Assembly (NCBI GenBank): GCA_021414085.1
Contig: JAIOPC010000014.1
Location: 124,001 to 188,000, forward strand
Length of the DNA: 64,000 bases
From: Actinomycetes bacterium
GTDB lineage: Bacteria; Actinomycetota; Acidimicrobiia; Acidimicrobiales; Ilumatobacteraceae
Direction: 5' to 3'
Position numbers and translations under genes: made by a program. Under the pieces are notes generated by a model that did not search any database, was not told the origin of the DNA, and saw only the letters and a list, made by a program, of their open reading frames with translations. Positions within the stretch are counted from its first letter, which is position 1, and every line of letters starts with the position of its first letter. Shown here piece by piece: positions 1 to 64,000 of this stretch.

Positions 1-28
1 TCACGCGGCGCCTGATCGAAGGTCGGGT

Positions 29-442
29 ATGAAAAAGCGATTCTGGAATCCGGCGACTCAACGCATCGTGTTTGTCGCCATCGTCACGCTTGGCCTGGTA
101 CTGGGTTTGGTGCTCGGAGTACGCGAGGCCAGTCAGAAGCCGGTGCTGAAGATTGGCGAACCGCGCGTGCGCGTCGAGGGCACCACCGCCACGGTTCAGA
201 TCACGGTGAAGAACACATCCGAGAAAACCGTGTACTGCCCAAGCGTGGGCATTGCTGCAATCGACAGGGATGGTCTCGACCTGGCCAAGAGCGTTGCGCT
301 TCCGGACTTGACCGATGGGCGCTTGGAACCGCGGGCCAGCGCCAACTTCATCGGAACATTGACCGACCTCAGCCAACAAGACATCGACGAGAAACTCGAC
401 GAATACGTCGCGTTCATCATTGACAAGAATCCCTGCGAGTGA
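29..442 (+). CDS. Small membrane-anchored protein of unknown function
   Basis: 137 aa. Residues about 12-30 form one hydrophobic helix with a positive N-terminal flank (MKKR), so the protein is probably an uncleaved membrane anchor facing outward. The remaining roughly 100 residues alternate in a beta-rich way and resemble the small Ig-like FxLYD/DUF4352-type domains (resemblance only). Two cysteines, C70 and C136, could form a disulfide outside the cell. Its stop overlaps the GTG start of the transporter gene by 4 bp (GTGA), so the two are co-translated. I infer an accessory role near the transporter, but no function can be read from the sequence. Confidence 0.7.
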   Translation: MKKRFWNPATQRIVFVAIVTLGLVLGLVLGVREASQKPVLKIGEPRVRVEGTTATVQITVKNTSEKTVYCPSVGIAAIDRDGLDLAKSVALPDLTDGRLEPRASANFIGTLTDLSQQDIDEKLDEYVAFIIDKNPCE

Positions 443-3276
443 CGATGAGCCATTCACTTTTCGCTTTCACCATTCCACTGGTCGACTTCGAAGTACCGCT
501 CAGCATCGTCATCATCGGGCTGATTCGCGGTCTGACCTATGCCCTGCTTGGCATCGGCATCACGCTCGTGTATCGATCCTCGCGGGTCATCAACTTCGCG
601 CACGGTGAGATGGGCGCACTACCCGCGCTGCTGATACCGATCTTCGTGATCAACCTCGGCTGGCCGTACTGGCTTGCGCTCGCACTCGCGCTGTTGGCTT
701 CTGGTGTGCTCGGCGGTGCGTTCGAGTTCAGCATCGTGCGACCGCTACGCAAGGCGTCGCGCCTTACCGTTCTTGTGGCAACCATCGGAGCCGCGCAGTT
801 GCTCTACTTTGCCGGCGCCTTGCTGCCTAAGGGTGGCGGCGACCTGGCGGGCAAGAGTTACCCGACGCCGTTCCACAGCACGATCAAGATCGGCGATCTC
901 ACGCTGACTGCGGGCGACCTCACCATCCTCGTCGCGGTACCGATCCTCACCATCGCGCTTGCGACGTTCCTCGGTACCAGCAAGATCGGCAAGGCCAGTC
1001 GCGCGTCGGCGGAAAACGCGGACGCCGCACGGCTCGCGGGCATTCCAGTCGAACGCGTGTCGTTCACCATTTGGACGATTGCCGGGCTGCTCGCTGGTAT
1101 CTCGGCAATTCTGATTGGTCCGACGCGACCGCTGAGCTTCAGTGCGGCACTCGGCCCGATCCTCATGCTGCGCGCACTTGCATCGTCGATGCTCGGCGGG
1201 CTGCGTGGCTTCTTCGCAGTGTTCGCAGCTGGTCTCGCGATCGGTGTGCTTGAGAACCTCGTGATCTGGAACTTCCCGATTGGCGGCGCGCTCGACATCG
1301 TGTTCCTCGCCGCAATCGCGTTGAGCTTCCTTTTGAAGAAGGGTTTAGGCAGCATCGTCCGCGGGTCCGAGACCAGTTCGTGGTCGCTGGCCGCGGCAGT
1401 GCGCCCACTGTCGCCGCTCGTTGCACGCGCGGCGCGGGTTCGTGGGGCACAGGTGCTGATCGCCGTCACCCTCATCGCGTTGGCGGCCTACCTACCGACC
1501 AAGGTGTCGGCATCCGAGCAGTTCTTCTACGGAGGCATTGCACTCTTCGCGCTGTTTGGGCTTTCGCTCGTTGTGCTGACTGGCTACGCCGGTCAGGTGT
1601 CGATGGGACAGTTCGCGTTTGTCGCCATCGGTGCCGCGTTCGGTGGTCGGCTCTATCAGGCCGGTGTCCCGCAAGGACTCGGCCTCGTACTGGCGACCTT
1701 GATCGGCGGCGCGTTCGCTCTCATCATCGGCATACCTGCGCTGCGGATTCGCGGCCTTTTCCTAGCCGTCATCACGCTCGCGTTTTCGGTGGCCGTCGTT
1801 GGATGGCTGCTGCAGCAGGATTGGCTCAATCGCCGCGGCAGCGATGGCAGCTCGTCGATGTCGATTCCGCGGCCGACGTACTTCGGCATCAGCTTCGAGT
1901 CGGAACTGCGGTACTACTGGATCTGCCTCGCCGGTCTTGTACTCACCGCGCTCTTTGTCTATCGCTTGCGCCACAGCGGTCTCGGCAAGCGCATGATCGC
2001 GGTGCGCGACAACGAGCCCTCGGCTGCGAGTGTCGGCATCTCGCCTGGTGTCACCAAGTTGACCGCTTTCATGATTTCCGGAATGATCGCTGCCTTCGGT
2101 GGCTTCTTGTATGGCGGATTGCTCGTCAACTTCTCGGGCGATCTCGACGGAACGTTTGGGGCATCGCAATCGCTGTCGCTGGTCGTGATGACCGTCTTCG
2201 GCGGTGTCACCACAATTGCCGGAGCGCTTCTTGGCGCGGTGTGGGTGCAAGGCATCCCGCGCATCCTTGGCAAGTCGTGGGGTCTGCTTTCGTCGGGCAT
2301 TGGTGTGCTCGCCGTTCTGCTTGTGCTTCCCGGCGGGCTTTCATCGCTGATCTTTAAGACTCGTGATCGGATTGTCGAGGCCGCGATCGCGAAAGGCTGG
2401 GTCAAGCCGAAGGTTGCTCCCGTTCCCGAGGCTGTCGACCGGCCGGTTCGCGAACGCACGAGAGCGGCCGACGCGGTACCGCTAGTGGCCGAAGGCATCT
2501 GCGTTTCATACGGTGGCGTGATCGCGCTGCTCGACGTGTCGATCACCGTTGGCACCAACGAGATCGTTGGAATCATGGGGCCAAACGGTGCTGGTAAGAC
2601 AACACTGTTCGACGTCTTGTCGGGTCAGCAGCGCCCGACTTCCGGCCGCGTCGTCCTTGATGGCCGCGACATCTCTACCGCTTCGCCACAGCGTCGCGCC
2701 AAGCGCGGGCTCGGCCGATCGTTCCAGCAGGCTCGACTGTTCGAGGACATGCGACTTCTCGACGCGGTCAACATGTCGCTCGAACGCGAGGCGCGCACCA
2801 ACACCGTCAGCGCCATTCTGGGTACGCCATGGGCGCGTCGCCGCGAACGCCTGCGCAACAAGACCGCGTTGTCGATCCTCGGGTCGCTCGACATGCAGGA
2901 CTATGCCCATCACCAGATCGGCGATCTGTCGACGGGCAGTCGCCGGTTGGCCGAGCTTGCTTGTGCATCCGCGATCGGGGCACACGTCATCTTGCTGGAC
3001 GAACCGACCGCCGGCCTCACACCGCAAGAAGTCACGGCATTCATTCGAATCGCCACGCGGCTTCGCGAAGAACTTGCGGTCACTGTCGTTGTGATCGATC
3101 ACGACGTGCCGATGATGCGCTCGCTCGTCGATCGCCTTTATGTGCTTGAAGCAGGTGTGTTGATCGCGCACGGCCCGCCGTCAATTCTCGATACCGACGA
3201 AGCAGTTATCGCCGCTTACATGGGGTCGGCTCGCGGCGCGACCTTGTCGAAGGATGGAACGAACCGCCCGACATGA
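439..3276 (+). CDS. Fused branched-chain amino acid type ABC transporter: LivH-LivM-LivG in one chain
   Basis: 945 aa. Residues about 10-295 are a LivH-type permease. Residues about 340-630 are a LivM-type permease (GQVSMGQFAFVAIGAA and the ...RMIAVRDNEPSAA region). Residues about 680-930 are a LivG-type ATPase with Walker A GPNGAGKT near residue 714, an LSTGSRRLAEL signature and Walker B VILLDEPTAGL near 850. These are normally three separate polypeptides of HAAT-family importers for amino acids, amides, ureas and related carboxylates. No LivF-type second ATPase lies in the window; it may lie upstream or the LivG half may homodimerise. The GTG at 439 overlaps the previous stop; ATG 445 is an alternative start. 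The likely partners are the substrate-binding lipoproteins at 5769 and 28425. Confidence 0.93.
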   Translation: MTMSHSLFAFTIPLVDFEVPLSIVIIGLIRGLTYALLGIGITLVYRSSRVINFAHGEMGALPALLIPIFVINLGWPYWLALALALLASGVLGGAFEFSIVRPLRKASRLTVLVATIGAAQLLYFAGALLPKGGGDLAGKSYPTPFHSTIKIGDLTLTAGDLTILVAVPILTIALATFLGTSKIGKASRASAENADAARLAGIPVERVSFTIWTIAGLLAGISAILIGPTRPLSFSAALGPILMLRALASSMLGGLRGFFAVFAAGLAIGVLENLVIWNFPIGGALDIVFLAAIALSFLLKKGLGSIVRGSETSSWSLAAAVRPLSPLVARAARVRGAQVLIAVTLIALAAYLPTKVSASEQFFYGGIALFALFGLSLVVLTGYAGQVSMGQFAFVAIGAAFGGRLYQAGVPQGLGLVLATLIGGAFALIIGIPALRIRGLFLAVITLAFSVAVVGWLLQQDWLNRRGSDGSSSMSIPRPTYFGISFESELRYYWICLAGLVLTALFVYRLRHSGLGKRMIAVRDNEPSAASVGISPGVTKLTAFMISGMIAAFGGFLYGGLLVNFSGDLDGTFGASQSLSLVVMTVFGGVTTIAGALLGAVWVQGIPRILGKSWGLLSSGIGVLAVLLVLPGGLSSLIFKTRDRIVEAAIAKGWVKPKVAPVPEAVDRPVRERTRAADAVPLVAEGICVSYGGVIALLDVSITVGTNEIVGIMGPNGAGKTTLFDVLSGQQRPTSGRVVLDGRDISTASPQRRAKRGLGRSFQQARLFEDMRLLDAVNMSLEREARTNTVSAILGTPWARRRERLRNKTALSILGSLDMQDYAHHQIGDLSTGSRRLAELACASAIGAHVILLDEPTAGLTPQEVTAFIRIATRLREELAVTVVVIDHDVPMMRSLVDRLYVLEAGVLIAHGPPSILDTDEAVIAAYMGSARGATLSKDGTNRPT

Positions 3277-4148
3277 GCGAGTCGTTTGCGTTTGTCGACG
3301 CACACGTTCATCTCTGGGATCACTCGATCGCCGGCCTGCGCTGGCGCTACCTCGAGGCCGATTTCGATCATCCGCGTCTGCGCGGCATGCACCGACTTGA
3401 TGCGCCTGCGTTCACAGAAATCGAGTTGAGCGCACAGGCGGGGCCCTACACACCCGACAAGATCGTTTTCGTGCAGTCCTGCGAAGAGGACGTGCCTGGT
3501 TTAGAGAGCGCATGGGTGCAATCACTTGCCGACTCGCGCGATGCGGTGCACGCGATCATCGCCCGGGCGCGGGTTGCGGAGCCCGGCCTCGCAGCGGTGC
3601 TCGCAGCCAATAGTGGGCATCGGCTGTACCGCGGGGTTCGCGACATGGCGTCGCCGCTGACGATTGGCACGCCAGAGTTCACGGCCGGCTTTCACACGAT
3701 CGCCGATTCCGGCGCATCGCTGGAAATGCTGGTGCCCTACGCGAAGTACGACGACGTGTGCGCGCTGGCGGATGCGCGGCCGGAGATGCAGATCGTGCTT
3801 GGCCATGCCGGCCTGGCAGAGCACAGCGACGACGACTACTACCAAGCGTGGTCGCAGCGGCTGCAAGTTTTCGCGACGCGATCAAACGTGACGGTGAAGA
3901 TCTCGGCGCTGGCTAGTGGCAGGGACCCCGATTGGAGCGTCGCCAGCATCAAGCCGTGGATTCGACACTGCGTGGATGTGTTTGGTCCAGAGCGCGCGAT
4001 GTTTGGCACCAACTGGCCGATCGATCGGCTGTTTGGCACGTACGAGCGTCTGATCGACGCGTACCGCGAGTGCACCGACGACCTCACCGCGCAGGAGCGT
4101 GATGCGCTATTCGTCGGTACGGCGACGAAGATCTACCAGATTAAATAG
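3273..4148 (+). CDS. Amidohydrolase, COG3618 (TIM-barrel metal-dependent hydrolase)
   Basis: 291 aa, ATG overlapping the transporter stop by 4 bp (ATGA). The N-terminal DAHVHLWD carries the HxH metal-binding pair of the amidohydrolase-2 superfamily. A later GHAGLAEH and the C-terminal GTNWPIDRLFG complete the family pattern seen in lactonase/dicarboxylate-lactone hydrolases such as L-fuconolactonase and 2-pyrone-4,6-dicarboxylate lactonase. It should hydrolyse a lactone or cyclic amide in the cytosol. Its tight coupling to the permease suggests the imported substrate, or an early metabolite of it, is a ring compound opened by hydrolysis. The exact substrate cannot be read. Confidence 0.85.
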   Translation: MSESFAFVDAHVHLWDHSIAGLRWRYLEADFDHPRLRGMHRLDAPAFTEIELSAQAGPYTPDKIVFVQSCEEDVPGLESAWVQSLADSRDAVHAIIARARVAEPGLAAVLAANSGHRLYRGVRDMASPLTIGTPEFTAGFHTIADSGASLEMLVPYAKYDDVCALADARPEMQIVLGHAGLAEHSDDDYYQAWSQRLQVFATRSNVTVKISALASGRDPDWSVASIKPWIRHCVDVFGPERAMFGTNWPIDRLFGTYERLIDAYRECTDDLTAQERDALFVGTATKIYQIK

Positions 4149-4157
4149 GAGATTGTG

Positions 4158-4907
4158 ATGGCACAACGCACCGGATTTGTCGACGGGTGGGCGGTCACTC
4201 GTCTCCACAACGCGATGACGATCATCGAAGTCGACGATGCCAAGATCCTCACCGACCCGTGGTTCGTCGACAGCCGTGCCTTCGTTGGCCGTTCACCAAT
4301 TGGTGTCGACGAGCTTCCCGAGTTGACCGCAATCATTGGTTGTCATTGGGTGAAGGATCATTGGGGTATGGCCGAGATGCAGGCCTACCCGCACAAGAAC
4401 ACGCCCATGTTCGTCAGCGCTCCCAACATGGAACAGTCGGCGCGCAAAGTCGGGTTCACCAACGTCGAGGTGCTCGAATGGGGCGCCCAACGGAAGCTCA
4501 CCGACACCGTCACGTTGCACGCCATCGAGGAGCACATCGGGCGCGGACGACAGACCAACAACTACGGCATCGTTGGCTCGCACGCCCGCGTCTTCTTCGG
4601 TGGCGAGGTATGCGACCTCGCTGCTATCCGTCGCTGTGGTGAGGCGAACGCACCGTTCGACGTTGCGATTGGTCCCGTCAACGGCGTGCATCTGATGGGC
4701 CGGCAGTTGACCGCGACGGCTGCGCAAATGTTGGAGGCCACGCGCCTGTTGCACGCGCCAAAGCTGTTGCCGGTGCACGACGAGCACAAGCCGTTCGGGC
4801 CGTTGCTCAAGGTCGCATCATCGATTCGCGATCTCGACGGTGTCGAACACAACGACGTCGAGATCATCGAGCTCGGCCTCGGCCAGCGCTACGAGAAGGT
4901 GTCGTAG
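4158..4907 (+). CDS. Metallo-beta-lactamase-fold hydrolase, UlaG-like, atypical metal motif
   Basis: 249 aa from ATG 4158, which has AGGAG at 4147-4151 six bases upstream; the GTG at 4155 is too close. The fold matches UlaG-like MBL proteins: N-terminal beta-sandwich strand (ILTDPW), metal motif, then GSHARVFFGGEV, IGPVNG and LLPVHDEH. The usual HxHxDH metal motif is H63-W-V-K-D67-H68, so the second histidine is missing. A paralogue at 19904-20647 shares the same substitution (HWAQDH), so it is conserved rather than a sequencing error. Probably a hydrolase/lactonase in the same operon as the transporter and amidohydrolase; substrate unknown. Confidence 0.85.
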   Translation: MAQRTGFVDGWAVTRLHNAMTIIEVDDAKILTDPWFVDSRAFVGRSPIGVDELPELTAIIGCHWVKDHWGMAEMQAYPHKNTPMFVSAPNMEQSARKVGFTNVEVLEWGAQRKLTDTVTLHAIEEHIGRGRQTNNYGIVGSHARVFFGGEVCDLAAIRRCGEANAPFDVAIGPVNGVHLMGRQLTATAAQMLEATRLLHAPKLLPVHDEHKPFGPLLKVASSIRDLDGVEHNDVEIIELGLGQRYEKVS

Positions 4908-5203
4908 TGCAACTCGTCTACTTCGAAACCACTCGTGCCGATCACGATCAAGACGACGTGCACTCGAAGGTCACCGCCGACATGAAAGTGCTCGCCGAAT
5001 CGATCGACGGGTTCGTCCTCTGGCGCGACGTCAACGAAGACCTCTTCTATTGGGGGGTCGTGGTGTTCGAGACGGAAGCCGGAGCGATCGCCTGGCGAGA
5101 CCACCCAGATCACGCCCGCATCCATCAGCAATCGCGGGGCAAGTTGTACGTGGCCTTCAAGACGCAGGCCTACGACAGTGTTCGCACCAACAGCTACGGC
5201 TGA
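4907..5203 (+). CDS. Antibiotic biosynthesis monooxygenase-like (dimeric alpha/beta barrel) small protein
   Basis: 98 aa, GTG start sharing one base with the preceding stop (TAGTG), so translationally coupled. The layout of strand (QLVYFETTRAD), helix (KVLAESIDGFVLWRDV), strands (LFYWGVVVFET) and helix (IAWRDHPDHARIHQQS) is that of the ABM/EthD-like ferredoxin fold. Such proteins work as cofactor-free monooxygenases, isomerases or ligand binders for small aromatic or polyketide-like compounds. It ends the operon begun at 29 and converges on a GNAT gene only 3 bp away. Confidence 0.65.
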   Translation: MQLVYFETTRADHDQDDVHSKVTADMKVLAESIDGFVLWRDVNEDLFYWGVVVFETEAGAIAWRDHPDHARIHQQSRGKLYVAFKTQAYDSVRTNSYG

Positions 5204-5206
5204 CGA

Positions 5207-5695
5207 TCAGCCCGGGAATGCGCGGCGCATGAGCGCGAACTTGTTGCCGTCGAACATCGACTCGGCCAACGTTACGAATCCGCGAGAGTTGTGGAAACCA
5301 ACCGAGTGCGTGTTGGGCGGGTCGATGCGCACCAGCGACGTCAGCGTCGTCTCGCCCGACTCCTCGATGCGCCGATCGAGTTCGTTGTACAAGGCGAGTC
5401 CAAGCCCGAAGCCGGAGAAGCTCATGTCGAATACAACACGGTCGATGTGCAAACCACTTCCGGAAGTGTTGATGGCCCACGACGCCCGATCCGACAGATA
5501 GCCGCACGTCTCGTCGATGATGAGGCAAAAGCCGACAACGGAACCTTCCGGTTCGACAGCAACGAGTGCGATTCTGCTGTCGGCCAACACGCTTCCGAGG
5601 TCGGCGATCGATATCGCGTCGACGTCTTTGAGGTTCATCTGATTGATCGCAAACGCGCGATCAAGATCTGCGGGCAACATCTCCCGGATCGTCAT
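5207..5695 (-). CDS. GNAT family N-acetyltransferase
   Basis: 162 aa starting at ATG 5695. The open frame extends further upstream, but that part is low-complexity antisense of the next gene. The N-terminal MTIREMLPADLDRAFAINQ is a classic GNAT beginning. The central strand (VVFDMSFSGFGLGLALYNEL) carries a degenerate acetyl-CoA pyrophosphate loop (R/Q-x-x-G-x-G/A region), followed by VGFHNSRGFV, the typical beta5-beta6 region. It probably acetylates an amine on a small molecule or protein. Divergent from the substrate-binding protein at 5769; 73 bp separate the starts, and that gap holds regulon site 1. Confidence 0.85.
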   Translation of the reverse strand: MTIREMLPADLDRAFAINQMNLKDVDAISIADLGSVLADSRIALVAVEPEGSVVGFCLIIDETCGYLSDRASWAINTSGSGLHIDRVVFDMSFSGFGLGLALYNELDRRIEESGETTLTSLVRIDPPNTHSVGFHNSRGFVTLAESMFDGNKFALMRRAFPG

Positions 5696-5730
5696 TGCGG
5701 TGCTCCGGTCTTGGTCTGGGCGGCTGGGCT

Positions 5731-5746
5731 TTAGAGTACACTCAAT
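5731..5746 (+). promoter_or_regulatory. Regulon site 1: near-palindromic operator over the -10 of the substrate-binding protein
   Basis: TTAGAGTACACTCAAT. The inner 10 bases GAGT-AC-ACTC form perfect arms. The hexamer TACACT (5737-5742) can serve as the -10, putting transcription start near 5749, just ahead of the GGGGGAG ribosome site. Four similar sites occur at 10415, 13790, 22972 and 28444. A repressor bound here would block the polymerase. No protein has been matched to the motif. Confidence 0.6.
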
Positions 5747-5768
5747 ACAACTTCGAAGGGGGAGACCG

Positions 5769-7067
5769 ATGCGCAAGTTCAAAGCAGTTGGGCTCGTTGC
5801 AATCGCTGCGCTCATCGCGGTGGCGTGCTCGGACGACAAGTCCACCACCGACACGACGACCGCGGTAGACGGCACCGACGGCACCGACACCACCGTCGCC
5901 GGCGGCGAGGTGCAGGTCATCAAGATTGGTTACGCATTCCCCGACCTTGCGGCCTTCGCCGTGCTCAACAAGTCGTTCGCGATCGGCGACCCGCAACTGC
6001 AGGCCGAAGCAGTGATCGATAGCTGGCGCCGCGATGGCCTTCTGCCCGAAGGCATCGACATCGAGTTGGTCGCCGCTCCGTACAACATCGTCGAGCCGGC
6101 AGCAAAGCTTGGGGTGTGCACTTCGCTCGCCCAGGACGAGCAAGTGTTTGCAGTGGTGGCCGGCATCAGCTTCACCGAGGGTGCCGAGTGTCTGGCGACT
6201 CGCTACCAGACTCCCATCATCGACACCGACGGCGCCGAGCCGACGGTCTACTCGCGCGGCGCGCCGTGGTTCTTCACGTTGCGCCCCGATCACGTCAGGC
6301 AGTTCGTGAACTACGGCTACTGGGCGATCGATTCGGGCGAGCTGGATGGCAAGCGCGTGGGTATGTACTTCGAGACCAAGATCATCGAAGGCGTGGAAGC
6401 AATGCGCGCCTTGTTCGAAGAGCAGGGCGTCAACTTGGTGTCAGTCACGGAGACATCCGGGATTGGCATTGGCGGGGCCGAAGATCCGTTGTCGATCGAG
6501 CGCTTCATCGCGGACGATGTCGAGGTCGCGCTTCCCCTCGTCGGTGGCTCCAGCGCAGCCAACATGTACGGCTTCGCTAAGGGCCAGGACTACCGCCCGG
6601 TGTGGCTCGACATGGACTACTCCGAGCACACCACCGATGTCGCGGCGAAGACCAACCCGCCCGAGCAGTACGACGGCACGCTGGCGATGACGGTGACACG
6701 AGTCGGCGAACGCGCCAGCGGAATCCAGAACCCTGGTGCCGAAGCATGCCTGGCGAACTACGAGCGCTACGCGGCGGTGGAGATTGAGCGCGAAGGAATC
6801 GAGACCGGCGAATACAGCAGCATTCTGCGCACGTGCGACTTGTTTGCGGTTCTGTTGGCTGGGCTGACGGGCGCCGCCGACGACCTCACGAAAGAGAACT
6901 TCGTCACGGCGCTAGAGAACGCCGGCACGATCGAGCTAGTCGGCAGCGGCAACGGCTCGTTCGATGCGTTCGATCACTCGTTCATTGATGAGTACCGCAC
7001 TGTTCAATGGGATGCGGATTGCCCGTGCTGGAAGGCCATCTCTGACTTCGCCCCGATGCGGACGTAA
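5769..7067 (+). CDS. ABC transporter substrate-binding lipoprotein (Peripla_BP_6 / branched-chain amino acid type)
   Basis: 432 aa from ATG 5769 with a strong GAAGGGGGAG site at 5755-5764. The signal peptide MRKFKAVGLVAIAALIAVAC ends at a lipobox cysteine, followed by an acidic/threonine-rich linker, so it is a membrane-tethered extracellular binding protein. The body has the two-lobed type I periplasmic-binding fold (KIGYAFPDLAAFAVLNKSF; later VAGISFTEGAECL and HVRQFVNYGYW). It should feed the LivHMG fusion. A paralogue of similar length and order lies at 27097-28425, and both have the same operator type. Despite the family name, the catabolic neighbourhood suggests a ligand other than an amino acid. 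Confidence 0.9.
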   Translation: MRKFKAVGLVAIAALIAVACSDDKSTTDTTTAVDGTDGTDTTVAGGEVQVIKIGYAFPDLAAFAVLNKSFAIGDPQLQAEAVIDSWRRDGLLPEGIDIELVAAPYNIVEPAAKLGVCTSLAQDEQVFAVVAGISFTEGAECLATRYQTPIIDTDGAEPTVYSRGAPWFFTLRPDHVRQFVNYGYWAIDSGELDGKRVGMYFETKIIEGVEAMRALFEEQGVNLVSVTETSGIGIGGAEDPLSIERFIADDVEVALPLVGGSSAANMYGFAKGQDYRPVWLDMDYSEHTTDVAAKTNPPEQYDGTLAMTVTRVGERASGIQNPGAEACLANYERYAAVEIEREGIETGEYSSILRTCDLFAVLLAGLTGAADDLTKENFVTALENAGTIELVGSGNGSFDAFDHSFIDEYRTVQWDADCPCWKAISDFAPMRT

Positions 7068-7118
7068 TGCAGCGCACGGGCGCGCACGGTCAGCTCTAAC
7101 CGGTAAAGATCACTGCGC

Positions 7119-8111
7119 ATGAAATTCTGTGTTGTTGGTGCTGGCGCGATTGGCGGCCTGATGGCCGCTCGCTTGAGCGCAAGTGGGCACGACGTGCACG
7201 TTGTCGCGCGCGGCGAGACACTCGCTGCGATTCGTGAAGGTGGCCTGACGGTGACGTTCGCCGACGGGTCGCCCACGATTCGCGCCGACGTCAACGTCGC
7301 GGAAAACTTCGACGCCGGACTTGATTTCGATGTGGTGATCCTCGCGGTCAAGGCCCATCAGGTCGCTGGCCTGGCTAGCCAGGTTTCGGCGTTGTGTGCG
7401 CGCGACACCGTCGTGGTCCCGGTGCAGAACGGCATTCCGTGGTGGTTCTTTCAACGTTTCTCCGGACCACATGCGGGCTATAACCTGCGCACGCTGGACC
7501 CCGACGGCAAGATCGCACAAGCGATTCCCGCCGAGCGAGTGGTTGCCGGCATCGCCTACCCGGCGGCCGAACGAACCGCGGCCAATGTGATTCATCACGT
7601 GGAAGGCGATCGCATGCCGGTCGGCGAGCTTGACGGCTCGAAATCGGATCGCGCCACGGCGATCGCGCAAGCGTTCAGCTCGGCTGGCTTCAAATCGCGG
7701 GTGCTCACCGACATCCGCTCTCACCTGTGGATCAAGGCCTGGGGGAATCTTGCGTTCAACCCGATCAGCGCGCTCACCGGCGCGACGCTCGGCGAGATCT
7801 GTGCGGACACGAACACTCGGGGACTGGCAACGAGCATGATGCGTGAGGCAACCGCAATTGCAGAAGCGCTCGACGTTCGGGTGTTGCTCTCCGTCGAGCA
7901 GCGCATCAACGGAGCCGAACAGGTCGGTGACCACAAGACATCGATGCTGCAGGACCGCGAGGAGGGGCGCAGCATGGAAGTCGGCCCGCTGATTGGTGCC
8001 TTCGTCGAATTGGGCGAACTCACCGGCGTGAGTACGCCTGCGATCGACGCCGTCTATGCGTTGATCAATCAGCTGAACCAACGACTAGATCTGGAGCGGA
8101 CTGCACAATGA
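7119..8111 (+). CDS. Ketopantoate reductase family (ApbA/PanE) NAD(P)H-dependent oxidoreductase
   Basis: 330 aa. The N-terminal Rossmann motif GAGAIGG and the ARG dinucleotide-phosphate segment (HVVARGETL) suit NADPH binding. The C-terminal helical domain has the conserved lysine/asparagine stretch around SHLWIKAWGNLAFNPISALTG. PanE reduces 2-dehydropantoate to pantoate, but actinobacteria carry several paralogues acting on other 2-oxo acids. This one overlaps a CoA ligase by 4 bp (ATGA) and leads a catabolic operon, so a degradative 2-oxo/hydroxy acid step is at least as likely as pantothenate synthesis. Confidence 0.85.
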   Translation: MKFCVVGAGAIGGLMAARLSASGHDVHVVARGETLAAIREGGLTVTFADGSPTIRADVNVAENFDAGLDFDVVILAVKAHQVAGLASQVSALCARDTVVVPVQNGIPWWFFQRFSGPHAGYNLRTLDPDGKIAQAIPAERVVAGIAYPAAERTAANVIHHVEGDRMPVGELDGSKSDRATAIAQAFSSAGFKSRVLTDIRSHLWIKAWGNLAFNPISALTGATLGEICADTNTRGLATSMMREATAIAEALDVRVLLSVEQRINGAEQVGDHKTSMLQDREEGRSMEVGPLIGAFVELGELTGVSTPAIDAVYALINQLNQRLDLERTAQ

Positions 8112-9607
8112 GCGACACAATTCGGGAACTACTGCTCAGCGGTGCCGACGCCGCACCAGCGCTGATAGCTCCCGACGGAGAAACCCTCGACTATCGCGGC
8201 CTGCGTGGCGTCGTCGACGCGCTGGGTCGCGAGCTATCAGCATTCGCAGTTGGCGCTGGCGATCGCGTTGCGATCTCGGTTCCCAATGGGCCGATCGCGG
8301 CGATCACGTTCTTGGCGAGCGCGCGCATCGCCGCCGCGGCACCGCTCAATCCGAAGTACCGCGAGTCCGAGTTCGAGTTCTATCTCAAGGATCTCAACCC
8401 GAAGCTGCTGATCGTCTCCGCCGACTCCGGCGATGCAGTGCTCGCGGCGGCCGCCACCGTTGGTGTAACCGTTGCGACCGTCACGGGCGCGATGGGCGAG
8501 CTGACGCTGGGTAAGCCGTCGAGCGCGGAGGTAGCAGAGTGGCCGAGCGCCGACGATGCGGGTCTGTTGCTGCACACGTCGGGCACGACGTCGCGACCGA
8601 AGGTGGTGCCAATCAGCCAGCGCAACCTTGCGCAGTCGGCAAGCAACATCGCCAACTCGTTAGCGCTGACCGCTGCCGATCGATCGCTGAACGTGATGCC
8701 GCTGTTTCACATTCACGGGTTGCTTGCTGGCCTGCTCGCACCGTTGTCGGTGGGTGCAACGGTCATTGCGACGGCCGGCTTCGACGCGTTCGCGTTCTTC
8801 AACCAACTCACCACCTTCGCGCCGACCTACTACACCGCAGTCCCGACGATGCACCAGATGATCATCGATAGGGGCCAACGGCGACCGGAAGCAGCGGCGG
8901 CCAAACTGCGATTCATTCGGTCGTCGTCGGCTTCGCTGCCATCGTCGGTGCTCGAGCAACTTGAAGCGCTGTTCGGCGCACCAGTGGTTGAGGCGTACGG
9001 GATGACGGAAGCGACGCACCAGATGTGTGCCAACCCGTTGCCGCCCGGGCAACGAAAGCCGCGCTCGGTCGGACTGCCGACCGGAATCGAGTTGGCGGTA
9101 CTCGACGAAAGTGGAACACCGGTCGCCACAGGCGCGACGGGTCAAGTCGCGATCAAGGGCGCGACGGTGGTCGCCAGCTACCAGGACAATCCGAAAGCAA
9201 CTGAGGAAGCGTTCCGCGGCGGCTGGTTCCTGACCGGCGACGAGGGCTACCTCGATGAGGACGGCTACCTCTACCTCACCGGGCGGCTGAAGGAGTTGAT
9301 CAACCGCGGGGGCGAGAAGATCTCGCCACTGGAAGTTGATGAAGCGTTGCTGCGCCACGAGAGCGTGGCGCAGGCCGTGACGTTCGGGGTCACGCACAAG
9401 AAGCTCGGCGAGGATGTTGCTGCCGGCGTTGTGTTACGTCCCGACGCGCACGTCACCGAGCGCGAGCTGAAGGACTTCTTGTCGCTCACGCTCGCCGCGT
9501 TCAAAGTGCCGCGGAGCATTGTGTTCTTGGACGAGTTGCCCAAGGGAGCGACCGGGAAACTGCAACGCATCGGGCTCGCCGAGCGGCTTGGTATCGGGCC
9601 ATGGTGA
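8108..9607 (+). CDS. AMP-forming acyl-CoA ligase (class I adenylate-forming; Pcs60/AAE3-like)
   Basis: 499 aa. All family motifs are visible: phosphate loop LLLHTSGTTSRPKVV, A5 region EAYGMTEATHQM, hinge GDEGYLDEDGYLYLTGR, RLKELINRGGEKISP, and the catalytic lysine in PKGATGKLQR near the C-terminus. The segment NVMPLFHIHGLLAGLLAP closely recalls Pcs60/AAE3 oxalate-CoA ligases, so a small carboxylic or dicarboxylic acid may be the substrate; this is a resemblance, not proof. The product is a CoA thioester for the enzymes downstream. Overlaps the PanE-like gene by 4 bp and the FAH gene by 7 bp. Confidence 0.9.
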   Translation: MSDTIRELLLSGADAAPALIAPDGETLDYRGLRGVVDALGRELSAFAVGAGDRVAISVPNGPIAAITFLASARIAAAAPLNPKYRESEFEFYLKDLNPKLLIVSADSGDAVLAAAATVGVTVATVTGAMGELTLGKPSSAEVAEWPSADDAGLLLHTSGTTSRPKVVPISQRNLAQSASNIANSLALTAADRSLNVMPLFHIHGLLAGLLAPLSVGATVIATAGFDAFAFFNQLTTFAPTYYTAVPTMHQMIIDRGQRRPEAAAAKLRFIRSSSASLPSSVLEQLEALFGAPVVEAYGMTEATHQMCANPLPPGQRKPRSVGLPTGIELAVLDESGTPVATGATGQVAIKGATVVASYQDNPKATEEAFRGGWFLTGDEGYLDEDGYLYLTGRLKELINRGGEKISPLEVDEALLRHESVAQAVTFGVTHKKLGEDVAAGVVLRPDAHVTERELKDFLSLTLAAFKVPRSIVFLDELPKGATGKLQRIGLAERLGIGPW

Positions 9608-10419
9608 CTGAGGGTCCGGTGACTGCTTGGGTTCGCTTTCAACACGGCGACGGGATCGCGTTTGGTTCAGTTGTCGACGGAGCGATCAGTGTTCACAGCG
9701 GCGACATGTTCGCTGATCCGCAGCCGACCGGCGAGACGGTGCCGCTTGATCAGGTCGAGCTGCTCACGCCGACGCAGCCGAGCAAGATGATCGGCTTGTA
9801 CAACAACTTCGCTGCCGCGGCCGCGAAGAACGAGTGGGCACATCCAACCGAGGCACTGTGGTTCATCAAGCCGACGTCGTGCTTTCTTCGGCCCGGCGGC
9901 GTCATCGAACCGCCCAAGTCGTACGACGGTCGCGTTTTCTTCGAAGGCGAGCTGGGCATCGTCATTGGGGTCGAGGCAACCAATGTCGCTCTCGACGACG
10001 TTGATCGATTCATCTTTGGCTACACGTGCGTCAACGATGTCACTGCGTTCGGATTGCTGACATCCGATTCGTCGTTCGCGCAGTGGAGTCGAGCGAAGAG
10101 CCTCAACACGTTCGGGCCGTTCGGTCCGGTCGTCGCTACTGGCGTCGACCCCTCGGCGTTCACCGTCCGAACGGTGGTCGACGGGCGCGAGCGTCAGAAC
10201 TACCCGGTGAGCGACATGATCTTCAGCCCCGCCGAACTCGTCCATCGCATCTCGCAGGACATGACGCTGTACCCGGGCGACATCATCGCCTGTGGCACAT
10301 CAACGGGCGCAATGCCGATGCGGCTGGGCAACGTCGTTGAGGTTTCCATCGACGGAATCGGAACGCTGTCCAATACCTACGGTGCGCGCCCTGCCGTGGA
10401 GCCAACGACCGCAAATTAA
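9601..10419 (+). CDS. Fumarylacetoacetate hydrolase (FAH) family protein
   Basis: 272 aa from ATG 9601, or 266 aa from GTG 9619, which has GAGGG a few bases upstream and begins MTAWVRFQHGDG like typical family members. The core FFEGELGIVIG carries the E-x-E metal ligands. YTCVNDVTAFGLL and YPGDIIACGTSTGAM complete the signature. The family includes 2-oxohept-3-enedioate hydratases, acylpyruvases, oxaloacetate decarboxylases and fumarylpyruvate hydrolases. Here it probably cleaves a C-C bond or decarboxylates a diketo acid in ring breakdown. The stop codon lies inside regulon site 2, so this operon ends where the next promoter begins. Confidence 0.88.
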   Translation: MVTEGPVTAWVRFQHGDGIAFGSVVDGAISVHSGDMFADPQPTGETVPLDQVELLTPTQPSKMIGLYNNFAAAAAKNEWAHPTEALWFIKPTSCFLRPGGVIEPPKSYDGRVFFEGELGIVIGVEATNVALDDVDRFIFGYTCVNDVTAFGLLTSDSSFAQWSRAKSLNTFGPFGPVVATGVDPSAFTVRTVVDGRERQNYPVSDMIFSPAELVHRISQDMTLYPGDIIACGTSTGAMPMRLGNVVEVSIDGIGTLSNTYGARPAVEPTTAN

Positions 10420-10430
10420 GTATACTCAAT
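10415..10430 (+). promoter_or_regulatory. Regulon site 2: near-perfect palindrome over the -10 of the LLM oxidoreductase
   Basis: ATTAAGTATACTCAAT, 14 of 16 positions symmetric. TATACT (10421-10426) is an excellent -10, giving a short leader before CGGGAGG. The site contains the TAA stop of the preceding FAH gene. It is the cleanest copy of the family besides the site at 28444. Confidence 0.7.
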
Positions 10431-10449
10431 CCCTTTCGGGAGGATGATC

Positions 10450-11475
10450 GTGCTCGTTGACGTGGGACTCAGTCGGGACAGCAACCTGCGCGGCGCTCGC
10501 GACGCGGCACCAGCGTTCGAACAGGCCGGCTACAACGCGATGTGGACTGCCGAATCGGATCACGATCCGTTTCTCCCACTGGCGGTTGCCGCCGATTACA
10601 CCACACGGATCGAGCTCGGCACCAGCATCGCCGTCGCGTTTGCTCGCAGCCCGATGACGCTGGCCAACCTGGCATGGGACTTGCAGGAATTCAGCAACGG
10701 TCGCTTCCTGCTCGGCCTCGGCACGCAGATCGAGGCGCACATCACGCGTCGCTTCTCGATGCCGTGGAGCCAGCCCGCCAAGCGCATGCGCGAGCTCGTG
10801 CTGGCGGTACGTGCGATCTGGGATACGTGGTTGAACGGAACCAAACTCGACTTCCGGGGCGACTTCTTTAGCCACACGTTGATGACGCCGTTCTTCACGC
10901 CGAGCAACGAGACGATCGCCAAGGTGGGTTTGCCCAAAGTCTTCCTCGCTGGTGTTGGGCCGCGCATGACCGAGGTCGCGGGCGAGGTGTGCGATGGCTT
11001 CATCTGCCACGGCTTCAACACCGAGAGTTACTTGCGCGAGGTCACGTTGCCCGCACTCGCGCGCGGCAGGGCCCTCGCTGGCAAGACACTCGAGGGGTTT
11101 GAGATTGTGGGTCCCTCGTTCGTCGTCACCGGTGCTAACGACGAAGAGATGGCCGACGCGATGGCCAAGACGCGCCAGCAGCTTGGCTTCTATGCCTCGA
11201 CGCCGGCGTACCGCGGCGTGTTGGAACATCACGGCTGGGCCGACTTGGGAGTGGAACTGCATCAGCGCACCGTTGCGGGTGAGTGGGCCAAGCTCGGCGA
11301 GAGCATCAACGACGAAGTGCTCAACACGTTTGCCGTGGTCGGCGACATCGACTCGGTTGCGGACCAACTGCACGCGCGTTATGGCGACATCGTTTCCCGC
11401 ATCCGCTTCGCGATGCCGAACGACGTCGCGCGCGATCGCTGGGCCGGTCTGACGGAGGCGCTGCGTGCCCGATAG
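10450..11475 (+). CDS. LLM class F420-dependent oxidoreductase (TIGR03617-like)
   Basis: 341 aa from GTG 10450, chosen because CGGGAGG (10437-10443) is 6 bases upstream. The in-frame ATG at 10444 directly abuts that site and cannot be used efficiently. Luciferase-like TIM barrel: AFEQAGYNAMWTAESDHDP, the RIELGTSIAVAFARSPM cofactor-side strand, FLLGLGTQIEAHITRRFSMP, and GVGPRMTEVAGEVCDGF. Actinobacterial members use F420 to oxidise or reduce alcohols, ketones or CoA-linked intermediates. The 3' end overlaps the CoA-transferase gene by 11 bp, so the two are made together. Confidence 0.9.
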   Translation: MLVDVGLSRDSNLRGARDAAPAFEQAGYNAMWTAESDHDPFLPLAVAADYTTRIELGTSIAVAFARSPMTLANLAWDLQEFSNGRFLLGLGTQIEAHITRRFSMPWSQPAKRMRELVLAVRAIWDTWLNGTKLDFRGDFFSHTLMTPFFTPSNETIAKVGLPKVFLAGVGPRMTEVAGEVCDGFICHGFNTESYLREVTLPALARGRALAGKTLEGFEIVGPSFVVTGANDEEMADAMAKTRQQLGFYASTPAYRGVLEHHGWADLGVELHQRTVAGEWAKLGESINDEVLNTFAVVGDIDSVADQLHARYGDIVSRIRFAMPNDVARDRWAGLTEALRAR

Positions 11476-13741
11476 AGACACGCTCTTGAGAGACACGGTC
11501 GCGCCCTACGGCGAGCTGCGCGTGCTGCAGCTGAGTGGCGGCATCGAGGTCGCGTACTGCACGAAGGTGCTCGCCGATGCTGGCGCCGACGTGGCGTTTG
11601 TCGAACCGTCAAATGGCCACCCACTGCGTAGCCGCGCGCCGCTGTTCGCGTACCTCCACTCGGGCAAGCGCAGCATTCGTGACGACGCGCAAAGTCTCGA
11701 ACAGCTTCTGGCCAAGACGGATGTCGTTGTCGCCGACGCGCTGCCGATGCCGTGGGACGAACTTCATCGCGAGTACCCGCACCTGACTGTGGCGGTCATC
11801 ACCCCGTACGGATTGACGGGGCCGTGGGCGGGCCGGGCGGCGAGCGATCTGACGCTGCAAGCCGCGGCGGGGGGCATGGCGCCGCGCGGTGCAATTGGCA
11901 AGGCTCCGCTGATGGTTGGGGGAGAGCCGAGCTACTGGTTCGCCGGCGCGGTCGCCGCCGCCAGCGTGCTGGGTGTGCTGCCTCGCCACGCAACAGGTGG
12001 TGGAGAACTGATCGACATCTCGATCCTCGAAGCCACTCACCTCGAGCACGGGATGAATCCGGTGACCTTTGCGTCGATGGCGCAACGGCCATTTCAAACG
12101 TCGCGCGGAACGCCGGTGCCGGGTATCGAACCGACGTCGGATGGTTACGTCGGCTTCTTCGTGATCACCGGTCAGCAGTGGCTCGATTTCTGCGCGCTGA
12201 TCGGCCAACCACAGTGGACCGAAGACGAGCGACTGTTCATCGCCACCGAACGACGACTGCGCGCCGACGAGTTGCTCGGCCCGATTCGTGAGTGGACTCG
12301 CAGCCAAACGACTGAGGAGATCGTTGAGATCGCGTCGCTGATGCGCATCCCCGTCGCCCCAATCGGCAACGGTGCGACGCTCGCGAACATTGATCAGTTC
12401 GTCGCTGAGGAATGGTTCGTGCAGAACCCAGATGGGTTCACGCAACCGCGGCGGCCATACCGATTCGAAAACGAACGAATTCCGCTTCCAAGCAAGACCG
12501 ATGCTGTCGGTGCGGGCACCGTCCAACATTGGACGGTGAAGGCGAAGCCTGCATCCGTCGACAGCGCGCTCCCGCTCGCCGGAATTCGCGTTGCCGACTT
12601 CACCGGGTTCTGGGCCGGCCCGTTGGCTGGCGGCATCCTCGCCGGGCTCGGCGCCGATGTGATTCATATCGAAGGGCCTAAGAAGCCCGACGGCATTCGC
12701 ATGAACACGATTCGCCCGATGACCGAAGATGGGTGGTGGGAGTGGTCGCCGTTGTTCTGCGGAACAAACACGAACAAGCGCGATCTGACGGTGGATCTCT
12801 CCACTCCCGACGGGCGTGAGATTGCCTTGCGTCTACTCGCCACGAGCGATGTGATGATCGAAAACTTTTCGCCGCGAGTGGTGGATCAGCTTGGTCTCGG
12901 CCCGGACATCGTGCGTGCGAAGAACTCGCGGATCATCGTCGTGCGCATGCCGGCATTCGGACTGAGTGGACCGTGGCGCGACCGTGTCGGCTTTGCGCAG
13001 ACGATCGAGCAAGCGGCTGGCTTGGCTTTTGTCACCGGCTACACCGGCGAAGCGCCGGTGATCCCGAACGGAATGTGCGACCCACTGGCGGGCGTGTTTG
13101 GCGCGATCGCCGCGCTCGTTGCGCTCGCCGAACGCACTCGCACCGGTGCCGGTCAGGTGGTCGAGTCAGCGATGATCGGCGCGGCGCTGAACACCGCCGC
13201 CGAACAACTCATCGACTACTCGGCAACTGGCCGCATTCACACCAGCCTCGGCAACGGATCGTCGCTGCTCGAACAGGATGTGTTCCGGTGCCTCGGTGAC
13301 GACCAATGGGTCGCTATCTCGATTCCCGACGACGCGGCAATGAGCGTGGTCGGCGACCTCACTGGCGCGCAATCGATGCCGGCACTGGCTGCTTGGTGTG
13401 CCGAGCGCAGCGCGGAAGCCGTCACCGACGCGTTGTGGTCGCATGGAATCCCTGTTTCGCCCGTGTTCTGGGCGCAGCAAACGATCGACAACCCGCAGTT
13501 CGTGGCCCGTGGCTTTTTCGAATCCGTGACCCATCCGATTTGCGGCACGCACCCGTACATCTCGTGGCCGGGACGCTTCAGCGCTGGCCCGGCACTGTGG
13601 AACCGCAGCCCGTCGCCAACCATGGGTCAGCACAACGCAGAAATCCTGGCCGAGCTCGGCTTCGACCGGGGCCAGATCGAGGACTTCTCCAGCCGACAGG
13701 TGATCTCGGACGGGGTCCTGACCCAGAAACACGGTTGGTGA
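11465..13741 (+). CDS. Double-domain CaiB/BaiF (family III) CoA-transferase
   Basis: 758 aa, twice the usual 380-420, because two family III domains are fused head to tail. The first spans about 15-350 and the second about 370-735 (restarting at LAGIRVADFTGFWAGPLAGG). Family III enzymes move CoA between carboxylates via an aspartyl anhydride. In domain 1 the catalytic position is Asp184 (GELIDISILE). In domain 2 it is Glu567 (GQVVESAMIG), so the halves may not be equivalent. Transcribed from site 2 with the LLM gene. It would activate a substrate by CoA transfer, an alternative to the ATP-dependent ligases encoded nearby. Confidence 0.9.
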   Translation: MPDRDTLLRDTVAPYGELRVLQLSGGIEVAYCTKVLADAGADVAFVEPSNGHPLRSRAPLFAYLHSGKRSIRDDAQSLEQLLAKTDVVVADALPMPWDELHREYPHLTVAVITPYGLTGPWAGRAASDLTLQAAAGGMAPRGAIGKAPLMVGGEPSYWFAGAVAAASVLGVLPRHATGGGELIDISILEATHLEHGMNPVTFASMAQRPFQTSRGTPVPGIEPTSDGYVGFFVITGQQWLDFCALIGQPQWTEDERLFIATERRLRADELLGPIREWTRSQTTEEIVEIASLMRIPVAPIGNGATLANIDQFVAEEWFVQNPDGFTQPRRPYRFENERIPLPSKTDAVGAGTVQHWTVKAKPASVDSALPLAGIRVADFTGFWAGPLAGGILAGLGADVIHIEGPKKPDGIRMNTIRPMTEDGWWEWSPLFCGTNTNKRDLTVDLSTPDGREIALRLLATSDVMIENFSPRVVDQLGLGPDIVRAKNSRIIVVRMPAFGLSGPWRDRVGFAQTIEQAAGLAFVTGYTGEAPVIPNGMCDPLAGVFGAIAALVALAERTRTGAGQVVESAMIGAALNTAAEQLIDYSATGRIHTSLGNGSSLLEQDVFRCLGDDQWVAISIPDDAAMSVVGDLTGAQSMPALAAWCAERSAEAVTDALWSHGIPVSPVFWAQQTIDNPQFVARGFFESVTHPICGTHPYISWPGRFSAGPALWNRSPSPTMGQHNAEILAELGFDRGQIEDFSSRQVISDGVLTQKHGW

Positions 13742-13789
13742 GCTGCCGTTCGGGTGACGGTGTGGCATCACCGTTCTGGGTCCACTAGT

Positions 13790-13805
13790 ATTTAGTGTAC
13801 TGAAC
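13790..13805 (+). promoter_or_regulatory. Regulon site 3 upstream of the acyl-CoA dehydrogenase pair
   Basis: ATTTAGTGTACTGAAC, 10 of 16 positions symmetric, with AGT-GT-ACT as core. TGTACT (13796-13801) would be a weaker -10. The ribosome site AAGGGCAGG and ATG 13826 follow at normal distance. Similar to the other four sites in sequence and in position relative to the gene. Confidence 0.55.
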
Positions 13806-13825
13806 TAAGAAAAGGGCAGGTTGCA

Positions 13826-14968
13826 ATGGAGTTCGGCTGGGACGACGAGCACTCGGGGTATCGCACCGAGCTGGTGTCGTTTCTGAACGAAGAGCTGCCC
13901 GATCATTGGCACGGCGAGACGGCGATTCTCGGTTCAGAGGCCAATACCAAGTACTCGCGCCGATTTGCGGGGCTGCTCGCGGAGCGCGGTTGGCTGACTC
14001 CGCACTGGCCGGTCGACTTTGGCGGTTTCGATGCTTCGCCCTGGATGCTGGCTGTGCTGGGTGAAGAGCTGTGGTCGCGCGGCGAGCCACGCGGGCCGCA
14101 GTACATGAACGCCAACTGGATCGGGCCGTCGATTATGGCCAACGGAACTCCGGAACAACAGGCGCGGTATCTGCCGCCGATCTCGCGCGGCGACGTGATC
14201 TGGTGCCAAGGTTTCTCCGAGCCCGATGCGGGCACCGACCTGGCGTCGCTGCGCACGCGCGCGGAACGCGATGGCGATGTGTACATCGTCAACGGTACGA
14301 AGATCTGGACGTCGTACGGCGATGTTGCCGAGCACTGCTACCTGCTCGTGCGCACAAACCCCGACGCCGAATCACATCGCGGCATCACCGTTCTGTTGGT
14401 CGACATGCCAACACCGGGGTTGCAGGTCTCGACGATTCCGGGTGTGGTTGGGGATCACTCGTTCAACGAGTTGATCTTCACCGACGTGCGCATTCCGGTC
14501 GCCAACCGTCTCGGTGACGAGAACGAGGGCTGGACCGTCGTGCGCGAAGCGTTGTCGTACGAGCGCGTCGGATCGCCGCGCTGGGCGCGTGCCGCGTTCA
14601 TGCTGAACGAGACGATTGAGGTCGCCACTGCCGATGGCCGCACGATCGATCCGATCGCGATCGAAGCAATCGGTATTGCGAAGGCGGCTTGTGAGGCAGC
14701 CCGCGTGCTGAGTTATCGCGTGATCGATGAACGAGCGCGCAACATTCCTCCTTCTCCGAACGGCAACCTGGCACGCGTCGCGATGGTGCAAGCGGAACGC
14801 CTGGTCGCGGAAGCATGTCTTGCGATCGACGCCGGGCACACGCTCACCTACCGCTCGCCATCGAACTATCAATTCCGTAAGTCGCTTGCCGCCGGCGTTG
14901 CTGCTGGGGCATATGAGGTTCAGCTGAACCTCATCTCGCGTCTCCACCTCGGACTTCCCAAAGGCTGA
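13826..14968 (+). CDS. Acyl-CoA dehydrogenase, large partner of a two-gene pair
   Basis: 380 aa. FAD/substrate signatures: WCQGFSEPDAGTDLASL, IVNGTKIWTSYGDVAEHC, and C-terminal EVQLNLISRLHLGLPKG. The short-chain-type catalytic glutamate position, four residues before EVQ, is alanine, as in many isovaleryl-type and heteromeric enzymes that place the base elsewhere. The next gene is a shorter acyl-CoA dehydrogenase beginning 2 bp downstream. This large/small arrangement matches the alpha2beta2 dehydrogenases of actinobacterial steroid side-chain degradation (ChsE1-E2 type), so a bulky cyclic acyl-CoA is a reasonable guess. Confidence 0.9.
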   Translation: MEFGWDDEHSGYRTELVSFLNEELPDHWHGETAILGSEANTKYSRRFAGLLAERGWLTPHWPVDFGGFDASPWMLAVLGEELWSRGEPRGPQYMNANWIGPSIMANGTPEQQARYLPPISRGDVIWCQGFSEPDAGTDLASLRTRAERDGDVYIVNGTKIWTSYGDVAEHCYLLVRTNPDAESHRGITVLLVDMPTPGLQVSTIPGVVGDHSFNELIFTDVRIPVANRLGDENEGWTVVREALSYERVGSPRWARAAFMLNETIEVATADGRTIDPIAIEAIGIAKAACEAARVLSYRVIDERARNIPPSPNGNLARVAMVQAERLVAEACLAIDAGHTLTYRSPSNYQFRKSLAAGVAAGAYEVQLNLISRLHLGLPKG

Positions 14969-14970
14969 TC

Positions 14971-15900
14971 ATGGACTTCAATCTCAACGAAGATCAAAGC
15001 GCGGTGCACGACGCGATGTCGACACTGTTGGCTCGCCACGCCGGTCCACTGCGACTGCGCGAACTCGGCGGCGACGAGCCGACGTACGACCACGAACTGG
15101 AACGGCATCTTGAAGCCGCTGGATTCTTGGACCTTGCCGGCCACGGCAGTACGAACCGACTCGATGCCGCGCTTGTGCAAGAGGCGATCTCGCTGGCACT
15201 AGGAACGGTCGCGACGAGCTCGCGTTTGCTCATCGCACCGTCGTTGCCGGAAGCGATCAAGGGCCCTGTCAGCGTGATCGCCGCCGGCCATCGTGGCCCG
15301 GCGCGCTTCGCGGCGGATGCAGTTGCGCTGATCGTGATCGGTGATCACGAGGTCAGGTTCGTTGCCCCGCCGCCCGCACCGGTCGAGCGCGTCGTGTCGC
15401 GCCTTGGCTGGCCGGTGGGTCAGCTCGACGACGTTCCTCATGGCGATGTCATGATCGATGTCGACCCCGCAGAGGTTCTGGCGTGGGCGCGGATTGCGAT
15501 TGCGATCGAGCTCGTCGGCGCGATGCGCTTTGCTACCGACATGGCGGTGGGCTACGTAACCGAACGCAAGCAGTTCAATCGTGCGCTCGGCTCGTTTCAA
15601 GCCGTGCAACACGGCCTGGCCGAGTGTGCTGTTGCCGTTGAGGGTGCTCGCTGGCTCAGCCTCGAAGCCGCGCACAACGGAACACCCGAAGCCGCAGCTG
15701 CCGCGCTGACGCACGCGATCCAAGCGACCAAGGTCGTGTTCCCGCGCACGCATCAGTACTGCGGTGCGATGGGCTTCACACAAGAATTCGATCTCCACCT
15801 CGCCACCATGCGCGTCGTCGCGCTGCGGGCCGAGGGCGAAGCGCTCGGGCGACCAGGCATGGCGCTGGCTCGTCAACGCTGGGCGTCACTCAGCAGCTGA
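14971..15900 (+). CDS. Acyl-CoA dehydrogenase, short partner subunit
   Basis: 309 aa, shorter than the usual 380-400. N-terminal helices (MDFNLNEDQSAVHDAMSTLL) and C-terminal helices (RKQFNRALGSFQAVQHGLAE; RTHQYCGAMGFTQEFDLHL) are of the family, while the central beta domain is abbreviated. The gap to the large subunit is only 2 bp. Short partners of this kind form obligate heterotetramers, with FAD and the active site shared across the interface. RxxF followed by QAVQH is the conserved FAD-contact segment. Confidence 0.87.
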   Translation: MDFNLNEDQSAVHDAMSTLLARHAGPLRLRELGGDEPTYDHELERHLEAAGFLDLAGHGSTNRLDAALVQEAISLALGTVATSSRLLIAPSLPEAIKGPVSVIAAGHRGPARFAADAVALIVIGDHEVRFVAPPPAPVERVVSRLGWPVGQLDDVPHGDVMIDVDPAEVLAWARIAIAIELVGAMRFATDMAVGYVTERKQFNRALGSFQAVQHGLAECAVAVEGARWLSLEAAHNGTPEAAAAALTHAIQATKVVFPRTHQYCGAMGFTQEFDLHLATMRVVALRAEGEALGRPGMALARQRWASLSS

Positions 15901-15914
15901 AGCGTTCGCGGGGT

Positions 15915-15926
15915 TAGTCTCGCTGT
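15915..15926 (+). promoter_or_regulatory. Leaderless-type -10 (TAGTCT-N6-ATG) for the MoxR/DUF58 operon
   Basis: TAGTCT at 15915-15920 is followed by six bases and then ATG 15927. No Shine-Dalgarno sequence is present. The spacing places transcription start on the A of the start codon. Confidence 0.5.
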
Positions 15927-16613
15927 ATGAATCGGCGGTTGCCGTGGGCTGCGGTTTCCGTAGGGATGGCGATCGTGTTGTTGATCGTGGCCGCGTCGTC
16001 GGGCTCGCTCGAACTCTGGATCACGCCAGCGCAGGTCCGCACCCCGTCGGGCCAACCTCCAGGGCCAGCCGACATCGGTCCGCTAAGTCCGGTTCCCTCC
16101 GATCGGATCGCCTTGCCGCCGTGGCTCATATCACTGCTGCCGTTTGTGGCCGTACTGATGATCGGCCTCGTGGTGGTTGCAATGATGAGCGTGCGGATCG
16201 CGCGCCCCTTTGCGAACTTCGGGTGGCGGCGGTTTCGCTTTCCGCAGAGTCAGCGGATCGTGCCGCTTCCGGAGATGCCCGAGCGCGAACTCACCGTCGA
16301 CATGGTGGCCGCGCTCGCAGCCCTCTCGACTGGAACCCCGCGCAACGCGATCGTTGCGTGTTGGATGCAGCTCGAGAGCGATGCCGCCAAAGTCGGGCTG
16401 CCGCGGATGGAAGCCGAGACACCCGCCGAGTATGTCGAGCGCGTTGTCGCTTCGTCGTCGGTCGACCCGGCGCCCATCAAGGAACTTGCGGCGCTCTACC
16501 GTGAGGCGCGCTTCTCGCGCCACAACCTGGACGATGACGATCGACGGCGAGCACTCGACACGCTGCACCGCGTCGAGGCGACGCTGCGGCGCGACCATGC
16601 GGTGATCGCGTGA
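15927..16613 (+). CDS. Membrane protein with C-terminal DUF4129 domain
   Basis: 228 aa. Two hydrophobic helices (about residues 5-22 and 67-89) flank a proline-rich external segment. The cytosolic C-terminus (GTPRNAIVACWMQLESDAAK ... ETPAEYVERV ... LYREARFSRHN) is the DUF4129 domain that usually sits beside MoxR and DUF58 genes and sometimes on transglutaminase-like proteins. First gene of a five-gene operon (15927-19917). Likely part of a membrane-associated complex matured by the MoxR ATPase; molecular role unknown. Confidence 0.85.
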   Translation: MNRRLPWAAVSVGMAIVLLIVAASSGSLELWITPAQVRTPSGQPPGPADIGPLSPVPSDRIALPPWLISLLPFVAVLMIGLVVVAMMSVRIARPFANFGWRRFRFPQSQRIVPLPEMPERELTVDMVAALAALSTGTPRNAIVACWMQLESDAAKVGLPRMEAETPAEYVERVVASSSVDPAPIKELAALYREARFSRHNLDDDDRRRALDTLHRVEATLRRDHAVIA

Positions 16614-17077
16614 ACCGTCGTCGCGTACTCGTGGCGGTGTGCGTTTGGGCCGTGCTTGTGCTCTCGCTGTGGGTCAGCCATGCGCGTCCGGCGGCCTTCC
16701 TTCTGGGGGGCATCGTCGCCGTCGTGGTCACGATCATCTTCGCGACGATCGACCTCACCGGTGCCATCAGTTCGGTGCGCTGGAGTCGTCGATCAGACCT
16801 CCCTGTATCAACGCGTGGCACAGATCCGCGGGTCAGTTCGCTGCGCCATCAGGTCTACCGCGCATGGCTGTCGGGTTCCCCGCAGATCAGTAACACGCTT
16901 GTGGACCTGCTCGACGATCGGCTGATCACCAACCATCACGTCACGCGCGCCGACGATCCGGCTGCCGCCGACAAACTGCTAACCGCAAGCCTGCGTCGCC
17001 TAGTCGCGGGCCCTCGGCGGCAGACTGCTACGGTGCGCGAGTTGCGCCAGATACTCACGGACATAGAGGCGCTGTGA
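16610..17077 (+). CDS. Small membrane protein of the MoxR/DUF58 operon
   Basis: 155 aa, GTG start overlapping the previous stop by 4 bp (GTGA). Two adjoining hydrophobic helices (about residues 6-25 and 28-50) are followed by a basic, helical cytosolic tail. I recognise no named domain, but a two-helix protein at this place is common in actinobacterial MoxR clusters. Its tail (DLLDDRLITNHHVTRADDP) may contact the AAA+ protein encoded next. Confidence 0.75.
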   Translation: MNRRRVLVAVCVWAVLVLSLWVSHARPAAFLLGGIVAVVVTIIFATIDLTGAISSVRWSRRSDLPVSTRGTDPRVSSLRHQVYRAWLSGSPQISNTLVDLLDDRLITNHHVTRADDPAAADKLLTASLRRLVAGPRRQTATVRELRQILTDIEAL

Positions 17078-17090
17078 ACGCAGGGACACC

Positions 17091-18065
17091 GTGACAACAA
17101 TCGACATCAACACAACGTCGCAACTCGCTCGCGAGGTGCTCGACGAGGTGAACCAGGCGGTGGTCGGCAAGCGTTCAGAACTGACGCTTGTCTTGTGTGG
17201 TGTTCTCGCCGGCGGGCACGTTCTGTTCGAGGATTTGCCGGGGCTGGGCAAGACTCTCGCGGCCCGCTCGTTCGCGCAGACGCTCGGGCTGCGCTTCACA
17301 CGCGCGCAGTTCACGCCGGACCTGCTTCCTGCCGATCTCACCGGTTCGTTCGTTTTCGATCAACGCACAAGCGAGTTCGTGTTTCGCAAAGGCCCACTGT
17401 TCACTGGCCTGCTGCTGGCCGACGAGATCAATCGCACGCCACCGAAGACACAGTCGGCGCTGCTGGAAGCGATGCAGGAACAACAGATCACCGTCGAGGG
17501 CGAGACGTTCGCGCTGGAAGCGCCGTTCCATGTGCTGGCGACCGCGAATCCGGTTGAGTATGAGGGCACGTATCCGCTGCCGGAGGCACAACTCGATCGG
17601 TTCCTGCTGCGGGTCAGCTTCGGGTACCTCACGCGCGACGAGGAGTTTCAGATTCTCGCCCGGCGCATGCAACGCCGCCAAGAGTCGCAGCAGCTGCGAG
17701 CGGTCGTCGACGCGTCAACTCTGTTGGCGATGCAAGCGGCCGTCGAAACGGTGATCGTCGACGACGATGTCAGCCGCTATTGCGTCGACCTGGTCGCGGC
17801 CACGCGGCGCCATGCGCACGTGCAGATTGGTGCGTCACCGCGTGGAGCGTTGGCACTGTTGTTGTGTTCTCGCGCTCACGCCGTGATTGCGGGTCGCGAC
17901 TATGTAACTCCAGAGGATGTGAAGGCGGTGGCCCCATCGGCGCTCCCGCACCGGATCACGGTGAAGCCAGAGCTCTGGCTGACGAAGGCGTCCGGTGCGT
18001 CGGTGACCGATGAGGTGTTGGCGTCGGTGCCCACGCCAGCGCCAGGTGGGGCTACGTCGGCGTGA
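17091..18065 (+). CDS. MoxR family AAA+ ATPase
   Basis: 324 aa, GTG start 13 bp after the upstream gene with a weak AGGGA site. Walker A is EDLPGLGKTLAARS (P-loop at 50-55), Walker B LLLADEINRTPPKTQSALLEAMQE-type, sensor 1 ATANPVEYEGTYPLPEAQLDRF. MoxR ATPases act as chaperones that insert cofactors or assemble vWA-domain partners. Here the partner is the DUF58 protein encoded next with a 4 bp overlap. A textbook family member with all catalytic parts intact. Confidence 0.95.
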   Translation: MTTIDINTTSQLAREVLDEVNQAVVGKRSELTLVLCGVLAGGHVLFEDLPGLGKTLAARSFAQTLGLRFTRAQFTPDLLPADLTGSFVFDQRTSEFVFRKGPLFTGLLLADEINRTPPKTQSALLEAMQEQQITVEGETFALEAPFHVLATANPVEYEGTYPLPEAQLDRFLLRVSFGYLTRDEEFQILARRMQRRQESQQLRAVVDASTLLAMQAAVETVIVDDDVSRYCVDLVAATRRHAHVQIGASPRGALALLLCSRAHAVIAGRDYVTPEDVKAVAPSALPHRITVKPELWLTKASGASVTDEVLASVPTPAPGGATSA

Positions 18066-19366
18066 AGTCGACGGACCACTGGCGACCGACTACTGCGCAC
18101 GTTCGCGCACATCTCGGTGGTCTGGTGTTCGCGGTCGTGGCGGTGCTTGCTCGTCGTCCCGATCTGCTCGTGCTCGGCACCCCTTTCATCGCTGCCGCGG
18201 TGTGGGCAGTGCTGTTGCGGCCGACACGTCCGCTCGGGGTCGCGCAATCGATCGGGCACCGAACGGTGCGCGAAGGCGAGGCAACTACTTGGCACATCGC
18301 CATCAGTGACCCGGAGAACCGCGCCGACGACGTGGCCGCGGTACTTGAGGCTCCGATGTGGGTTGATCAACAACCGGTCGATGGTCAGGTGGTGGTCAGC
18401 CCGCGCGACGACGGCCACGACCGGCTGGATGTCTTCATACGCCCGACCAGATGGGGCGTCCACCAAGTCGGCCCCGCACTTGTCGTCGCGTCGAGCGCTT
18501 GGGCGGGCTTTCGATGGGAAGCGCAGAACTATGCCGATTCGTCAATGCTCGTCGCGCTCCCGCGGCCAGCGCAGTTCGACGCTGCCGCGCCGGCCGTTCG
18601 TAGTCCCGGGCTCGTCGGGGTCAATCGTTCGCCGCGCCCCGGTAGCGGCACCGAGTTCGCGTCTATTCGTCCATTTCAACCTGGGGACCGGTTGCGGCGA
18701 ATCCATTGGCCACGTTCGCTGCGCACGGGGACGCTGCACGTCACAGCCACCTGGGCCGAACATGATCGCCACGTAGTGCTGCTGATCGACGCGCTGGATG
18801 ACGTGGGTGAAAGCGAAGGAATCGATGGGCTGGCGTCCAGCCTGGACATCACGATGCGTGCGGCCGGCGCGATAGCGGAGCATTTCATCAGCGCTGGCGA
18901 CCGTGTTGCGCTCGTGGTGCTGGGCGCGCGCGGCGTACAACGAGTGCCACCGGCGAGCGGCTACCGCCATCTGCGTCGACTGCTGGAGGCGATGGCCCGC
19001 GTGCAGCCGGCGCACTCGGTGATCGACGACGGCCGAATGCCTCGCGGGCTTGGCGATGGCGCGCTTGTCCTGATGCTCTCGCCGCTGGTGTCGCCGACAG
19101 CGCTGCAGCGCGCGGTCAGCATTTCCGACCGCGGGTTGGCCGTGATCGTGATCGACTGCCTTCCGGCTGACATCGCGCTGCAGGAACCGGACGATCCCTT
19201 TGTTGGCCTCACCTGGCGCATCGAAGTGCTCAAGCGCGATCGCGATATTCGACGAGTGCGTGAGGCAGGAATCCCCGTTGTCCCTTGGAGTGGCCCGGGC
19301 AGTCTCGATGTCGTACTACGCGACTTGCACCATCGCGTCGCTGGCAGTCGAGCAGGGCGGCGGTAG
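18062..19366 (+). CDS. DUF58 domain protein (vWA-like partner of MoxR)
   Basis: 434 aa, GTG overlapping the MoxR stop. Two N-terminal hydrophobic segments (about 15-55) anchor it. The DUF58 motif GSGTEFASIRPFQPGDRLRR followed by IHWPRSLRTGTLHV is clear at about 200-235, and the following strand HVVLLIDALDD starts a vWA-like fold with a MIDAS-type Asp. These proteins probably pair with MoxR to control cell-envelope or stress functions. It shares one base of its stop with the next start. Confidence 0.92.
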   Translation: MKSTDHWRPTTAHVRAHLGGLVFAVVAVLARRPDLLVLGTPFIAAAVWAVLLRPTRPLGVAQSIGHRTVREGEATTWHIAISDPENRADDVAAVLEAPMWVDQQPVDGQVVVSPRDDGHDRLDVFIRPTRWGVHQVGPALVVASSAWAGFRWEAQNYADSSMLVALPRPAQFDAAAPAVRSPGLVGVNRSPRPGSGTEFASIRPFQPGDRLRRIHWPRSLRTGTLHVTATWAEHDRHVVLLIDALDDVGESEGIDGLASSLDITMRAAGAIAEHFISAGDRVALVVLGARGVQRVPPASGYRHLRRLLEAMARVQPAHSVIDDGRMPRGLGDGALVLMLSPLVSPTALQRAVSISDRGLAVIVIDCLPADIALQEPDDPFVGLTWRIEVLKRDRDIRRVREAGIPVVPWSGPGSLDVVLRDLHHRVAGSRAGRR

Positions 19367-19917
19367 TGAACGACCGGCGCCTGGAAGAGTCGTGGTGGTT
19401 GCTCTCGCGGAGTCGCGGCGTGGGCGTGGTGCTGCGGGTTCTCATCTTGGTGAGTCCGGTGGCAGCGATCGCGTGTACGCGACTTGCGGCCGATCACTCG
19501 CTGCTCGCTATCAACGTCGCAATCATCCCCTTGGCTTTCGTGTGCGTCGTGTATCCGGACAGCCACATCGGGTTGCTCGTCGTGCTCCTCGTCGGGATCG
19601 AGTGGCTGGTCACGGTTGACGACCAAGCGACGCCGTGGTCGATTGGTGTGGCGATTTCACTCACCGTCTTTCACGCATCGGTCGCCGCGGCGACTGTCGC
19701 GCCGCCGGCGGCGCGGTGGACGCGGGCGATGTGCTGGCGCTGGTCGCGTCGATCACTGGTGGTGATGGGTGCCAGCGCGTGCACGTGGGCGGCGGTGGCG
19801 GCAATCGATCGTTATGCGGTGGGCAGTAGCGCCGTACTCGTCGTGGTGTCGCTCGCGACGATCGCGGTGGCCGCGATGTGGGCTCGCGACGGCAGCGTGG
19901 GCGTCAGCCAGCAATAA
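19366..19917 (+). CDS. Integral membrane protein closing the MoxR/DUF58 operon
   Basis: 183 aa from GTG 19366, the G of the upstream TAG stop. At least four, probably five, hydrophobic helices (about 23-42, 47-66, 68-80, 91-108, 130-175) occupy most of the chain. No recognised domain. The position after DUF58 suggests a membrane component of the same complex. Its 3' end overlaps the 3' end of the convergent MBL gene by 14 bp, so no terminator can separate them. Confidence 0.75.
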   Translation: MNDRRLEESWWLLSRSRGVGVVLRVLILVSPVAAIACTRLAADHSLLAINVAIIPLAFVCVVYPDSHIGLLVVLLVGIEWLVTVDDQATPWSIGVAISLTVFHASVAAATVAPPAARWTRAMCWRWSRRSLVVMGASACTWAAVAAIDRYAVGSSAVLVVVSLATIAVAAMWARDGSVGVSQQ

Positions 19918-20647
19918 AGCGGTCGCCCGATGCGAGTGTGACCACTTCCATCTTGCCCAGGTCGAGCGCGGCAAGGTCTGCTGCACTCGAGGTAATGGTG
20001 ACGAGCCCTTCGTACGGCATGTGGCCATCGTGAATCGGAATCAGTCGCGCCGCACCGAGTGCCTGTGCGACTGTCGCCATCTCGGCCGCCGTCGTTACGA
20101 GCTGTCGACCCTTGAACAACACGCCGTTCACTGGGCCGATCGCACAGTCGAACGGCGTTGACGTTTGCGCGTAGTTCGTCACGGCCGCGACGTTCAGCAC
20201 TTCGCCGCCGAAGAAGACTCGCGCGTGCGATCCGTTGATCGCGTAGTTGTTGGTGCCCATCCCGTCGGCCGCAACGTGCTCGGGCACGACCTCAAGCTCG
20301 ACCGTGTCGGTCAATCGTCGGCGTTGGCCCCACGCCAATGTTTCGACGTGTCGGAAGCCAGCTGCGCGGGCGCTTTGCGCCATGCTCTCGTCGGCGACAT
20401 AGACGGCCGTCGTGTCGCGGTGCGGATAGTCCGCGAGCAGATCGATCTCCCAGTGATCCTGCGCCCAGTGGCTGCCAATGATGGCGGTGAGCGCAGGCAC
20501 GTCGTCGGGGCTGAGCGCGGCGATGTCGGAGATGCCGCGGCTGCGGCCGAAGAATGGGTCGGTGAGCACCAACGCATCATCGACCTGAATGAGCACGCTC
20601 GCGTTGCCGAGATTCGTAACTGCCCATCCGGATTCTGTTGCTGACAT
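19904..20647 (-). CDS. Metallo-beta-lactamase-fold hydrolase, second UlaG-like paralogue with atypical metal motif
   Basis: 247 aa from ATG 20647, preceded by AGAGGT and a TATAGA-like -10. Clearly homologous to the protein at 4158: VLTDPFFGRS, IIGSHWAQDHWE, NNYAINGSHARVFFGGEV, IGPVNGVLFKGRQL, IPIHDGH. The metal motif is H60-W-A-Q-D64-H65, again lacking the second histidine. Third gene of the minus-strand set 22972-19904 with the CoA ligase and thioesterase (10 bp from the latter), so it probably acts on a CoA-pathway intermediate or lactone. Confidence 0.85.
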   Translation of the reverse strand: MSATESGWAVTNLGNASVLIQVDDALVLTDPFFGRSRGISDIAALSPDDVPALTAIIGSHWAQDHWEIDLLADYPHRDTTAVYVADESMAQSARAAGFRHVETLAWGQRRRLTDTVELEVVPEHVAADGMGTNNYAINGSHARVFFGGEVLNVAAVTNYAQTSTPFDCAIGPVNGVLFKGRQLVTTAAEMATVAQALGAARLIPIHDGHMPYEGLVTITSSAADLAALDLGKMEVVTLASGDRFIAG

Positions 20648-20657
20648 ACCTCTATAC

Positions 20658-21437
20658 CTATCTGCTAATTGCCCGAGCAACGCCGATCACGAAGACCGCC
20701 AATACCGAGCCTGTTGTGTCGTCGTGCAGCACCACTTCAATGTCGCTCTCGCCGGGTGCCGCGAGCCAGCGCGCCTCCGTGGCGACCGGGTCGTTGCCGA
20801 CCGGCGCCAAGTAGTCGACATTGAGCGATTCGACGACGGCCGGGGCCTGCAGGGTGTGTTCGGCGAAGGCCAGCGCGCTCGCCTCGCCAAGCAGTGTGAC
20901 GAAGGCTCCCTGCACGATCCCACCTTCGCGGCGCACGTCGTCGCCAGCATGCAGTGTCACGCGTCCAGTTGCTGCGTCGGCGACTTCGATCCCGGCGGCC
21001 TCGGAAAGCGGCGCCTCGATCGGTTGTGTCCACGCGCTGCGGTACTTGCTGTAGACGTCGCGGGAATATGGCGTGTCTGCGCGGCGCACGACGAATGAGA
21101 TCAGCCCGGTTGCAATGCTTCCACCTTCGCCGTTGCAAAAGTCGATGCGATCGACAGCCCGTCTGCCGTCGGCGAACAGCGGTGCCGCAACGGCGGTGAC
21201 GGGGCCGACATAGCCACGGGCGGCGCGTCGGAACGAGAACGAGGTCGTCAGCACCGTCGTCACGTAGGCATCGTGCAATCGAATTCCGGAAGCAAGGTCG
21301 GCGGCGAGCATCATCCCCGCAACCAACATCTCGCCGTTGCGTACAACCGCAGGAGAAAGCGGAAGCGTCGCCGTGTCGTCGCGGGTCGGGTGCAGGCGCA
21401 CGCCGATTCGATCGACCAACTCGCCCACGCCGGTCAT
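20658..21437 (-). CDS. Double hot-dog thioesterase-like protein
   Basis: 259 aa. Two hot-dog halves are recognisable. The N-terminal half has MLVAGMMLAADLASG and SFRRAARGYVGPVTAVAAPL. The C-terminal half has REGGIVQGAFVTLLGEASAL and ESLNVDYLAPVGNDPVATEA, the PaaI/4HBT-type sequence with a G-x-x-x-x-L-G-E/D helix. It probably hydrolyses an acyl-CoA. The start overlaps the CoA ligase stop by 4 bp, so ligation and thioester hydrolysis are co-produced, perhaps to recycle CoA from dead-end thioesters. Confidence 0.8.
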   Translation of the reverse strand: MTGVGELVDRIGVRLHPTRDDTATLPLSPAVVRNGEMLVAGMMLAADLASGIRLHDAYVTTVLTTSFSFRRAARGYVGPVTAVAAPLFADGRRAVDRIDFCNGEGGSIATGLISFVVRRADTPYSRDVYSKYRSAWTQPIEAPLSEAAGIEVADAATGRVTLHAGDDVRREGGIVQGAFVTLLGEASALAFAEHTLQAPAVVESLNVDYLAPVGNDPVATEARWLAAPGESDIEVVLHDDTTGSVLAVFVIGVARAISR

Positions 21438-22972
21438 CGCGCGTCGTTCCAGTACTTGTCTTTGAGCGGTTGCTTGTTCAGCTTGCCGGTCGCCATGCGC
21501 GGCAGTGTCTCGACGAACTCCATGGTGCGCGGCACTTTGAAGCCAGCGATGCGGTCGCGGGCGAACTGGGTGAGTTCATTCCGGAGTTCGTCGGTGCCGG
21601 CCACGCCGGTGGTTACCTCGATCGCGGCGTGTACCGACTCGCCCATGTCGGCGTCGGGGATCCCGAACACCGCAACGTCGGCGACGCTCGGGTGCGTGAC
21701 GAGGCAGTCCTCGATCTCTCGCGGATAGATGTTGACGCCCCCGCTGATGATCATGAAGGCGCGCCGGTCGGTGAGGTACAGGTAACCGTCGTCATCGACG
21801 TAGCCGACGTCGCCGATCGTCGACCACTCGGCGTTGAGTGGGTTCCGGGTGTCGCGCGTGCGGTCACTATCACGGTGGTACTCGAATGGCGCCGTCGGTG
21901 GTTTGAAGTAGATGAGGCCGGACTCGCCGTTCGGAAGTTCAGAGCCGTCGTCGTCGCAAATGTGCAGCTCTCCGAACAACGGCTTGCCCACCGACCCCGG
22001 GCGTTCCAGCCACTCCTCGCTCGAGATCAGCGTTGCTCCGTTGCTTTCGGTGCCGGCGTAGTACTCCCAGATGATGGGTCCCCACCAGGCAATCATCTGT
22101 CGCTTCACCTCCGGCGGGCACGGCGCAGCCGCGTGGATTGCGAACTTGTGCGCGGAGAAGTCGAAGCCCGTTCGGTCGGCCTCCGGCAGTTTCAACATGC
22201 GGATGAACATCGTTGGCACCCACTGGCTGTGCGTGATCGCGTGAGTCTCCAATGCGCGCAGCGCTTCGTTCGCGTCGAAGTTCTCCATAATCACGGTGGT
22301 GCCGCCGACGGACTGAACAGCTGCGGTCCAAGCCAACGGCGCCGCGTGATACAGCGGTGCGGGGGAGAGGTAGCGGGTCTGCGAGTCCATGCGGTACACG
22401 TTGACGAAGATGTCGATGCTGTTGCTCAACGTGGGATCGTTGATCTGTTTGCCAGAGAGCGCTCGGCGGATTCCCTTTGGCCGACCGGTTGTCCCCGACG
22501 AATAACACATCAGCGCACCACGCGGTTGCTCGGCGAGCGGTTCTTCTGGCTCGGCCGCGAGAGCAGCTTCGTAACTCTCGAAGCCGGCAGCACCATCGCC
22601 AACGATCAGTCGGTGCTTGCATTCCGAATTGTCGGCAACCGAGGCTGCCGCGACCTCGCCAAGTTGTGCGCTCGCCACGATCGCTTTCGCGCCGCAGTCC
22701 TGAACGATGTAGGCAACCTCGGCGGCGGTGAGATGGCGATTGATCGGCGTCAGGTAGAGGCCGGATCGAATCGCAGCCCAGTACACCTCGTGATACCAGG
22801 CCGTGTTTTCGCTCAGCAGCGCGACGCCGTCGCCCGTCACCAGTCCGGCACGTCGCCACGCACGTGCGACCTGCACCGATCGCCGCTCCAGCTCGCCGTA
22901 GGTCACTCGCTGGCCGGAACCAGCCATGATCAGCGCCGTTGCAGCGGAATCGTGCGCGCCGGGAAACACCAT
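21434..22972 (-). CDS. AMP-forming acyl-CoA ligase / fatty-acid--CoA ligase family
   Basis: 512 aa from ATG 22972. The longer open frame upstream is antisense of the SDR gene. Motifs: MCYSSGTTGRPKGI, YYAGTESNG, IGDVGYVDDDGYLYLTDR, SGGVNIYPREIEDCL, and C-terminal lysine RMATGKLNKQ. The N-terminal MVFPGAHDSAATALIMAGSG fits the family, supporting this start although it lacks a ribosome site. It activates a carboxylic acid to acyl-CoA. Only 13 bp separate its ATG from the divergent SDR ATG, and those bases are most of regulon site 4. Confidence 0.9.
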   Translation of the reverse strand: MVFPGAHDSAATALIMAGSGQRVTYGELERRSVQVARAWRRAGLVTGDGVALLSENTAWYHEVYWAAIRSGLYLTPINRHLTAAEVAYIVQDCGAKAIVASAQLGEVAAASVADNSECKHRLIVGDGAAGFESYEAALAAEPEEPLAEQPRGALMCYSSGTTGRPKGIRRALSGKQINDPTLSNSIDIFVNVYRMDSQTRYLSPAPLYHAAPLAWTAAVQSVGGTTVIMENFDANEALRALETHAITHSQWVPTMFIRMLKLPEADRTGFDFSAHKFAIHAAAPCPPEVKRQMIAWWGPIIWEYYAGTESNGATLISSEEWLERPGSVGKPLFGELHICDDDGSELPNGESGLIYFKPPTAPFEYHRDSDRTRDTRNPLNAEWSTIGDVGYVDDDGYLYLTDRRAFMIISGGVNIYPREIEDCLVTHPSVADVAVFGIPDADMGESVHAAIEVTTGVAGTDELRNELTQFARDRIAGFKVPRTMEFVETLPRMATGKLNKQPLKDKYWNDAR

Positions 22973-22987
22973 TAAAGTGTACTGAAT
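22972..22987 (+). promoter_or_regulatory. Regulon site 4 filling a 13 bp divergent promoter
   Basis: TTAAAGTGTACTGAAT with core AGT-GT-ACT. It overlaps the last base of the CoA ligase ATG (22972) on one side and the first two bases of the SDR ATG (22986) on the other. For the SDR, TAAAGT (22973-22978) with a 7-base gap fits a leaderless start at 22986. For the ligase, TACACT (22981-22976 on the minus strand) leaves only three bases, shorter than normal. One bound repressor would cover both starts. Confidence 0.6.
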
Positions 22988-23894
22988 GGCATCTGAGCTG
23001 GCGGGTCGTGAACTGGACGGTCGAGTAGTCATCATCACTGGCGCAGGGCGTGGCCTCGGGCGCGAGCACGCGTTGTTGATGGCTTCGGAAGGTGCGCGTG
23101 TCGTCGTCAACGATCTTGGCGGTGACTCCATCGGGTCGGGCAACGACTTAACCCCGGCACAAGAGACCGTTGCGGAGATTCGCGCCGCGGGTGGAACTGC
23201 GATCGTCAACGGCGACGACGTGGCCGATTGGGAGGGTGCCAAGCGGTTGGTGTCGGCGGCGATCAACGAGTTCGGTGATCTGCACGTGTTGGTCAACAAC
23301 GCTGGAATTCTGCGCGACCGAATGTTGGCCAACATGAGCGAGGAAGAGTTCGATTCGGTCGTGCGGGTTCACCTGCGCGGTCACTTCTGCCCGACTCGTC
23401 ACGCGGCGGAATTCTGGCGTGATCAATCGAAGGCTGGCATCACCGTCGATCGTTCGCTCATCAACACGTCGTCGACGTCTGGTTTGTTGGGCAACGTTGG
23501 TCAGGGAAACTACGGCTCGGCGAAGGCAGGCATCGCCTCGATGACGATCATTGCCAACATCGAGATGCGCAAGTACGGAGTGCGTGCGAACGCGATCGCG
23601 CCTGCGGCGAGAACGCGACTCACCGGTGGAATCGCATCGACGCCTGTTGCCGACGCGTTCGATGCCGGCGACCCGGCGAACGTTTCGCCGATGGTCGCCT
23701 ACCTCGCCGCGGCCGATTGCCCGCTGAATGGCCAGGTGTACTTCGTGCACGGTGGTCGCATCCAGCTGATGCAACCGTGGTCAATGAGCCACCAGATCAA
23801 AGCCGACAAGCGCTGGACAATCGCCGAACTCCGAGGCGCGACAGAGAAGTTCGCGGAAACCAAGTTCCCAACGATTGAAGCGCTCAGTCAATAG
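22986..23894 (+). CDS. Short-chain dehydrogenase/reductase (3-hydroxyacyl-CoA dehydrogenase-like)
   Basis: 302 aa. Rossmann motif TGAGRGLGREHA (TGxxxGxG), NNAG, active serine in NTSSTSG and catalytic Y176-x-x-x-K180. The HALLMASEGARVVVNDLGGD beginning and the C-terminal part match the dehydrogenase domain of peroxisomal-type multifunctional enzyme 2 (HSD17B4-like), which oxidises 3-hydroxyacyl-CoA. No ribosome site precedes ATG 22986, so it is probably leaderless. Divergent from, and probably co-regulated with, the CoA ligase. Confidence 0.9.
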   Translation: MASELAGRELDGRVVIITGAGRGLGREHALLMASEGARVVVNDLGGDSIGSGNDLTPAQETVAEIRAAGGTAIVNGDDVADWEGAKRLVSAAINEFGDLHVLVNNAGILRDRMLANMSEEEFDSVVRVHLRGHFCPTRHAAEFWRDQSKAGITVDRSLINTSSTSGLLGNVGQGNYGSAKAGIASMTIIANIEMRKYGVRANAIAPAARTRLTGGIASTPVADAFDAGDPANVSPMVAYLAAADCPLNGQVYFVHGGRIQLMQPWSMSHQIKADKRWTIAELRGATEKFAETKFPTIEALSQ

Positions 23895-23931
23895 CGGCGA
23901 CCTTTCATTCGGGCCTGTCCGAAAAGCGCAC

Positions 23932-23973
23932 GTCGGAGGACCGAACAGCCGATTCTGGCACTGGGCATTGGCG
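23932..23973 (+). repeat. Island repeat copy A (42 bp)
   Basis: Starts with GTCGGAGGACCGA, then CCGATTCTGG and GCATTGGCG at the same spacing as copy B (24692-24733); 32 or more of 42 positions are identical. The first 13 bases can fold as TCGG-AGGA-CCGA. A related CCGAAAAGCGC lies just upstream (about 23919-23929). It fills the gap between the SDR and the toxin-antitoxin pair. Confidence 0.75.
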
Positions 23974-24009
23974 ACTGAACTCTCAAGCGCGCACCGCACA
24001 AACGCGCGG

Positions 24010-24384
24010 TCAGATCGGTCGAAGTGGAAGTCGTCGAACTCGCACGCGATCGGCATCGAGAACAACAACGGCCCCCGTTTCAAGATCGGCCGAGACTGCT
24101 TCCAAGTTGGCGACGAGAAGTGCGACCACCTCGGCAGCCCGACGTTGCCCTTGACGACGAAGAAGCACGACCGACGGAGATGCCGCGTTCGTACTCGCGA
24201 GCAAATCCCCGAAGTCCGTATCGCCTGACACGACAACTCTGTTGTCATCTCGAGCGGCTGCCAATATCACGGCATCCGAGGACCGCCCGACGCCGACATC
24301 GCGCACATGGACCGCATCGTGCCCAAGTCGAGCGAGTAGTTCGACCATCGCCGGCGATTGATTCTCGTCGAGGAGAATCCTCAC
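24010..24384 (-). CDS. DUF5615 PIN-like toxin of a type II toxin-antitoxin pair
   Basis: 124 aa. MRILLDENQSPAM (D6, E7) and VVSGDTDFGDLL (D55, D57, D60) are the acidic metal-binding positions of the DUF5615/Mut7-C PIN-like nuclease family. GHDAVHVRDVGVGRSSDA is also typical. It probably cuts RNA when free and is neutralised by the DUF433 protein encoded immediately upstream with a 4 bp overlap. The intact acidic residues argue that it is functional. Confidence 0.88.
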   Translation of the reverse strand: MRILLDENQSPAMVELLARLGHDAVHVRDVGVGRSSDAVILAAARDDNRVVVSGDTDFGDLLASTNAASPSVVLLRRQGQRRAAEVVALLVANLEAVSADLETGAVVVLDADRVRVRRLPLRPI

Positions 24385-24611
24385 GCAGGCTGCCGCAGGG
24401 GAAGTTCACGCTCCTGGACCGCTAGCGCCGCGAACCTTAGGCACTCGGCGATGTCGTCAATTTCAAGGTCGGGATGCTCAGCGACGATCTCGGCATTGGT
24501 CATCCCGTCGGCAACCATCGCCACAACGGACGCCACCGGAAAACGAAGGTCGCGCACGCACGGCACCCCGCCCATTCGTTCCGAGTCGACAGTGATGCGC
24601 GTAAACGTCAC
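24381..24611 (-). CDS. DUF433 antitoxin
   Basis: 76 aa from GTG 24611; the open frame begins at TTG 24635, but GTG 24611 has TACTCT six bases upstream, fitting a leaderless start. RITVDSERMGGVPCVRDLRF, VASVVAMVADGMTNAEIVAE and HPDLEIDDIAECLRFAA are the DUF433 helix-turn-helix signatures. Such proteins bind the partner DUF5615 toxin and the shared promoter. Overlaps the toxin start by 4 bp. Confidence 0.88.
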   Translation of the reverse strand: MTFTRITVDSERMGGVPCVRDLRFPVASVVAMVADGMTNAEIVAEHPDLEIDDIAECLRFAALAVQERELPLRQPA

Positions 24612-24623
24612 GTCCAAAGAGTA
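24612..24623 (-). promoter_or_regulatory. Leaderless-type promoter of the DUF433/DUF5615 pair
   Basis: On the minus strand TACTCT (24623-24618), six bases, then GTG 24611. No Shine-Dalgarno sequence at a usable distance. Confidence 0.45.
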
Positions 24624-24691
24624 CCCGGTGCGCAACCAACCGGTACCGAGGCCCTGGTCAACAGCGACCCCGAAAAGGGCGGATCAATCGT

Positions 24692-24733
24692 GTCGGAGGA
24701 CCGAGTCACCGATTCTGGAGCCAAGCATTGGCG
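24692..24733 (+). repeat. Island repeat copy B (42 bp)
   Basis: GTCGGAGGACCGA ... CCGATTCTGG ... GCATTGGCG, same order and spacing as copy A 760 bp upstream and in direct orientation. A related CCGAAAAGGGC lies at about 24670. It occupies the gap between the toxin-antitoxin promoter and the ATPase promoter, so copies A and B bracket exactly the toxin-antitoxin module. Confidence 0.75.
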
Positions 24734-24766
24734 GCTCTGACGCGCTGAGGGCCAACGGCAGATTGC

Positions 24767-24779
24767 TACGGTTGGCGCG
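24767..24779 (+). promoter_or_regulatory. Leaderless-type promoter of the island ATPase
   Basis: TACGGT (24767-24772), seven bases, then GTG 24780; no ribosome-binding sequence in front of the GTG. Confidence 0.45.
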
Positions 24780-26228
24780 GTGCCCGACTCCAGAACCTCT
24801 TACGACGTGTTTCAGGTCTTCACGCCGACAACGCAGGCGAAGATCAACTTCGTCGAGCGTCACTCGTTGAATGAAAGAGTCGTTGACGCTCTCCGAACTC
24901 CGGGAAAACAAGTCGTGATTTACGGGGAAACCGGGTCAGGCAAGTCGACACTTCTGTCCAACAAACTTGATCAGCTGTACGAAGCCCAGATAACGACGCG
25001 GTGTCAGAACCTGATGACCTTTGAGCAGCTCATCATCGACGCATTTGACCAACTCGCCCCCTTCTACGTGGAAGGCGGGAGTTTTGCTACTGAGGCTTCG
25101 ACCAGGTCGACTCTCGGGGCCGATTTTCGGGCCATCAGAGCACAAGTAGAAGTCGGCAAGTCCGTAAAGAGTGGATCAGATCTAAAACGAGTGCTCCCGC
25201 CGCAACTCACTCCTCAGCGGCTCGGGCAGTTCCTTGGAGAGCGCAAGATCTGTTGGGTGCTCGAGGATTTTCACAAGGTGGCCAAAGCCGAGAAGACAGC
25301 GTTGTCGCAATCGCTCAAAGTCTTCTGCGATCTGGCGCAGGCCTATCCGCAAGTCAAGATTGTCGCCCTTGGTGCAACAGATTCCGCACGCGAAGTGGTC
25401 GAATACGACCCTGAGATGGCGAATCGAGTTGCGGAGATCCACGTTCCACTCATGACCGACGTCGAGATCTTTGAAATCCTTTCTGGTGGTGAACAACTTC
25501 TCAACATCGACTTCGGGACGCTGAAGGATCTCATAGTTACCTACTCAGTCGGTGTCGCCGCGATTTGTCACCAACTCGCACTCAACATGTGCACGACTAG
25601 GGGCGTGAACGAGACGTCTGAAGACAAGATTGTGTTCGACGCAAGCGACCTCCAGGCAGCGCTGAAGAAATACATTGACGATCAATCCGACACGCTCAAG
25701 TCGCGGTTCGACAAAGCACTCCGACGAATGCGGGTGAAGAAATATGACAACTGTCAGATCATCCTCAGAGTGATGGCAACTGGCGACCCCGACGGGATGT
25801 TACATAGCGAGATTCTGGCCGAGGTCCGGAAGGTACACCCCAAATATCCGCCGTCAAATCTCACGACCTACCTTCGAGCGCTACAGAGCGAGGATCGAGG
25901 CGCTGTCCTCAAGTCTTCGAACGCTGGTCGTTACAGCTTCACTGACCCGTACCACTACCTGTTCTGCCACCTTCTACTGACGGACGTCTCAGGAAAGAAG
26001 GGTCTTTCGGAAGATGCACTGGCTGACGCGCTCTTCAAGGAGACGCTCGACAAGATGGTTCTGACATTTTCGTCGACGAATGAGATTTTCTTCAGTCGGC
26101 CGATCGTCCCTAATCTCAACAAGCAGCTCAGCTTGTCTTCATTCTGGCGTTTTAGTCGGGACGGAGCCGAACTAACGCTTGACCTCGGCGAAGCCGAAGA
26201 TACAAAAGCTGGACCCAGCGAAACCTAG
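24780..26228 (+). CDS. Lone AAA/STAND-type P-loop ATPase with C-terminal winged-helix-like region
   Basis: 482 aa. Walker A GETGSGKST at residues 49-57, Walker B CWVLEDFHK near 158-166, then a sensor-like strand (VKIVALGATDSAREVVEY). The arrangement resembles ORC/Cdc6-like AAA proteins and the NTPase core of defence proteins. Residues about 300-400 (DSLKSRF-type helices; NCQIILRVMATGDPDGML; SEILAEVRKVHPKYPPSNL; AGRYSFTDPYHYLF) look like a winged helix. No effector domain is evident, so it may act on DNA/RNA or recruit another protein. Base composition looks lower in GC than its neighbours, and it sits between two island repeats, suggesting acquisition. Possible defence role is inference. Confidence 0.75.
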   Translation: MPDSRTSYDVFQVFTPTTQAKINFVERHSLNERVVDALRTPGKQVVIYGETGSGKSTLLSNKLDQLYEAQITTRCQNLMTFEQLIIDAFDQLAPFYVEGGSFATEASTRSTLGADFRAIRAQVEVGKSVKSGSDLKRVLPPQLTPQRLGQFLGERKICWVLEDFHKVAKAEKTALSQSLKVFCDLAQAYPQVKIVALGATDSAREVVEYDPEMANRVAEIHVPLMTDVEIFEILSGGEQLLNIDFGTLKDLIVTYSVGVAAICHQLALNMCTTRGVNETSEDKIVFDASDLQAALKKYIDDQSDTLKSRFDKALRRMRVKKYDNCQIILRVMATGDPDGMLHSEILAEVRKVHPKYPPSNLTTYLRALQSEDRGAVLKSSNAGRYSFTDPYHYLFCHLLLTDVSGKKGLSEDALADALFKETLDKMVLTFSSTNEIFFSRPIVPNLNKQLSLSSFWRFSRDGAELTLDLGEAEDTKAGPSET

Positions 26229-26401
26229 GGTGCGCCTCCTGTAACACAGCACCCCCAAACTGCACCGCATGAGCTGGGATCGCGACATGCCCCTCGAAAT
26301 CTGAAACAGCTGAAACGACGCAATGCATCGGCGGTGTCGGCGACGCACCTCGACGAAACTGATGGGTCACGTAAGCCGCAACCCGGTCCCAGAAACAGCG
26401 T

Positions 26402-26415
26402 GTCGGAGGACCGAC
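26402..26415 (+). repeat. Island repeat copy C (hairpin core only)
   Basis: GTCGGAGGACCGAC, with a preceding T and following A giving a 6 bp stem TGTCGG/CCGACA around an AGGA loop. Identical to the first 13 bases of copies A and B, but the rest of the 42 bp unit is absent. It lies in the 241 bp gap between the ATPase and the DinB gene. A weak hairpin (GGGTGC/GCACCC, 26228-26254) just after the ATPase could be a terminator. Confidence 0.65.
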
Positions 26416-26469
26416 ATGAACCCCCAAACGCCACCGAAGTTCCACTTGCTGTTCGCGTGTGATCGCGCG

Positions 26470-27069
26470 TCAGTCCGGCCGCTCGCCGGTCCATTCGTCT
26501 AGCGGGGCGCAGTGCCAGCGCCAGCGTTCTAACTTCGGGTGACCCTCAAACGCGGTGCGGCCGTTTGCCCACTGCAGCAACTGCCACGGGTCAGCTTCGA
26601 CCTCGACCCAGGGGAAGAGTCGCCGCAGCACCTGCTCAACTAGATCGCGATTTGGTTCGAAGGTCAGCCCTAGACCGCGTGCTGCGTCGTCGGTGTGGAT
26701 CAGCATCTCGTCGCACGCCATCGCTGCGAAACCACACGGGTCGGCCATTCCGAATGGGTGAAAGCCGCGCACATCGGGCGGTGTGGAATCGATCACCGAC
26801 GCAACGATCGTCGCGTATGTGCGCATCGCCTCGACGAGGTCCGCTGGTGCACCCGAAGGGTTGACCTTGTGCTCGACGATCTTCAAGTCGCTGCCTGCGG
26901 CCGCGAGATCGATCGCGTACCACAGGCACGTATCGGCGATGTGAGCGACCACCTGCGCGACGGTCAGGTCGAGGCCAGGGACGTTCGTATTCCAGTCTCG
27001 ATCGGTCGTGCTAGCGAGCAGCGCGATGCAATCGCGCAACACCTCGCGAACTGCTGCACCATCGAGCAT
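26470..27069 (-). CDS. DinB / mycothiol-dependent maleylpyruvate isomerase-like metal-binding protein
   Basis: 199 aa from ATG 27069, with TACCGT six bases upstream and no ribosome site (leaderless type). The four-helix bundle has the metal histidines in VVAHIADTCLWYA and MACDEMLIHTDDAARGLG, matching the actinobacterial MDMPI N-terminal family. Members are thiol (mycothiol)-dependent isomerases or transferases. It follows the substrate-binding protein on the same strand (27 bp apart) but has its own promoter-like sequence. Confidence 0.8.
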   Translation of the reverse strand: MLDGAAVREVLRDCIALLASTTDRDWNTNVPGLDLTVAQVVAHIADTCLWYAIDLAAAGSDLKIVEHKVNPSGAPADLVEAMRTYATIVASVIDSTPPDVRGFHPFGMADPCGFAAMACDEMLIHTDDAARGLGLTFEPNRDLVEQVLRRLFPWVEVEADPWQLLQWANGRTAFEGHPKLERWRWHCAPLDEWTGERPD

Positions 27070-27081
27070 CACTTGACGGTA
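27070..27081 (-). promoter_or_regulatory. Leaderless-type promoter of the DinB-like gene
   Basis: Minus strand TACCGT (27081-27076), six bases, ATG 27069. Confidence 0.45.
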
Positions 27082-27096
27082 CTTGTTACGAAGGCG

Positions 27097-28425
27097 TCAG
27101 CCCGATAGGTCTTCGAAGTCGCCCTCGGCCGTCCAGCACTCGCATGCGCTCGACCACCGAATCGTTCGAACCTGGTCGACGCCAGCGTGGTCGTCGGGTG
27201 TGAAGGTCACGTTGCCCCACGCGGCGAGTGGAAAGTCGGTGATCTTTTCCAGCGCCGCCACGAAGCTCTCTTTGGTGGGGTTGTCGCCAGCGTTGCGCAG
27301 CCCTTCCAGCAAGATCGACATCAGGTCGCACGTGAACAAGGTTTGGTTCGTCTCGCCGCTCTCGGGTGAGACCAGTTCGACTTCCTCGCCCGAGAACGCT
27401 TCGTAGTTGTCGACGCACGCCACCGCTTGCGGGTTGAGATCGAACCCAGCAGCGACCTCACCGACGCGACTCATCGTCATCGCCTCGGCCCCATCGACCA
27501 GCCCCTGCGGGAACGACTGGGTGGAGACGTCGGTGAGCTGGTTCGCCCATTCCGGAAACAGCAACGTCGGGGCGTAGCCCTGCTCTGCTGCACTGGCCAG
27601 GAAGTTGGTGACGCTGCTCGAGCCGACCATCAGGATTGCCATGTCGGCACCGTCGGACACGAACCGTTGCACCACGATCGCGTCTTGCGGGCTGCCGATT
27701 CCTTCGCCGTCGGAAGGCAGATCCGACGCGATCTCAACGCCGATCTCGGCCAACGCCGCGACAAACGCGTCGTGCGCTTCTTCGGAGCGCGTGTCCCAGT
27801 ACAGGCCGATGCGCTTGCCGTCGAACGCCCCTTTCGCTTCCGCCCACTTGACGAAGAACTCCATCACCTGTGACTGATCGGCGCGCACGGTAAACAACCA
27901 CGGCGCACCGAGTTCGTAGTCAGATCGAGCCAGCCCCGAGCTGTCGATTACGGGGATGCCATAGCGTTCGGTGAGACACTTCGCACCGATCGGGAAGTCG
28001 CGACTCGAAATCACCGCGAACACTTCTTCATCTTGGGCGAATCGTGTGCACACGCCGAGTTGATCCTCGGGACTCAAGTGGTTGAACTCTGCGAACACAA
28101 ACTCGAGATCGACTCCGTTGACGGGCAGTAGCCCATCGCGTCGCCATGCTTCGAGGACGGCTGCGGCCTGCAACTCGACCTCGCCGATCGAGAACTTGTC
28201 GTTGAGGACGGCGAAGGCCCCAACATCCTGGTAGGCGAACCCGATCCGAAGCGTCTGGCGAACCTCCCCCGGTGCGACCGAGTCCGTTGTCGCGGCGCTG
28301 CCGCTGGCCGGCGTGGTTGCGTCGGCGGCCGTGCCGTCGGCCCCCGAATCGTCGTCGGTGCCACTACAGGCTGATGCGACTAGGGAGAGGAGAGCAATGG
28401 CTGCAATGCGGGACGTTCGATTCAC
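27097..28425 (-). CDS. ABC transporter substrate-binding lipoprotein, second paralogue
   Basis: 442 aa from GTG 28425, which has GGGAG five bases upstream; the further TTG start lies inside that ribosome site. Signal peptide RIAAIALLSLVASAC ends at the lipobox Cys, followed by a long Asp/Ser/Thr linker. It shares order and motifs with the protein at 5769 (AFAVLNDKFSIGEVELQAAA; WRRDGLLP; RTIRWSSACECW versus RTVQWDADCPCW), including a C-terminal cysteine pair. It probably shares the single LivHMG permease with its paralogue and gives it a second ligand. Divergent from the TauD-type gene across regulon site 5. Confidence 0.9.
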   Translation of the reverse strand: MNRTSRIAAIALLSLVASACSGTDDDSGADGTAADATTPASGSAATTDSVAPGEVRQTLRIGFAYQDVGAFAVLNDKFSIGEVELQAAAVLEAWRRDGLLPVNGVDLEFVFAEFNHLSPEDQLGVCTRFAQDEEVFAVISSRDFPIGAKCLTERYGIPVIDSSGLARSDYELGAPWLFTVRADQSQVMEFFVKWAEAKGAFDGKRIGLYWDTRSEEAHDAFVAALAEIGVEIASDLPSDGEGIGSPQDAIVVQRFVSDGADMAILMVGSSSVTNFLASAAEQGYAPTLLFPEWANQLTDVSTQSFPQGLVDGAEAMTMSRVGEVAAGFDLNPQAVACVDNYEAFSGEEVELVSPESGETNQTLFTCDLMSILLEGLRNAGDNPTKESFVAALEKITDFPLAAWGNVTFTPDDHAGVDQVRTIRWSSACECWTAEGDFEDLSG

Positions 28426-28443
28426 GTCAACTCCCAACTTTCA

Positions 28444-28459
28444 ATTCAGTATGCTGAAT
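28444..28459 (+). promoter_or_regulatory. Regulon site 5: best palindrome, between substrate-binding protein and dioxygenase
   Basis: ATTCAGTATGCTGAAT, arms ATTCAG/CTGAAT perfect, 14 of 16 positions symmetric. TATGCT (28450-28455) could be the -10 for the plus-strand dioxygenase, with AGCATACT-type reading for the minus strand. It lies 18 bp from the GTG start at 28425 and 42 bp from ATG 28502, so one protein could control both. Confidence 0.7.
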
Positions 28460-28501
28460 GTAGCAAAGCGTCAAGGCACCAAAATCCAGGAGGCCGCAGC
28501 C

Positions 28502-29344
28502 ATGTCGTCGAGAACCCTCACCACTCGGGCCCTCACTGGGTCAGTCGGCGTCGAAATCTCTGGCATCAACCTGAACGACGAGTTCGACGACGACATCGCG
28601 AATCAGCTTCGTGATGCGCTGTGCAACAACTGCGTGCTCGTCGTGCGCGATCAGTTCTTGTCGTCGGAGGCGCAGCTGCGGTTGGCACGAGTGTTCGGCG
28701 ACCCGTTCATGCCGAGCTACTACCGCAAGAACACGGTGGAGGGTTTCCCCGACATCGCGATTGTGCCCAACTTCGGCAAGGCGAAGGCTCCAGCCGAAGG
28801 CTGGCACACCGATTGGTCGCACATGACGGTGCCACCAACGGTGTCGGTAGCAATCCCCACCGTGCTCGCATCGAAGGGCGGCGACACGATGTTCTCGAAT
28901 CAGTACGAGTCGTACAACCGGCTGTCCGACGGCATGAAGAAGTTCCTGTCAGACAAGCGCGCCAAGTTCATCGGCACTCGTCCGATCGGCGAAGACCAAA
29001 AGGTCGTGACTGGCGACGACCTCACTGCGAAGGCGAAGCGCGAGGACGTGGTGAACTTTCACCCGATCACGCCGACGCACGCGGTGACGGGCCGCACCGC
29101 GCTGTACCTCAACCGACCGGGCAGTTCGATGATTGAGATCGAAGGCATGACTCCGGCCGAGAGTCTGCCGATCCTCGAGTACCTCTACGCGCAGTCGATT
29201 AACCCAGACAACGTGTATCGCCACAGCTGGGCACCCGGCGACATCGTCTGTTGGGACAACCGCTGTGCGATGCACTACGGCGTGCACGACTACGGCGACG
29301 AAGAGCGCACGCTCCACCGCGTCACCGTCGGCGGCGTCATCTAA
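28502..29344 (+). CDS. TauD/TfdA family Fe(II)/2-oxoglutarate dioxygenase
   Basis: 280 aa from ATG 28502 with CCAGGAGG at 28487-28494. The iron ligands are H102-T-D104 (GWHTDWSH) and the distal His258 (CAMHYG), followed by Arg269/Arg273 (ERTLHR), which would bind 2-oxoglutarate. The N-terminal TGSVGVEISGINL is also typical. Family members hydroxylate substrates next to sulfonate, ether or carboxylate groups. Sharing the operator with an uptake lipoprotein suggests it attacks the imported compound. It ends 19 bp from the convergent BNR gene. Confidence 0.92.
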   Translation: MSSRTLTTRALTGSVGVEISGINLNDEFDDDIANQLRDALCNNCVLVVRDQFLSSEAQLRLARVFGDPFMPSYYRKNTVEGFPDIAIVPNFGKAKAPAEGWHTDWSHMTVPPTVSVAIPTVLASKGGDTMFSNQYESYNRLSDGMKKFLSDKRAKFIGTRPIGEDQKVVTGDDLTAKAKREDVVNFHPITPTHAVTGRTALYLNRPGSSMIEIEGMTPAESLPILEYLYAQSINPDNVYRHSWAPGDIVCWDNRCAMHYGVHDYGDEERTLHRVTVGGVI

Positions 29345-29363
29345 CGCACGCGTCGGCTGGCGG

Positions 29364-30458
29364 TCAGACGAAGCGGGTGAAGTGGATTGGTGGCAGGTTC
29401 GCCGACACGGTTGTCCAGTTTTCGCCCGCGTTTTCGCTGACCCACAGAGAGCCAGTCGTTGAACCCATCACCAACGTGTCGCCGGTGGCATCGACTTCGA
29501 GCGAGTGGCGGTAGATCAGGTCGTAGGCGTGTTCCGATGGAAGCCCATCGCCGAACACTTGGAAGCTCTTGCCGCCGTCGGTCGTGCGACTGACCACCAA
29601 CTTGCCGTTGACCGGAATGCGCATCTCGTCCTTGATCGCGGGCGCGAACCAAGCCGTGTTCGGATCAGTCGGGTGCGCGGCGACCGCGAATCCAAACACC
29701 GCTGGCGGCCGCTCGGTGATTTCGGTCCAGTTGCGTCCACCATCGACGGAACGAAAGCAGCCGTTGTGGTGCTGGTTCCACACCACGTCGGGCTCGGCGG
29801 CGCAACGCGCCACGCGGTGTGGGTCTTGGACGATCGGTCCGTACTCCTCGCCCGGTGGCATGTACTCGTTGCGCATGCCGTGTGTCGGCGCCCATGTCGC
29901 ACCGGCATCGTCGGTGATCCACGCGCCACCGCACGAGATCGCGATCAACATCGTGTCGGCCGATCGCGGATCGCAACTGATCGAATGGATACCGGGCCAG
30001 TCGTAACCGCCGCCGAACCAGCTGGTGCGCTCGGGCATATCCCACAGCGAGCGAACAAGTTCCCACGACGCACCGCGATCACTCGAGCGGAAGAGTCCGC
30101 CCGGCACAGTGCCGCACCACAACTCGTCGGGCCGCGCAGCCGGCCCGTTCTCGAGTGTCCACAACAACTGCACCGTCCACGGCCATGGCGTCTTCGTCAT
30201 CGGTGAAACATCGGTGGCGTCGGCTGGTCGTTCCGGGAACGCTGGTGCGCCGACCTCGACAAACTTCGCCCCCGGCTCGCGCCGCCAAATGTGCGAACCG
30301 AAATGCCCGGTGCCAAGCGCGGCGTACGTCGCGCCATCGTGCCCAACGACAGCGGCGGTCACCGGCTCGCCGAGAAAGTCGGTGCTACCGATCTGCCAGC
30401 CGTTGCGGCCGCGCTCGAGCGAGAACAGTCCTTTGCGGGTACCTACTAACAGCGTCAT
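29364..30458 (-). CDS. BNR/sialidase-like beta-propeller protein (cytosolic, MoaD-linked)
   Basis: 364 aa from ATG 30458, which has AGGAGG six bases upstream; the ATG at 30464 abuts that site. No signal peptide. Repeated propeller blades carry Asp-box motifs (SSDRGASWE, TDDAGATWA, SVDGGRNWT, TTDGGKSFQ, SENAGENWT). The family is often called glycosyl hydrolase/exo-alpha-sialidase, but a glycosidase active site is not evident. It directly follows a MoaD/ThiS-like gene, a pairing I have seen as recurrent in actinobacteria; the biochemical link is unknown. Confidence 0.82.
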   Translation of the reverse strand: MTLLVGTRKGLFSLERGRNGWQIGSTDFLGEPVTAAVVGHDGATYAALGTGHFGSHIWRREPGAKFVEVGAPAFPERPADATDVSPMTKTPWPWTVQLLWTLENGPAARPDELWCGTVPGGLFRSSDRGASWELVRSLWDMPERTSWFGGGYDWPGIHSISCDPRSADTMLIAISCGGAWITDDAGATWAPTHGMRNEYMPPGEEYGPIVQDPHRVARCAAEPDVVWNQHHNGCFRSVDGGRNWTEITERPPAVFGFAVAAHPTDPNTAWFAPAIKDEMRIPVNGKLVVSRTTDGGKSFQVFGDGLPSEHAYDLIYRHSLEVDATGDTLVMGSTTGSLWVSENAGENWTTVSANLPPIHFTRFV

Positions 30459-30460
30459 CG

Positions 30461-30730
30461 TCATCCTCCTGAAAGGGCTTGCATCACGGTGATCTCGGTC
30501 GTGGAACCGACGGGATCCGATTGGGCGGCTGGGTCGGTCAACTGTTCCGACCCCACAAACACGGCGACGTGTTTGCGGACCCGGGCCTGCTCGTCGAGCA
30601 CGTACGAGCGCACCTGCGGGTGCTCTTCGAAGTACGCCGCCAAACATTCGGCCACGGTGGAACCCTGCACGGTTGCGGCCGGACAATCGACGTGTCGGCG
30701 CAGGTTGGCCGTGAACGAGACCGTCGGCAT
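30461..30730 (-). CDS. MoaD/ThiS-like ubiquitin-fold small protein
   Basis: 89 aa from ATG 30730, leaderless-type TATGCT seven bases upstream. Beta-grasp beginning MPTVSFTANLRRHVDCPAAT, helix TVAECLAAYFEEHPQVRSYV, and a C-terminal GG tail (MQALSGG) as needed for adenylation and thiocarboxylate or conjugation chemistry. No MoaE, ThiG or E1-like enzyme is adjacent. Instead it is translationally coupled to the BNR propeller gene (the stop lies in the ATG cluster of that gene), suggesting a sulfur carrier or modifier specific to that partner. Confidence 0.87.
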   Translation of the reverse strand: MPTVSFTANLRRHVDCPAATVQGSTVAECLAAYFEEHPQVRSYVLDEQARVRKHVAVFVGSEQLTDPAAQSDPVGSTTEITVMQALSGG

Positions 30731-30743
30731 TGCGCCGAGCATA
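30731..30743 (-). promoter_or_regulatory. Leaderless-type promoter of the MoaD-like gene
   Basis: Minus strand TATGCT (30743-30738), seven bases, ATG 30730. Confidence 0.5.
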
Positions 30744-30809
30744 ATCGTGAGCACGCGGTACGGTCGCCGGCGTGTTTCGTCCATGCGGCTTGCGGGTATT
30801 GAGGTGATC

Positions 30810-31775
30810 GTGCGTCGGCAGCTGCTCGCCCTGGTGGCGTTGGCGAGTCTCAGCGCTTGCGTGAACGACGACGACAAATCGTCGGGCGCGATTGGCGTGG
30901 GAGTATGCGCCAGCACCCCGCCCGCGGGCGTGACTGAAACAACGCTGACGGCGGGCGGAGCCACGCACTCGGTGCGCATCTTCATCCCGTCGCTCGCCGT
31001 TGGCGCGGGAATGTTGCCGACCGTTCTCAACTGGCACGGCAACGGCGGCAACGGCACCGACCACGCCGCGTACACCGAATACGAAGCGCTCGCCGAAAAG
31101 GAGGGCTTCATCGTCGTTCACCCGACGGGCATCGAGTCGGCCGATCTCCCCGTGTTCGGCGCAGCGACCGGATGGGAACTGGTCGACGATCTCGATTCGC
31201 CCTCTCGTGACGACGTCGCGTTCGCGAACGCGCTGATCGACGAACTTGTCGCCAACTGGTGCGCCGACACGAATCGCGTCTACTCAATTGGAATGTCGAA
31301 CGGCGGGCTGTTCACGTCGACGCTCATTTGCGAGATGGCCGATCGCCTTGCCGGCGCCGCGTCGGTGGCCGGGGTTTATCACCCCGATTCGTGCGCACCG
31401 TCGCGACCGGTTCCCTACCTTGCCTTTCACGCGATCGACGACGTGGTCGTGCCGTTCGTAACCGGCGGGGAGACACTCTTTCCTGAACTGAACGACAGCG
31501 TGTTCGCGCTTGGCTCGTTCGACGCCTTCGCCGCTTTCGCTGCCGGGTTCGGCTGCGACCCCGAACCGAGCGCGACTGCCATCGGAGTCGCGACGACGCG
31601 CTATGACTACGCGAACTGCGACGGAGGTATACCGATGACCTTCTACGCAACCGACAGCCCGGGCGACGGCCATTCGTGGCCGGGCACTTCGATGCTCGGC
31701 CTGACTACCGACGACATCGACGCAACGCTCGACAGCTGGCGCTTCTTCGAGCCACTTTCACTCGACCATCTCTAG
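30810..31775 (+). CDS. Secreted PHB-depolymerase/feruloyl-esterase-like lipoprotein
   Basis: 321 aa from GTG 30810 with GAGG five bases upstream; ATG 30783 is an in-frame alternative without a site. Signal peptide RRQLLALVALASLSAC has a lipobox cysteine. Alpha/beta-hydrolase elements: LNWHGNGGNGTDH oxyanion region, nucleophile Ser163 in GMSNGG, acid near FHAIDDVVV, His in GDGHSWPG. These enzymes cleave polyhydroxyalkanoate, acetyl-xylan or feruloyl esters outside the cell. Divergent from the MoaD gene; a second copy is at 40548. Confidence 0.88.
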   Translation: MRRQLLALVALASLSACVNDDDKSSGAIGVGVCASTPPAGVTETTLTAGGATHSVRIFIPSLAVGAGMLPTVLNWHGNGGNGTDHAAYTEYEALAEKEGFIVVHPTGIESADLPVFGAATGWELVDDLDSPSRDDVAFANALIDELVANWCADTNRVYSIGMSNGGLFTSTLICEMADRLAGAASVAGVYHPDSCAPSRPVPYLAFHAIDDVVVPFVTGGETLFPELNDSVFALGSFDAFAAFAAGFGCDPEPSATAIGVATTRYDYANCDGGIPMTFYATDSPGDGHSWPGTSMLGLTTDDIDATLDSWRFFEPLSLDHL

Positions 31776-31829
31776 CGCTTTCCGCGAATTGCTGTCACCC
31801 GCGCTTGGGTCGCCAACGTCAGTCAGCAC

Positions 31830-32552
31830 ATGAGCCGGGGAGCGTGGATTGCCTGCGTATTGGAACGGATGCGAGTTTTGATCGTCGCTGGGGTAGCGAC
31901 CGGCGCATTGGTTGTCGGTATCGGAAGCCGGTTGGCGATGCTGCTACTGCGAGTCACATCTTCCGAACGCGTCAACGGCCTGCAGAGCGACGACGACTTC
32001 ACGATCGGGCGCTTCACCCTCGCTGGTACGTACAACTTGGTGATGCTCGGCTCGCTCGTTGGCGTGATTGGGTTCGGCGTCTACCGGCTCGTCAAACCTT
32101 GGTTGATTGGCCCCCAGTGGTTCCGTCGACTGACGCTTGGAATTGCGTCGGGAGTCGTCGTTGGCCCGATGCTGATTCACGCCGACGGCATCGACTTCAC
32201 CGTGCTGAAGCCAAAGTGGCTAGCTATCGGTCTGTTCATCGCGCTGCCAGCCTTGTTCGCAGTCGCCATCGGAGTCGTCGTGGACGCTGTGGACAGACCA
32301 GAGTCTTGGACCGCTCGCCGGCGGTGGCGATGGCTGTTGCCGATCATCATCGTCGCCTGCGTCCCAGTGATCCTCATCTTTCTCGCGCTTGCGTTAATAC
32401 CGGTTGGAATCTGGGCGCTGGCCGGCGATGTCGATTTCCCGGCGGAAGTTCGATCGGTGAGATGGCTGCCGAACGCCATACGCAGCGCATGGCTGGTGAT
32501 CGTCGCCCTCGGGTTGTCGGCGCTGATAAACGACGTCACGGCGCTTGTCTGA
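31830..32552 (+). CDS. Multi-spanning membrane protein of unknown function
   Basis: 240 aa. Hydrophobic helices at about 15-40, 65-87, 100-120, 130-150, 168-190 and 215-235 leave only short loops. No recognised family motif. Basic loops (RRRWRW) suggest orientation but not function. It stands alone between an esterase and a universal stress protein gene, each more than 20 bp away. Confidence 0.7.
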   Translation: MSRGAWIACVLERMRVLIVAGVATGALVVGIGSRLAMLLLRVTSSERVNGLQSDDDFTIGRFTLAGTYNLVMLGSLVGVIGFGVYRLVKPWLIGPQWFRRLTLGIASGVVVGPMLIHADGIDFTVLKPKWLAIGLFIALPALFAVAIGVVVDAVDRPESWTARRRWRWLLPIIIVACVPVILIFLALALIPVGIWALAGDVDFPAEVRSVRWLPNAIRSAWLVIVALGLSALINDVTALV

Positions 32553-32573
32553 GGTCGCCTAATATCTCCGCCC

Positions 32574-32996
32574 ATGACAAAGCCCATAGTCGTCGGCGTC
32601 GATCAGAGCGAGACCGCCCGTCGGGCAGCCTTCCGCGCAGCTGAACTGGCGACGGCGCTCGGCGTTCCGTTGCACCTTGTGATGGCGGTCAGCCGCGGTC
32701 GGGCCGATGGACTGGCAACCGAGACAGGGCGTCACGTCGACTGGCTGGCTGGAGCGGAGCAGTTTCTCCACGCGTTGATGGGTGAGCTGAACGTTGCGGC
32801 AATCACCGGTTCCGTCGTGCCCGACGATCCCGCAACCGCAATGTGCGACGAGGCGACTCGGCTCGACGCGCAGATGATCGTCGTCGGCAACAAACGCGTT
32901 CAGGGAATCGCACGCGTGCTCGGCGCCATCGCGCTTGATGTTGCTCGTCAGGCATCGTGCGATGTGCTGATCAGCGATACCACCGACGACGAGTGA
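32574..32996 (+). CDS. Universal stress protein (UspA family), single domain
   Basis: 140 aa. Begins KPIVVGVDQSETARRA, the typical strand plus D/S. The C-terminal ATP loop MIVVGNKRVQGIARVLGAIALDV follows the G-x2-G-x9-G pattern with slight deviation. Likely binds ATP and helps survival in stationary phase or low oxygen. TAATAT lies 8 bases before the ATG without a ribosome site, so possibly leaderless. Confidence 0.9.
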   Translation: MTKPIVVGVDQSETARRAAFRAAELATALGVPLHLVMAVSRGRADGLATETGRHVDWLAGAEQFLHALMGELNVAAITGSVVPDDPATAMCDEATRLDAQMIVVGNKRVQGIARVLGAIALDVARQASCDVLISDTTDDE

Positions 32997-33076
32997 CCGA
33001 CCGATAACTGGCGCCGATTAGCGCTTCGAACTGCTGGGCCTGCTTGCCGAGGTACTGGCCGGCTGAGGAACAGTTG

Positions 33077-33089
33077 TAGGGTCGGCCGT
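33077..33089 (+). promoter_or_regulatory. Leaderless-type promoter of the DUF2231 gene
   Basis: TAGGGT (33077-33082), seven bases, ATG 33090; no ribosome site. Confidence 0.45.
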
Positions 33090-33578
33090 ATGGAAATCGA
33101 CCAACTTTTCGGCCTACCCGCCCACCCACTGCTAGTGCATTTGCCGGTGATCGTGGTGCCAGTTGCCGCGCTGCTGGCGGTCGTTTTCGCATTTCGTCCG
33201 GCGTGGCTCGACCGCTTTGGCTGGGGTCTGGTCGTGCTTTCGGGCGTCGGAGCGCTGGGCGCGATTCTGGCCGCTGGTAGCGGCGAGGCATTGGAAGAGA
33301 ACGTGAAGCGCACGTCTGCACTCGAGGACCACATCGAGATGGGTGATGTCGCTCAAACTGTCGCCATCATCTTCTTCTTCGTCGTGCTCGCGGTCGTCGT
33401 GCTGCGCTACTTCGCTCGCAAGAAGACCGAGACGGCCGGAGTGTGGGCGATGATCTCGTCGAAGGCCGGTGCGATCGTCATCGCCGCCGCCCTCGTACTG
33501 TCGGCAAGCGGCGCGATGTACACCATCGTCCAAGCCGGACACCAGGGGGCCAAGGCAACCTGGGAAACCAAGCGCTAA
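33090..33578 (+). CDS. DUF2231-like membrane protein
   Basis: 162 aa with four helices (about 15-36, 45-63, 86-108, 125-148). The N-terminal LPAHPLLVHLPVIVVPVAAL is the HPxxVHxP motif of DUF2231. The family's role is unclear; heme or quinone interaction has been suggested from the conserved histidines. It is followed after 12 bp by the phosphonomutase-like gene and may share its transcript. Confidence 0.82.
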   Translation: MEIDQLFGLPAHPLLVHLPVIVVPVAALLAVVFAFRPAWLDRFGWGLVVLSGVGALGAILAAGSGEALEENVKRTSALEDHIEMGDVAQTVAIIFFFVVLAVVVLRYFARKKTETAGVWAMISSKAGAIVIAAALVLSASGAMYTIVQAGHQGAKATWETKR

Positions 33579-33590
33579 CGGGACAGAACA

Positions 33591-34391
33591 ATGAAGTCGA
33601 TCGACGACCGACGCGCTCGCTTCCGCGCCTTGCATCAATCGGGCACCTTCGTGATGCCCAACCCGTACGACATCGGTAGCGCTCGACTGCTGGCTGCGCT
33701 CGGCTTCGAAGCACTGGCCACCACGAGCGCAGGCCACGCGGGCACGCTGGGCCGACTCGACATGCAGGTGTCGCGCGACGAGTTGCTGCAACACGTTGCC
33801 GCCATGACGGCCTCGGTCGACGTGCCGTTCAACGCCGACTCGGAGCGTCTCTTCTCCGAGGATCTCGCCGGTGTCGCCCAGTCAGTCGTCGCGCTCGCCG
33901 AGGCTGGTGCCGCGGGCTGCAGCATCGAAGACTGGAACCCGGCAACGAACGCGATCGACGGCGTTGACATCGCTGTTGCGCGAGTGCAGGCCGCGGCCGA
34001 TGCCGCCGCCGCACACGGAGTACTGCTCACCGCGCGTTGCGAGAATCACCTGCACGGGGTGAACAATCTCGACGACACGATTCGTCGGCTCTGCGCTTAT
34101 CGCGATGCTGGCGCCTCGGCGGTGTACGCGCCGGGGCTCGTCGAGCTCGACCAAATCGAGCGGGTGGTCACGACGGTCGGTGTGCCCGTCAACGTGTTGC
34201 TTTGGCCCGGCGGGCCAACCGTGGCGCAACTCGCAAGCGTCGGCGTGCGTCGCGTGTCGGTGGGCGGCACGCTGGCGCGGATCGCGCACGGTGCGGTTGT
34301 GCAGGCGGCACAGCAGTTGCTCGCAGAGGGCGCCATCGACCCAGCGTTGATGGTCGACGGCGCCCTTCTGCGCCGAGCATTTACTGACTGA
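33591..34391 (+). CDS. Isocitrate lyase / PEP mutase family protein
   Basis: 266 aa. FVMPNPYDIGSARLLAALGF, ALATTSAGHAGTLG, PFNADSERLF, AGAAGCSIEDWN and LLTARCENHLHG follow the family order of the phosphoenolpyruvate mutase/methylisocitrate lyase superfamily. The strict KKCGH catalytic loop of true isocitrate lyases is absent. Probably a 2-oxo acid or oxaloacetate-type C-C bond lyase/hydrolase. It ends 3 bp before the convergent DUF4389 gene. Confidence 0.88.
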   Translation: MKSIDDRRARFRALHQSGTFVMPNPYDIGSARLLAALGFEALATTSAGHAGTLGRLDMQVSRDELLQHVAAMTASVDVPFNADSERLFSEDLAGVAQSVVALAEAGAAGCSIEDWNPATNAIDGVDIAVARVQAAADAAAAHGVLLTARCENHLHGVNNLDDTIRRLCAYRDAGASAVYAPGLVELDQIERVVTTVGVPVNVLLWPGGPTVAQLASVGVRRVSVGGTLARIAHGAVVQAAQQLLAEGAIDPALMVDGALLRRAFTD

Positions 34392-34394
34392 GCG

Positions 34395-34979
34395 TTACGA
34401 CTCCGTCGAGAACGGCGGGTAGACGTCGGTCAGCAGCATCGTGTACGCGCTCAGGCGAAGGCTGGCATTCATGCCCTTCAACACCCAACCACGTATTGCT
34501 GCTGGCCACTTGCCCGTGAACAGCACGGCGAAGAATGCGATCAGCTGACATACGCAGGCGACGATCATGATCAAGAGCGTGAACAGCATCACCGGGATTG
34601 CCCACAGGATGCGCAGTGCGCAGGTGAGTCGGTTGCGGCCTTCCAGCGTCGGCTGCAGGTTCACCTGAACCGGAGTCGTGCCGGGGTCGGCGGGTGTTGA
34701 GGTGAACTCGAACGGTGGGAACTGATCGTGCAGACAACTGGCGTATGCCATCGCGCGATTTTGGTAGCGCAGCGACATGCAGATCATGTTGGAAAGTCCC
34801 TCAGGCATTTTGCCGGTGAACAGAATTGCGAACCACGAGATCACTGCACAGACCTCGGCCACGGTGTTGAGCACGTAGCCGATGACTAGGTGGGGGATCG
34901 CCATGAAAATCTGGCCGATTGGACGCCAGTTGGCGAGCTTGTCGGGAGTCTGAACCTCAATTGTTGCGGGATACGCCAT
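34395..34979 (-). CDS. DUF4389 membrane protein (two copies of the unit)
   Basis: 194 aa. Two hydrophobic hairpins contain the paired motif FAILFTGKMPEGLSNMICMS and FAVLFTGKWPAAIRGWVLKG, the DUF4389 hallmark, each followed by an amphipathic helix. RWLxxIP-type WRPIGQIFMAIPHLVIG and ALRILWAIPVMLFTL segments precede them. A typical actinobacterial inner-membrane protein of unknown role. GGAG precedes ATG 34979. Confidence 0.85.
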   Translation of the reverse strand: MAYPATIEVQTPDKLANWRPIGQIFMAIPHLVIGYVLNTVAEVCAVISWFAILFTGKMPEGLSNMICMSLRYQNRAMAYASCLHDQFPPFEFTSTPADPGTTPVQVNLQPTLEGRNRLTCALRILWAIPVMLFTLLIMIVACVCQLIAFFAVLFTGKWPAAIRGWVLKGMNASLRLSAYTMLLTDVYPPFSTES

Positions 34980-35043
34980 GCCACTTCTCCTCGTTTTTCG
35001 CTGGTCGGGCCGACCAGTGCGATCAACGCGGAGCGTACACCGG

Positions 35044-35916
35044 TCAGTTCACGGCAGGCATGACCTGCTCGACGAAGCGCTGCACCGGTTCCAGCGACTT
35101 CGGGTGGCCGAAGTCGAGCACGAAGTGCTGCACGCCGAGGTCGGCCTTGTGTTGCAGCAGCTCGACCCACTGCTCGCTCTCTGTATCGGTTTCCGGCAAT
35201 GCGCGTTCGACGGTGGTGGTCACTTCGATGTCGGCCGGTTTGCGGCCGGCGCGCTCGGCGGCCGCGTGCACGATGCCGAGTCGACGCTTCCACACTTCGT
35301 CGTCGCGGAATGATCCGTTCCACATATCGGCTAGGCGACCAACAAGTGGCAACCCAACTTTCTCGCCCGAGCTGCCGATGCAGATGCGCGGCACGGGATC
35401 GGGGAGCGGCGGCGCGCTCGCGCCGTCGATCCGGAAGTGGCGGCCTGCGAACGACGGCTCGTCCTGCGTCCACATCAGACGGCAGATAGTGATGACTTCC
35501 TCCAACTGTTCGAAGCGCACCTTCGCGCTTGGGAAGTCGTAGCCGTACGCGCGATATTCGTCGTCGCGCCAGCCGGCACCGATGCCGAGCGTGAAGCGAC
35601 CGCCCGACAGCACCTGCAACGTTGCGGCCATCTTCGCCGTCAACGCCGGCGGCCGGTAACCCTGGCCCAACACGTGATGGCACAACTGCACGTTGGGATA
35701 GCGCGCCGCCAGCCAAGTGAGTGTCGTCCATGCCTCCATGAATGGGTCGGTCTTCGCATCGAAGCCGTAGAAGTGATCCGCAATCCACAGCGAATCGAAA
35801 TGCGCCATCGCCGTCGGAAGGATGTGTTCGTCCTGATACATGACGATCGGTTGCTGATCGCTCCACCTGTTGCCGATCACCGGCGACAACCATCCAAACT
35901 TGATTGGCGCCGTCAT
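35044..35916 (-). CDS. LLM class F420-dependent oxidoreductase
   Basis: 290 aa from ATG 35916. Barrel and cofactor features: FDSLWIADHFYGFDAKTDP, VLGQGYRPPALTAKMAATL, GGRFTLGIGAGWRDDEYRAY and PRICIGSSGEKVGLPLVGRL. Coenzyme F420 is the likely hydride carrier. Its start overlaps the stop of the SRPBCC gene by 4 bp. It is the third gene of the wax ester synthase-SRPBCC-LLM operon, so it may oxidise or reduce a lipid-derived substrate. Confidence 0.9.
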   Translation of the reverse strand: MTAPIKFGWLSPVIGNRWSDQQPIVMYQDEHILPTAMAHFDSLWIADHFYGFDAKTDPFMEAWTTLTWLAARYPNVQLCHHVLGQGYRPPALTAKMAATLQVLSGGRFTLGIGAGWRDDEYRAYGYDFPSAKVRFEQLEEVITICRLMWTQDEPSFAGRHFRIDGASAPPLPDPVPRICIGSSGEKVGLPLVGRLADMWNGSFRDDEVWKRRLGIVHAAAERAGRKPADIEVTTTVERALPETDTESEQWVELLQHKADLGVQHFVLDFGHPKSLEPVQRFVEQVMPAVN

Positions 35917-36365
35917 TTCGCCTCGAGCGTCGCCTTCACCCGCGCCAGCGTGCGCTCCATACCCTTGGTCATCATGCGCGGGCGAGAGAGAACCTTCTCG
36001 TAAATGAAGCCGACGAAGCCCTGCGGTTCGTAGCTGAAGCTCTCGGTCACTCGCGTGCCACCAGCGGCGGGCTCCAGCACGTAACTCCAGTTGGTGTAAC
36101 CGGCCGCACAGAACTCGAAGCGACTGTTCGGCTCGCAGGCGGTGACCTCCGACGTTGTGGTCCACTTCTTCACCACTTTGCCGGCGATGCGCGCGATGTT
36201 GTCGCCTTCGAACTTGGCTCCCTTCGCTGGTCCGGTGGAATCGGGCACCCAGCGGGCCGATGTGCACTCCGGACTCCACTCACCCATGCGCGTTACGTCG
36301 GTGAGTGCAGCCCACACATCCTGGGGCGACCGGTTGATCTCGATCGTTGCCGTGCCTGTTCTCAT
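35913..36365 (-). CDS. SRPBCC (START/Bet v 1-like) lipid-binding protein
   Basis: 150 aa. IEINRSPQDVWAALTDVTRM opening, beta-grip middle (WTTTSEVTACEPNSRFEF, TNWSYVLEPAAGGTRVTE) and long C-terminal helix (RPRMMTKGMERTLARVKATL) are the polyketide cyclase/SRPBCC layout. It should bind a hydrophobic ligand in a deep pocket. ATGA overlaps on both sides tie it to the wax ester synthase upstream and the LLM enzyme downstream. Confidence 0.88.
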   Translation of the reverse strand: MRTGTATIEINRSPQDVWAALTDVTRMGEWSPECTSARWVPDSTGPAKGAKFEGDNIARIAGKVVKKWTTTSEVTACEPNSRFEFCAAGYTNWSYVLEPAAGGTRVTESFSYEPQGFVGFIYEKVLSRPRMMTKGMERTLARVKATLEAK

Positions 36366-37816
36366 TGCTGAATCTCCCTCATCAGGTTGTCGATTTCTTC
36401 GATGTGCAAGTCGGCGAGGTGCCACACGTCGGGCACCAATTCGCCAGCGGCGACGATGCCAAACTCCAGGCGGTCTAGGTAGCTGTGCACGGTGATGTTC
36501 AGTCCCATTCCGTCCGCAACGATCGAGACTGGTATGTACGACTCCATACGTGCGCCCGCGAAGTAGAGCGGTTGTCGTGGGCCGGGCACGTTGGAGATGG
36601 TCAGGTTGGTTGGCAGGTTGATGCGACCGGCCATGCGCGACACCAAGCGCAGCGCAGCGGTAGCGACAACCGGCGAGGCGGTCTGCGCAACATCGCTGAG
36701 CGTGTCGGCTGGCACCAGATCGAATTGGTGTTTCGCTGCCGCCATTGCATCGCGGCATAGCGCAACTCGCTCCAATGGATCGGCGCAGTTGGTCGGCAAC
36801 TCGGCAACGATGCTCGACACCTTGTTGGTCCACGGATCGGTTTCCGTGCCGGTGCGAATGGAAACTGGCACCATCGCGCGCAACGGCTTGTCGGGCAGCG
36901 CGTCGTGCTCGATCAGGTACTGACGCAGTGCGCCCGCACAAATCGCCATCACTACGTCGTTGACGGTGCCGCCTGTTGCGTTCTTCAATGCCTTGATGGT
37001 TTCCAGCGACGTGCCGCGCATCGCGAAGCTCCGCCGCGCTGTAATCGACTTGTTCCATGGAGTGTTGGGCGCGGGAGTGAGCGGCAACTGAATGCGTCGC
37101 TCGTTGTCGGTCTGCTGGGTGCCGACGCCCGCCACGCTCTTGATTAGGTCGCGCGCCTGTGAGGCCATGCGGCTCATGCTGGTGAGGCCGAGCGCGCCGG
37201 CGACGTTGCGCACCAGCCTGAGCTGCGCGCGCATGCCCTTCACCGGGTTGAGCGCGAGGTGGCGCATTGTCTGTTGCAGCAGTTCACCTTGGCTCGGCGG
37301 TTTTTCGCCCCTCCACTCGCGCGCCTCGGGTTCAGGCGTATCGGCGGCAGTATCGAGCAACATGCTGAGAAGGATGACGCCGGCCGCGCCATCGATCGTC
37401 GCGTGATGGGTCTTCGTCAGCATCGCCCACCGGTCGTCGGCGAGACCCTCGATGACGTACACCTCCCACAACGGCCGCGAGCGATCCATCGGCCGACCAA
37501 CGATGTCGGCAACTTCGTCGGCCAACTGCTCGATGTCGCCGGGCGGGATCAGCGTGAGGTGACGGATGTGAAAGTCAAGATCGAAATCGTCGTCGTCGAT
37601 CCAGTACGGATGATCAAGCTGGAACGGCACCTCCACCAACTTGCGCCGCATCGGTTCCGCCAATCCGACCAAGGCTCCGAAGCGTTGGTGCACTGCCTGC
37701 AACGGGTCGAAGTCGGGTGTTGGCCGCTCGTAGATGCCCAGGCCGCTGACGTGGCCGAACGTCGTCGGGGTCTCCATGTAGAGAAAGCTGGCGTCGAGAC
37801 CGCTGAGCTGTTTCAT
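36362..37816 (-). CDS. Wax ester synthase / diacylglycerol acyltransferase (WS/DGAT)
   Basis: 484 aa, normal length. MKQLSGLDASFLYMETPTT start, catalytic H137-H-A-T-I-D-G143 (HHxxxDG), and the PLF-like and ND-type motifs (VNDVVMAICAGALR; NLTISNVPGPRQPLY). It transfers an acyl group from acyl-CoA to a fatty alcohol or diacylglycerol, making neutral lipid stores; common in actinobacteria. First gene of a three-gene operon with 4 bp overlaps. AGGGA precedes the ATG. Confidence 0.95.
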   Translation of the reverse strand: MKQLSGLDASFLYMETPTTFGHVSGLGIYERPTPDFDPLQAVHQRFGALVGLAEPMRRKLVEVPFQLDHPYWIDDDDFDLDFHIRHLTLIPPGDIEQLADEVADIVGRPMDRSRPLWEVYVIEGLADDRWAMLTKTHHATIDGAAGVILLSMLLDTAADTPEPEAREWRGEKPPSQGELLQQTMRHLALNPVKGMRAQLRLVRNVAGALGLTSMSRMASQARDLIKSVAGVGTQQTDNERRIQLPLTPAPNTPWNKSITARRSFAMRGTSLETIKALKNATGGTVNDVVMAICAGALRQYLIEHDALPDKPLRAMVPVSIRTGTETDPWTNKVSSIVAELPTNCADPLERVALCRDAMAAAKHQFDLVPADTLSDVAQTASPVVATAALRLVSRMAGRINLPTNLTISNVPGPRQPLYFAGARMESYIPVSIVADGMGLNITVHSYLDRLEFGIVAAGELVPDVWHLADLHIEEIDNLMREIQQ

Positions 37817-37876
37817 CTGTTCCCTCGCTTTGGCACCTCGCCCAGTTGGCGACCGTACCTCATTGGCGCGAGGCGG

Positions 37877-38260
37877 TTACCAAACGGCGAGCGGCGCCCC
37901 CGCGTGGATCGCCTCGTCCTTCGTGAGCAGAGGGCAATTCGCTGCCAACGCGTCGCCAACGATCAATCGATCGAAAGGATCGCGAGTCCAGCTGAGCGAA
38001 GCAGCAGCCTGCACGACGGCGAGCAGTGGTTGGTTCACGGTGTACAGACGGATGCGGGATTCCAGGTCGCCGACGATGTCGGCACCACCGACCTTCAGTC
38101 GGCCTATCTCGTGCAGGTACGTCAGTTCCAGTTGAACGATTGGCGAAACAGTCAGCTGTTCGGACTCGAGGAGTTCTTGTCCGTACTGCGTGAAGCGCTC
38201 AATCTCGCCTGTGTACAACCACACGACCGCATGCGTGTCGAGTCGGATCACCCGTGCCAT
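37877..38260 (-). CDS. PIN-domain (VapC-like) ribonuclease toxin
   Basis: 127 aa from ATG 38260, although the open frame runs further upstream in the antitoxin region. Acidic metal residues D8 (RLDTH), E45 (QLELTYL), D94 and D97 (RDPFDRLI) are all present, so the nuclease should be active. LLTKDEAIHAGAPLAVW ends in the usual way. The start overlaps the antitoxin stop by 13 bp. Closest to the COG3744 type of PIN toxins paired with Phd/YefM antitoxins. Confidence 0.92.
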   Translation of the reverse strand: MARVIRLDTHAVVWLYTGEIERFTQYGQELLESEQLTVSPIVQLELTYLHEIGRLKVGGADIVGDLESRIRLYTVNQPLLAVVQAAASLSWTRDPFDRLIVGDALAANCPLLTKDEAIHAGAPLAVW

Positions 38261-38472
38261 TCGCTCGACCAGTCGAGGTGAATGAAGTCGTCGCTGTCTC
38301 CAACGACTACGTCGGATCGGTTGACCAATCGACTGAGTCGAGTGGGTTGTGCGTCGGCGACGATGAGTAGTCGGCGACCGTTGCGTTCGATCTCGACCGG
38401 TTCGCCGGTAGCGAGCACCTGATCGAGCACGCGATAGATGTTCTCCCGCAGCTTGGAGGCGGTGATGGTCAT
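38248..38472 (-). CDS. Phd/YefM-family antitoxin
   Basis: 74 aa. MTITASKLRENIYRVLDQVL and PVEIERNGRRLLIVAD are the antitoxin's DNA-binding N-terminus. The acidic C-terminal tail (GDSDDFIHLDWSSEWHG) would wrap the PIN toxin. ATG 38472 has TATACT six bases upstream (leaderless type). It probably represses its own promoter at the large inverted repeat upstream. Confidence 0.92.
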   Translation of the reverse strand: MTITASKLRENIYRVLDQVLATGEPVEIERNGRRLLIVADAQPTRLSRLVNRSDVVVGDSDDFIHLDWSSEWHG

Positions 38473-38484
38473 TGTCAGAGTATA
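38473..38484 (-). promoter_or_regulatory. Leaderless-type promoter of the VapBC-like pair
   Basis: Minus strand TATACT (38484-38479), six bases, ATG 38472. Directly abuts the palindromic operator. Confidence 0.6.
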
Positions 38485-38486
38485 AC

Positions 38487-38513
38487 ACGTACGTCTGTAT
38501 CTAAGACGTACGT
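38487..38513. promoter_or_regulatory. Perfect 10 bp inverted repeat: toxin-antitoxin operator
   Basis: ACGTACGTCT at 38487-38496 and its exact reverse complement AGACGTACGT at 38504-38513 with a 7 bp spacer. It lies just upstream of the antitoxin -10, the usual site of autorepression by the antitoxin and the toxin-antitoxin complex. Confidence 0.8.
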
Positions 38514-38565
38514 ACGTTCAATTCGAAGCAGTTTTCAACCTTGACTCAGCCAGGATGTTCGATCT

Positions 38566-40200
38566 GTGAGCAGCATCGTGGTGTCCGAACTTGAATACGC
38601 GCCGCCGGCATCCGACTCGCTGTTCTTCGACGTCGGCTTTGGTGTGGCGCCCGGCGAGGTTGCCGCGCTGGTTGGCGCCAACGGAGTCGGCAAGAGCACG
38701 ATCCTGCGCATCCTCTCCGGCGAGCTAGAAGCCGATGAAGGCGAGTTCGCGCTGGGTGGAACTGTTCTGCGAATGACGCAAGACGTGGGCATGTCGCGGC
38801 CGACCGACACGCTGCGCGACATGCTCATCGAGGTGGCACCGACCGCGCTGCGCCAGGCGGGCCGCGCGATGGTCGCTGCCGAGAAGGCGATGCTCGATGG
38901 CAGCGACAGCGGCATGGACTACGCCGAGCACCTCACCCACTGGGGCGACCTCGGTGGCTACGAGTTGGAGATGCAGTGGGCCGCGGCGGCGCGCCGCAGC
39001 GTGAAGACACCGATCGAGGACTTCTCCACGCGGTTGGTCAATGAGTTATCCGGTGGCGAACGAAAGCGGCTGGTGCTCGACCTGTTGCTGAACTCGAACG
39101 CCGACATCCTGTTGCTCGACGAGCCGGACAACTATCTCGACATTCCGACGCGCGTGTGGCTAGAGGCACAGATCAAAGCGTGCAAGAGCACGATCCTTAT
39201 GGTCAGCCACGACCGCACGATGCTCGAAGCGGTCGTGACCAAGGTGATCGTCATCGAAGGCTTCGGCGCATGGGTGCATGGCGGCTCGTACGCAACCTTC
39301 CCCGAAGCGCGCGCTCGGCGCCAGGAACTGCTCGGCAGCGCGCTGAAACGGTGGAACGAGGAAGAGCGCCGCCTGTTCCGCCACATGAAGATCATGAAGC
39401 AGCGCGCCGCGCAGAACCCCGGCAACGCGGCGAAGGCCGACGCGGCCGAGACGCGTTGGCAGAAGTTCCTCGCCATCGGCCCGCCGCCGCCACCAGTGCC
39501 GGACCAAAAGATTCACGTCCGGTTGCGTGGTGCCGACTCGGCGCGACGCGTCGTGCAGTTGCTCGACGTCTCGGTTAACGACTTGTTCCTTCCGTTCAGC
39601 GACGAGGTGCACTTCGGTGAACGTGTTGGCCTGATCGGTCCGAACGGAACTGGCAAGAGTCATCTCCTCGGCGCGCTCGCGGGCACGATCACGTCGTTCG
39701 AAGGCCAGATCAATTTCGGCCCCCGCACGTCGATTGGCACATTCACACAGATCAACGATCGCGCCGACTTCCTCGGTCGCGAGTGCATGGACATCGTGCG
39801 CGATTGCGTGTTTGAGGAAGAGAAGGCGATGAAGGCGCTCGGCCGTTACGGCCTGGCGAGCAACTCTCGGCAGGACTTCAACACGCTCTCAGGTGGCCAG
39901 AAGGCGCGCCTTGAGATCCTGCGCCTCGAGCTAGAAGGCCACAACGTGTTGTTGCTCGACGAGCCGACCGACAACCTCGACATCGATTCGTCCGAAGCGC
40001 TGGAGGGTGCGCTCGACAGCTTCCAGGGAACCGTGATCGCGGTGAGCCACGATCGTGCATTTCTTGCAAGACTCGATCGCTTCATCATGATCAACGACGA
40101 CGGCGATGTGTTCTCGCTGCCTGATTACGAGGTGGCGATGGCTGCGTTGAGCGCGCCGTCAACCACCGGCAAGTTGCGGCTCGCGAAGAAACTCACGTAG
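38566..40200 (+). CDS. ABC-F family ATPase (translation factor / ribosome protection type)
   Basis: 544 aa, two ABC domains and no membrane helices. Walker A GANGVGKST and GPNGTGKSH, signatures LSGGERKRL and LSGGQKARL, Walker B ILLLDEPDNYLDIP and VLLLDEPTDNLDID, with a charged linker (RRLFRHMKIMKQRAAQNPGN) between. ABC-F proteins act at the ribosomal E site, either as general translation factors or antibiotic-resistance proteins. The short linker argues for an Uup/EttA-like housekeeping type more than a resistance type. GTG start, AGGA about 10 bases upstream. Confidence 0.93.
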   Translation: MSSIVVSELEYAPPASDSLFFDVGFGVAPGEVAALVGANGVGKSTILRILSGELEADEGEFALGGTVLRMTQDVGMSRPTDTLRDMLIEVAPTALRQAGRAMVAAEKAMLDGSDSGMDYAEHLTHWGDLGGYELEMQWAAAARRSVKTPIEDFSTRLVNELSGGERKRLVLDLLLNSNADILLLDEPDNYLDIPTRVWLEAQIKACKSTILMVSHDRTMLEAVVTKVIVIEGFGAWVHGGSYATFPEARARRQELLGSALKRWNEEERRLFRHMKIMKQRAAQNPGNAAKADAAETRWQKFLAIGPPPPPVPDQKIHVRLRGADSARRVVQLLDVSVNDLFLPFSDEVHFGERVGLIGPNGTGKSHLLGALAGTITSFEGQINFGPRTSIGTFTQINDRADFLGRECMDIVRDCVFEEEKAMKALGRYGLASNSRQDFNTLSGGQKARLEILRLELEGHNVLLLDEPTDNLDIDSSEALEGALDSFQGTVIAVSHDRAFLARLDRFIMINDDGDVFSLPDYEVAMAALSAPSTTGKLRLAKKLT

Positions 40201-40203
40201 TAC

Positions 40204-40551
40204 GTGCCAACGCTGGACGACGTGCGCGCGGTTGCGGCTCGTCTGGACCGCGCATACGAAGTGTTCGTACGCGATCGGGTGAAGTTCCGCGTCGGACGCA
40301 TTGTTTTCGTTGCGATGAGCCGCGACGAACGAATGATGGGCTTTGCCTTTCCCAAAGATGAACGCGCCGCACTGGTAGCGAGCGAGCCAGCGAAGTTCCT
40401 GCTGCCGCGCGAGCGCGACATGCGCTACAACTGGGTGGTCGTGCGTCTCGATGCGATCGATCAGCAGGAGCTACGCGAGCTGGTCGAGGAAGCCTGGGCA
40501 ATGTGTGTGCCTAAGAAAGTATCGGCCACGTACTTCATGCTTTCTTCATGA
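40204..40551 (+). CDS. MmcQ/YjbR-like protein
   Basis: 115 aa, GTG 3 bp after the ABC-F stop, so coupled. KFRVGRIVFVAMSRDERMMGFAFPKDERAALV and NWVVVRLDAIDQQELRELVEEAW follow the YjbR/CyaY-like DNA-binding fold (MmcQ family) ending in ...MCVPKKV. Function within the cell is unsettled. Overlaps the next gene by 4 bp (ATGA). Confidence 0.82.
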   Translation: MPTLDDVRAVAARLDRAYEVFVRDRVKFRVGRIVFVAMSRDERMMGFAFPKDERAALVASEPAKFLLPRERDMRYNWVVVRLDAIDQQELRELVEEAWAMCVPKKVSATYFMLSS

Positions 40552-41627
40552 CTGTGCGGGACAATGTGCGGGTGAAATCGCTCGTTGCCCTGTCGCTGCT
40601 GCTCGTGGCCTGCGCGCCCGAAACCGACTCGATCAGCGTTGGTACGAATGGTGTTTCGACGACTGGCACTTCGACGACTAGCACTTCGACGACTAGCACC
40701 TCGACGACTAGCACTTCGACGACCAAACCTGTGGTGCAGCCGATTCAAGTTCTGCCTGCCGCCGCCGCGGTGGGCGAGACGGTTGATCGCGAGTTGACGA
40801 CCAGCGATGGGCGCACGCGCACCTATCACCTGTACATCCCATCGGCATTGCCCGCGGGTGCCGTGCCATTGCTGATCGCGTTGCACGGCGGCACCGGGTG
40901 GGGGACACAGTTCCAACGGAACTCGGGCTTCGATGAACTCGCGGAAGCGAACGGGTTCCTGGTCGTGTTTCCCGACGGTCTCGGCCTCGGAGACAACGCC
41001 GACCAGTTCCGAACGTGGAACGGTGGCTACTGCTGCGGCACGGCAATGAAGCAGGACGTCGACGACGTCGGGTTCATCAACGCGCTCATCGACGCGATCG
41101 TGGGAGAGTTCGACGTTGATGCCAACAGGGTCTTTGCGGCGGGGCACTCAAACGGCGGCATCATGTCGTATCGCTTGGCATGCGAACTGTCGGATCGCAT
41201 CGTCGCCATTGGGTTACAAGCTGGCAGTCTCGGCATCGATGAGTGCGCCCCATCGCAACCGGTCTCGGTGCTGCACCTTCACGGAACCGCCGATCAAAAC
41301 CATCCCATCGATGGCGGCATCGGCTCGAACAGCATCAGCGACACCAACTTTCATTCCGCCGCCTACTCGGTAGAGACAGCGGCGACTGCAATGGGCTGCG
41401 AGACACGACCCACGAGTTCGTCGGATGCGACCAACCCCGACCTCGCGGTCACGTCGTGGGTGCAGTGCGCCGGTGGTGTGGAGGTTCGACTGGTGGCAGT
41501 CGATGGCGCTACACATTCCTGGATGGGTCATGTCGCTTCGAACCCTGCTGCTAGCCCGTCGTATGCGGGCCTCGACGCCAGCGTGGTAATCGTGGAGTTC
41601 TTGTTGAACCATGCGCGCCTGCCTTGA
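40548..41627 (+). CDS. Secreted PHB-depolymerase-like esterase lipoprotein with Thr/Ser linker
   Basis: 359 aa from ATG 40548 (GTG 40572 is an alternative that starts right at the signal peptide). Signal KSLVALSLLLVAC with lipobox, then a low-complexity Thr/Ser linker encoded by a 15 bp tandem repeat, then the hydrolase: LIALHGGTGWGTQFQRNSGF, nucleophile Ser201 in GHSNGG, and C-terminal THSWMGH. Same family as the protein at 30810. Probably tethered outside the membrane, cleaving polyester or plant-type esters. Confidence 0.88.
   Translation: MTVRDNVRVKSLVALSLLLVACAPETDSISVGTNGVSTTGTSTTSTSTTSTSTTSTSTTKPVVQPIQVLPAAAAVGETVDRELTTSDGRTRTYHLYIPSALPAGAVPLLIALHGGTGWGTQFQRNSGFDELAEANGFLVVFPDGLGLGDNADQFRTWNGGYCCGTAMKQDVDDVGFINALIDAIVGEFDVDANRVFAAGHSNGGIMSYRLACELSDRIVAIGLQAGSLGIDECAPSQPVSVLHLHGTADQNHPIDGGIGSNSISDTNFHSAAYSVETAATAMGCETRPTSSSDATNPDLAVTSWVQCAGGVEVRLVAVDGATHSWMGHVASNPAASPSYAGLDASVVIVEFLLNHARLP
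40655..40723 (+). repeat. 15 bp tandem repeat (about 4.6 units) inside the esterase gene
   Basis: Units of TTCGACGACTAGCAC with single substitutions (TGGCAC in the first; CTCGAC in the fourth). 15 bp encodes a five-residue STTST-type unit, so copy-number changes keep the frame and only lengthen or shorten the linker. Confidence 0.85.
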
Positions 41628-41650
41628 AGGTGAGGGGTAAGAAGTACACC

Positions 41651-43018
41651 GTGACTACTCCAGATCTGACAGGACAGACCGTTGAGCTCTTGCAACAGCT
41701 CATCCGCAACCGTTGTGTCAACGACGGCACCGCCGAATCGGGCCACGAAACCCTCAGTGCCGACACGTTGCGTCAGTTTCTCGGCGGCACCGGCCTCGAC
41801 GTGCAGCAATACGAGCCGACGCCGGGTCGTGGCTCGCTGGTGGCGCGCATCGAGGGCAGCGACCCCAATGCGCCGTCGCTGTGCCTCATGGGACACACCG
41901 ACGTTGTACCCGTCAACGAAGCCGGGTGGAGCCACGATCCCTTCGGTGGCGAGTTGATCGATGGCGAGGTGTGGGGCCGCGGCGCAGTCGACATGTTGAA
42001 CCTGACGGCCTCGATGGCTGTCACCTTCCGTCACTTCGCAACAACCGGCTTCCGCCCGAAGGGTGACCTCATCTTCTTTGCGGTCGCCGACGAGGAATCG
42101 GGAAGTGCGCACGGCATGCAATGGATGGCCGACCACGCGCGCGACGCGATCATGGCCGACTACGTGTTGACCGAAAGTGCTGGCCTTCACACCGGGCCGA
42201 GCGAGGCCCCGTTCATCGGAATCAATGTCGGCGAGAAGGGTGTGGCTTGGCGGCGCCTGCGCGTGCGCGGCACGCCTGGCCACGGCAGCATGCCGTACAA
42301 GGCCAACAATGCGTTGCTCACCGCGGCGGCGGTCATTGGGCGCATCAGCGACTATCGCCCATCGCCGCGCTTCGATGAACTGTGGCGCACGACGGTTGAG
42401 ACGTCAGGCCTGTCGGAAGACGCGCAGCGCGAGCTGCTTGATCCTGCCCGAATCGATGCGTTCCTCGACACCTTGCCGATTCCGGGACCCGGCGCCAACC
42501 TGCACGCCTGCACGCACACAACGTTCTCGTGCAACACGATTGGGCCGGGCTCTGATGGCGACCGTGCACCAACGCGCATGAAGACCAACACGATTCCCGA
42601 CTGCATCGACATCGGGGTTGATGTGCGCACGCTGCCCGGCGAGACCGCCGACGACGTCGACGCACACCTGCGCGCCGCGCTGGGCGACTTGTACGACAAG
42701 GTCGAGATCCAGGTTGTGATGAATGATCCGGCCTCGATCAGCCGCTCGAACACGCCGCTGTGGGATGCGTTGGCGCGCAGCATCGCCAAACCGTTCCCAA
42801 CCGCCCGCCCAACCCCGGAATTGGTGGTCGGCTTCACCGACTCGCGGATCTACCGCCAGATGGGGGCGGTTTCCTACGGGGCCGGCCTGTTCAGCCCCGA
42901 TCTGGACCCGTCTGACTTCGGCCGCCGCTTCCACGGCAACGACGAGCGCATCGATGTCGAGAGCCTGCGCCTGACCACCAACCTGTGGCTGGACGTCACC
43001 CGCGATCTGCTGGCATAA
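41651..43018 (+). CDS. M20 family metallopeptidase/deacylase
   Basis: 455 aa from GTG 41651 (TTG 41624 and GTG 41630 are in-frame alternatives; none has a good site). LMGHTDVVPV (metal His/Asp), EVWGRGAVDM (bridging Asp), FAVADEESGS (catalytic Glu pair) and GTPGHGSMPYKANNALL (dimerisation lid) are all intact. Cuts a peptide or N-acyl bond in the cytosol, using two zinc ions. Its stop codon lies within the -10-like TAAAGT of the next gene. Confidence 0.92.
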   Translation: MTTPDLTGQTVELLQQLIRNRCVNDGTAESGHETLSADTLRQFLGGTGLDVQQYEPTPGRGSLVARIEGSDPNAPSLCLMGHTDVVPVNEAGWSHDPFGGELIDGEVWGRGAVDMLNLTASMAVTFRHFATTGFRPKGDLIFFAVADEESGSAHGMQWMADHARDAIMADYVLTESAGLHTGPSEAPFIGINVGEKGVAWRRLRVRGTPGHGSMPYKANNALLTAAAVIGRISDYRPSPRFDELWRTTVETSGLSEDAQRELLDPARIDAFLDTLPIPGPGANLHACTHTTFSCNTIGPGSDGDRAPTRMKTNTIPDCIDIGVDVRTLPGETADDVDAHLRAALGDLYDKVEIQVVMNDPASISRSNTPLWDALARSIAKPFPTARPTPELVVGFTDSRIYRQMGAVSYGAGLFSPDLDPSDFGRRFHGNDERIDVESLRLTTNLWLDVTRDLLA

Positions 43019-43027
43019 AGTCGGCGC
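43016..43027 (+). promoter_or_regulatory. Leaderless-type promoter of the class III aminotransferase
   Basis: TAAAGT (43016-43021), six bases, ATG 43028. The TAA of the preceding M20 gene is its first half. Confidence 0.5.
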
Positions 43028-44299
43028 ATGTCGACAATCGAAGCGCAATACATCGCACGCACACCCAACTCGGCCGCGATGGGGCCGCGAGCACAGAAGG
43101 TCATGCCAGCTGGCGACACGCGCGCTGCGGGCTATCACACGCCTTACCCGCTGACGATCGCTTCAGCTCAGGGTGTGACGCTCACCGACATCGACGGCAA
43201 CGAATACCTCGATCTGTCGAACAACTTCACGAGCCTGCTGCACGGTCACGCGTACAAGCCGATCGTTGATGCCGTCTCGCGAGTCATCGGCGCTGGCACC
43301 GCCTGGCCCGCGCGTAACAACACGCAGGTGGAACTGGCCGAGCTGATTTGTGAGCGCGTGCCGTCGATCGATCTGGTTCGTTTCTGCAACAGCGGTAGCG
43401 AGGCCAACATGCTCGCTTTGCACGTCGCGCGCACCCACACTGGCCGACAGAAGATCTTGATGGCGCAGTTCGGTTACCACGGCAGCCACGAAGCATTCGA
43501 GGCTGGCTACTTCGGCAACACCGGCGACAAAGCTTGGCCGCACACGATCGTCGCGCCGTGGGGTGATGCGGCTGCGTTCGAAGCGATCCTTGCGGAGCAG
43601 GGCGACGAGATTGCCGCTGTCTTCCTAGAAGGCGCGATGGGTGCATCAGGACTGGTGCAGGCGCCCACCGAGTTCTTCCAACGCGTGATCGATGCGACTC
43701 ATCGCGCGGGTGCTGTGTTTGTGCTCGACGAAGTCATCACGTTGCGACTCTCCACCGGGGGCCACCAGGTGAACCTGGGGATCACACCCGACCTCACCAC
43801 CTTGGGCAAGATCATCGGCGGCGGTTACCCGGTCGGCGCTGTCGGTGGCCGCGCCGACCTCATGAGTTTGCTCGACCCCACGCGCGGTCGCATTTTCCAT
43901 AGTGGAACGTTCAACGGCAATCCGGTGACGACTGCTGCAGGCGTCGTCTCGTACGGCCACTTGACGTCAGATGCCGTGACCCGCATGGCAACGCAGGCCG
44001 AGCGGCTCGAACGCCACCTCGCCGATTCGGCAGCGAAGGTTGGCCTGCCGTTCTCGTGTCGTCGAGTGGGTTCGCTGCTGAACATGTACTTCAGCGACGC
44101 GCTCCCCGCTGCATCGCTTACCCGCGACGACAGCGAGACCATGCGACTGGTGCACCTCGCCGGAATGAATCACGGTCTGTACTTCGCGTCGCGCGGATTG
44201 GTGGTGCTGTCGACGATAATGACCGACGAGCACATCACCGAGATGTGCAGCCGCTTCGACGCCGTCTTTGCCGATGTGGCGGTTGAGGCGGCCGTGTGA
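43028..44299 (+). CDS. Class III PLP aminotransferase (glutamate-1-semialdehyde aminomutase-like)
   Basis: 423 aa. FCNSGSEANMLALHVARTHT (PLP phosphate pocket), GYHGSHEAFEAGYFG, FVLDEVITLRLSTGG (PLP-pyridine Asp) and LGKIIGGGYPVGAVGG with the Schiff-base lysine are all present. It resembles HemL but its position beside a peptidase and lipoprotein, with no heme genes, points to a catabolic or specialised aminotransferase. Overlaps the next gene by 4 bp (GTGA). Confidence 0.88.
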   Translation: MSTIEAQYIARTPNSAAMGPRAQKVMPAGDTRAAGYHTPYPLTIASAQGVTLTDIDGNEYLDLSNNFTSLLHGHAYKPIVDAVSRVIGAGTAWPARNNTQVELAELICERVPSIDLVRFCNSGSEANMLALHVARTHTGRQKILMAQFGYHGSHEAFEAGYFGNTGDKAWPHTIVAPWGDAAAFEAILAEQGDEIAAVFLEGAMGASGLVQAPTEFFQRVIDATHRAGAVFVLDEVITLRLSTGGHQVNLGITPDLTTLGKIIGGGYPVGAVGGRADLMSLLDPTRGRIFHSGTFNGNPVTTAAGVVSYGHLTSDAVTRMATQAERLERHLADSAAKVGLPFSCRRVGSLLNMYFSDALPAASLTRDDSETMRLVHLAGMNHGLYFASRGLVVLSTIMTDEHITEMCSRFDAVFADVAVEAAV

Positions 44300-45267
44300 G
44301 GGTGCTCGCGGTCGCGATTGTTTCGGCATCGCTGATTGGCTGCGCCAATGACGACGGCACTGGTGCCACGACGACCGCCGACCCGCCGACGACGTACGTT
44401 GCCCCCGACATAGCCGTGGAGGAAGTGATCGACATCGGAGGCGGTCAGGCTCTCGGCCTGACGATCGACGCCACATCGGTGTGGGCGGTGTCGTTTGACA
44501 ACTCGACGGTTTCGAAGATCGATCCTGCAAGCAACACCGTGTCAGCCGTCGTCGACATTGAAGGTGCAGCGGCAACCGTGCTGGCGATCGGCGCTGATGT
44601 GTGGGTCGCTGGCTACGGTTCCCCGGCAGCCACGAATCTGTACCGGATCGATGCCGCGTCGGCGACGCTGCTTTCCAGGTTCGGAGTCGGCGAGCTGTGT
44701 TGTGATCTGTCGTTCGGTGGTGAGGCGTTGTGGGCGATCGATCCATCGGGGCAGCTACTGATGATCGATCCGATCGCTGGCGATCTGCTGCTGCAGGTTC
44801 CAATCACCGTCGATCGCAACGCGCATACCAACGTCGTCTACGCCAACGGTTACGTATGGTTCGCCAGTGACACCACCGACCTGTCGCGCTTCGATCCCAC
44901 AACGAGCACGATCGAAACGTTCGCTGTCGGTGGAGGTGTTCCCTTCGTTGCGCGCGACGGGTTGCTGTGGGGAGCGTCTGCGCACGAGCTGTGGGCCGTC
45001 GACGCGGAAGGGGTCGTTGTCGAACGGTTGGCGCTCACGGATTCGATGGAGGTGCTCTCGCTTGAGGTCGTCGGCTCGGATGTGTGGGTAGGCATTCGGC
45101 ACCCGGGCTACGTCGGCGCTGTCCTTCGCATCGAACGTTCGACCGGAGTTGTCCGTCAGGAGTTCGATGAGATCGAAATCCCCGCGCGCATGGTGGTTGG
45201 CTTTGGGTCGCTGTGGATCACCGACTCGGGCAGCAGCAACCTCTATCGCCTTGGTCCACTTGGCTGA
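44296..45267 (+). CDS. Beta-propeller (YVTN/NHL-like) lipoprotein
   Basis: 323 aa from GTG 44296 with signal VRVLAVAIVSASLIGC (lipobox SLIGC) and acidic/Thr linker. The body has about seven short blades with a repeated W-x-V/A and I-D-P pattern (VWAVSFDNSTVSKIDPAS; DVWVAGYGSP; ALWAIDPSGQLLMIDPIA; DVWVGIRHPG; SLWITDSGSSNLYRL), similar to Vgb-type and YVTN propellers. Extracellular binding or lyase-like role, not resolved. Confidence 0.82.
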   Translation: MRVLAVAIVSASLIGCANDDGTGATTTADPPTTYVAPDIAVEEVIDIGGGQALGLTIDATSVWAVSFDNSTVSKIDPASNTVSAVVDIEGAAATVLAIGADVWVAGYGSPAATNLYRIDAASATLLSRFGVGELCCDLSFGGEALWAIDPSGQLLMIDPIAGDLLLQVPITVDRNAHTNVVYANGYVWFASDTTDLSRFDPTTSTIETFAVGGGVPFVARDGLLWGASAHELWAVDAEGVVVERLALTDSMEVLSLEVVGSDVWVGIRHPGYVGAVLRIERSTGVVRQEFDEIEIPARMVVGFGSLWITDSGSSNLYRLGPLG

Positions 45268-45281
45268 GTTTCTCTCCAGGT

Positions 45282-45308
45282 TGTCGAAATCGGCGATGGT
45301 GGTTCGTC
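45282..45308 (+). promoter_or_regulatory. ECF-type promoter upstream of the DGPF gene
   Basis: TGTCGA (45282-45287), 17 bp spacer, CGTC (45305-45308, followed by GG). CGTC is a classic ECF -10 core and TGTCGA is, to my recollection, the -35 of ECF42-type promoters. It lies 58 bp before the DGPF start, so the sigma factor encoded two genes on probably controls its own operon. Confidence 0.65.
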
Positions 45309-45365
45309 GGAATAGGTGACAGCATCAGTGACCCCCGTGTCGTTGAACTACAAGGAGAAATTGAA

Positions 45366-45737
45366 ATGCCTCGATATGCAGCGTTGATCTATGAAGCACG
45401 TTCGAATGAAGGCACCGGCACTCCGGAGGATTGGGCCAAGACGATGGCCGAGTACACCGACTTCGGCGACACCGCCGGTGCGGCTGGTGTGATCGGTGGC
45501 GGCGAAGCGCTGCAGCCGACCTCCAGTGCAACAACCGTGCAGGTCAAGGGCGGAGCCAAAGGTGGCGAGGTTGTCACCACCGACGGTCCCTTCGCCGAGA
45601 CCAAGGAAGTGCTCGGCGGCTTCTACCTGCTCGACTGCGCCGACCTCGATGAGGCTCTGCGCTGGGCGGCGCAGATTCCAGGCGCGTGGCACGGCAAGGT
45701 CGAAGTACGCCCGGTGATCGACTTCAGTCAGATGTGA
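45366..45737 (+). CDS. DGPF/YCII-domain protein, partner of the ECF42-type sigma factor
   Basis: 123 aa from ATG 45366 with AAGGAG at 45352-45357. VVTTDGPFAETKEVLGGFYL is the DGPF signature, inside the YCII ferredoxin-like fold (MPRYAALIYEARSNEG; DLDEALRWAAQIPGAWHGKVEVRP). DGPF proteins are the standard targets and neighbours of ECF42 sigma factors. Overlaps the sigma gene by 4 bp (GTGA). Confidence 0.93.
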   Translation: MPRYAALIYEARSNEGTGTPEDWAKTMAEYTDFGDTAGAAGVIGGGEALQPTSSATTVQVKGGAKGGEVVTTDGPFAETKEVLGGFYLLDCADLDEALRWAAQIPGAWHGKVEVRPVIDFSQM

Positions 45738-47002
45738 GCGAGTCGCTTGAACAGATGATCCGCCGCGAGGGTGGCCGCGTGTTGGCCACCCTCGTACGGC
45801 TCGTTGGCAGCATCGACATCGCCGAGGACGCGGTGCAAGATGCGGTGGTCGATGCACTCAAGCGTTGGCCCGCCGACGGAGTGCCCAACAATCCGGCGGC
45901 GTGGTTAACGACCGCCGCCCGCAATCGAGCGCTCGACGTGTTGCGCCGCGAATCGAAGCGCACCGCCAAGGAGGCGGATGCTCGGTTGCTGGACGAGATG
46001 TCGGTCGCTTTTCAGGAAGTGACAACTGACTCGATGGTGCGCGACGACCTGTTGCGATTGCTGTTCACGTGCTGCCATCCAGCACTCGCGATCGAGTCGC
46101 GGCTCGCACTTGCGTTGCGCACGCTGTGCAGCATGAACACCAGCGAGATCGCAGCAGTGTTTCTGGTTCCTGAGCCAACGATGGGGCAACGGATCAGCCG
46201 TGCCAAGAAAAAGATCGCATCGGCGCGCATTCCTTACCGCGTTCCAGCCGACCACGAGTTACCGGATCGGCTGCCCTCCGTGTTGCAGGTTGTCTACGCC
46301 GTGATCACCGCTGGCCACCACTCACCCGAGGGGCGTCTGGACGCGCGCGCCGACCTTGCGGCTGAGGGCGTGCGGCTGGCCCGTTTGCTGACCGAGTTGA
46401 TGCCCGACGAACCCGAGTGCACGGGATTGCTGGCTCTGGCGATGGCGACTCACGCGCGCCGCTATACGAGACTGGATGCAACCGGCCAAGTGGTGTTGCT
46501 CGCGAACCAGGATCGAACTCGCTGGCATCACGACGAGATGGAGAGTGCCGCCGCGATGCTCGATGGCGTCGTGCGACTCCATCGCCCAGGGCGCTATCAG
46601 GTCGAGGCGGCAATCGCGTGCCTGCACGGGATCGCACCAAGCCTCGCCGAGACCGACTGGCCGCAGATCGCAAGCCTGTACGCAACGCTCGAAATGTTTG
46701 CCCCCACACCAGTCGTGCGCGTGAACCGTGCAGTCGCCGTCGCGCAGGCCGTCGACGCCGCTGCCGGGCTGGCGTTGCTTGAAGAGCAGGACGATTTCAA
46801 GCTGGCCGCCGTCGAGAACTGGCACCTGTACTGGAGCACGCGCGGCGAGCTACTCGACCGATTGGGCGACACCGCCGCAGCGACCGCGGCGTTCGACCGC
46901 GCGCTGAACTGCGTGACGAACGACAGTGATCGCGCCTTCTTACTGCAACGACGAAACGCGATCGTCGGCAACGTCGCCAGCAAACGCCGCGAGGCGTCCT
47001 GA
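45734..47002 (+). CDS. ECF42-type RNA polymerase sigma factor with TPR-like C-terminal extension
   Basis: 422 aa from GTG 45734, twice the size of a minimal ECF. Region 2 is seen in VRLVGSIDIAEDAVQDAVVDALKRWP and NNPAAWLTTAARNRALDVLRR; region 4 in ALRTLCSMNTSEIAAVFLVPEPTMGQRISRAKKKI. The last roughly 230 residues form the helical ECF42 extension (ARRYTRLDATGQVVLLANQD; VRVNRAVAVAQAVDAAAGL), known to be needed for activity. No anti-sigma gene is adjacent, as usual for this group. The final 63 bp overlap the convergent oxidoreductase gene. Confidence 0.93.
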   Translation: MSESLEQMIRREGGRVLATLVRLVGSIDIAEDAVQDAVVDALKRWPADGVPNNPAAWLTTAARNRALDVLRRESKRTAKEADARLLDEMSVAFQEVTTDSMVRDDLLRLLFTCCHPALAIESRLALALRTLCSMNTSEIAAVFLVPEPTMGQRISRAKKKIASARIPYRVPADHELPDRLPSVLQVVYAVITAGHHSPEGRLDARADLAAEGVRLARLLTELMPDEPECTGLLALAMATHARRYTRLDATGQVVLLANQDRTRWHHDEMESAAAMLDGVVRLHRPGRYQVEAAIACLHGIAPSLAETDWPQIASLYATLEMFAPTPVVRVNRAVAVAQAVDAAAGLALLEEQDDFKLAAVENWHLYWSTRGELLDRLGDTAAATAAFDRALNCVTNDSDRAFLLQRRNAIVGNVASKRREAS

Positions 47003-50000
47003 CAGTTCTTTGCGATATGCGACGGCACGATCCCACTTGATGTGTTCGTAGCCACGCACGCGATCAGGCAGCGAAGCAATCGCGACTATCTCTGGCAGCG
47101 TGCTCGGTGACAAGTGAGGCAGCAGCGACTCGATTGCAGCGATGTACTCGGGGATCATCTCGCGCTCGAGGCGGCGCACCTTCGCCCACCCGAAGAAGTC
47201 CAGCGGGGTGCCGCGCAGGCGTCGCATTGCTCGCAGCGCCCAGAAGGCAGGCGTCGACCCGCGGCCGAATCGCAGCTTGTTCTTCATTCCTAGTGCCCGC
47301 AGCATCGGAGGGTGCAGTAGCCACGTCGTGCGCGTGCGTACTCCACCGACCTTGCGTGCCTGTTCGCGCGCCTCGGGCAGCAACAGCAAGCGAGCGACCT
47401 CGTACTCGTCCTTGTAGGCCATCAGCTTGTGGAGGTGGTGGGCGACCGCATCGGTGAGTTCGTCGTTGCCAACCGCGGCGACCTTGTCGATGACGGCGTC
47501 GAACTGTTTTGCGTAGCGAGCCGACTGATAACCGACAAGGTCGGCTGACAGACGCTCGCGCAGAGAACCTTCGACAACTGCGGGCGCGAGCCCGCTTGCC
47601 GCGTTGGTGGCAGCCGCATCGACAACCCACGCTCTGCCCCAGCCAAAGGCGGCGAGGTTCTTGTCGACCGCAACTCCGTTCAGAGTGATTGCCCGTTCGA
47701 CGTATTCGACGGCGACGGGCACATGGCCGGCCTGCACGGCAACACCGAGCATGAACACGTTGACGCTGCCGCTGTCGCCGAGAAGCGCGGTGGTGAGTCG
47801 CTGTGCATCGACCAGCAGAGCGCTCTCGGAGTTGTCGTTGAGGCGGGCATTGATTTCGGCAAGTGGGTAGGCGCGCTCGGGCTTCACAACCATCGAACCG
47901 GTGGGCACGGCTGCCGAGTTTGCGATCACGACCGTGTGATCGGCCGCCATCGTGCGCAGGGTTGCATCCCCGCCAGCGACCAGTTGGTCGAAGGCCAGGA
48001 TCACATCGACTGAGCCGGCCGTCGCCTTGTTCGATGCGGTCGGCCGTGAGCGTGAGAGTCGCAAGTCGCTGACCACCGGCCCGGCCTTTTGCGAGAGACC
48101 GGTCTGGTCGAGACCGCGGACGTGATAACCCGCCAACATGGCCGCGGTGCCGAGGATCTGGCTAATGGTGACAACGCCGGTGCCGCCGATCCCGGCCATT
48201 CGAATCGTGTAATCGTCGAGGTCGGTGTCGATAACCGTTGGGGCAGTGACTACTGGGGGAGCCTGACGTGCGATCTTCTTGGCGCCGCGGCCGCGGCCAG
48301 CATCGATGGTGACCGTCATGAACGCCGGGCAATCACCCTTCATGCACGACAGATCGAAGTTGCACGAATCCTGATCGATGCGCGTCTTTCGGCCGTAGGG
48401 CGTTTCGATGGGCTGCACCGACAGGCAGTTGCTCTTGTCGCCGCAATCGCCACAGCCTTCGCAGACGCGCTCGTTGATGACGACGCGGAACTTTGGCGCA
48501 TCGATCGCATTGCGCTTGCGATCGCGGCGCAGCTCCGCCGCGCAGCGCTGATCGTGAATCAGGACGGTGCAGCCCGGCACGAACGCCAAGTGCTCCTGCG
48601 CCTCGATCAGTCGACCACGACCCCATACGCGTACGCCGCCCGGCACTTCGGTTTGTCGGTAACGAGACAGATCCTCGGTGGTCACGATGATTTCCTTGAC
48701 GCCCTCGGCCTGCAAAACGCGACAGAGCGTTAAGACGTCGAGTTGGCCGAACGGCTCCTGTCCGCCGGTCATCGACACCGCGCCGTTGTACAAGATCTTG
48801 TAAGTGATGTTGGCGCCATTGGCTATCGCCGCGCGCACTGCTGTCATGCCGCTGTGAAACAACGTGCCATCGCCGATGTTCTGGAACAGGTGCGGTGTAT
48901 CGACGAATGGTGCTATTCCGAACCATTGAGCGCCTTCGTTTCCCATCGACGTGATGCCGACGATGTTGCCGCGACGCTCGGGCTCCATCAGCATCACCAT
49001 GCTGTGGCAACCGATGCCAGCGCCCACAAGTGAGCCTTCCGGAGCCTTGGTCGATGAGTTGTGCGGGCATCCCGAGCAGAAGTACGGCGAACGGCTGACC
49101 GACAACGGGATGAGTTCGCGCGGTGCGGCAGGCGGTGGCGTCATGCGCTCGGCAAGGCGTGCGGCCAATCGTCGGCGCAGCAGCGGTGCGATGCTGTCGG
49201 CTTCCAGCGTGCCCGTCATCGGGAAGAGATCAGCATCGTCTGATGCATGCTTGCCGAACACCATCGGCGCATTTGCCCGACCGTAGAGCGCGTCCTTCAC
49301 CAACCACTCCAGGTTCGGCGCCTTCTCTTCGACGACAACAACTTCCGTCAGTCCCTCGGCGAACTCGCGCACCTGCCCGGCGTCGAGCGGCACCGGCATC
49401 CCCAGCTTGAACAAGCGAATGCCCGCGGCGCGCAACTCGTCGGCAGTGCGGAAGCCAAGCAGCCGCAAAGCTTCCAGCGTCTCGTGGAACGTGTACCCGC
49501 TGGCAGCGATGCCGATCCAGTCGCTTGGCCCGCGGACCGGAATTGTGTTGAGGTGGTTCAGTACGCCGTACTCGCTCGCCAGTTTCAGGCGGACCTCATG
49601 GAACTCTTTCTCCAGGGCAACGGTGTACGGGGTGATGATCTCGCCACTCGGGCGCGGTACCCACAACTGCCCATTCACCTGCATCGTCGGCACGATCGGC
49701 TTGATCCGCTCTGGTTGCAATTCCACCGACCCAGTGCCGTCGGCGACGGCCTCGACGATTTTGAGTGCCGCCCACACGCCACATGCTCGCGACAACGCGA
49801 TGGCATGGCGGCCAAGATCGATCGCCTCTTGTACGTCGCCGGGATAGATAATCGGCATGTGCAGGTCGACCAATGTCGCGCCGCTGCTACTGGGCAGCGT
49901 GCTGCTCTTCGCGGTCGGATCGTCGCCCACTATTGCCAACGCTCCGCCCTTTGCCGACGTGCCAGCGAAGACCGCGTGCCGCAGCGCGTCGCTGGCGCGA

Positions 50001-50368
50001 TCGAGGCCGGGTGCCTTGCCGTACCAAATGCCGATGACACCGTCGTAGCGGCAAGTGTCGACGGTGACCGCGAGCTGTGTGCCCATCACCGCGGTGGCCG
50101 CCAACTCCTCATTCATGCCGGGCTGGAACACCATCTTCAGACCATCGGCTGTCGCCAGTTTCGTCGCCGCCGTCACATCGCGATCGAAACCGGCAAGCGG
50201 GCTACCTGGGTAGCCACTGATGTAAGCGGCGGTGTGGAGACCCGCGAGGCGATCGACGCGTAGTTGTTCGTACGGTAGGCGAGCGAGCGCTTGTGAACCG
50301 CTGAGGAACGCCCGCCCGTCGTCGCGGCGATAGCGGTCGGTCAGTTGATAGGTGTCGATTACGGCCAC
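46940..50368 (-). CDS. Indolepyruvate:ferredoxin oxidoreductase, alpha-beta fusion
   Basis: 1142 aa. The N-terminal half holds pyrimidine-type domain and TPP-binding motifs (GAGIGCHSMVML; IGDGTLFHSGMTAVRAAIAN; NGAVSMTGGQ). The middle holds [4Fe-4S] cysteines (CEGCGDCGDKSNC and CNFDLSCMKGDC). The C-terminal part is the gamma-type domain (GIGGTGVVTISQILGTAAML). It oxidatively decarboxylates aryl- or branched-chain 2-oxo acids to acyl-CoA, reducing ferredoxin. The long fused form occurs in aerobic proteobacteria and actinobacteria. A 2[4Fe-4S] ferredoxin is encoded at 53216, a possible electron acceptor. Confidence 0.95.
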   Translation of the reverse strand: MAVIDTYQLTDRYRRDDGRAFLSGSQALARLPYEQLRVDRLAGLHTAAYISGYPGSPLAGFDRDVTAATKLATADGLKMVFQPGMNEELAATAVMGTQLAVTVDTCRYDGVIGIWYGKAPGLDRASDALRHAVFAGTSAKGGALAIVGDDPTAKSSTLPSSSGATLVDLHMPIIYPGDVQEAIDLGRHAIALSRACGVWAALKIVEAVADGTGSVELQPERIKPIVPTMQVNGQLWVPRPSGEIITPYTVALEKEFHEVRLKLASEYGVLNHLNTIPVRGPSDWIGIAASGYTFHETLEALRLLGFRTADELRAAGIRLFKLGMPVPLDAGQVREFAEGLTEVVVVEEKAPNLEWLVKDALYGRANAPMVFGKHASDDADLFPMTGTLEADSIAPLLRRRLAARLAERMTPPPAAPRELIPLSVSRSPYFCSGCPHNSSTKAPEGSLVGAGIGCHSMVMLMEPERRGNIVGITSMGNEGAQWFGIAPFVDTPHLFQNIGDGTLFHSGMTAVRAAIANGANITYKILYNGAVSMTGGQEPFGQLDVLTLCRVLQAEGVKEIIVTTEDLSRYRQTEVPGGVRVWGRGRLIEAQEHLAFVPGCTVLIHDQRCAAELRRDRKRNAIDAPKFRVVINERVCEGCGDCGDKSNCLSVQPIETPYGRKTRIDQDSCNFDLSCMKGDCPAFMTVTIDAGRGRGAKKIARQAPPVVTAPTVIDTDLDDYTIRMAGIGGTGVVTISQILGTAAMLAGYHVRGLDQTGLSQKAGPVVSDLRLSRSRPTASNKATAGSVDVILAFDQLVAGGDATLRTMAADHTVVIANSAAVPTGSMVVKPERAYPLAEINARLNDNSESALLVDAQRLTTALLGDSGSVNVFMLGVAVQAGHVPVAVEYVERAITLNGVAVDKNLAAFGWGRAWVVDAAATNAASGLAPAVVEGSLRERLSADLVGYQSARYAKQFDAVIDKVAAVGNDELTDAVAHHLHKLMAYKDEYEVARLLLLPEAREQARKVGGVRTRTTWLLHPPMLRALGMKNKLRFGRGSTPAFWALRAMRRLRGTPLDFFGWAKVRRLEREMIPEYIAAIESLLPHLSPSTLPEIVAIASLPDRVRGYEHIKWDRAVAYRKELSGRLAAFAGDVADDRVSSLQ

Positions 50369-51303
50369 GACGCCATGTTGCCATCTTCTGGGCCAGGTCG
50401 CGGGCGGCGCCTGCGCAGCGTCGCCTCGATGCGAGCGACTCGTGTGCGAGCCGGTGGGTGACTATGTGCCAGTCGCTCGCGCCAAGTGAGCGGGCGGTCG
50501 ACGCCGAAGTCGGCCACGAAGCGACGCAGCGCGGTGGACAGCGGCTTACCGAAGCCCATGTCGATCGCTCGCATGTCGGCCTCGAACTCGCTGTTGCGTC
50601 CGACGATGTTGGCAAGTGCGTTGCTCAGCAGTAGCCCGGAAAGGAAGACCCAGGAAATCGCGGTCAAGAGCGCTGCCAACGTGCGCCCAATGGCGGTCAG
50701 CGTGGAGGAGTTGCTGCCGTAGCTGGTGGTTGCCGCAGTGGCGACGTTTTGCAAGAAGAACCCGATACGCGCGAGCAGTAGCACCGGCACGCTCAGCCAT
50801 TGCACGAAAGTCAGCGCAACGGTATGAAGCCCAAGGTGGTGGCTCAGCTCGTGCGCCAGCACTCCAGTGAGTTCGTCGCGCGGAAGAGTCTCGATGGCAT
50901 ACGACGTGACGACCACAAGGTGGCCGCCGCATGCGAACGCGTTGAGCTCGTTGGAGGGCAGCGTTGCCAGCACATAGCGGCCGGAGGGTAGATCGTTGGC
51001 CTGCAGTACCGGCCGCCATGCTGGAGCAAGCGTTGCCAACTGAGCTGGTGTCGGCCGGCGCGCACCCATCAGCGGCGCCAGGACCCACACTTGCACCGGG
51101 CGCAGGAAGAGCAATACGACCGCCGCGATGTAGCCCAAAGCGAACCAAACGAACGAGACCTGCCACAGCACGTGCACTGGCCACCAGAACACCAAGATTG
51201 CAAGCAGCCACACAGGTGCCACGGCAATGACGGGTGTGAGCGCCGCTACCGCGGATGAATCAAGATTGCGGCGGGCCGCTGGGCGTGAGCGCGCCGATTG
51301 CAC
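50359..51303 (-). CDS. M48 family membrane metalloprotease (HtpX-like)
   Basis: 314 aa from GTG 51303, leaderless type (TATTGT six bases upstream). Two N-terminal helices (about 20-70), zinc motif LAHELSHHLG (H151-E-L-S-H155), then membrane segments about 165-225 and the third ligand in NSEFEADMRAIDMG. RxxR-type C-terminus with proline/His-rich SHPPARTRVARIEA is standard for HtpX/Ste24-type quality-control proteases. Overlaps the oxidoreductase start by 10 bp. Confidence 0.92.
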   Translation of the reverse strand: MQSARSRPAARRNLDSSAVAALTPVIAVAPVWLLAILVFWWPVHVLWQVSFVWFALGYIAAVVLLFLRPVQVWVLAPLMGARRPTPAQLATLAPAWRPVLQANDLPSGRYVLATLPSNELNAFACGGHLVVVTSYAIETLPRDELTGVLAHELSHHLGLHTVALTFVQWLSVPVLLLARIGFFLQNVATAATTSYGSNSSTLTAIGRTLAALLTAISWVFLSGLLLSNALANIVGRNSEFEADMRAIDMGFGKPLSTALRRFVADFGVDRPLTWRERLAHSHPPARTRVARIEATLRRRRPRPGPEDGNMASWP

Positions 51304-51315
51304 GGGGACACAATA
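51304..51315 (-). promoter_or_regulatory. Leaderless-type promoter of the M48 protease gene
   Basis: Minus strand TATTGT (51315-51310), six bases, GTG 51303. Confidence 0.5.
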
Positions 51316-51433
51316 CGAAGAATCCGCTATCCCTGGTGCCGGAAGTGCCGATAACTAGCCTGAAATGGCGTTGTAGGTCTGTTGACGCGTCGAGATTCCT
51401 TCGGTAACACCGGCGGAAATGAGGGAGGTGAGT

Positions 51434-53182
51434 ATGACATTGACCACGCCGCCGACCCGCGTGGCGGGTGTCGAACTTGCCGTGGAAGACCTCCTCGAAC
51501 AAGCGCGCACCGTCGAGAGCTCCGACATCGGCAGGGCGCGTTCGCTGGTCCAGCAGGCACGCGTCATTGCCCGAGCGCAAGGCGACCAAGCCGGTGAGTC
51601 GGAGGCGTTGTACCGCCTGGCCGAGCTTTCCTACGCCTCTGGACTCAACAACGAAGCCCTGGCCGTGGCGCTGGAATCGCGTGACCTTGCCCATCAGTGC
51701 GGCGCCGCCATCTCGGAGGTTTCAGCGCTCAACCTGATTGCCGCCGTGCAATATCACGCGGCCAACTTCTCCGAAGCCCTGACGTCGGCCATCGCCGCGC
51801 TAGATCTCTACCGGTCCACGGGCGAGCGCGCGAGCGAAGGCCTACTGCTGAATTCGCTTGCCGTCATCCAGCACAGCTTGCGCGACACGGATCGGGCGAT
51901 CGTCACTTACGAAGCGGCACTGATGGCGAATAAGGGCCAGGATCGCCCCGATCTCGACGCGGTCACGCTGGCCAACATGGCCAAGGTGCGCGCCGATCGC
52001 CACGAAGATCTCTTAGCGGTGAGCCTCGGCGAATCGGCGCTCGACCTCGCACAACAACATGCACCGGAATTCGTGCCGGAGATCTTGGCTCGCTTGGCGA
52101 TGGCCTATGTCGCGCTGTCGGCACTCGACCGCGCGACGAGCTGCTTGGACGACGCCGACGGAGTGCTGAGTGATCGCACCGATCGGCGACTGGCCCTCTC
52201 GCCCGGCAGTGTCGTCACCGTTCGAATCGCTCGTGGCGACCTGCACGTCGCGAAGGATATGCAAGACGCGGCGCTCGCCGAATGGGGCGAGGCGCTCGAG
52301 CTAGCGCAACAAGCCAACATGACTGAAGTGGCGTTGAAGCTGCGGTTCAAGCTGGCCAGTCTGTGCAAGGAGATGGGCAACTTCGAACAGGCCTTGGTCC
52401 ATCAAGAGGCGCGCTACGAACTGAACGAGCAGATGTTCGACCGTGGCAGCGACCTGCGCATCACGACGTTGCAAGTGCAGCACGACACCGAAGTCACTCG
52501 GCAGCAAGCCGAGATACTGCGCCTGCGCACCACCAACATCGAGCCGATGCTGCAAGCACGCCTCGATGAGGTTGAAGCAGCAAGCGTCGAGTCGTTGCTA
52601 CGTGTGGCATCGGCTGCCGAGGGCGGCAACGAAGATGCGATCGCGCACCCGCTGCGCGTCGCCCAGCTCGCTGGCGACATCGCCGAGTACTTGCACGAGG
52701 ATGCCGATTTCGTGCGCCGCCTGCGACTCGCGACCCGTCTGCACGATGTCGGCAAGGTGGCTGTTCCAGATTCGATTCTCACCAAACCCGGCCCGCTCAG
52801 TTCCGGCGAATTCGACATCGTGAAGACGCACACCATCCGCGGATTCGAGATTCTGGACGGAAGTGATTCGAGGCTCACGATGCTGGCGGCCGAGATTGCT
52901 TTGTCACATCACGAGCGTTGGGACGGTGGCGGTTACCCAGAAGGTCGTGCTGGCGAAGCGATCCCGGTGAGCGCGCGCATCGTGCATGTCGCCGATGTCT
53001 ACGACGCATTGCTGAGTGCTCGCGTCTATAAGCAACCGTGGCCGCAGATCGACGCGATCAATTACATCGCGGCCGGCAGCGGCACGCGCTTCGAGCCGCG
53101 AGTTGTTGAGGCGTTTCTTGACTTGATCGTTCGTCAGCACCCGACGCTCGCCGATTCTGTCGATCGCCCGACTCCAGTCTGA
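51434..53182 (+). CDS. TPR-repeat HD-GYP protein (cyclic di-GMP phosphodiesterase-like)
   Basis: 582 aa from ATG 51434 with GGGAGG five bases upstream. Residues about 20-370 are helical TPR-like hairpins (RYRLAELSYASGLNNEALAV-type; AVIQHSLRDTDRAIVTYEAA). A coiled linker about 375-400 precedes the HD-GYP domain: HPLRVAQLAGDIAEYL, RLHDVGKVAVPDSILTKPG, SHHERWDGGGYPEG, HVADVYDALLSARVYK. HD and GYP motifs are complete, so it should hydrolyse cyclic di-GMP. The TPR part probably senses a protein partner. Cytosolic. Confidence 0.92.
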   Translation: MTLTTPPTRVAGVELAVEDLLEQARTVESSDIGRARSLVQQARVIARAQGDQAGESEALYRLAELSYASGLNNEALAVALESRDLAHQCGAAISEVSALNLIAAVQYHAANFSEALTSAIAALDLYRSTGERASEGLLLNSLAVIQHSLRDTDRAIVTYEAALMANKGQDRPDLDAVTLANMAKVRADRHEDLLAVSLGESALDLAQQHAPEFVPEILARLAMAYVALSALDRATSCLDDADGVLSDRTDRRLALSPGSVVTVRIARGDLHVAKDMQDAALAEWGEALELAQQANMTEVALKLRFKLASLCKEMGNFEQALVHQEARYELNEQMFDRGSDLRITTLQVQHDTEVTRQQAEILRLRTTNIEPMLQARLDEVEAASVESLLRVASAAEGGNEDAIAHPLRVAQLAGDIAEYLHEDADFVRRLRLATRLHDVGKVAVPDSILTKPGPLSSGEFDIVKTHTIRGFEILDGSDSRLTMLAAEIALSHHERWDGGGYPEGRAGEAIPVSARIVHVADVYDALLSARVYKQPWPQIDAINYIAAGSGTRFEPRVVEAFLDLIVRQHPTLADSVDRPTPV

Positions 53183-53204
53183 GCCGTACACCCGCAGGCC
53201 GTTT

Positions 53205-53215
53205 ACACTTCAGAA
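53205..53215 (+). promoter_or_regulatory. Leaderless-type promoter of the ferredoxin gene
   Basis: TACACT (53205-53210) about five bases before ATG 53216; no ribosome site. Confidence 0.45.
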
Positions 53216-53527
53216 ATGGTGGCTTCGCGGGCGCAGCGCATTGAGCTGCGCACGCGCAACGAGAAGTGGAAGTTGCCGCCGCTGCGCATTGAGATGCTGG
53301 AGTGCATCAACTGCGATGCCTGCTTGCGTGCGTGTCCGCCTCAGTTCGGCGCCATCTTCAATCACGGTCCGGATGTGGTGATTATTCCTGAGCTGTGCAG
53401 CGGCTGCGATAAGTGCCTGCCGGCGTGTCCGGTGAACTGCATCTATCCGTTTGAAGATTGGGAGCAAGTGGGCTCGCCTGCCGCGTGGTGGCAGGAGCCG
53501 ACGGGTCCGAACGATCCGTATCTCTGA
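53216..53527 (+). CDS. 2[4Fe-4S] ferredoxin with N- and C-terminal extensions
   Basis: 103 aa. Cysteines C30-x2-C33-x2-C36-x3-C40-P and C61-x2-C64-x2-C67-x3-C71-P, with an extra C75, give two cubane-cluster sites. A basic 24-residue N-terminus and a tryptophan/proline-rich C-terminus (PAAWWQEPTGPNDPYL) extend beyond the minimal 55-60 aa fold. Probably an electron carrier for F420/2-oxoacid oxidoreductases such as the one at 46940. Confidence 0.9.
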   Translation: MVASRAQRIELRTRNEKWKLPPLRIEMLECINCDACLRACPPQFGAIFNHGPDVVIIPELCSGCDKCLPACPVNCIYPFEDWEQVGSPAAWWQEPTGPNDPYL

Positions 53528-53552
53528 AGCCGCCGCTGCAATACTGCGTGGC

Positions 53553-54329
53553 ATGTCTGCACTCATTCCTGGCGCTGAGCCCTGGTCTTTCACTCCACAG
53601 TCGTCCAGTGGTTCCTCGCGCTTCGGCGCGCTCGTCATCCACGGTCTCACCAGTAACCCCGACAGCATGCGTGGGATCGCGAAAGCCCTTGCAGCAGCCG
53701 GCTTTCATGTCGAGTTGCCGTTGCTCCCCGGCCACGGCACGGTGATGGAAGATCTGGTTCCGATCCGCTGGTCCGACTTCGTCACCGCGGTTGAGGCGGC
53801 GTACGAAACGCTTGCGGCACGAGTCGACAAGGTGGTGGTTGTCGGCCTCAGCTTGGGTGGTGCGCTCACGTTGCGTGTCGGCGCCAATCATCCCGAGGTC
53901 GCTGGTCTGGTGTGCGTCAACCCCGCCGCCGAGCCGCAGGCGCCCGAGATCATCGAAATGTTGCAGGGCATGCTCGACGGCGGCACCGAAGTGATGCCGG
54001 GCATCCGAGGCGACATCGCCGACCCTGACGCAACGGAATCGGGTTACGACGGGACGTCGCTGCCGACGCTGTTCTCGCTGCTCGTCGACGGGTTGGCGCC
54101 CTTGGCTGGCGAGTACTCCGGCATGCACATGCCGATGCTCTTGATGAACTCGCCGCAGGATCACGTGGTCGAGCCGCGACAGTCCGAGTTCCTGGCCGCC
54201 AACTATGGCGGTCCGATCGAGCGCATCAGCCTCGATCGCAGTTTCCACGTGGCCACGCTGGACTACGACAAAGACTTGATCATCGAAGCGACGGTTGCAT
54301 TCGCCCAACGCGTCACCGGCGGCGCGTGA
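53553..54329 (+). CDS. Alpha/beta hydrolase (carboxylesterase / monoglyceride-lipase type)
   Basis: 258 aa from ATG 53553. ALVIHGLTSNPDSMRGIAKA (oxyanion hole), VVVGLSLGGALTLR (nucleophile GLSLG), NSPQDHVVEPRQSEF (acid) and SFHVATLDYDKDLI (His) form the triad and follow the Est30-type carboxylesterase pattern, including GHGTVMEDL. Cytosolic hydrolysis of short or medium-chain esters. The stop overlaps the Lgt start. Confidence 0.9.
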   Translation: MSALIPGAEPWSFTPQSSSGSSRFGALVIHGLTSNPDSMRGIAKALAAAGFHVELPLLPGHGTVMEDLVPIRWSDFVTAVEAAYETLAARVDKVVVVGLSLGGALTLRVGANHPEVAGLVCVNPAAEPQAPEIIEMLQGMLDGGTEVMPGIRGDIADPDATESGYDGTSLPTLFSLLVDGLAPLAGEYSGMHMPMLLMNSPQDHVVEPRQSEFLAANYGGPIERISLDRSFHVATLDYDKDLIIEATVAFAQRVTGGA

Positions 54330-55192
54330 TGGGGAACTGGATCGCGTCGATCCCCAGCCCTTCCGATGGTGTGCTGCACCTCGGCCCACTCAACATTCAT
54401 GCGTACGGGTTGATGATTGCCCTTGGTGTGGTCGCTGGCGTCTGGCTGAGCGGACGTCGCCTAGAGGCCGCGGGTGTTGGCACGCGCGACGACATGAGCT
54501 CCATCGCGCTGTGGGGCGTGATCGCTGGCGTCGTCGGTGCGCGTCTCTACTTCATCATCACCGATGCCAGTCGCCCCTGGAAGACACCGTCGCGCTGGCT
54601 CAAAGTGTGGGAAGGCGGGCTGGGTGTCCCTGGCGGAATCCTCCTCGGTGCGTTGGTCGCTGGCTGGGCGATTCGTCGTCGCGGGCTCAGCGTTGCCGGT
54701 GTGTACACCGCGGCCGCGCCGGCGATTCCGCTGTCGCAGGCGATCGGTCGCATCGGCAACTGGTGGAACCAGGAACTGTTTGGTCGACCAACCGATTTGC
54801 CGTGGGCGTTGGAGATCGACGACGACCACTTGCCCGCGGGTTACACGTCGGGCACAACATTCCATCCGACGTTTCTCTACGAGGTGATTTGGAACCTGTC
54901 GTTGTGTGGCGTGTTGTTGTTGATCGATCGGCGCCTGAAGTTGCGGCCCGGTCGTCTGTTGGCGGTATACGTAGTCGGCTATTCGATCGGTCGCTTCTGG
55001 ATTGAAGGATTGCGCATCGATCCTGCACGCGCCGGTGGCGGATGGCGCCTGAACCAGTGGATGGCGGTCATCGTTGGCGTCTTGGCGGCGGGCTATCTGC
55101 TGATCGACTGGTTGCGCCACAACTCCGACGCTGCCAGCGACACTGAACCAGCCGACGACGATGGTGCAACCGAAGAGGTGGCGAGTGAGTGA
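54329..55192 (+). CDS. lgt: Prolipoprotein diacylglyceryl transferase
   Basis: 287 aa from ATG 54329, one base into the upstream TGA (GTG 54326 also possible). Signature HAYGLMIALG and the catalytic/substrate loop GRIGNWWNQELFG are textbook Lgt. Seven helices span the inner membrane. It attaches diacylglycerol to the lipobox cysteine of prolipoproteins, and at least five lipoproteins are encoded in this window alone. Acidic C-terminal tail (DAASDTEPADDDGATEE) is an actinobacterial feature. Confidence 0.97.
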   Translation: MGNWIASIPSPSDGVLHLGPLNIHAYGLMIALGVVAGVWLSGRRLEAAGVGTRDDMSSIALWGVIAGVVGARLYFIITDASRPWKTPSRWLKVWEGGLGVPGGILLGALVAGWAIRRRGLSVAGVYTAAAPAIPLSQAIGRIGNWWNQELFGRPTDLPWALEIDDDHLPAGYTSGTTFHPTFLYEVIWNLSLCGVLLLIDRRLKLRPGRLLAVYVVGYSIGRFWIEGLRIDPARAGGGWRLNQWMAVIVGVLAAGYLLIDWLRHNSDAASDTEPADDDGATEEVASE

Positions 55193-55979
55193 CGTTGTTC
55201 TGTACGAAATTCGCGAGCCGGGCATTGCGCTCATCACGCTGAATCGTCCCGAACGCCTGAACGCGTGGAACGGCGAACTGGCTGTGCGCTACTTCGCGTT
55301 GCTCGATCAAGCGAGCAGCGATCCGAATGTGAAGGTGATCGTGATCACCGGCGCCGGTCGCGGTTTCTGTGCCGGTGCCGACATGGCCGCGTTGCAGGTC
55401 GTCAGCGATCGCGCCGACGCCGCGTCTGCTTCGCCAGGTCGCCGCGGCCCGCACGAGACGACGCTGATACCTAAGCCTGTGATCGCCGCTGTCAATGGTG
55501 CGGCCGCCGGCGTTGGGTTGGTGATGGCGTTGATGTGCGACGTTCGCTTCGCGGCTTCGAATGCCAAGTTGACGACCGCGTTCTCGCGCCGTGGCTTGGT
55601 GGCTGAGTACGGAATCAGTTGGATCTTGCCGCGTCTGGTGGGCACGGCCAACGCCTTCGATCTGCTTTATTCCGGTCGCGTCATTCTCGGCGACGAAGCC
55701 GCGCGCATGGGCATGGTGAACGAAGCGATGGCGCCCGAGCTAGTGCTCGACCGCGCGATCGCATACGCGACGGAGTTGGCGACGCTCGCCTCACCGACAT
55801 CGATGGCCGTGATGAAGCGCCAGCTCTACGCCGATTGGGATCGTCCGTTGCTCGATGCAACTGAGACGGCGATCGAGTTGATGCATGCCTCGCTGGGTCG
55901 AGCCGACTTGAAGGAAGGGATTGCCAGCTACATGCAGAAGCGATCACCAGAGTTCGGCCCCATCGACCCAAGTGCGTGA
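55185..55979 (+). CDS. Enoyl-CoA hydratase/isomerase (crotonase) family
   Basis: 264 aa from GTG 55185, six bases after GAGG (55175-55178), overlapping the Lgt stop by 8 bp. ITLNRPERLNAWN, GAGRGFCAGADM (oxyanion hole), KPVIAAVNGAAAGVGLVMALMCDVRFA and FSRRGLVAEYGISWILPRLVG are standard crotonase segments with the catalytic glutamate in LVAEYGISW. It hydrates or isomerises an enoyl-CoA. Ends 3 bp before the convergent galT. Confidence 0.93.
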   Translation: MSDVVLYEIREPGIALITLNRPERLNAWNGELAVRYFALLDQASSDPNVKVIVITGAGRGFCAGADMAALQVVSDRADAASASPGRRGPHETTLIPKPVIAAVNGAAAGVGLVMALMCDVRFAASNAKLTTAFSRRGLVAEYGISWILPRLVGTANAFDLLYSGRVILGDEAARMGMVNEAMAPELVLDRAIAYATELATLASPTSMAVMKRQLYADWDRPLLDATETAIELMHASLGRADLKEGIASYMQKRSPEFGPIDPSA

Positions 55980-55982
55980 GGG

Positions 55983-56837
55983 CTAGCCGAGTTCGCGAAG
56001 CTGCTCGGCGAGTACCTCCGGGATTACGGGGTTGAAGTACTCCTCGCAGGCAACCTCGGCAGCGGCGATGAACCGTGGCACGCCAGCACGACGCCATGGC
56101 GAGACGATCTCGATGTTGAGCCAGGCATGTGGCCAGGCGCCGCCATCGGTTGGTCGCTGATTCAGCCACATCATGTACGGCAGCGGTTGATCGTAAAGTC
56201 GGTCAAGGCGGCCGAGTACGTCGACGAGCAGCGCGGCTAACTCGTCGCGCGCCTGTGAAGTGAGCGAGACAACGTCGGGAACTTGCTCGCGTGGCGCCAA
56301 CGACAACGCGATCGGATACGTGCTCGCGAAGGGAACTGATGCCAGCCAGTCGCCGTGTTCGGCGACGAAGCGCTCGCCGGGGTTTAGGCCGGGGGCCCAA
56401 TTCGCCGCCAACAGTCGCGCTGGTCGCGCGGGAATGTGGTCGTAGGCGTAGATCTGGCCATGGGGGTGTGCGATTGTGGCGCCGACCTCGGCTCCGCGGT
56501 TCTCGAAGACCAATACGTACGCAACGTCGTCACGCTCCGCGAGCGCCGTTGTGCGATCGGCCCACAGATCGATGACGCGCCGCACGCCATCGACGCCGAG
56601 GGAAGCGAGCGTCGCGTCGTGTTCCGGCGTGTACAGAACCACCTCGCAACGCTCGTCGGGCATCGCCGGCCATCGGTTGGCGAACCAGCGGACGGTGTAC
56701 GGCTCGGGCGCCTCGCGCCCGCCGACGCAGAACGGGCAGCCGGTGTTCGGCAGGTTCGGACGCTTCTGCCGAGTTCCAACCACGTGCACGACCGTGCCCA
56801 GGTACGGGTCGGTGCGAACATCGGGTTGATCCGCCAT
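55983..56837 (-). CDS. galT: Galactose-1-phosphate uridylyltransferase
   Basis: 284 aa, shorter than the 340-350 of enterobacterial enzymes but typical for actinobacteria. Zinc pair CPFC (C34, C37) and the active HPHGQ (H124-P-H126-G-Q128), where H126 forms the uridylyl-enzyme, are intact. Also NRWPAMPD, FENRGAEVGATIAHPHGQ and the C-terminal EEYFNPVIPE. Leloir pathway: UDP-glucose plus galactose-1-phosphate to glucose-1-phosphate plus UDP-galactose. Divergent from the alpha-galactosidase gene; galK and galE are not in the window. Confidence 0.93.
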   Translation of the reverse strand: MADQPDVRTDPYLGTVVHVVGTRQKRPNLPNTGCPFCVGGREAPEPYTVRWFANRWPAMPDERCEVVLYTPEHDATLASLGVDGVRRVIDLWADRTTALAERDDVAYVLVFENRGAEVGATIAHPHGQIYAYDHIPARPARLLAANWAPGLNPGERFVAEHGDWLASVPFASTYPIALSLAPREQVPDVVSLTSQARDELAALLVDVLGRLDRLYDQPLPYMMWLNQRPTDGGAWPHAWLNIEIVSPWRRAGVPRFIAAAEVACEEYFNPVIPEVLAEQLRELG

Positions 56838-56885
56838 CCGGTCAGCGTAAGTCGTCCGAGCGTTTCCTCCCGCAGCTAGGGCGTC

Positions 56886-56970
56886 GGGGGTTTCCTGCCG
56901 GACGGGGGTTTCATGCGGTACGTACCGGCATGAAACCCCCGAGTGCGGCGTAGCCGCACGAAACCCCCCG
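56886..56970. repeat. Nested palindromic element between galT and the alpha-galactosidase gene
   Basis: Perfect 14 bp stem CGGGGGTTTCATGC (56903-56916) / GCATGAAACCCCCG (56928-56941) around an 11 bp loop that itself contains GGTACGTACC. Next to it a 7 bp stem GTGCGGC-GTA-GCCGCAC (56943-56959). A further GGGGGTTTC lies at 56886-56894 and GAAACCCCC(C) at 56960-56969. It looks like a REP/MITE-like dispersed element or a recombination hot spot; it sits between divergent starts, so it is not a terminator. Confidence 0.8.
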
Positions 56971-56986
56971 CAACGTGACGTCGCGG

Positions 56987-56998
56987 TACGTTGGCGAC
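56987..56998 (+). promoter_or_regulatory. Leaderless-type promoter of the alpha-galactosidase gene
   Basis: TACGTT (56987-56992), six bases, GTG 56999, only 17 bp from the palindromic element. This selects GTG 56999 over the upstream GTG 56975, which has neither ribosome site nor -10 at the right distance. Confidence 0.55.
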
Positions 56999-59086
56999 GT
57001 GATCCATCTGCGAGGGCGCGGCGCTGACTTGTTGATCGATGTGTCGCATGGTGCGCCCGTCATTGTGTACTGGGGCGCTGCGCTGGGTGATGTCGACGCC
57101 GATTCGGTACGCGCAGCGTTCGTGCGAGCAAGAGTGCCGGGCGGGTTGGACGTCATCGCGCCGATCAGTGTTGTACCCGAACACGGGTCGGGCTTTCCCG
57201 GTCGGCCGGGGCTGTCCGGTCATCGCCGCGGTGGCACAGCGTGGGCGCCGCGCTTTCAACCAGCGGGGGTTGATGAGGTGCCCGGCGGTGTTGTTGTTCA
57301 CGCGGTCGATGCAGTTGCCGAGTTGCGTTTGGCGGTCACGATCACGCTCGGCGACGTGCTCGCGGTCGACTGTTCGATCGCGAACGAAGGAAGCAATCGC
57401 TATCTACTCGCGGGCCTGCATCCGACCGTGCCGTTACCTGCACACGCGAGTGATCTGTTGACGTTCGATGGTCGCTGGTCGCGCGAGTTCCAACCCGTGC
57501 GACGAGAGTGGCGCAGTGGTGCGTGGTTGGCCGAGAACCGCAGTGGTCGCACCTCGCACGAACACCCACCGTTGCTGTTCGCGGGTGAGGCTGGTTTCGG
57601 TGAGTGGCAGGGTGAAGTGTGGGGCGTGCATGTTGCGTGGAGTGGCAACCACACGATGTACGCCGAATGTTTGCCCGACGGCCGGCGCTATGTGCAGGCC
57701 GGCGAGTTGCTGCACCCGGGCGAGTGTTGCGTGGAGCCTGGCGAGACTTACGTCGCGCCGACCTTGCTGGGCGTGTACTCCTCAAACGGATTGACGGCGG
57801 CAAGCCACGGGTTCCACCGCCATGCGCGAGCACTTGCCGCGCATCCCGCGTCGCCGCGCCCCGTGCTCTTGAACACGTGGGAGGCGGTGTACTTCGATCA
57901 CGACACCGAGCAACTCAAGGAACTCGCGACAGCGGCCGCTGCCGTAGGCATCGAGCGTTTCGTGCTCGACGACGGTTGGTTTGGCTCCCGGCGCGACACG
58001 ACGAGCGGGCTTGGCGACTGGACGGTCGCCCGCGATCTCTACCCGAATGGATTGGCGCCGCTGATTTCGCACGTGCGCTCGTTGGGCATGGAGTTCGGAA
58101 TCTGGGTCGAACCAGAGATGGTGAACCCAGACAGCGATACCTACCGCACGCATCCCGAGTGGGTGCTCGCAACCGATGGCTACGAGCCGGTCTTCGGGCG
58201 CCATCAACTGGTGCTCGATCTGGCGCGGCCCGACGCGTTCGCGCACGTGCTGAGTGCGCTCGATTCCTTGTTGAGCAATCACGACATTGCGTACGTGAAG
58301 TGGGACATGAACCGCAGCCATGTGCAGGGCAGTGGTGCCGACGGCGCGGCGGGAACGAGCGCCCAGACTCACGCGGTGTACCGGTTGATCGACGCGCTGC
58401 GCTCGCGCCACCCTGCGGTGGAGATCGAAAGCTGCGCCGGCGGCGGTGGTCGCATCGACCTGGAGATCTTGCGCCGGGTGGAACGGGTGTGGACCAGCGA
58501 TTGCAACGACGCGTTGGAGCGTCAGACGATTCAACGCGGTACCTCGATGTTGCTGCCCTACGAAGTGATGGGCGCGCACATCGGTCCGACGCGTTCGCAC
58601 ACGACCGGCCGCATGCACTCACTCGCGTTTCGCGGACTGACCGCAATGTTCGGGCACCTTGGTGTGGAGTGGAACGTGCTCACACTCGCCGACGAAGAGC
58701 GGGCGCAGCTGACCGAGATGATCGCACTGCACAAACGGTTCCGTCCGCTGCTGCACGGCGGCGACTCGGTGCGCTTCGATCCGGTCTGGAACGGCCAAAC
58801 CGCTGCGAGCCAGGCGTACGGCGTCTACTCTGCCGATCGGCGCGAGGCACTCGTCGCCCACGTGCAACTGACGACCGGGATGGGTCTGCTGCCTCCGCCG
58901 CTACGGCTACCCGGCCTGCTCCCCGATGTCCTGTACACCATCACCCATGTGCCGTTGCCCGGATCGCGAATCGAATGGTCCGCAAGTGGGCTTCAGCTGA
59001 CGGGTGCCCAGCTCGCGGGCCACGGCCTGCAGCTTCCGCGCCAGCATCCCGAGTCGGGAATGCTGCTGCACGTGCTTGCCGTGTAG
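56999..59086 (+). CDS. Alpha-galactosidase, glycoside hydrolase family 36
   Basis: 695 aa. N-terminal beta-sandwich, then the TIM barrel: FVLDDGWFGSRRDTTSGLGDW, FGIWVEPEMVNPDSD, nucleophile Asp in YVKWDMNRSH, substrate loop ESCAGGGGRIDLEILRRVER, acid/base Asp in WTSDCNDALERQ, and LPYEVMGAHIGPTRSHTTGR. No signal peptide, so it acts on oligosaccharides (raffinose, melibiose) imported into the cytosol. Galactose released here feeds GalT next door. Ends 12 bp before the convergent NTPase gene. Confidence 0.94.
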   Translation: MIHLRGRGADLLIDVSHGAPVIVYWGAALGDVDADSVRAAFVRARVPGGLDVIAPISVVPEHGSGFPGRPGLSGHRRGGTAWAPRFQPAGVDEVPGGVVVHAVDAVAELRLAVTITLGDVLAVDCSIANEGSNRYLLAGLHPTVPLPAHASDLLTFDGRWSREFQPVRREWRSGAWLAENRSGRTSHEHPPLLFAGEAGFGEWQGEVWGVHVAWSGNHTMYAECLPDGRRYVQAGELLHPGECCVEPGETYVAPTLLGVYSSNGLTAASHGFHRHARALAAHPASPRPVLLNTWEAVYFDHDTEQLKELATAAAAVGIERFVLDDGWFGSRRDTTSGLGDWTVARDLYPNGLAPLISHVRSLGMEFGIWVEPEMVNPDSDTYRTHPEWVLATDGYEPVFGRHQLVLDLARPDAFAHVLSALDSLLSNHDIAYVKWDMNRSHVQGSGADGAAGTSAQTHAVYRLIDALRSRHPAVEIESCAGGGGRIDLEILRRVERVWTSDCNDALERQTIQRGTSMLLPYEVMGAHIGPTRSHTTGRMHSLAFRGLTAMFGHLGVEWNVLTLADEERAQLTEMIALHKRFRPLLHGGDSVRFDPVWNGQTAASQAYGVYSADRREALVAHVQLTTGMGLLPPPLRLPGLLPDVLYTITHVPLPGSRIEWSASGLQLTGAQLAGHGLQLPRQHPESGMLLHVLAV

Positions 59087-59098
59087 GTAACGGTTGGC

Positions 59099-60064
59099 CT
59101 ACTTGCCCAACCGGTGGAGTTCTTCATGAACCGCCGCGGCATCGTCCTCGCGACCGAGTTCACCCAACAGGTTCGACAGGTTGTTCAACGATGTGGCGAG
59201 GTTGGGAAGGTAGGCGGCGGGGTTCGCTTCCGCCAACCGCCGACGGATGGTGGTGGCTTCTTGGATGGCGACGAGCCCCTCCTCGCGACGACCGAGTTCA
59301 CCCAACAGGTTCGACAGGTTGTTCAACGATGTGGCGAGGTCGGCGAGGTGAGCGGCGGGGTTCGCTTCCGCCAACTGCCGATGAATGGTAGTGGCTTCTT
59401 CGACAGCGACGAGCCCTTCCACGCGACGACCGAGCTCACCCAGACGGACCGACAGGTTGTTCAACGATGTGGCGAGGTCGGCGAGGTGGGCGGCGGGGTT
59501 CGCTTCCGCCAACCGCCGACGGATGGTCGTGGCTTCTTCGATGGCGACGAGCCCTTCCTCGCGACGACCGAGTGCACCCAACAGGTTCGACAGGTTGTTC
59601 AACGATGCGGCGAGGTTGGGAAGGTAGGCGGCGGGTTTCGCTTCCGCCAACCGCCGATAAATGCTGGTGGCGTCCTCGATGGCGACGAGCCCCTCCTCGC
59701 GACGACCGAGCTCACCCAACCGGACCGACAGGTTGTTCAACGACGAAGCGAGGTCGGGAAGGTGAGCGGCGGGGTTCGCTTCCGCCAACCGCCGACGGAT
59801 GCTGGTGGCTTCTTCGATGGCGACGAGCCCCTCCTCGCGACGACCGAGCCCGCCCAAATCAACGGACAGGTTGTTCAATGACATGGCGAGGTCGGGAAGG
59901 TGGGCGGCGGGGTTCGCTTCCGCCAACCGCCGACGGATGCTGGTGGCTTCTTGGATGGCGACGAGCCCCTCCTCGCGACGACCGAGCTCACCCAACCGGA
60001 CCGACAGGTTGTTCAACGATGTGGCGAGGTTGGGGAGGTATGCGGCAGGGTTCGCTTCCGCCAA
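59099..60064 (-). repeat. Seven tandem 138 bp (46-codon) units in the NTPase gene
   Basis: Units start at 60064, 59926, 59788, 59650, 59512, 59374 and 59236 (minus strand). Each starts LAEANPAA(Y/H)LP(N/D)LA and continues SLNNLS and LGELGRREEGLVAI; only the last degenerates (ends LHRLGK and the stop). Identity is high at the DNA level, e.g. GTTGTTCAACGA recurs every 138 bp. 46 residues is longer than the common 34 and 42 residue TPR units. Confidence 0.93.
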
Positions 60065-61960
60065 TTCACGCAGGGTCGCAGCGATGCGTTCCGAGATAGC
60101 GAGGTGCAACGGTCCAATGAGCAGGTTTGGGCTTCGGGGCAGCGAGTCGCTGCAGCGCATCAGAACGTCTAGGTCGGCTGCGGCAAATTGCGCGACCGCT
60201 CCCAGAAGTGGGCCGAGATGCTGTCCGGCCAGTACCGACTGCTGTGTCGCTGAGTCGGCGTCGGATACGGCGAGCGCAACGAGCCGCTCAAAATTCTCAT
60301 TGAGGACTGCTCCGAACTTTGTGGCGAAGGCTTCGCGCTCAAGAGCAGCGCGTGCCAGCAGGCGTAGTGGTCGCTGCAGCGCGGAGGATCGCCTGGTAGA
60401 TATCGCCGCGGCCAGGACCGATGGCTGATCAGCGAGTGCGGTTGCTACGAGGTACTCACCAACTCGGTCCGGTTCGATTGCATTCCAGTAGTGCGATCCA
60501 CGCGGGTACAAGCGGTTCGCATATCGCGCTACGAGGTGCCGGCGCTCGGAGTCGACTTCGGCGAACTCCGGAATCGACGAGACCAATGACGCACCTTCCG
60601 GCTCGCCTTCTGGATCGGCGAGAGTCAGAAGTGCTGCGATGTTCCGACGCGAGGAACGGTCTAAGTTGAGTCCTTCTCTTTCACTGTGGCCCTCCCAATA
60701 GCGGTCCTCATGTTGCAGCAACGCGTCGAACAGGTCGTCCTGGTACGCGATATCGCGAGAGTTGCCGGCGACGGCAAGGTAGGCAGCGATCAGGACATTC
60801 AATGGCAGTTCGTAAAGTGTGCTCGTGATGTCGGCGAGGACTTCACCGCCCGACGACTGGGTGTCCAGTTCTAGGTGGAAGGCCTGCGTCGCGACGGCAA
60901 AGATTCGCGCTCGGTCGTACTGATCGAGCGGTGCCTCAGCCAGCTCAATCTTTGCCGCCGAGTCTGCGATCGACTTCAGTTCGGCACCGTTTGAGTGGAA
61001 GTGTGAACGCACTCCGCCGCGGGCCGCCCCAGCCGTCGCCCTCACCAGCAGTAGCACCCGAACACGGCTCGCGCCGCCCGCGGAAGCTTGCAGCGGTGGC
61101 AGCAGCACAGAGAGTTGGCTGGCCCGCACCTCCGCGTAGTCAACCACGATCAGGCGAGGGCCTCTGTAGTTGACGAGATTTTCGGCGAGGATCTCGCCAT
61201 CGGGCAGGAATCCGTTCGCCCACCCCTCGTCGTTGAGACGCTTACATAACTCCACCGCGAGGTGTGTCTTGCCAGTGCCACCCGGACCGTCGATGATGAC
61301 GGTCGCGAACACCTCTTCGGTGTCACACCAGTCGAGCAGTGCTTCCAACTCGAAGTGGCGGGCGGCAAAGGGAACCACACCACCACGGCTGACGATCAAC
61401 TCGGTTGGGGAGGCGTACATTCCCGGTGGGACGATCGGTGGCAGGAGGGGAAGCTGTTGGCTGGCCGTCGCAGTCAGTCGGATACGAAGGCGCGTTACTT
61501 CGGCAGCCAGCCCCTCGAACGCTGTTGTTAACGAGTCGAACTGACGTTCTTGGCGCAGCTGGTTCCGTTGTCCGTCGGGCAGCACTTGCCACAGAAGGGC
61601 GTTGTACAGGAACTCTGCAGCAGCGAGGGAAGCTTGCGCTGACAACTGCTCCGGCACAATTGTTGTCGTGGCCCAACAGCTGGCCAGCGTCGGGTGTAGC
61701 ACGGTCAGGTGCTTTTCATCCGCCGAGAGAAGCGCCTCGCGGACTTCGGCGCGGTTGATCCACGCCCGCAACCGTCGACCGTTGAAGGCGCCCCCTCCGG
61801 CAGGGAGTAGCGAGAGGTCATTGAGGTGATTGCTCAACTGGTTGCACAGCGCAGTGATCCCCTGCGAATCGTCGAGTAGTTTCTTCACTCGACGGCCGAC
61901 TTCCTTGGCGGTAAGGGTGGCGAGGCCCTTTGTGATGCCGCCCGAGATTGGGTCAACCAT
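59099..61960 (-). CDS. P-loop NTPase with C-terminal TPR-like repeats (STAND/NACHT-like)
   Basis: 953 aa. Residues 1-175 are a helical N-terminal domain (AKEVGRRVKKLLDDSQ ... CNQLSNHLNDL) resembling the helical domain before NACHT modules. Then Walker A GPGGTGKT at 225-232 (DGPGGTGKTHLAVELCKRL), Walker B PRLIVVDYAEV with Asp274, and a helical region to about 630. Seven 46-residue TPR-like units fill the rest to the stop. STAND NTPases are signalling switches that oligomerise on ligand binding; the TPR array is the likely sensor. No obvious effector domain, so one may be supplied by the divergent operon at 62007. GGAG lies eight bases before ATG. Confidence 0.87.
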   Translation of the reverse strand: MVDPISGGITKGLATLTAKEVGRRVKKLLDDSQGITALCNQLSNHLNDLSLLPAGGGAFNGRRLRAWINRAEVREALLSADEKHLTVLHPTLASCWATTTIVPEQLSAQASLAAAEFLYNALLWQVLPDGQRNQLRQERQFDSLTTAFEGLAAEVTRLRIRLTATASQQLPLLPPIVPPGMYASPTELIVSRGGVVPFAARHFELEALLDWCDTEEVFATVIIDGPGGTGKTHLAVELCKRLNDEGWANGFLPDGEILAENLVNYRGPRLIVVDYAEVRASQLSVLLPPLQASAGGASRVRVLLLVRATAGAARGGVRSHFHSNGAELKSIADSAAKIELAEAPLDQYDRARIFAVATQAFHLELDTQSSGGEVLADITSTLYELPLNVLIAAYLAVAGNSRDIAYQDDLFDALLQHEDRYWEGHSEREGLNLDRSSRRNIAALLTLADPEGEPEGASLVSSIPEFAEVDSERRHLVARYANRLYPRGSHYWNAIEPDRVGEYLVATALADQPSVLAAAISTRRSSALQRPLRLLARAALEREAFATKFGAVLNENFERLVALAVSDADSATQQSVLAGQHLGPLLGAVAQFAAADLDVLMRCSDSLPRSPNLLIGPLHLAISERIAATLRELAEANPAAYLPNLATSLNNLSVRLGELGRREEGLVAIQEATSIRRRLAEANPAAHLPDLAMSLNNLSVDLGGLGRREEGLVAIEEATSIRRRLAEANPAAHLPDLASSLNNLSVRLGELGRREEGLVAIEDATSIYRRLAEAKPAAYLPNLAASLNNLSNLLGALGRREEGLVAIEEATTIRRRLAEANPAAHLADLATSLNNLSVRLGELGRRVEGLVAVEEATTIHRQLAEANPAAHLADLATSLNNLSNLLGELGRREEGLVAIQEATTIRRRLAEANPAAYLPNLATSLNNLSNLLGELGREDDAAAVHEELHRLGK

Positions 61961-62006
61961 CGCCGAATCTCCACCTGCTCATGGTCGGACGCTAGCAACG
62001 GTAACT

Positions 62007-62843
62007 ATGAGCGTGCTCACCACCGGTATGGTGCCTCGGATGCACGATCTCACCGGCACCGCCGGCGCCAACCACGACCAACGGGTCGGCGATGCATCGG
62101 CACTGATCGCGGCAGACCCAAGCCGTGCGCTGGCCGCATTCGAAACTCTCGTGGCCGCCTCGGTGATGACCACGAACGTGACCGCCGACAAGGTGCTCGC
62201 CTTCGATGACGCCAGCGAAATTCTTGACGCCCGCCGGATCGCGATCGCTGCCGAAGGTGGAGACACCGGCAGGGGATTGAGCAGGTTTGCTAAAGGCAGT
62301 TGGGCACCGCGCCGCGAAGCCTTCGAGGATCTCTGGACGGACGGGAGGTCAGCGGTCTATGGAGCGGTCAACATAGGCGGCCCAGGAGCTGGATTCGGTG
62401 ACTTCTGCCTCGTCATCGAGTCGCCGGACGTCGGCGCGACAGGCGTCGCGGTGTTTCCGGGCGACTCCGCGCAGCGCTATACCGACCCCGCTTCCGATGT
62501 GGATGAGGGCGCGGTGCTTGACGAAGCCACGGCGTGGGACGACCGCGCGGCGCTGGCTGTCGTCGAGCGCGCCGACGATGTCCAGTCGCGCCCTAGCTCC
62601 GAGTGGCCGACCGTTCTTTGTTCGCCCGACCGGTATCTGGAGACCGTTAGGTTGGGCGCCCTGCCGCTCTCAGCCATCGCGTCAGTGCGTCTTGCGTCCG
62701 ACGAACGGTCGGAGCTTCGAAGCCTGCGCTCGTTGGTGGTTCGTGGTCAAACGGTAAGTCCGACCGACCGACGTCGGGCGGCGGCTTACGCCGCTCTCTA
62801 TCGGTGGCGGCGTAGCCTTGGTGTTGCTATTGAGACGGTGTAG
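62007..62843 (+). CDS. Unknown protein, first gene of the KGGTGRT ATPase operon (possible effector)
   Basis: 278 aa from ATG 62007, 46 bp from the divergent NTPase start. I do not recognise a family with confidence. Two features stand out: RSAVYGAVNIGGPGAG ... FGDFCLVIESPD ... VAVFPGDSAQRY. That order (YGAxN, FG-x-LVI, PGDS) faintly resembles DUF3626/ADP-ribosyltransferase-like proteins; this is a weak, motif-level guess. A predicted helical N-terminus (RALAAFETLVAASVMTTNV) precedes it. The next gene follows after 9 bp. Function: unknown, possibly the effector of the system. Confidence 0.6.
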   Translation: MSVLTTGMVPRMHDLTGTAGANHDQRVGDASALIAADPSRALAAFETLVAASVMTTNVTADKVLAFDDASEILDARRIAIAAEGGDTGRGLSRFAKGSWAPRREAFEDLWTDGRSAVYGAVNIGGPGAGFGDFCLVIESPDVGATGVAVFPGDSAQRYTDPASDVDEGAVLDEATAWDDRAALAVVERADDVQSRPSSEWPTVLCSPDRYLETVRLGALPLSAIASVRLASDERSELRSLRSLVVRGQTVSPTDRRRAAAYAALYRWRRSLGVAIETV

Positions 62844-62852
62844 GAGAAGCAG

Positions 62853-63356
62853 ATGGTTCAGCCAACCCTGGTTGCGATGTCGCCCGCTGGTGACATCCTT
62901 ATCACCAAAGTCATGGAGCGGTACTGGCTAAACCGGTCATTTGCGCGTGAGCCTCTGAACATTGAGGTGTCCGACGTCGCTCGGATTGCCAATCAGGCTG
63001 GCCTCGACGTTGTAAATCTCGAATTCGACTCGTGGGCGCAGCTGGAGGCTGCAGTCGACGAACGCGTTGAGCGGACGCCCTGCCCCGAAATCGACGCGTC
63101 GACTTGGGACGAAGATGAGATCGAGGATGCACTGGTGGAGGCCGATGAGCTCGTTGCTCGGGGTGATGCGGTCGGGGCTCGGGAGCTGCTGTGGTTCTTG
63201 TGCGATCTCCCGCAGGTTCTCGGCGACCGCCTGCTGCATAAGTCCATTGAGATTCGGTTAAGAAGGTTGGACAAAGCTGCACCCTTGTTTCAGTTTGCCA
63301 ACCCTCACAAACTTCCGGTTGAGCGAGCGTTAGAGCAGTTCCAACTGGCTGCGTGA
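62853..63356 (+). CDS. Unknown acidic protein of the KGGTGRT ATPase operon (possible adaptor or immunity protein)
   Basis: 167 aa from ATG 62853 with AGGAG (62842-62846) six bases upstream. No recognised domain. N-terminal part has strands (LVAMSPAGDILITKVM), followed by an acidic segment (DASTWDEDEIEDALVEADEL) and helices (GARELLWFLCDLPQVLGDRL). A small acidic partner directly after an unknown gene and before a regulatory ATPase is a common place for an immunity or adaptor protein. Overlaps the ATPase start by 4 bp (GTGA). Confidence 0.6.
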   Translation: MVQPTLVAMSPAGDILITKVMERYWLNRSFAREPLNIEVSDVARIANQAGLDVVNLEFDSWAQLEAAVDERVERTPCPEIDASTWDEDEIEDALVEADELVARGDAVGARELLWFLCDLPQVLGDRLLHKSIEIRLRRLDKAAPLFQFANPHKLPVERALEQFQLAA

Positions 63357-64000
63357 CAGTGCGGACGATCACGCTCTACTCGTACAAGGGCGGCACTGGT
63401 AGGACGTTGCTGGCCGCGAACCTGGCAGTATTCGCCGCACAGTTGGGTCGGCGCGTTGTCATCATCGACTTCGACCTTGAGGCTCCAGGACTGGGCTACA
63501 AACTTCCGGTCGCTCCAACTGACCGATGCGCTGGGTTGGTTGGCTGGCTGGGAGATGCCTTAGCGGCCGGGCAGGCACCTCCCGACTTGGATGGCTACTT
63601 GCTGTCTGTTGATGTCGGCCGGCGGCTTCATCCCGGCGGGTGGCTGCGATACATGCCCGCCGGTCGAGCTCCGTCGCTGAACTACTTCCAAGATCTTGAG
63701 CGGCTGCACTTTGACGCTCGCCTCAACGACGGTAGTGCGATCACGGCGTTGTTGGAGTTGCAGCGGCAGATCGAATCCGATCTCGGTGCCGAATTGTTAT
63801 TCATAGACGCACGGACCGGGATAACCGCATCGAACCGGGTGACCACACGGGTCCTTGCCGACGAGGTGGTCGTGCTGACACTGAACTCTGAGGAACAGCT
63901 TGGCGGAACGCGCAGTGTGCTGCGCAGCCTGCAACCGCTTCACTCGGTACGGACCGAGAATCCGATAAAGCTCCATGTTGTCGCATCGCGCATTGGGCCA
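63353..64000 (+). CDS. MinD/ParA-like KGGTGRT ATPase, cut off by the window end
   Basis: First 216 codons from GTG 63353; no stop in frame to 64000. LYSYKGGTGRT (deviant Walker A, residues 12-18 with Lys12), then RRVVIIDFDLEAPGLGYKL (switch-type Asp) and LLFIDARTGI (Walker B-like). KGGTGRT with LEAPGL is the signature of the ParA-like domains that head FxsT-type TPR proteins and other NTP-dependent conflict systems. It may continue into TPR or other domains past the window. Probably the regulatory switch for the two upstream gene products. Confidence 0.9.
   Translation, partial: MTVRTITLYSYKGGTGRTLLAANLAVFAAQLGRRVVIIDFDLEAPGLGYKLPVAPTDRCAGLVGWLGDALAAGQAPPDLDGYLLSVDVGRRLHPGGWLRYMPAGRAPSLNYFQDLERLHFDARLNDGSAITALLELQRQIESDLGAELLFIDARTGITASNRVTTRVLADEVVVLTLNSEEQLGGTRSVLRSLQPLHSVRTENPIKLHVVASRIGP

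Follow-up and report, generated by a model that had tools for sequence, protein, structure and literature searches.

Predicted overlapping leaderless promoters and shared GntR-type operator between divergent acyl-CoA ligase and SDR genes

The gap between the divergent genes for an acyl-CoA ligase and an SDR oxidoreductase is best read as a pair of overlapping leaderless promoters, both under one GntR-type operator, and this reading is considered reasonably probable. The gap is located in the analyzed window, that is, the whole stretch of 64,000 nucleotides at C17:124,001-188,000. The minus-strand ligase ATG is at positions 22972-22970, and the plus-strand SDR ATG is at positions 22986-22988. 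These opposed ATGs and the 13 bp separating them (22973-22985) had been described in an earlier note on this DNA and were borne out by direct reading of the sequence. A 16-bp element at 22972-22987 (TTAAAGTGTACTGAAT) forms a palindrome across the gap and contacts both ATGs. Its core, TAAAGTGTACTGAA (22973-22986), is a predicted site for a GntR/FCD-type repressor. Two putative -10 boxes were found inside this element. The first one, TAAAGT, is located on the plus strand (22973-22978), 7 nt before the SDR ATG. The second one, TACACT, is located on the minus strand (22981-22976), 3 nt before the ATG at 22972 and 6 nt before a GTG at 22969.

The SDR gene (22986-23894, plus strand) encodes a 302-aa oxidoreductase resembling (3R)-hydroxyacyl-CoA dehydrogenases, matched by PRK07791 over the cut-off. 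Its best match among solved structures is 2et6, a (3R)-hydroxyacyl-CoA dehydrogenase. The ligase gene (21434-22969, minus strand) encodes an AMP-binding acyl-CoA ligase of 511 aa, counted from the proposed GTG, with FadD4 as the best NCBIfam match, below the cut-off. The ligase stop is overlapped by a hotdog thioesterase-like gene (20658-21437, minus strand), followed by a metallo-beta-lactamase-fold gene (19904-20680, minus strand). The frames of these three genes overlap in series, and the latter two are probably the second and third genes of the ligase operon. Just past the SDR gene, the minus strand carries a DUF5615 (PIN-like) gene at 24010-24384 and a DUF433 gene at 24381-24617, with a 4-bp overlap; such pairs we take to be toxin-antitoxin-like. 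Additionally, the plus strand carries an AAA ATPase gene at 24780-26228, whose weak match to TniB falls short of the curated cut-off.

Promoter signals and conservation of the divergent pair

The spacing of -10-like sequences was surveyed in a 400-kb sample, an eighth of the 3.2-Mb genome, chosen partly around operator matches. Because the gene caller was home-made, gene starts are approximate in the surveys of leader and follower genes, divergent pairs, operator neighbors, and SD sequences. A TANNNT at spacers of 6-8 nt was found in 31 of the 161 leader genes, the SDR gene itself included, vs. 3.6 expected from positions further upstream in leader genes. Spacers of 6, 7, and 8 nt were found in 11, 11, and 9 leader genes, respectively. 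The same signal was found in 15 of the 163 follower genes. SD-like words were found in 24 leader genes (n = 161) and 24 follower genes (n = 163). This strong leaderless signature suggests that leaderless starts are common in this genome.

Both predicted starts of the divergent pair carry the same signal. The arrangements TAAAGT-N7-ATG for the SDR gene and TACACT-N6-GTG (22969) for the ligase gene have spacings inside the leaderless peak of the genome, and neither start has any other TANNNT within 200 nt upstream. The suggestion of the earlier note that TAAAGT-N7-ATG suits a leaderless SDR message agrees with both of these properties. Each hexamer shares four of its six bases with TATAAT, and a scan of 22800-23150 for two-hexamer sigma-70 promoters found none. 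Both starts have a -10 box 6-8 nt ahead and no clear SD sequence, with SD pairing of -0.5 and +0.7 kcal/mol vs. a median of -2.9 kcal/mol for 330 genes. The SDR start is well pinned, because an in-frame TGA immediately precedes the ATG and most SDR homologues align from about residue 10. GTG starts were found in 13 of the 46 leaderless-like genes of the sample. In mycobacteria, GTG or ATG suffices for leaderless initiation, as stated in an excerpt of PMC6448022.

The divergent arrangement was searched for in homologous loci. The divergent ligase-SDR pair was found in none of the 29 loci of SDR homologues and none of the 29 loci of ligase homologues, both sets being the best-scoring of longer lists and taken with 1.5-kb flanks, some of which end at contig ends; in one locus (L023) the two genes are convergent. 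Among the matches listed for named genomes, covering 80 SDR loci, neither the divergent pair nor an operator near the SDR start was found, and a leaderless-like box was found in six loci. The eight best named SDR homologue records are MAGs, three of them labelled Acidimicrobiia and the others Actinobacteria, Actinomycetota, or Actinomycetes; by these labels, the organism is presumably an actinobacterium of similar kind. As no examined locus showed the divergent pair, the comparison supports the parts only and not the two-way arrangement.

In total, 69 divergent pairs were found in the genome sample. In three of them both genes have leaderless-like boxes, within 40 nt; of these three, only the ligase-SDR pair is closer than 25 nt. 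Another divergent pair with a leaderless-like box for each gene is located at C17:88893-88927. Its starts are separated by 34 nt, and an operator-like site was found at C17:88908 (18.5 bits).

The lack of the pair in the examined homologue loci fits an alternative in which only one promoter, on either side, is real and the operator acts one way, the other gene being expressed from elsewhere or hardly at all. The same alternative draws on G027, a genome from another genus of the family, where the operator and TATACT-N7-ATG, with leaderless spacing, precede the SDR match without a divergent ligase, and where the register of the -10 box within the operator differs from that of the SDR gene analyzed here. 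No operator was found immediately upstream of the best ligase match in G027. Against the single promoter stand the one correctly spaced TANNNT found on each side, with no other box within 200 nt to replace it, and the independent support for both start codons; this alternative is therefore considered unlikely, and two overlapping promoters are preferred.

Start codon of the ligase gene

The true start of the ligase gene is probably the GTG at 22969 and not the ATG at 22972. In 20 of the 29 ligase homologues, a start codon is located one codon downstream of the equivalent of ATG 22972, as an ATG or GTG directly before a conserved Y/H-P (19 homologues by script and L091 by eye). The remaining homologues either start one codon further out (2 of 29) or are without the N-terminal motif (7 of 29), and in some homologues additional start codons are present in frame upstream. 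Two homologues, L077 and L078 (54% identical), have ATC in place of ATG 22972, followed by GTG. Additionally, the ligase gene read from ATG 22972 is the sole case among the 161 leader genes with a TANNNT at spacers of 3-5 nt. On the basis of the homologue N-termini and the -10 spacing, ATG 22972 was set aside as the ligase start, and a correction of the start codon is suggested.

Should ATG 22972 be right, the ligase message would be leadered or would start at this codon, from a promoter inside the SDR gene or from TACACT at its 3-nt spacing. Indeed, the codon is present in frame, the SDR gene could physically accommodate a longer leader, and several homologues have, by eye, SD-like purine runs before the start. 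These runs indicate that leaderless expression of the ligase is not conserved. The exceptional spacer, the weak SD pairing, the absence of another TANNNT within 200 nt, and the homologues that start one codon later, together with the two ATC codons, all speak against this start, and it is judged quite improbable.

The GTG start also bears on the other proposals of the earlier note. It had held both messages to be leaderless for want of room for ribosome sites, and for the ligase it had offered either an unusually close -10 box, at three bases, or a downstream start. The want of room proves nothing, because a leader could sit inside the neighboring gene, although such a leader is without support on either side, given the single TANNNT in the 200 nt before each start. 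Leaderless messages are favored instead by the spacings and the weak SD pairing. The downstream start agrees with the homologue starts, which point to GTG 22969 and a normal 6-nt spacer. The unusually close box has no counterpart among the leader genes; the simplest explanation of the 3-nt spacing is that it was counted from the wrong ATG. Thus, the prediction of two leaderless messages, the ligase one from the downstream start, is supported. Since the ligase start is probably GTG 22969, the gap becomes 16 bp and the operator stops 2 nt short of the ligase start. The operator had been placed over both start codons; it does touch both ATGs, but with GTG 22969 only the SDR codon is overlapped.

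Operator motif, regulon, and candidate regulator

On sequence grounds, the palindrome is a predicted operator (ATTNAGTRTACTNAAT) of a regulon with a candidate regulator. The consensus pattern TTNAGTRTACTNAA, drawn from three window sites including the ligase-SDR one, was found with at most one mismatch in 12 distinct places of the genome. Eight of these places belong to one 64-kb stretch (C17:88,223-152,458), and five of the 12 are inside the window. The strand matches numbered 9 + 10, vs. 1 + 0 for the reversed pattern used as control. No enrichment was found in the genome at up to two mismatches (19 + 28 vs. 15 + 27 for the reversed pattern), and a shorter form, AAGTGTACTGA, gave 5 matches in the window at up to two mismatches vs. 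5.3 expected. Because the consensus was drawn partly from the ligase-SDR site, this site was retested with a matrix from 10 other sites. With this matrix, it scored 20.1 bits, the 14th best score in 400,000 bases. A score of at least 14.0 bits was reached by 21 places, 10 of which are the training sites, and the next place scored 10.6 bits; 19 of these 21 places are outside called genes. The matrix consensus, TTNA-GT-RT-AC-TNAA, has conserved outer TTNA/TNAA arms and the form of FadR-subfamily operators, an AT-rich palindrome with GT and AC 2 nt apart. According to an excerpt of PMC4494728, GT and AC are usually 3 nt apart in operators of this subfamily, and 2 nt apart in some groups.

Besides the ligase-SDR site, operator sites were found in the window at 5732-5745, upstream of a plus-strand gene starting at 5769; at 10416-10429, upstream of a plus-strand gene starting at 10444; at 13791-13804, upstream of a plus-strand gene starting at 13826 and acyl-CoA dehydrogenase-like by eye; and at 28445-28458, between a Peripla_BP_6 substrate-binding gene (minus strand) and a TauD-type dioxygenase gene (plus strand). 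The genes adjacent to operator sites encode, by Pfam, an amidohydrolase, MFS/ABC transport, and a TauD-type dioxygenase, as well as a substrate-binding protein and, by eye, acyl-CoA dehydrogenases. Judged by these annotations, the operator-bearing genes look like a catabolic regulon. An identical copy of the 14-mer TAAAGTGTACTGAA was found on another contig (C9:29450-29463), upstream of an HTH_31/HTH_3 gene; 39 bp away there is another, weaker copy (14.2 bits). Two genes with an operator at or near the start, at C13:262775 and C17:88223, have similar N-termini (IIDSDTHVGPN and IIDTDTHVGPN, respectively). The C17 gene belongs to Amidohydro_2, and the C13 gene is leaderless-like (TACACT-N6-ATG).

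Among 60 other genomes, 15 had a match with at most one mismatch. The count exceeded the control in G009, G014, G027, G035, G136, and G139, and was no higher than the control in the other 9. The palindrome might also be a promoter motif of the genome, a symmetric -10 box and not a repressor site, or the site of a different regulator, and its consensus does contain TATACT or TACACT, -10-like on one or both strands, but a general motif should spread over the genome and its relatives, and the gathering of most places in one stretch, the few genomes with matches, the conserved outer arms, and the enrichment near GntR homologues described below leave little probability for this reading.

The regulator of the preferred GntR-type operator is likely the protein encoded at C17:78,685-79,371, a link that we infer from the following comparisons. 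This protein has GntR and FCD domains (FadR type). Its gene marks the left edge of the region that carries the operators and lies roughly 45 kb to the left of the window. Homologues of this GntR protein (E up to 1e-25) were found in 16 of the 397 genomes searched, the own genome included. The motif was searched for in their loci with a matrix from 13 training sites, the ligase-SDR site included. In 29 GntR-homologue loci (99 kb), 10 matches above 11 bits were found in 8 loci; as some loci overlap, these matches correspond to 8 distinct places. The 58 control loci (232 kb) gave two matches, both in the regulon-carrying G027. The GntR set consists of L138-L166 only, with L167-L172 left out because they had been fetched after the pattern had matched their contigs.

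The same matrix was used for G027. Its GntR protein is 51% identical over residues 1-194 and is encoded at a contig edge. For eight genes with an upstream operator here, the SDR gene included, an operator was also found upstream of the best G027 match; the matches are one-way best tblastn hits, and the spacings and the count of eight were taken by eye. The G027 match of the window gene at 10444 has TACACT-N6-ATG. With the SDR match described above, it suggests that the design of an operator with a leaderless -10 box recurs in G027. A regulon with 12 near-consensus sites would then be common to a second genus, with a candidate regulator in hand. Upstream of the GntR gene itself only a weak site (8.5 bits) was found, and autoregulation is therefore doubtful. 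A TetR protein encoded near the GntR gene (C17:76,427-77,044) was rejected as the regulator, having no match at E 1e-10 in G027, G009, G014, or G207. A 56% relative of this TetR protein was found in G024 and a 34% relative in G003.

Proposed mechanism and known systems

In the proposed mechanism, TAAAGT would start plus-strand transcription at the SDR ATG (22986) or right beside it, and TACACT would start minus-strand transcription at GTG 22969, the first codon of the ligase. With 3 bp common to the two boxes (22976-22978) and a predicted 17 nt between the starts, RNA polymerase would occupy the site in only one direction at once. The palindrome would lie over the two -10 boxes and reach the first bases of the SDR ATG. 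A dimer of a FadR-subfamily GntR/FCD protein, most likely the product of C17:78,685-79,371, would occlude both promoters together. Repression is presumed here in preference to activation; binding of the putative ligand, a pathway metabolite, would free the DNA, and the ligase operon and the SDR gene would be co-induced. Control of two operons would thus be squeezed into about 16 bp, a compact and testable case. If the predicted starts hold, repressor binding, polymerase competition, and leaderless translation could be studied on one short DNA.

A further proposal, advanced only tentatively, is that the 16-bp element does four jobs, as two opposed -10 boxes, the GntR/FCD operator, and the edge of a start codon. 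The repressor consensus TTNAGTATACTNAA contains TATACT on both strands. If the palindrome of the repressor and the symmetry of the -10 box are the same sequence, many regulon sites would be ready-made repressible bidirectional promoters. Such sites could explain divergent leaderless pairs, which would form when a new gene lands beside a site.

The ligase-SDR site is most likely a more compact form of the bidirectional promoters and GntR divergons already known, with familiar ingredients in an unusually tight packing. In the literature searched, AGTATACT with GntR gave only CcpA and saxitoxin-cluster subjects, by title, and no paper was found for the combination of leaderless, divergent, and overlapping promoters with an operator and GntR. 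Bidirectional promoters are described, in an excerpt of PMC10268837, as divergent starts 7-25 bp apart. The commonest distance is 18 bp, where positions -7 and -11 coincide; small variations and other distances occur (excerpts of PMC12825309 and PMC10268837). The overlap of -10 boxes that marks these promoters was found here at 22976-22978, common to both boxes. Compared with the commonest geometry, the predicted distance is 17 nt and the boxes are offset.

At the Escherichia coli promoter PacrA/acrR, the TetR-family protein AcrR represses both RNAs, according to an excerpt of PMC12825309. By analogy, joint repression is expected at the ligase-SDR site, which resembles promoters of this type, as far as the excerpt describes them, in predicted opposed starts about 18 bp apart and overlapping -10 boxes. 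Unlike at PacrA/acrR, the messages are predicted to be leaderless, with a 3-bp overlap of the -10 boxes and a predicted distance of 17 nt, and the candidate repressor, a GntR/FCD-type protein, would bind right on the -10 boxes. FadR-subfamily divergons, in the excerpt of PMC4494728, have one palindrome near the middle of the intergenic region, usually regulating both operons, and several groups share the GT-N2-AC core found here. Unlike in these divergons, the ligase-SDR intergenic region has about the length of the operator, which leaves the site on top of the two predicted promoters and in contact with a start codon. Finally, leaderless genes of mycobacteria have an ANNNT/TANNNT -10 box close before the start (excerpt of PMC6448022). 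The ligase-SDR pair, presumably from another actinobacterial group, is like them in the TANNNT close before both starts and in the use of GTG or ATG. It differs from them in that two predicted starts of this kind are served in opposite directions by a single site.
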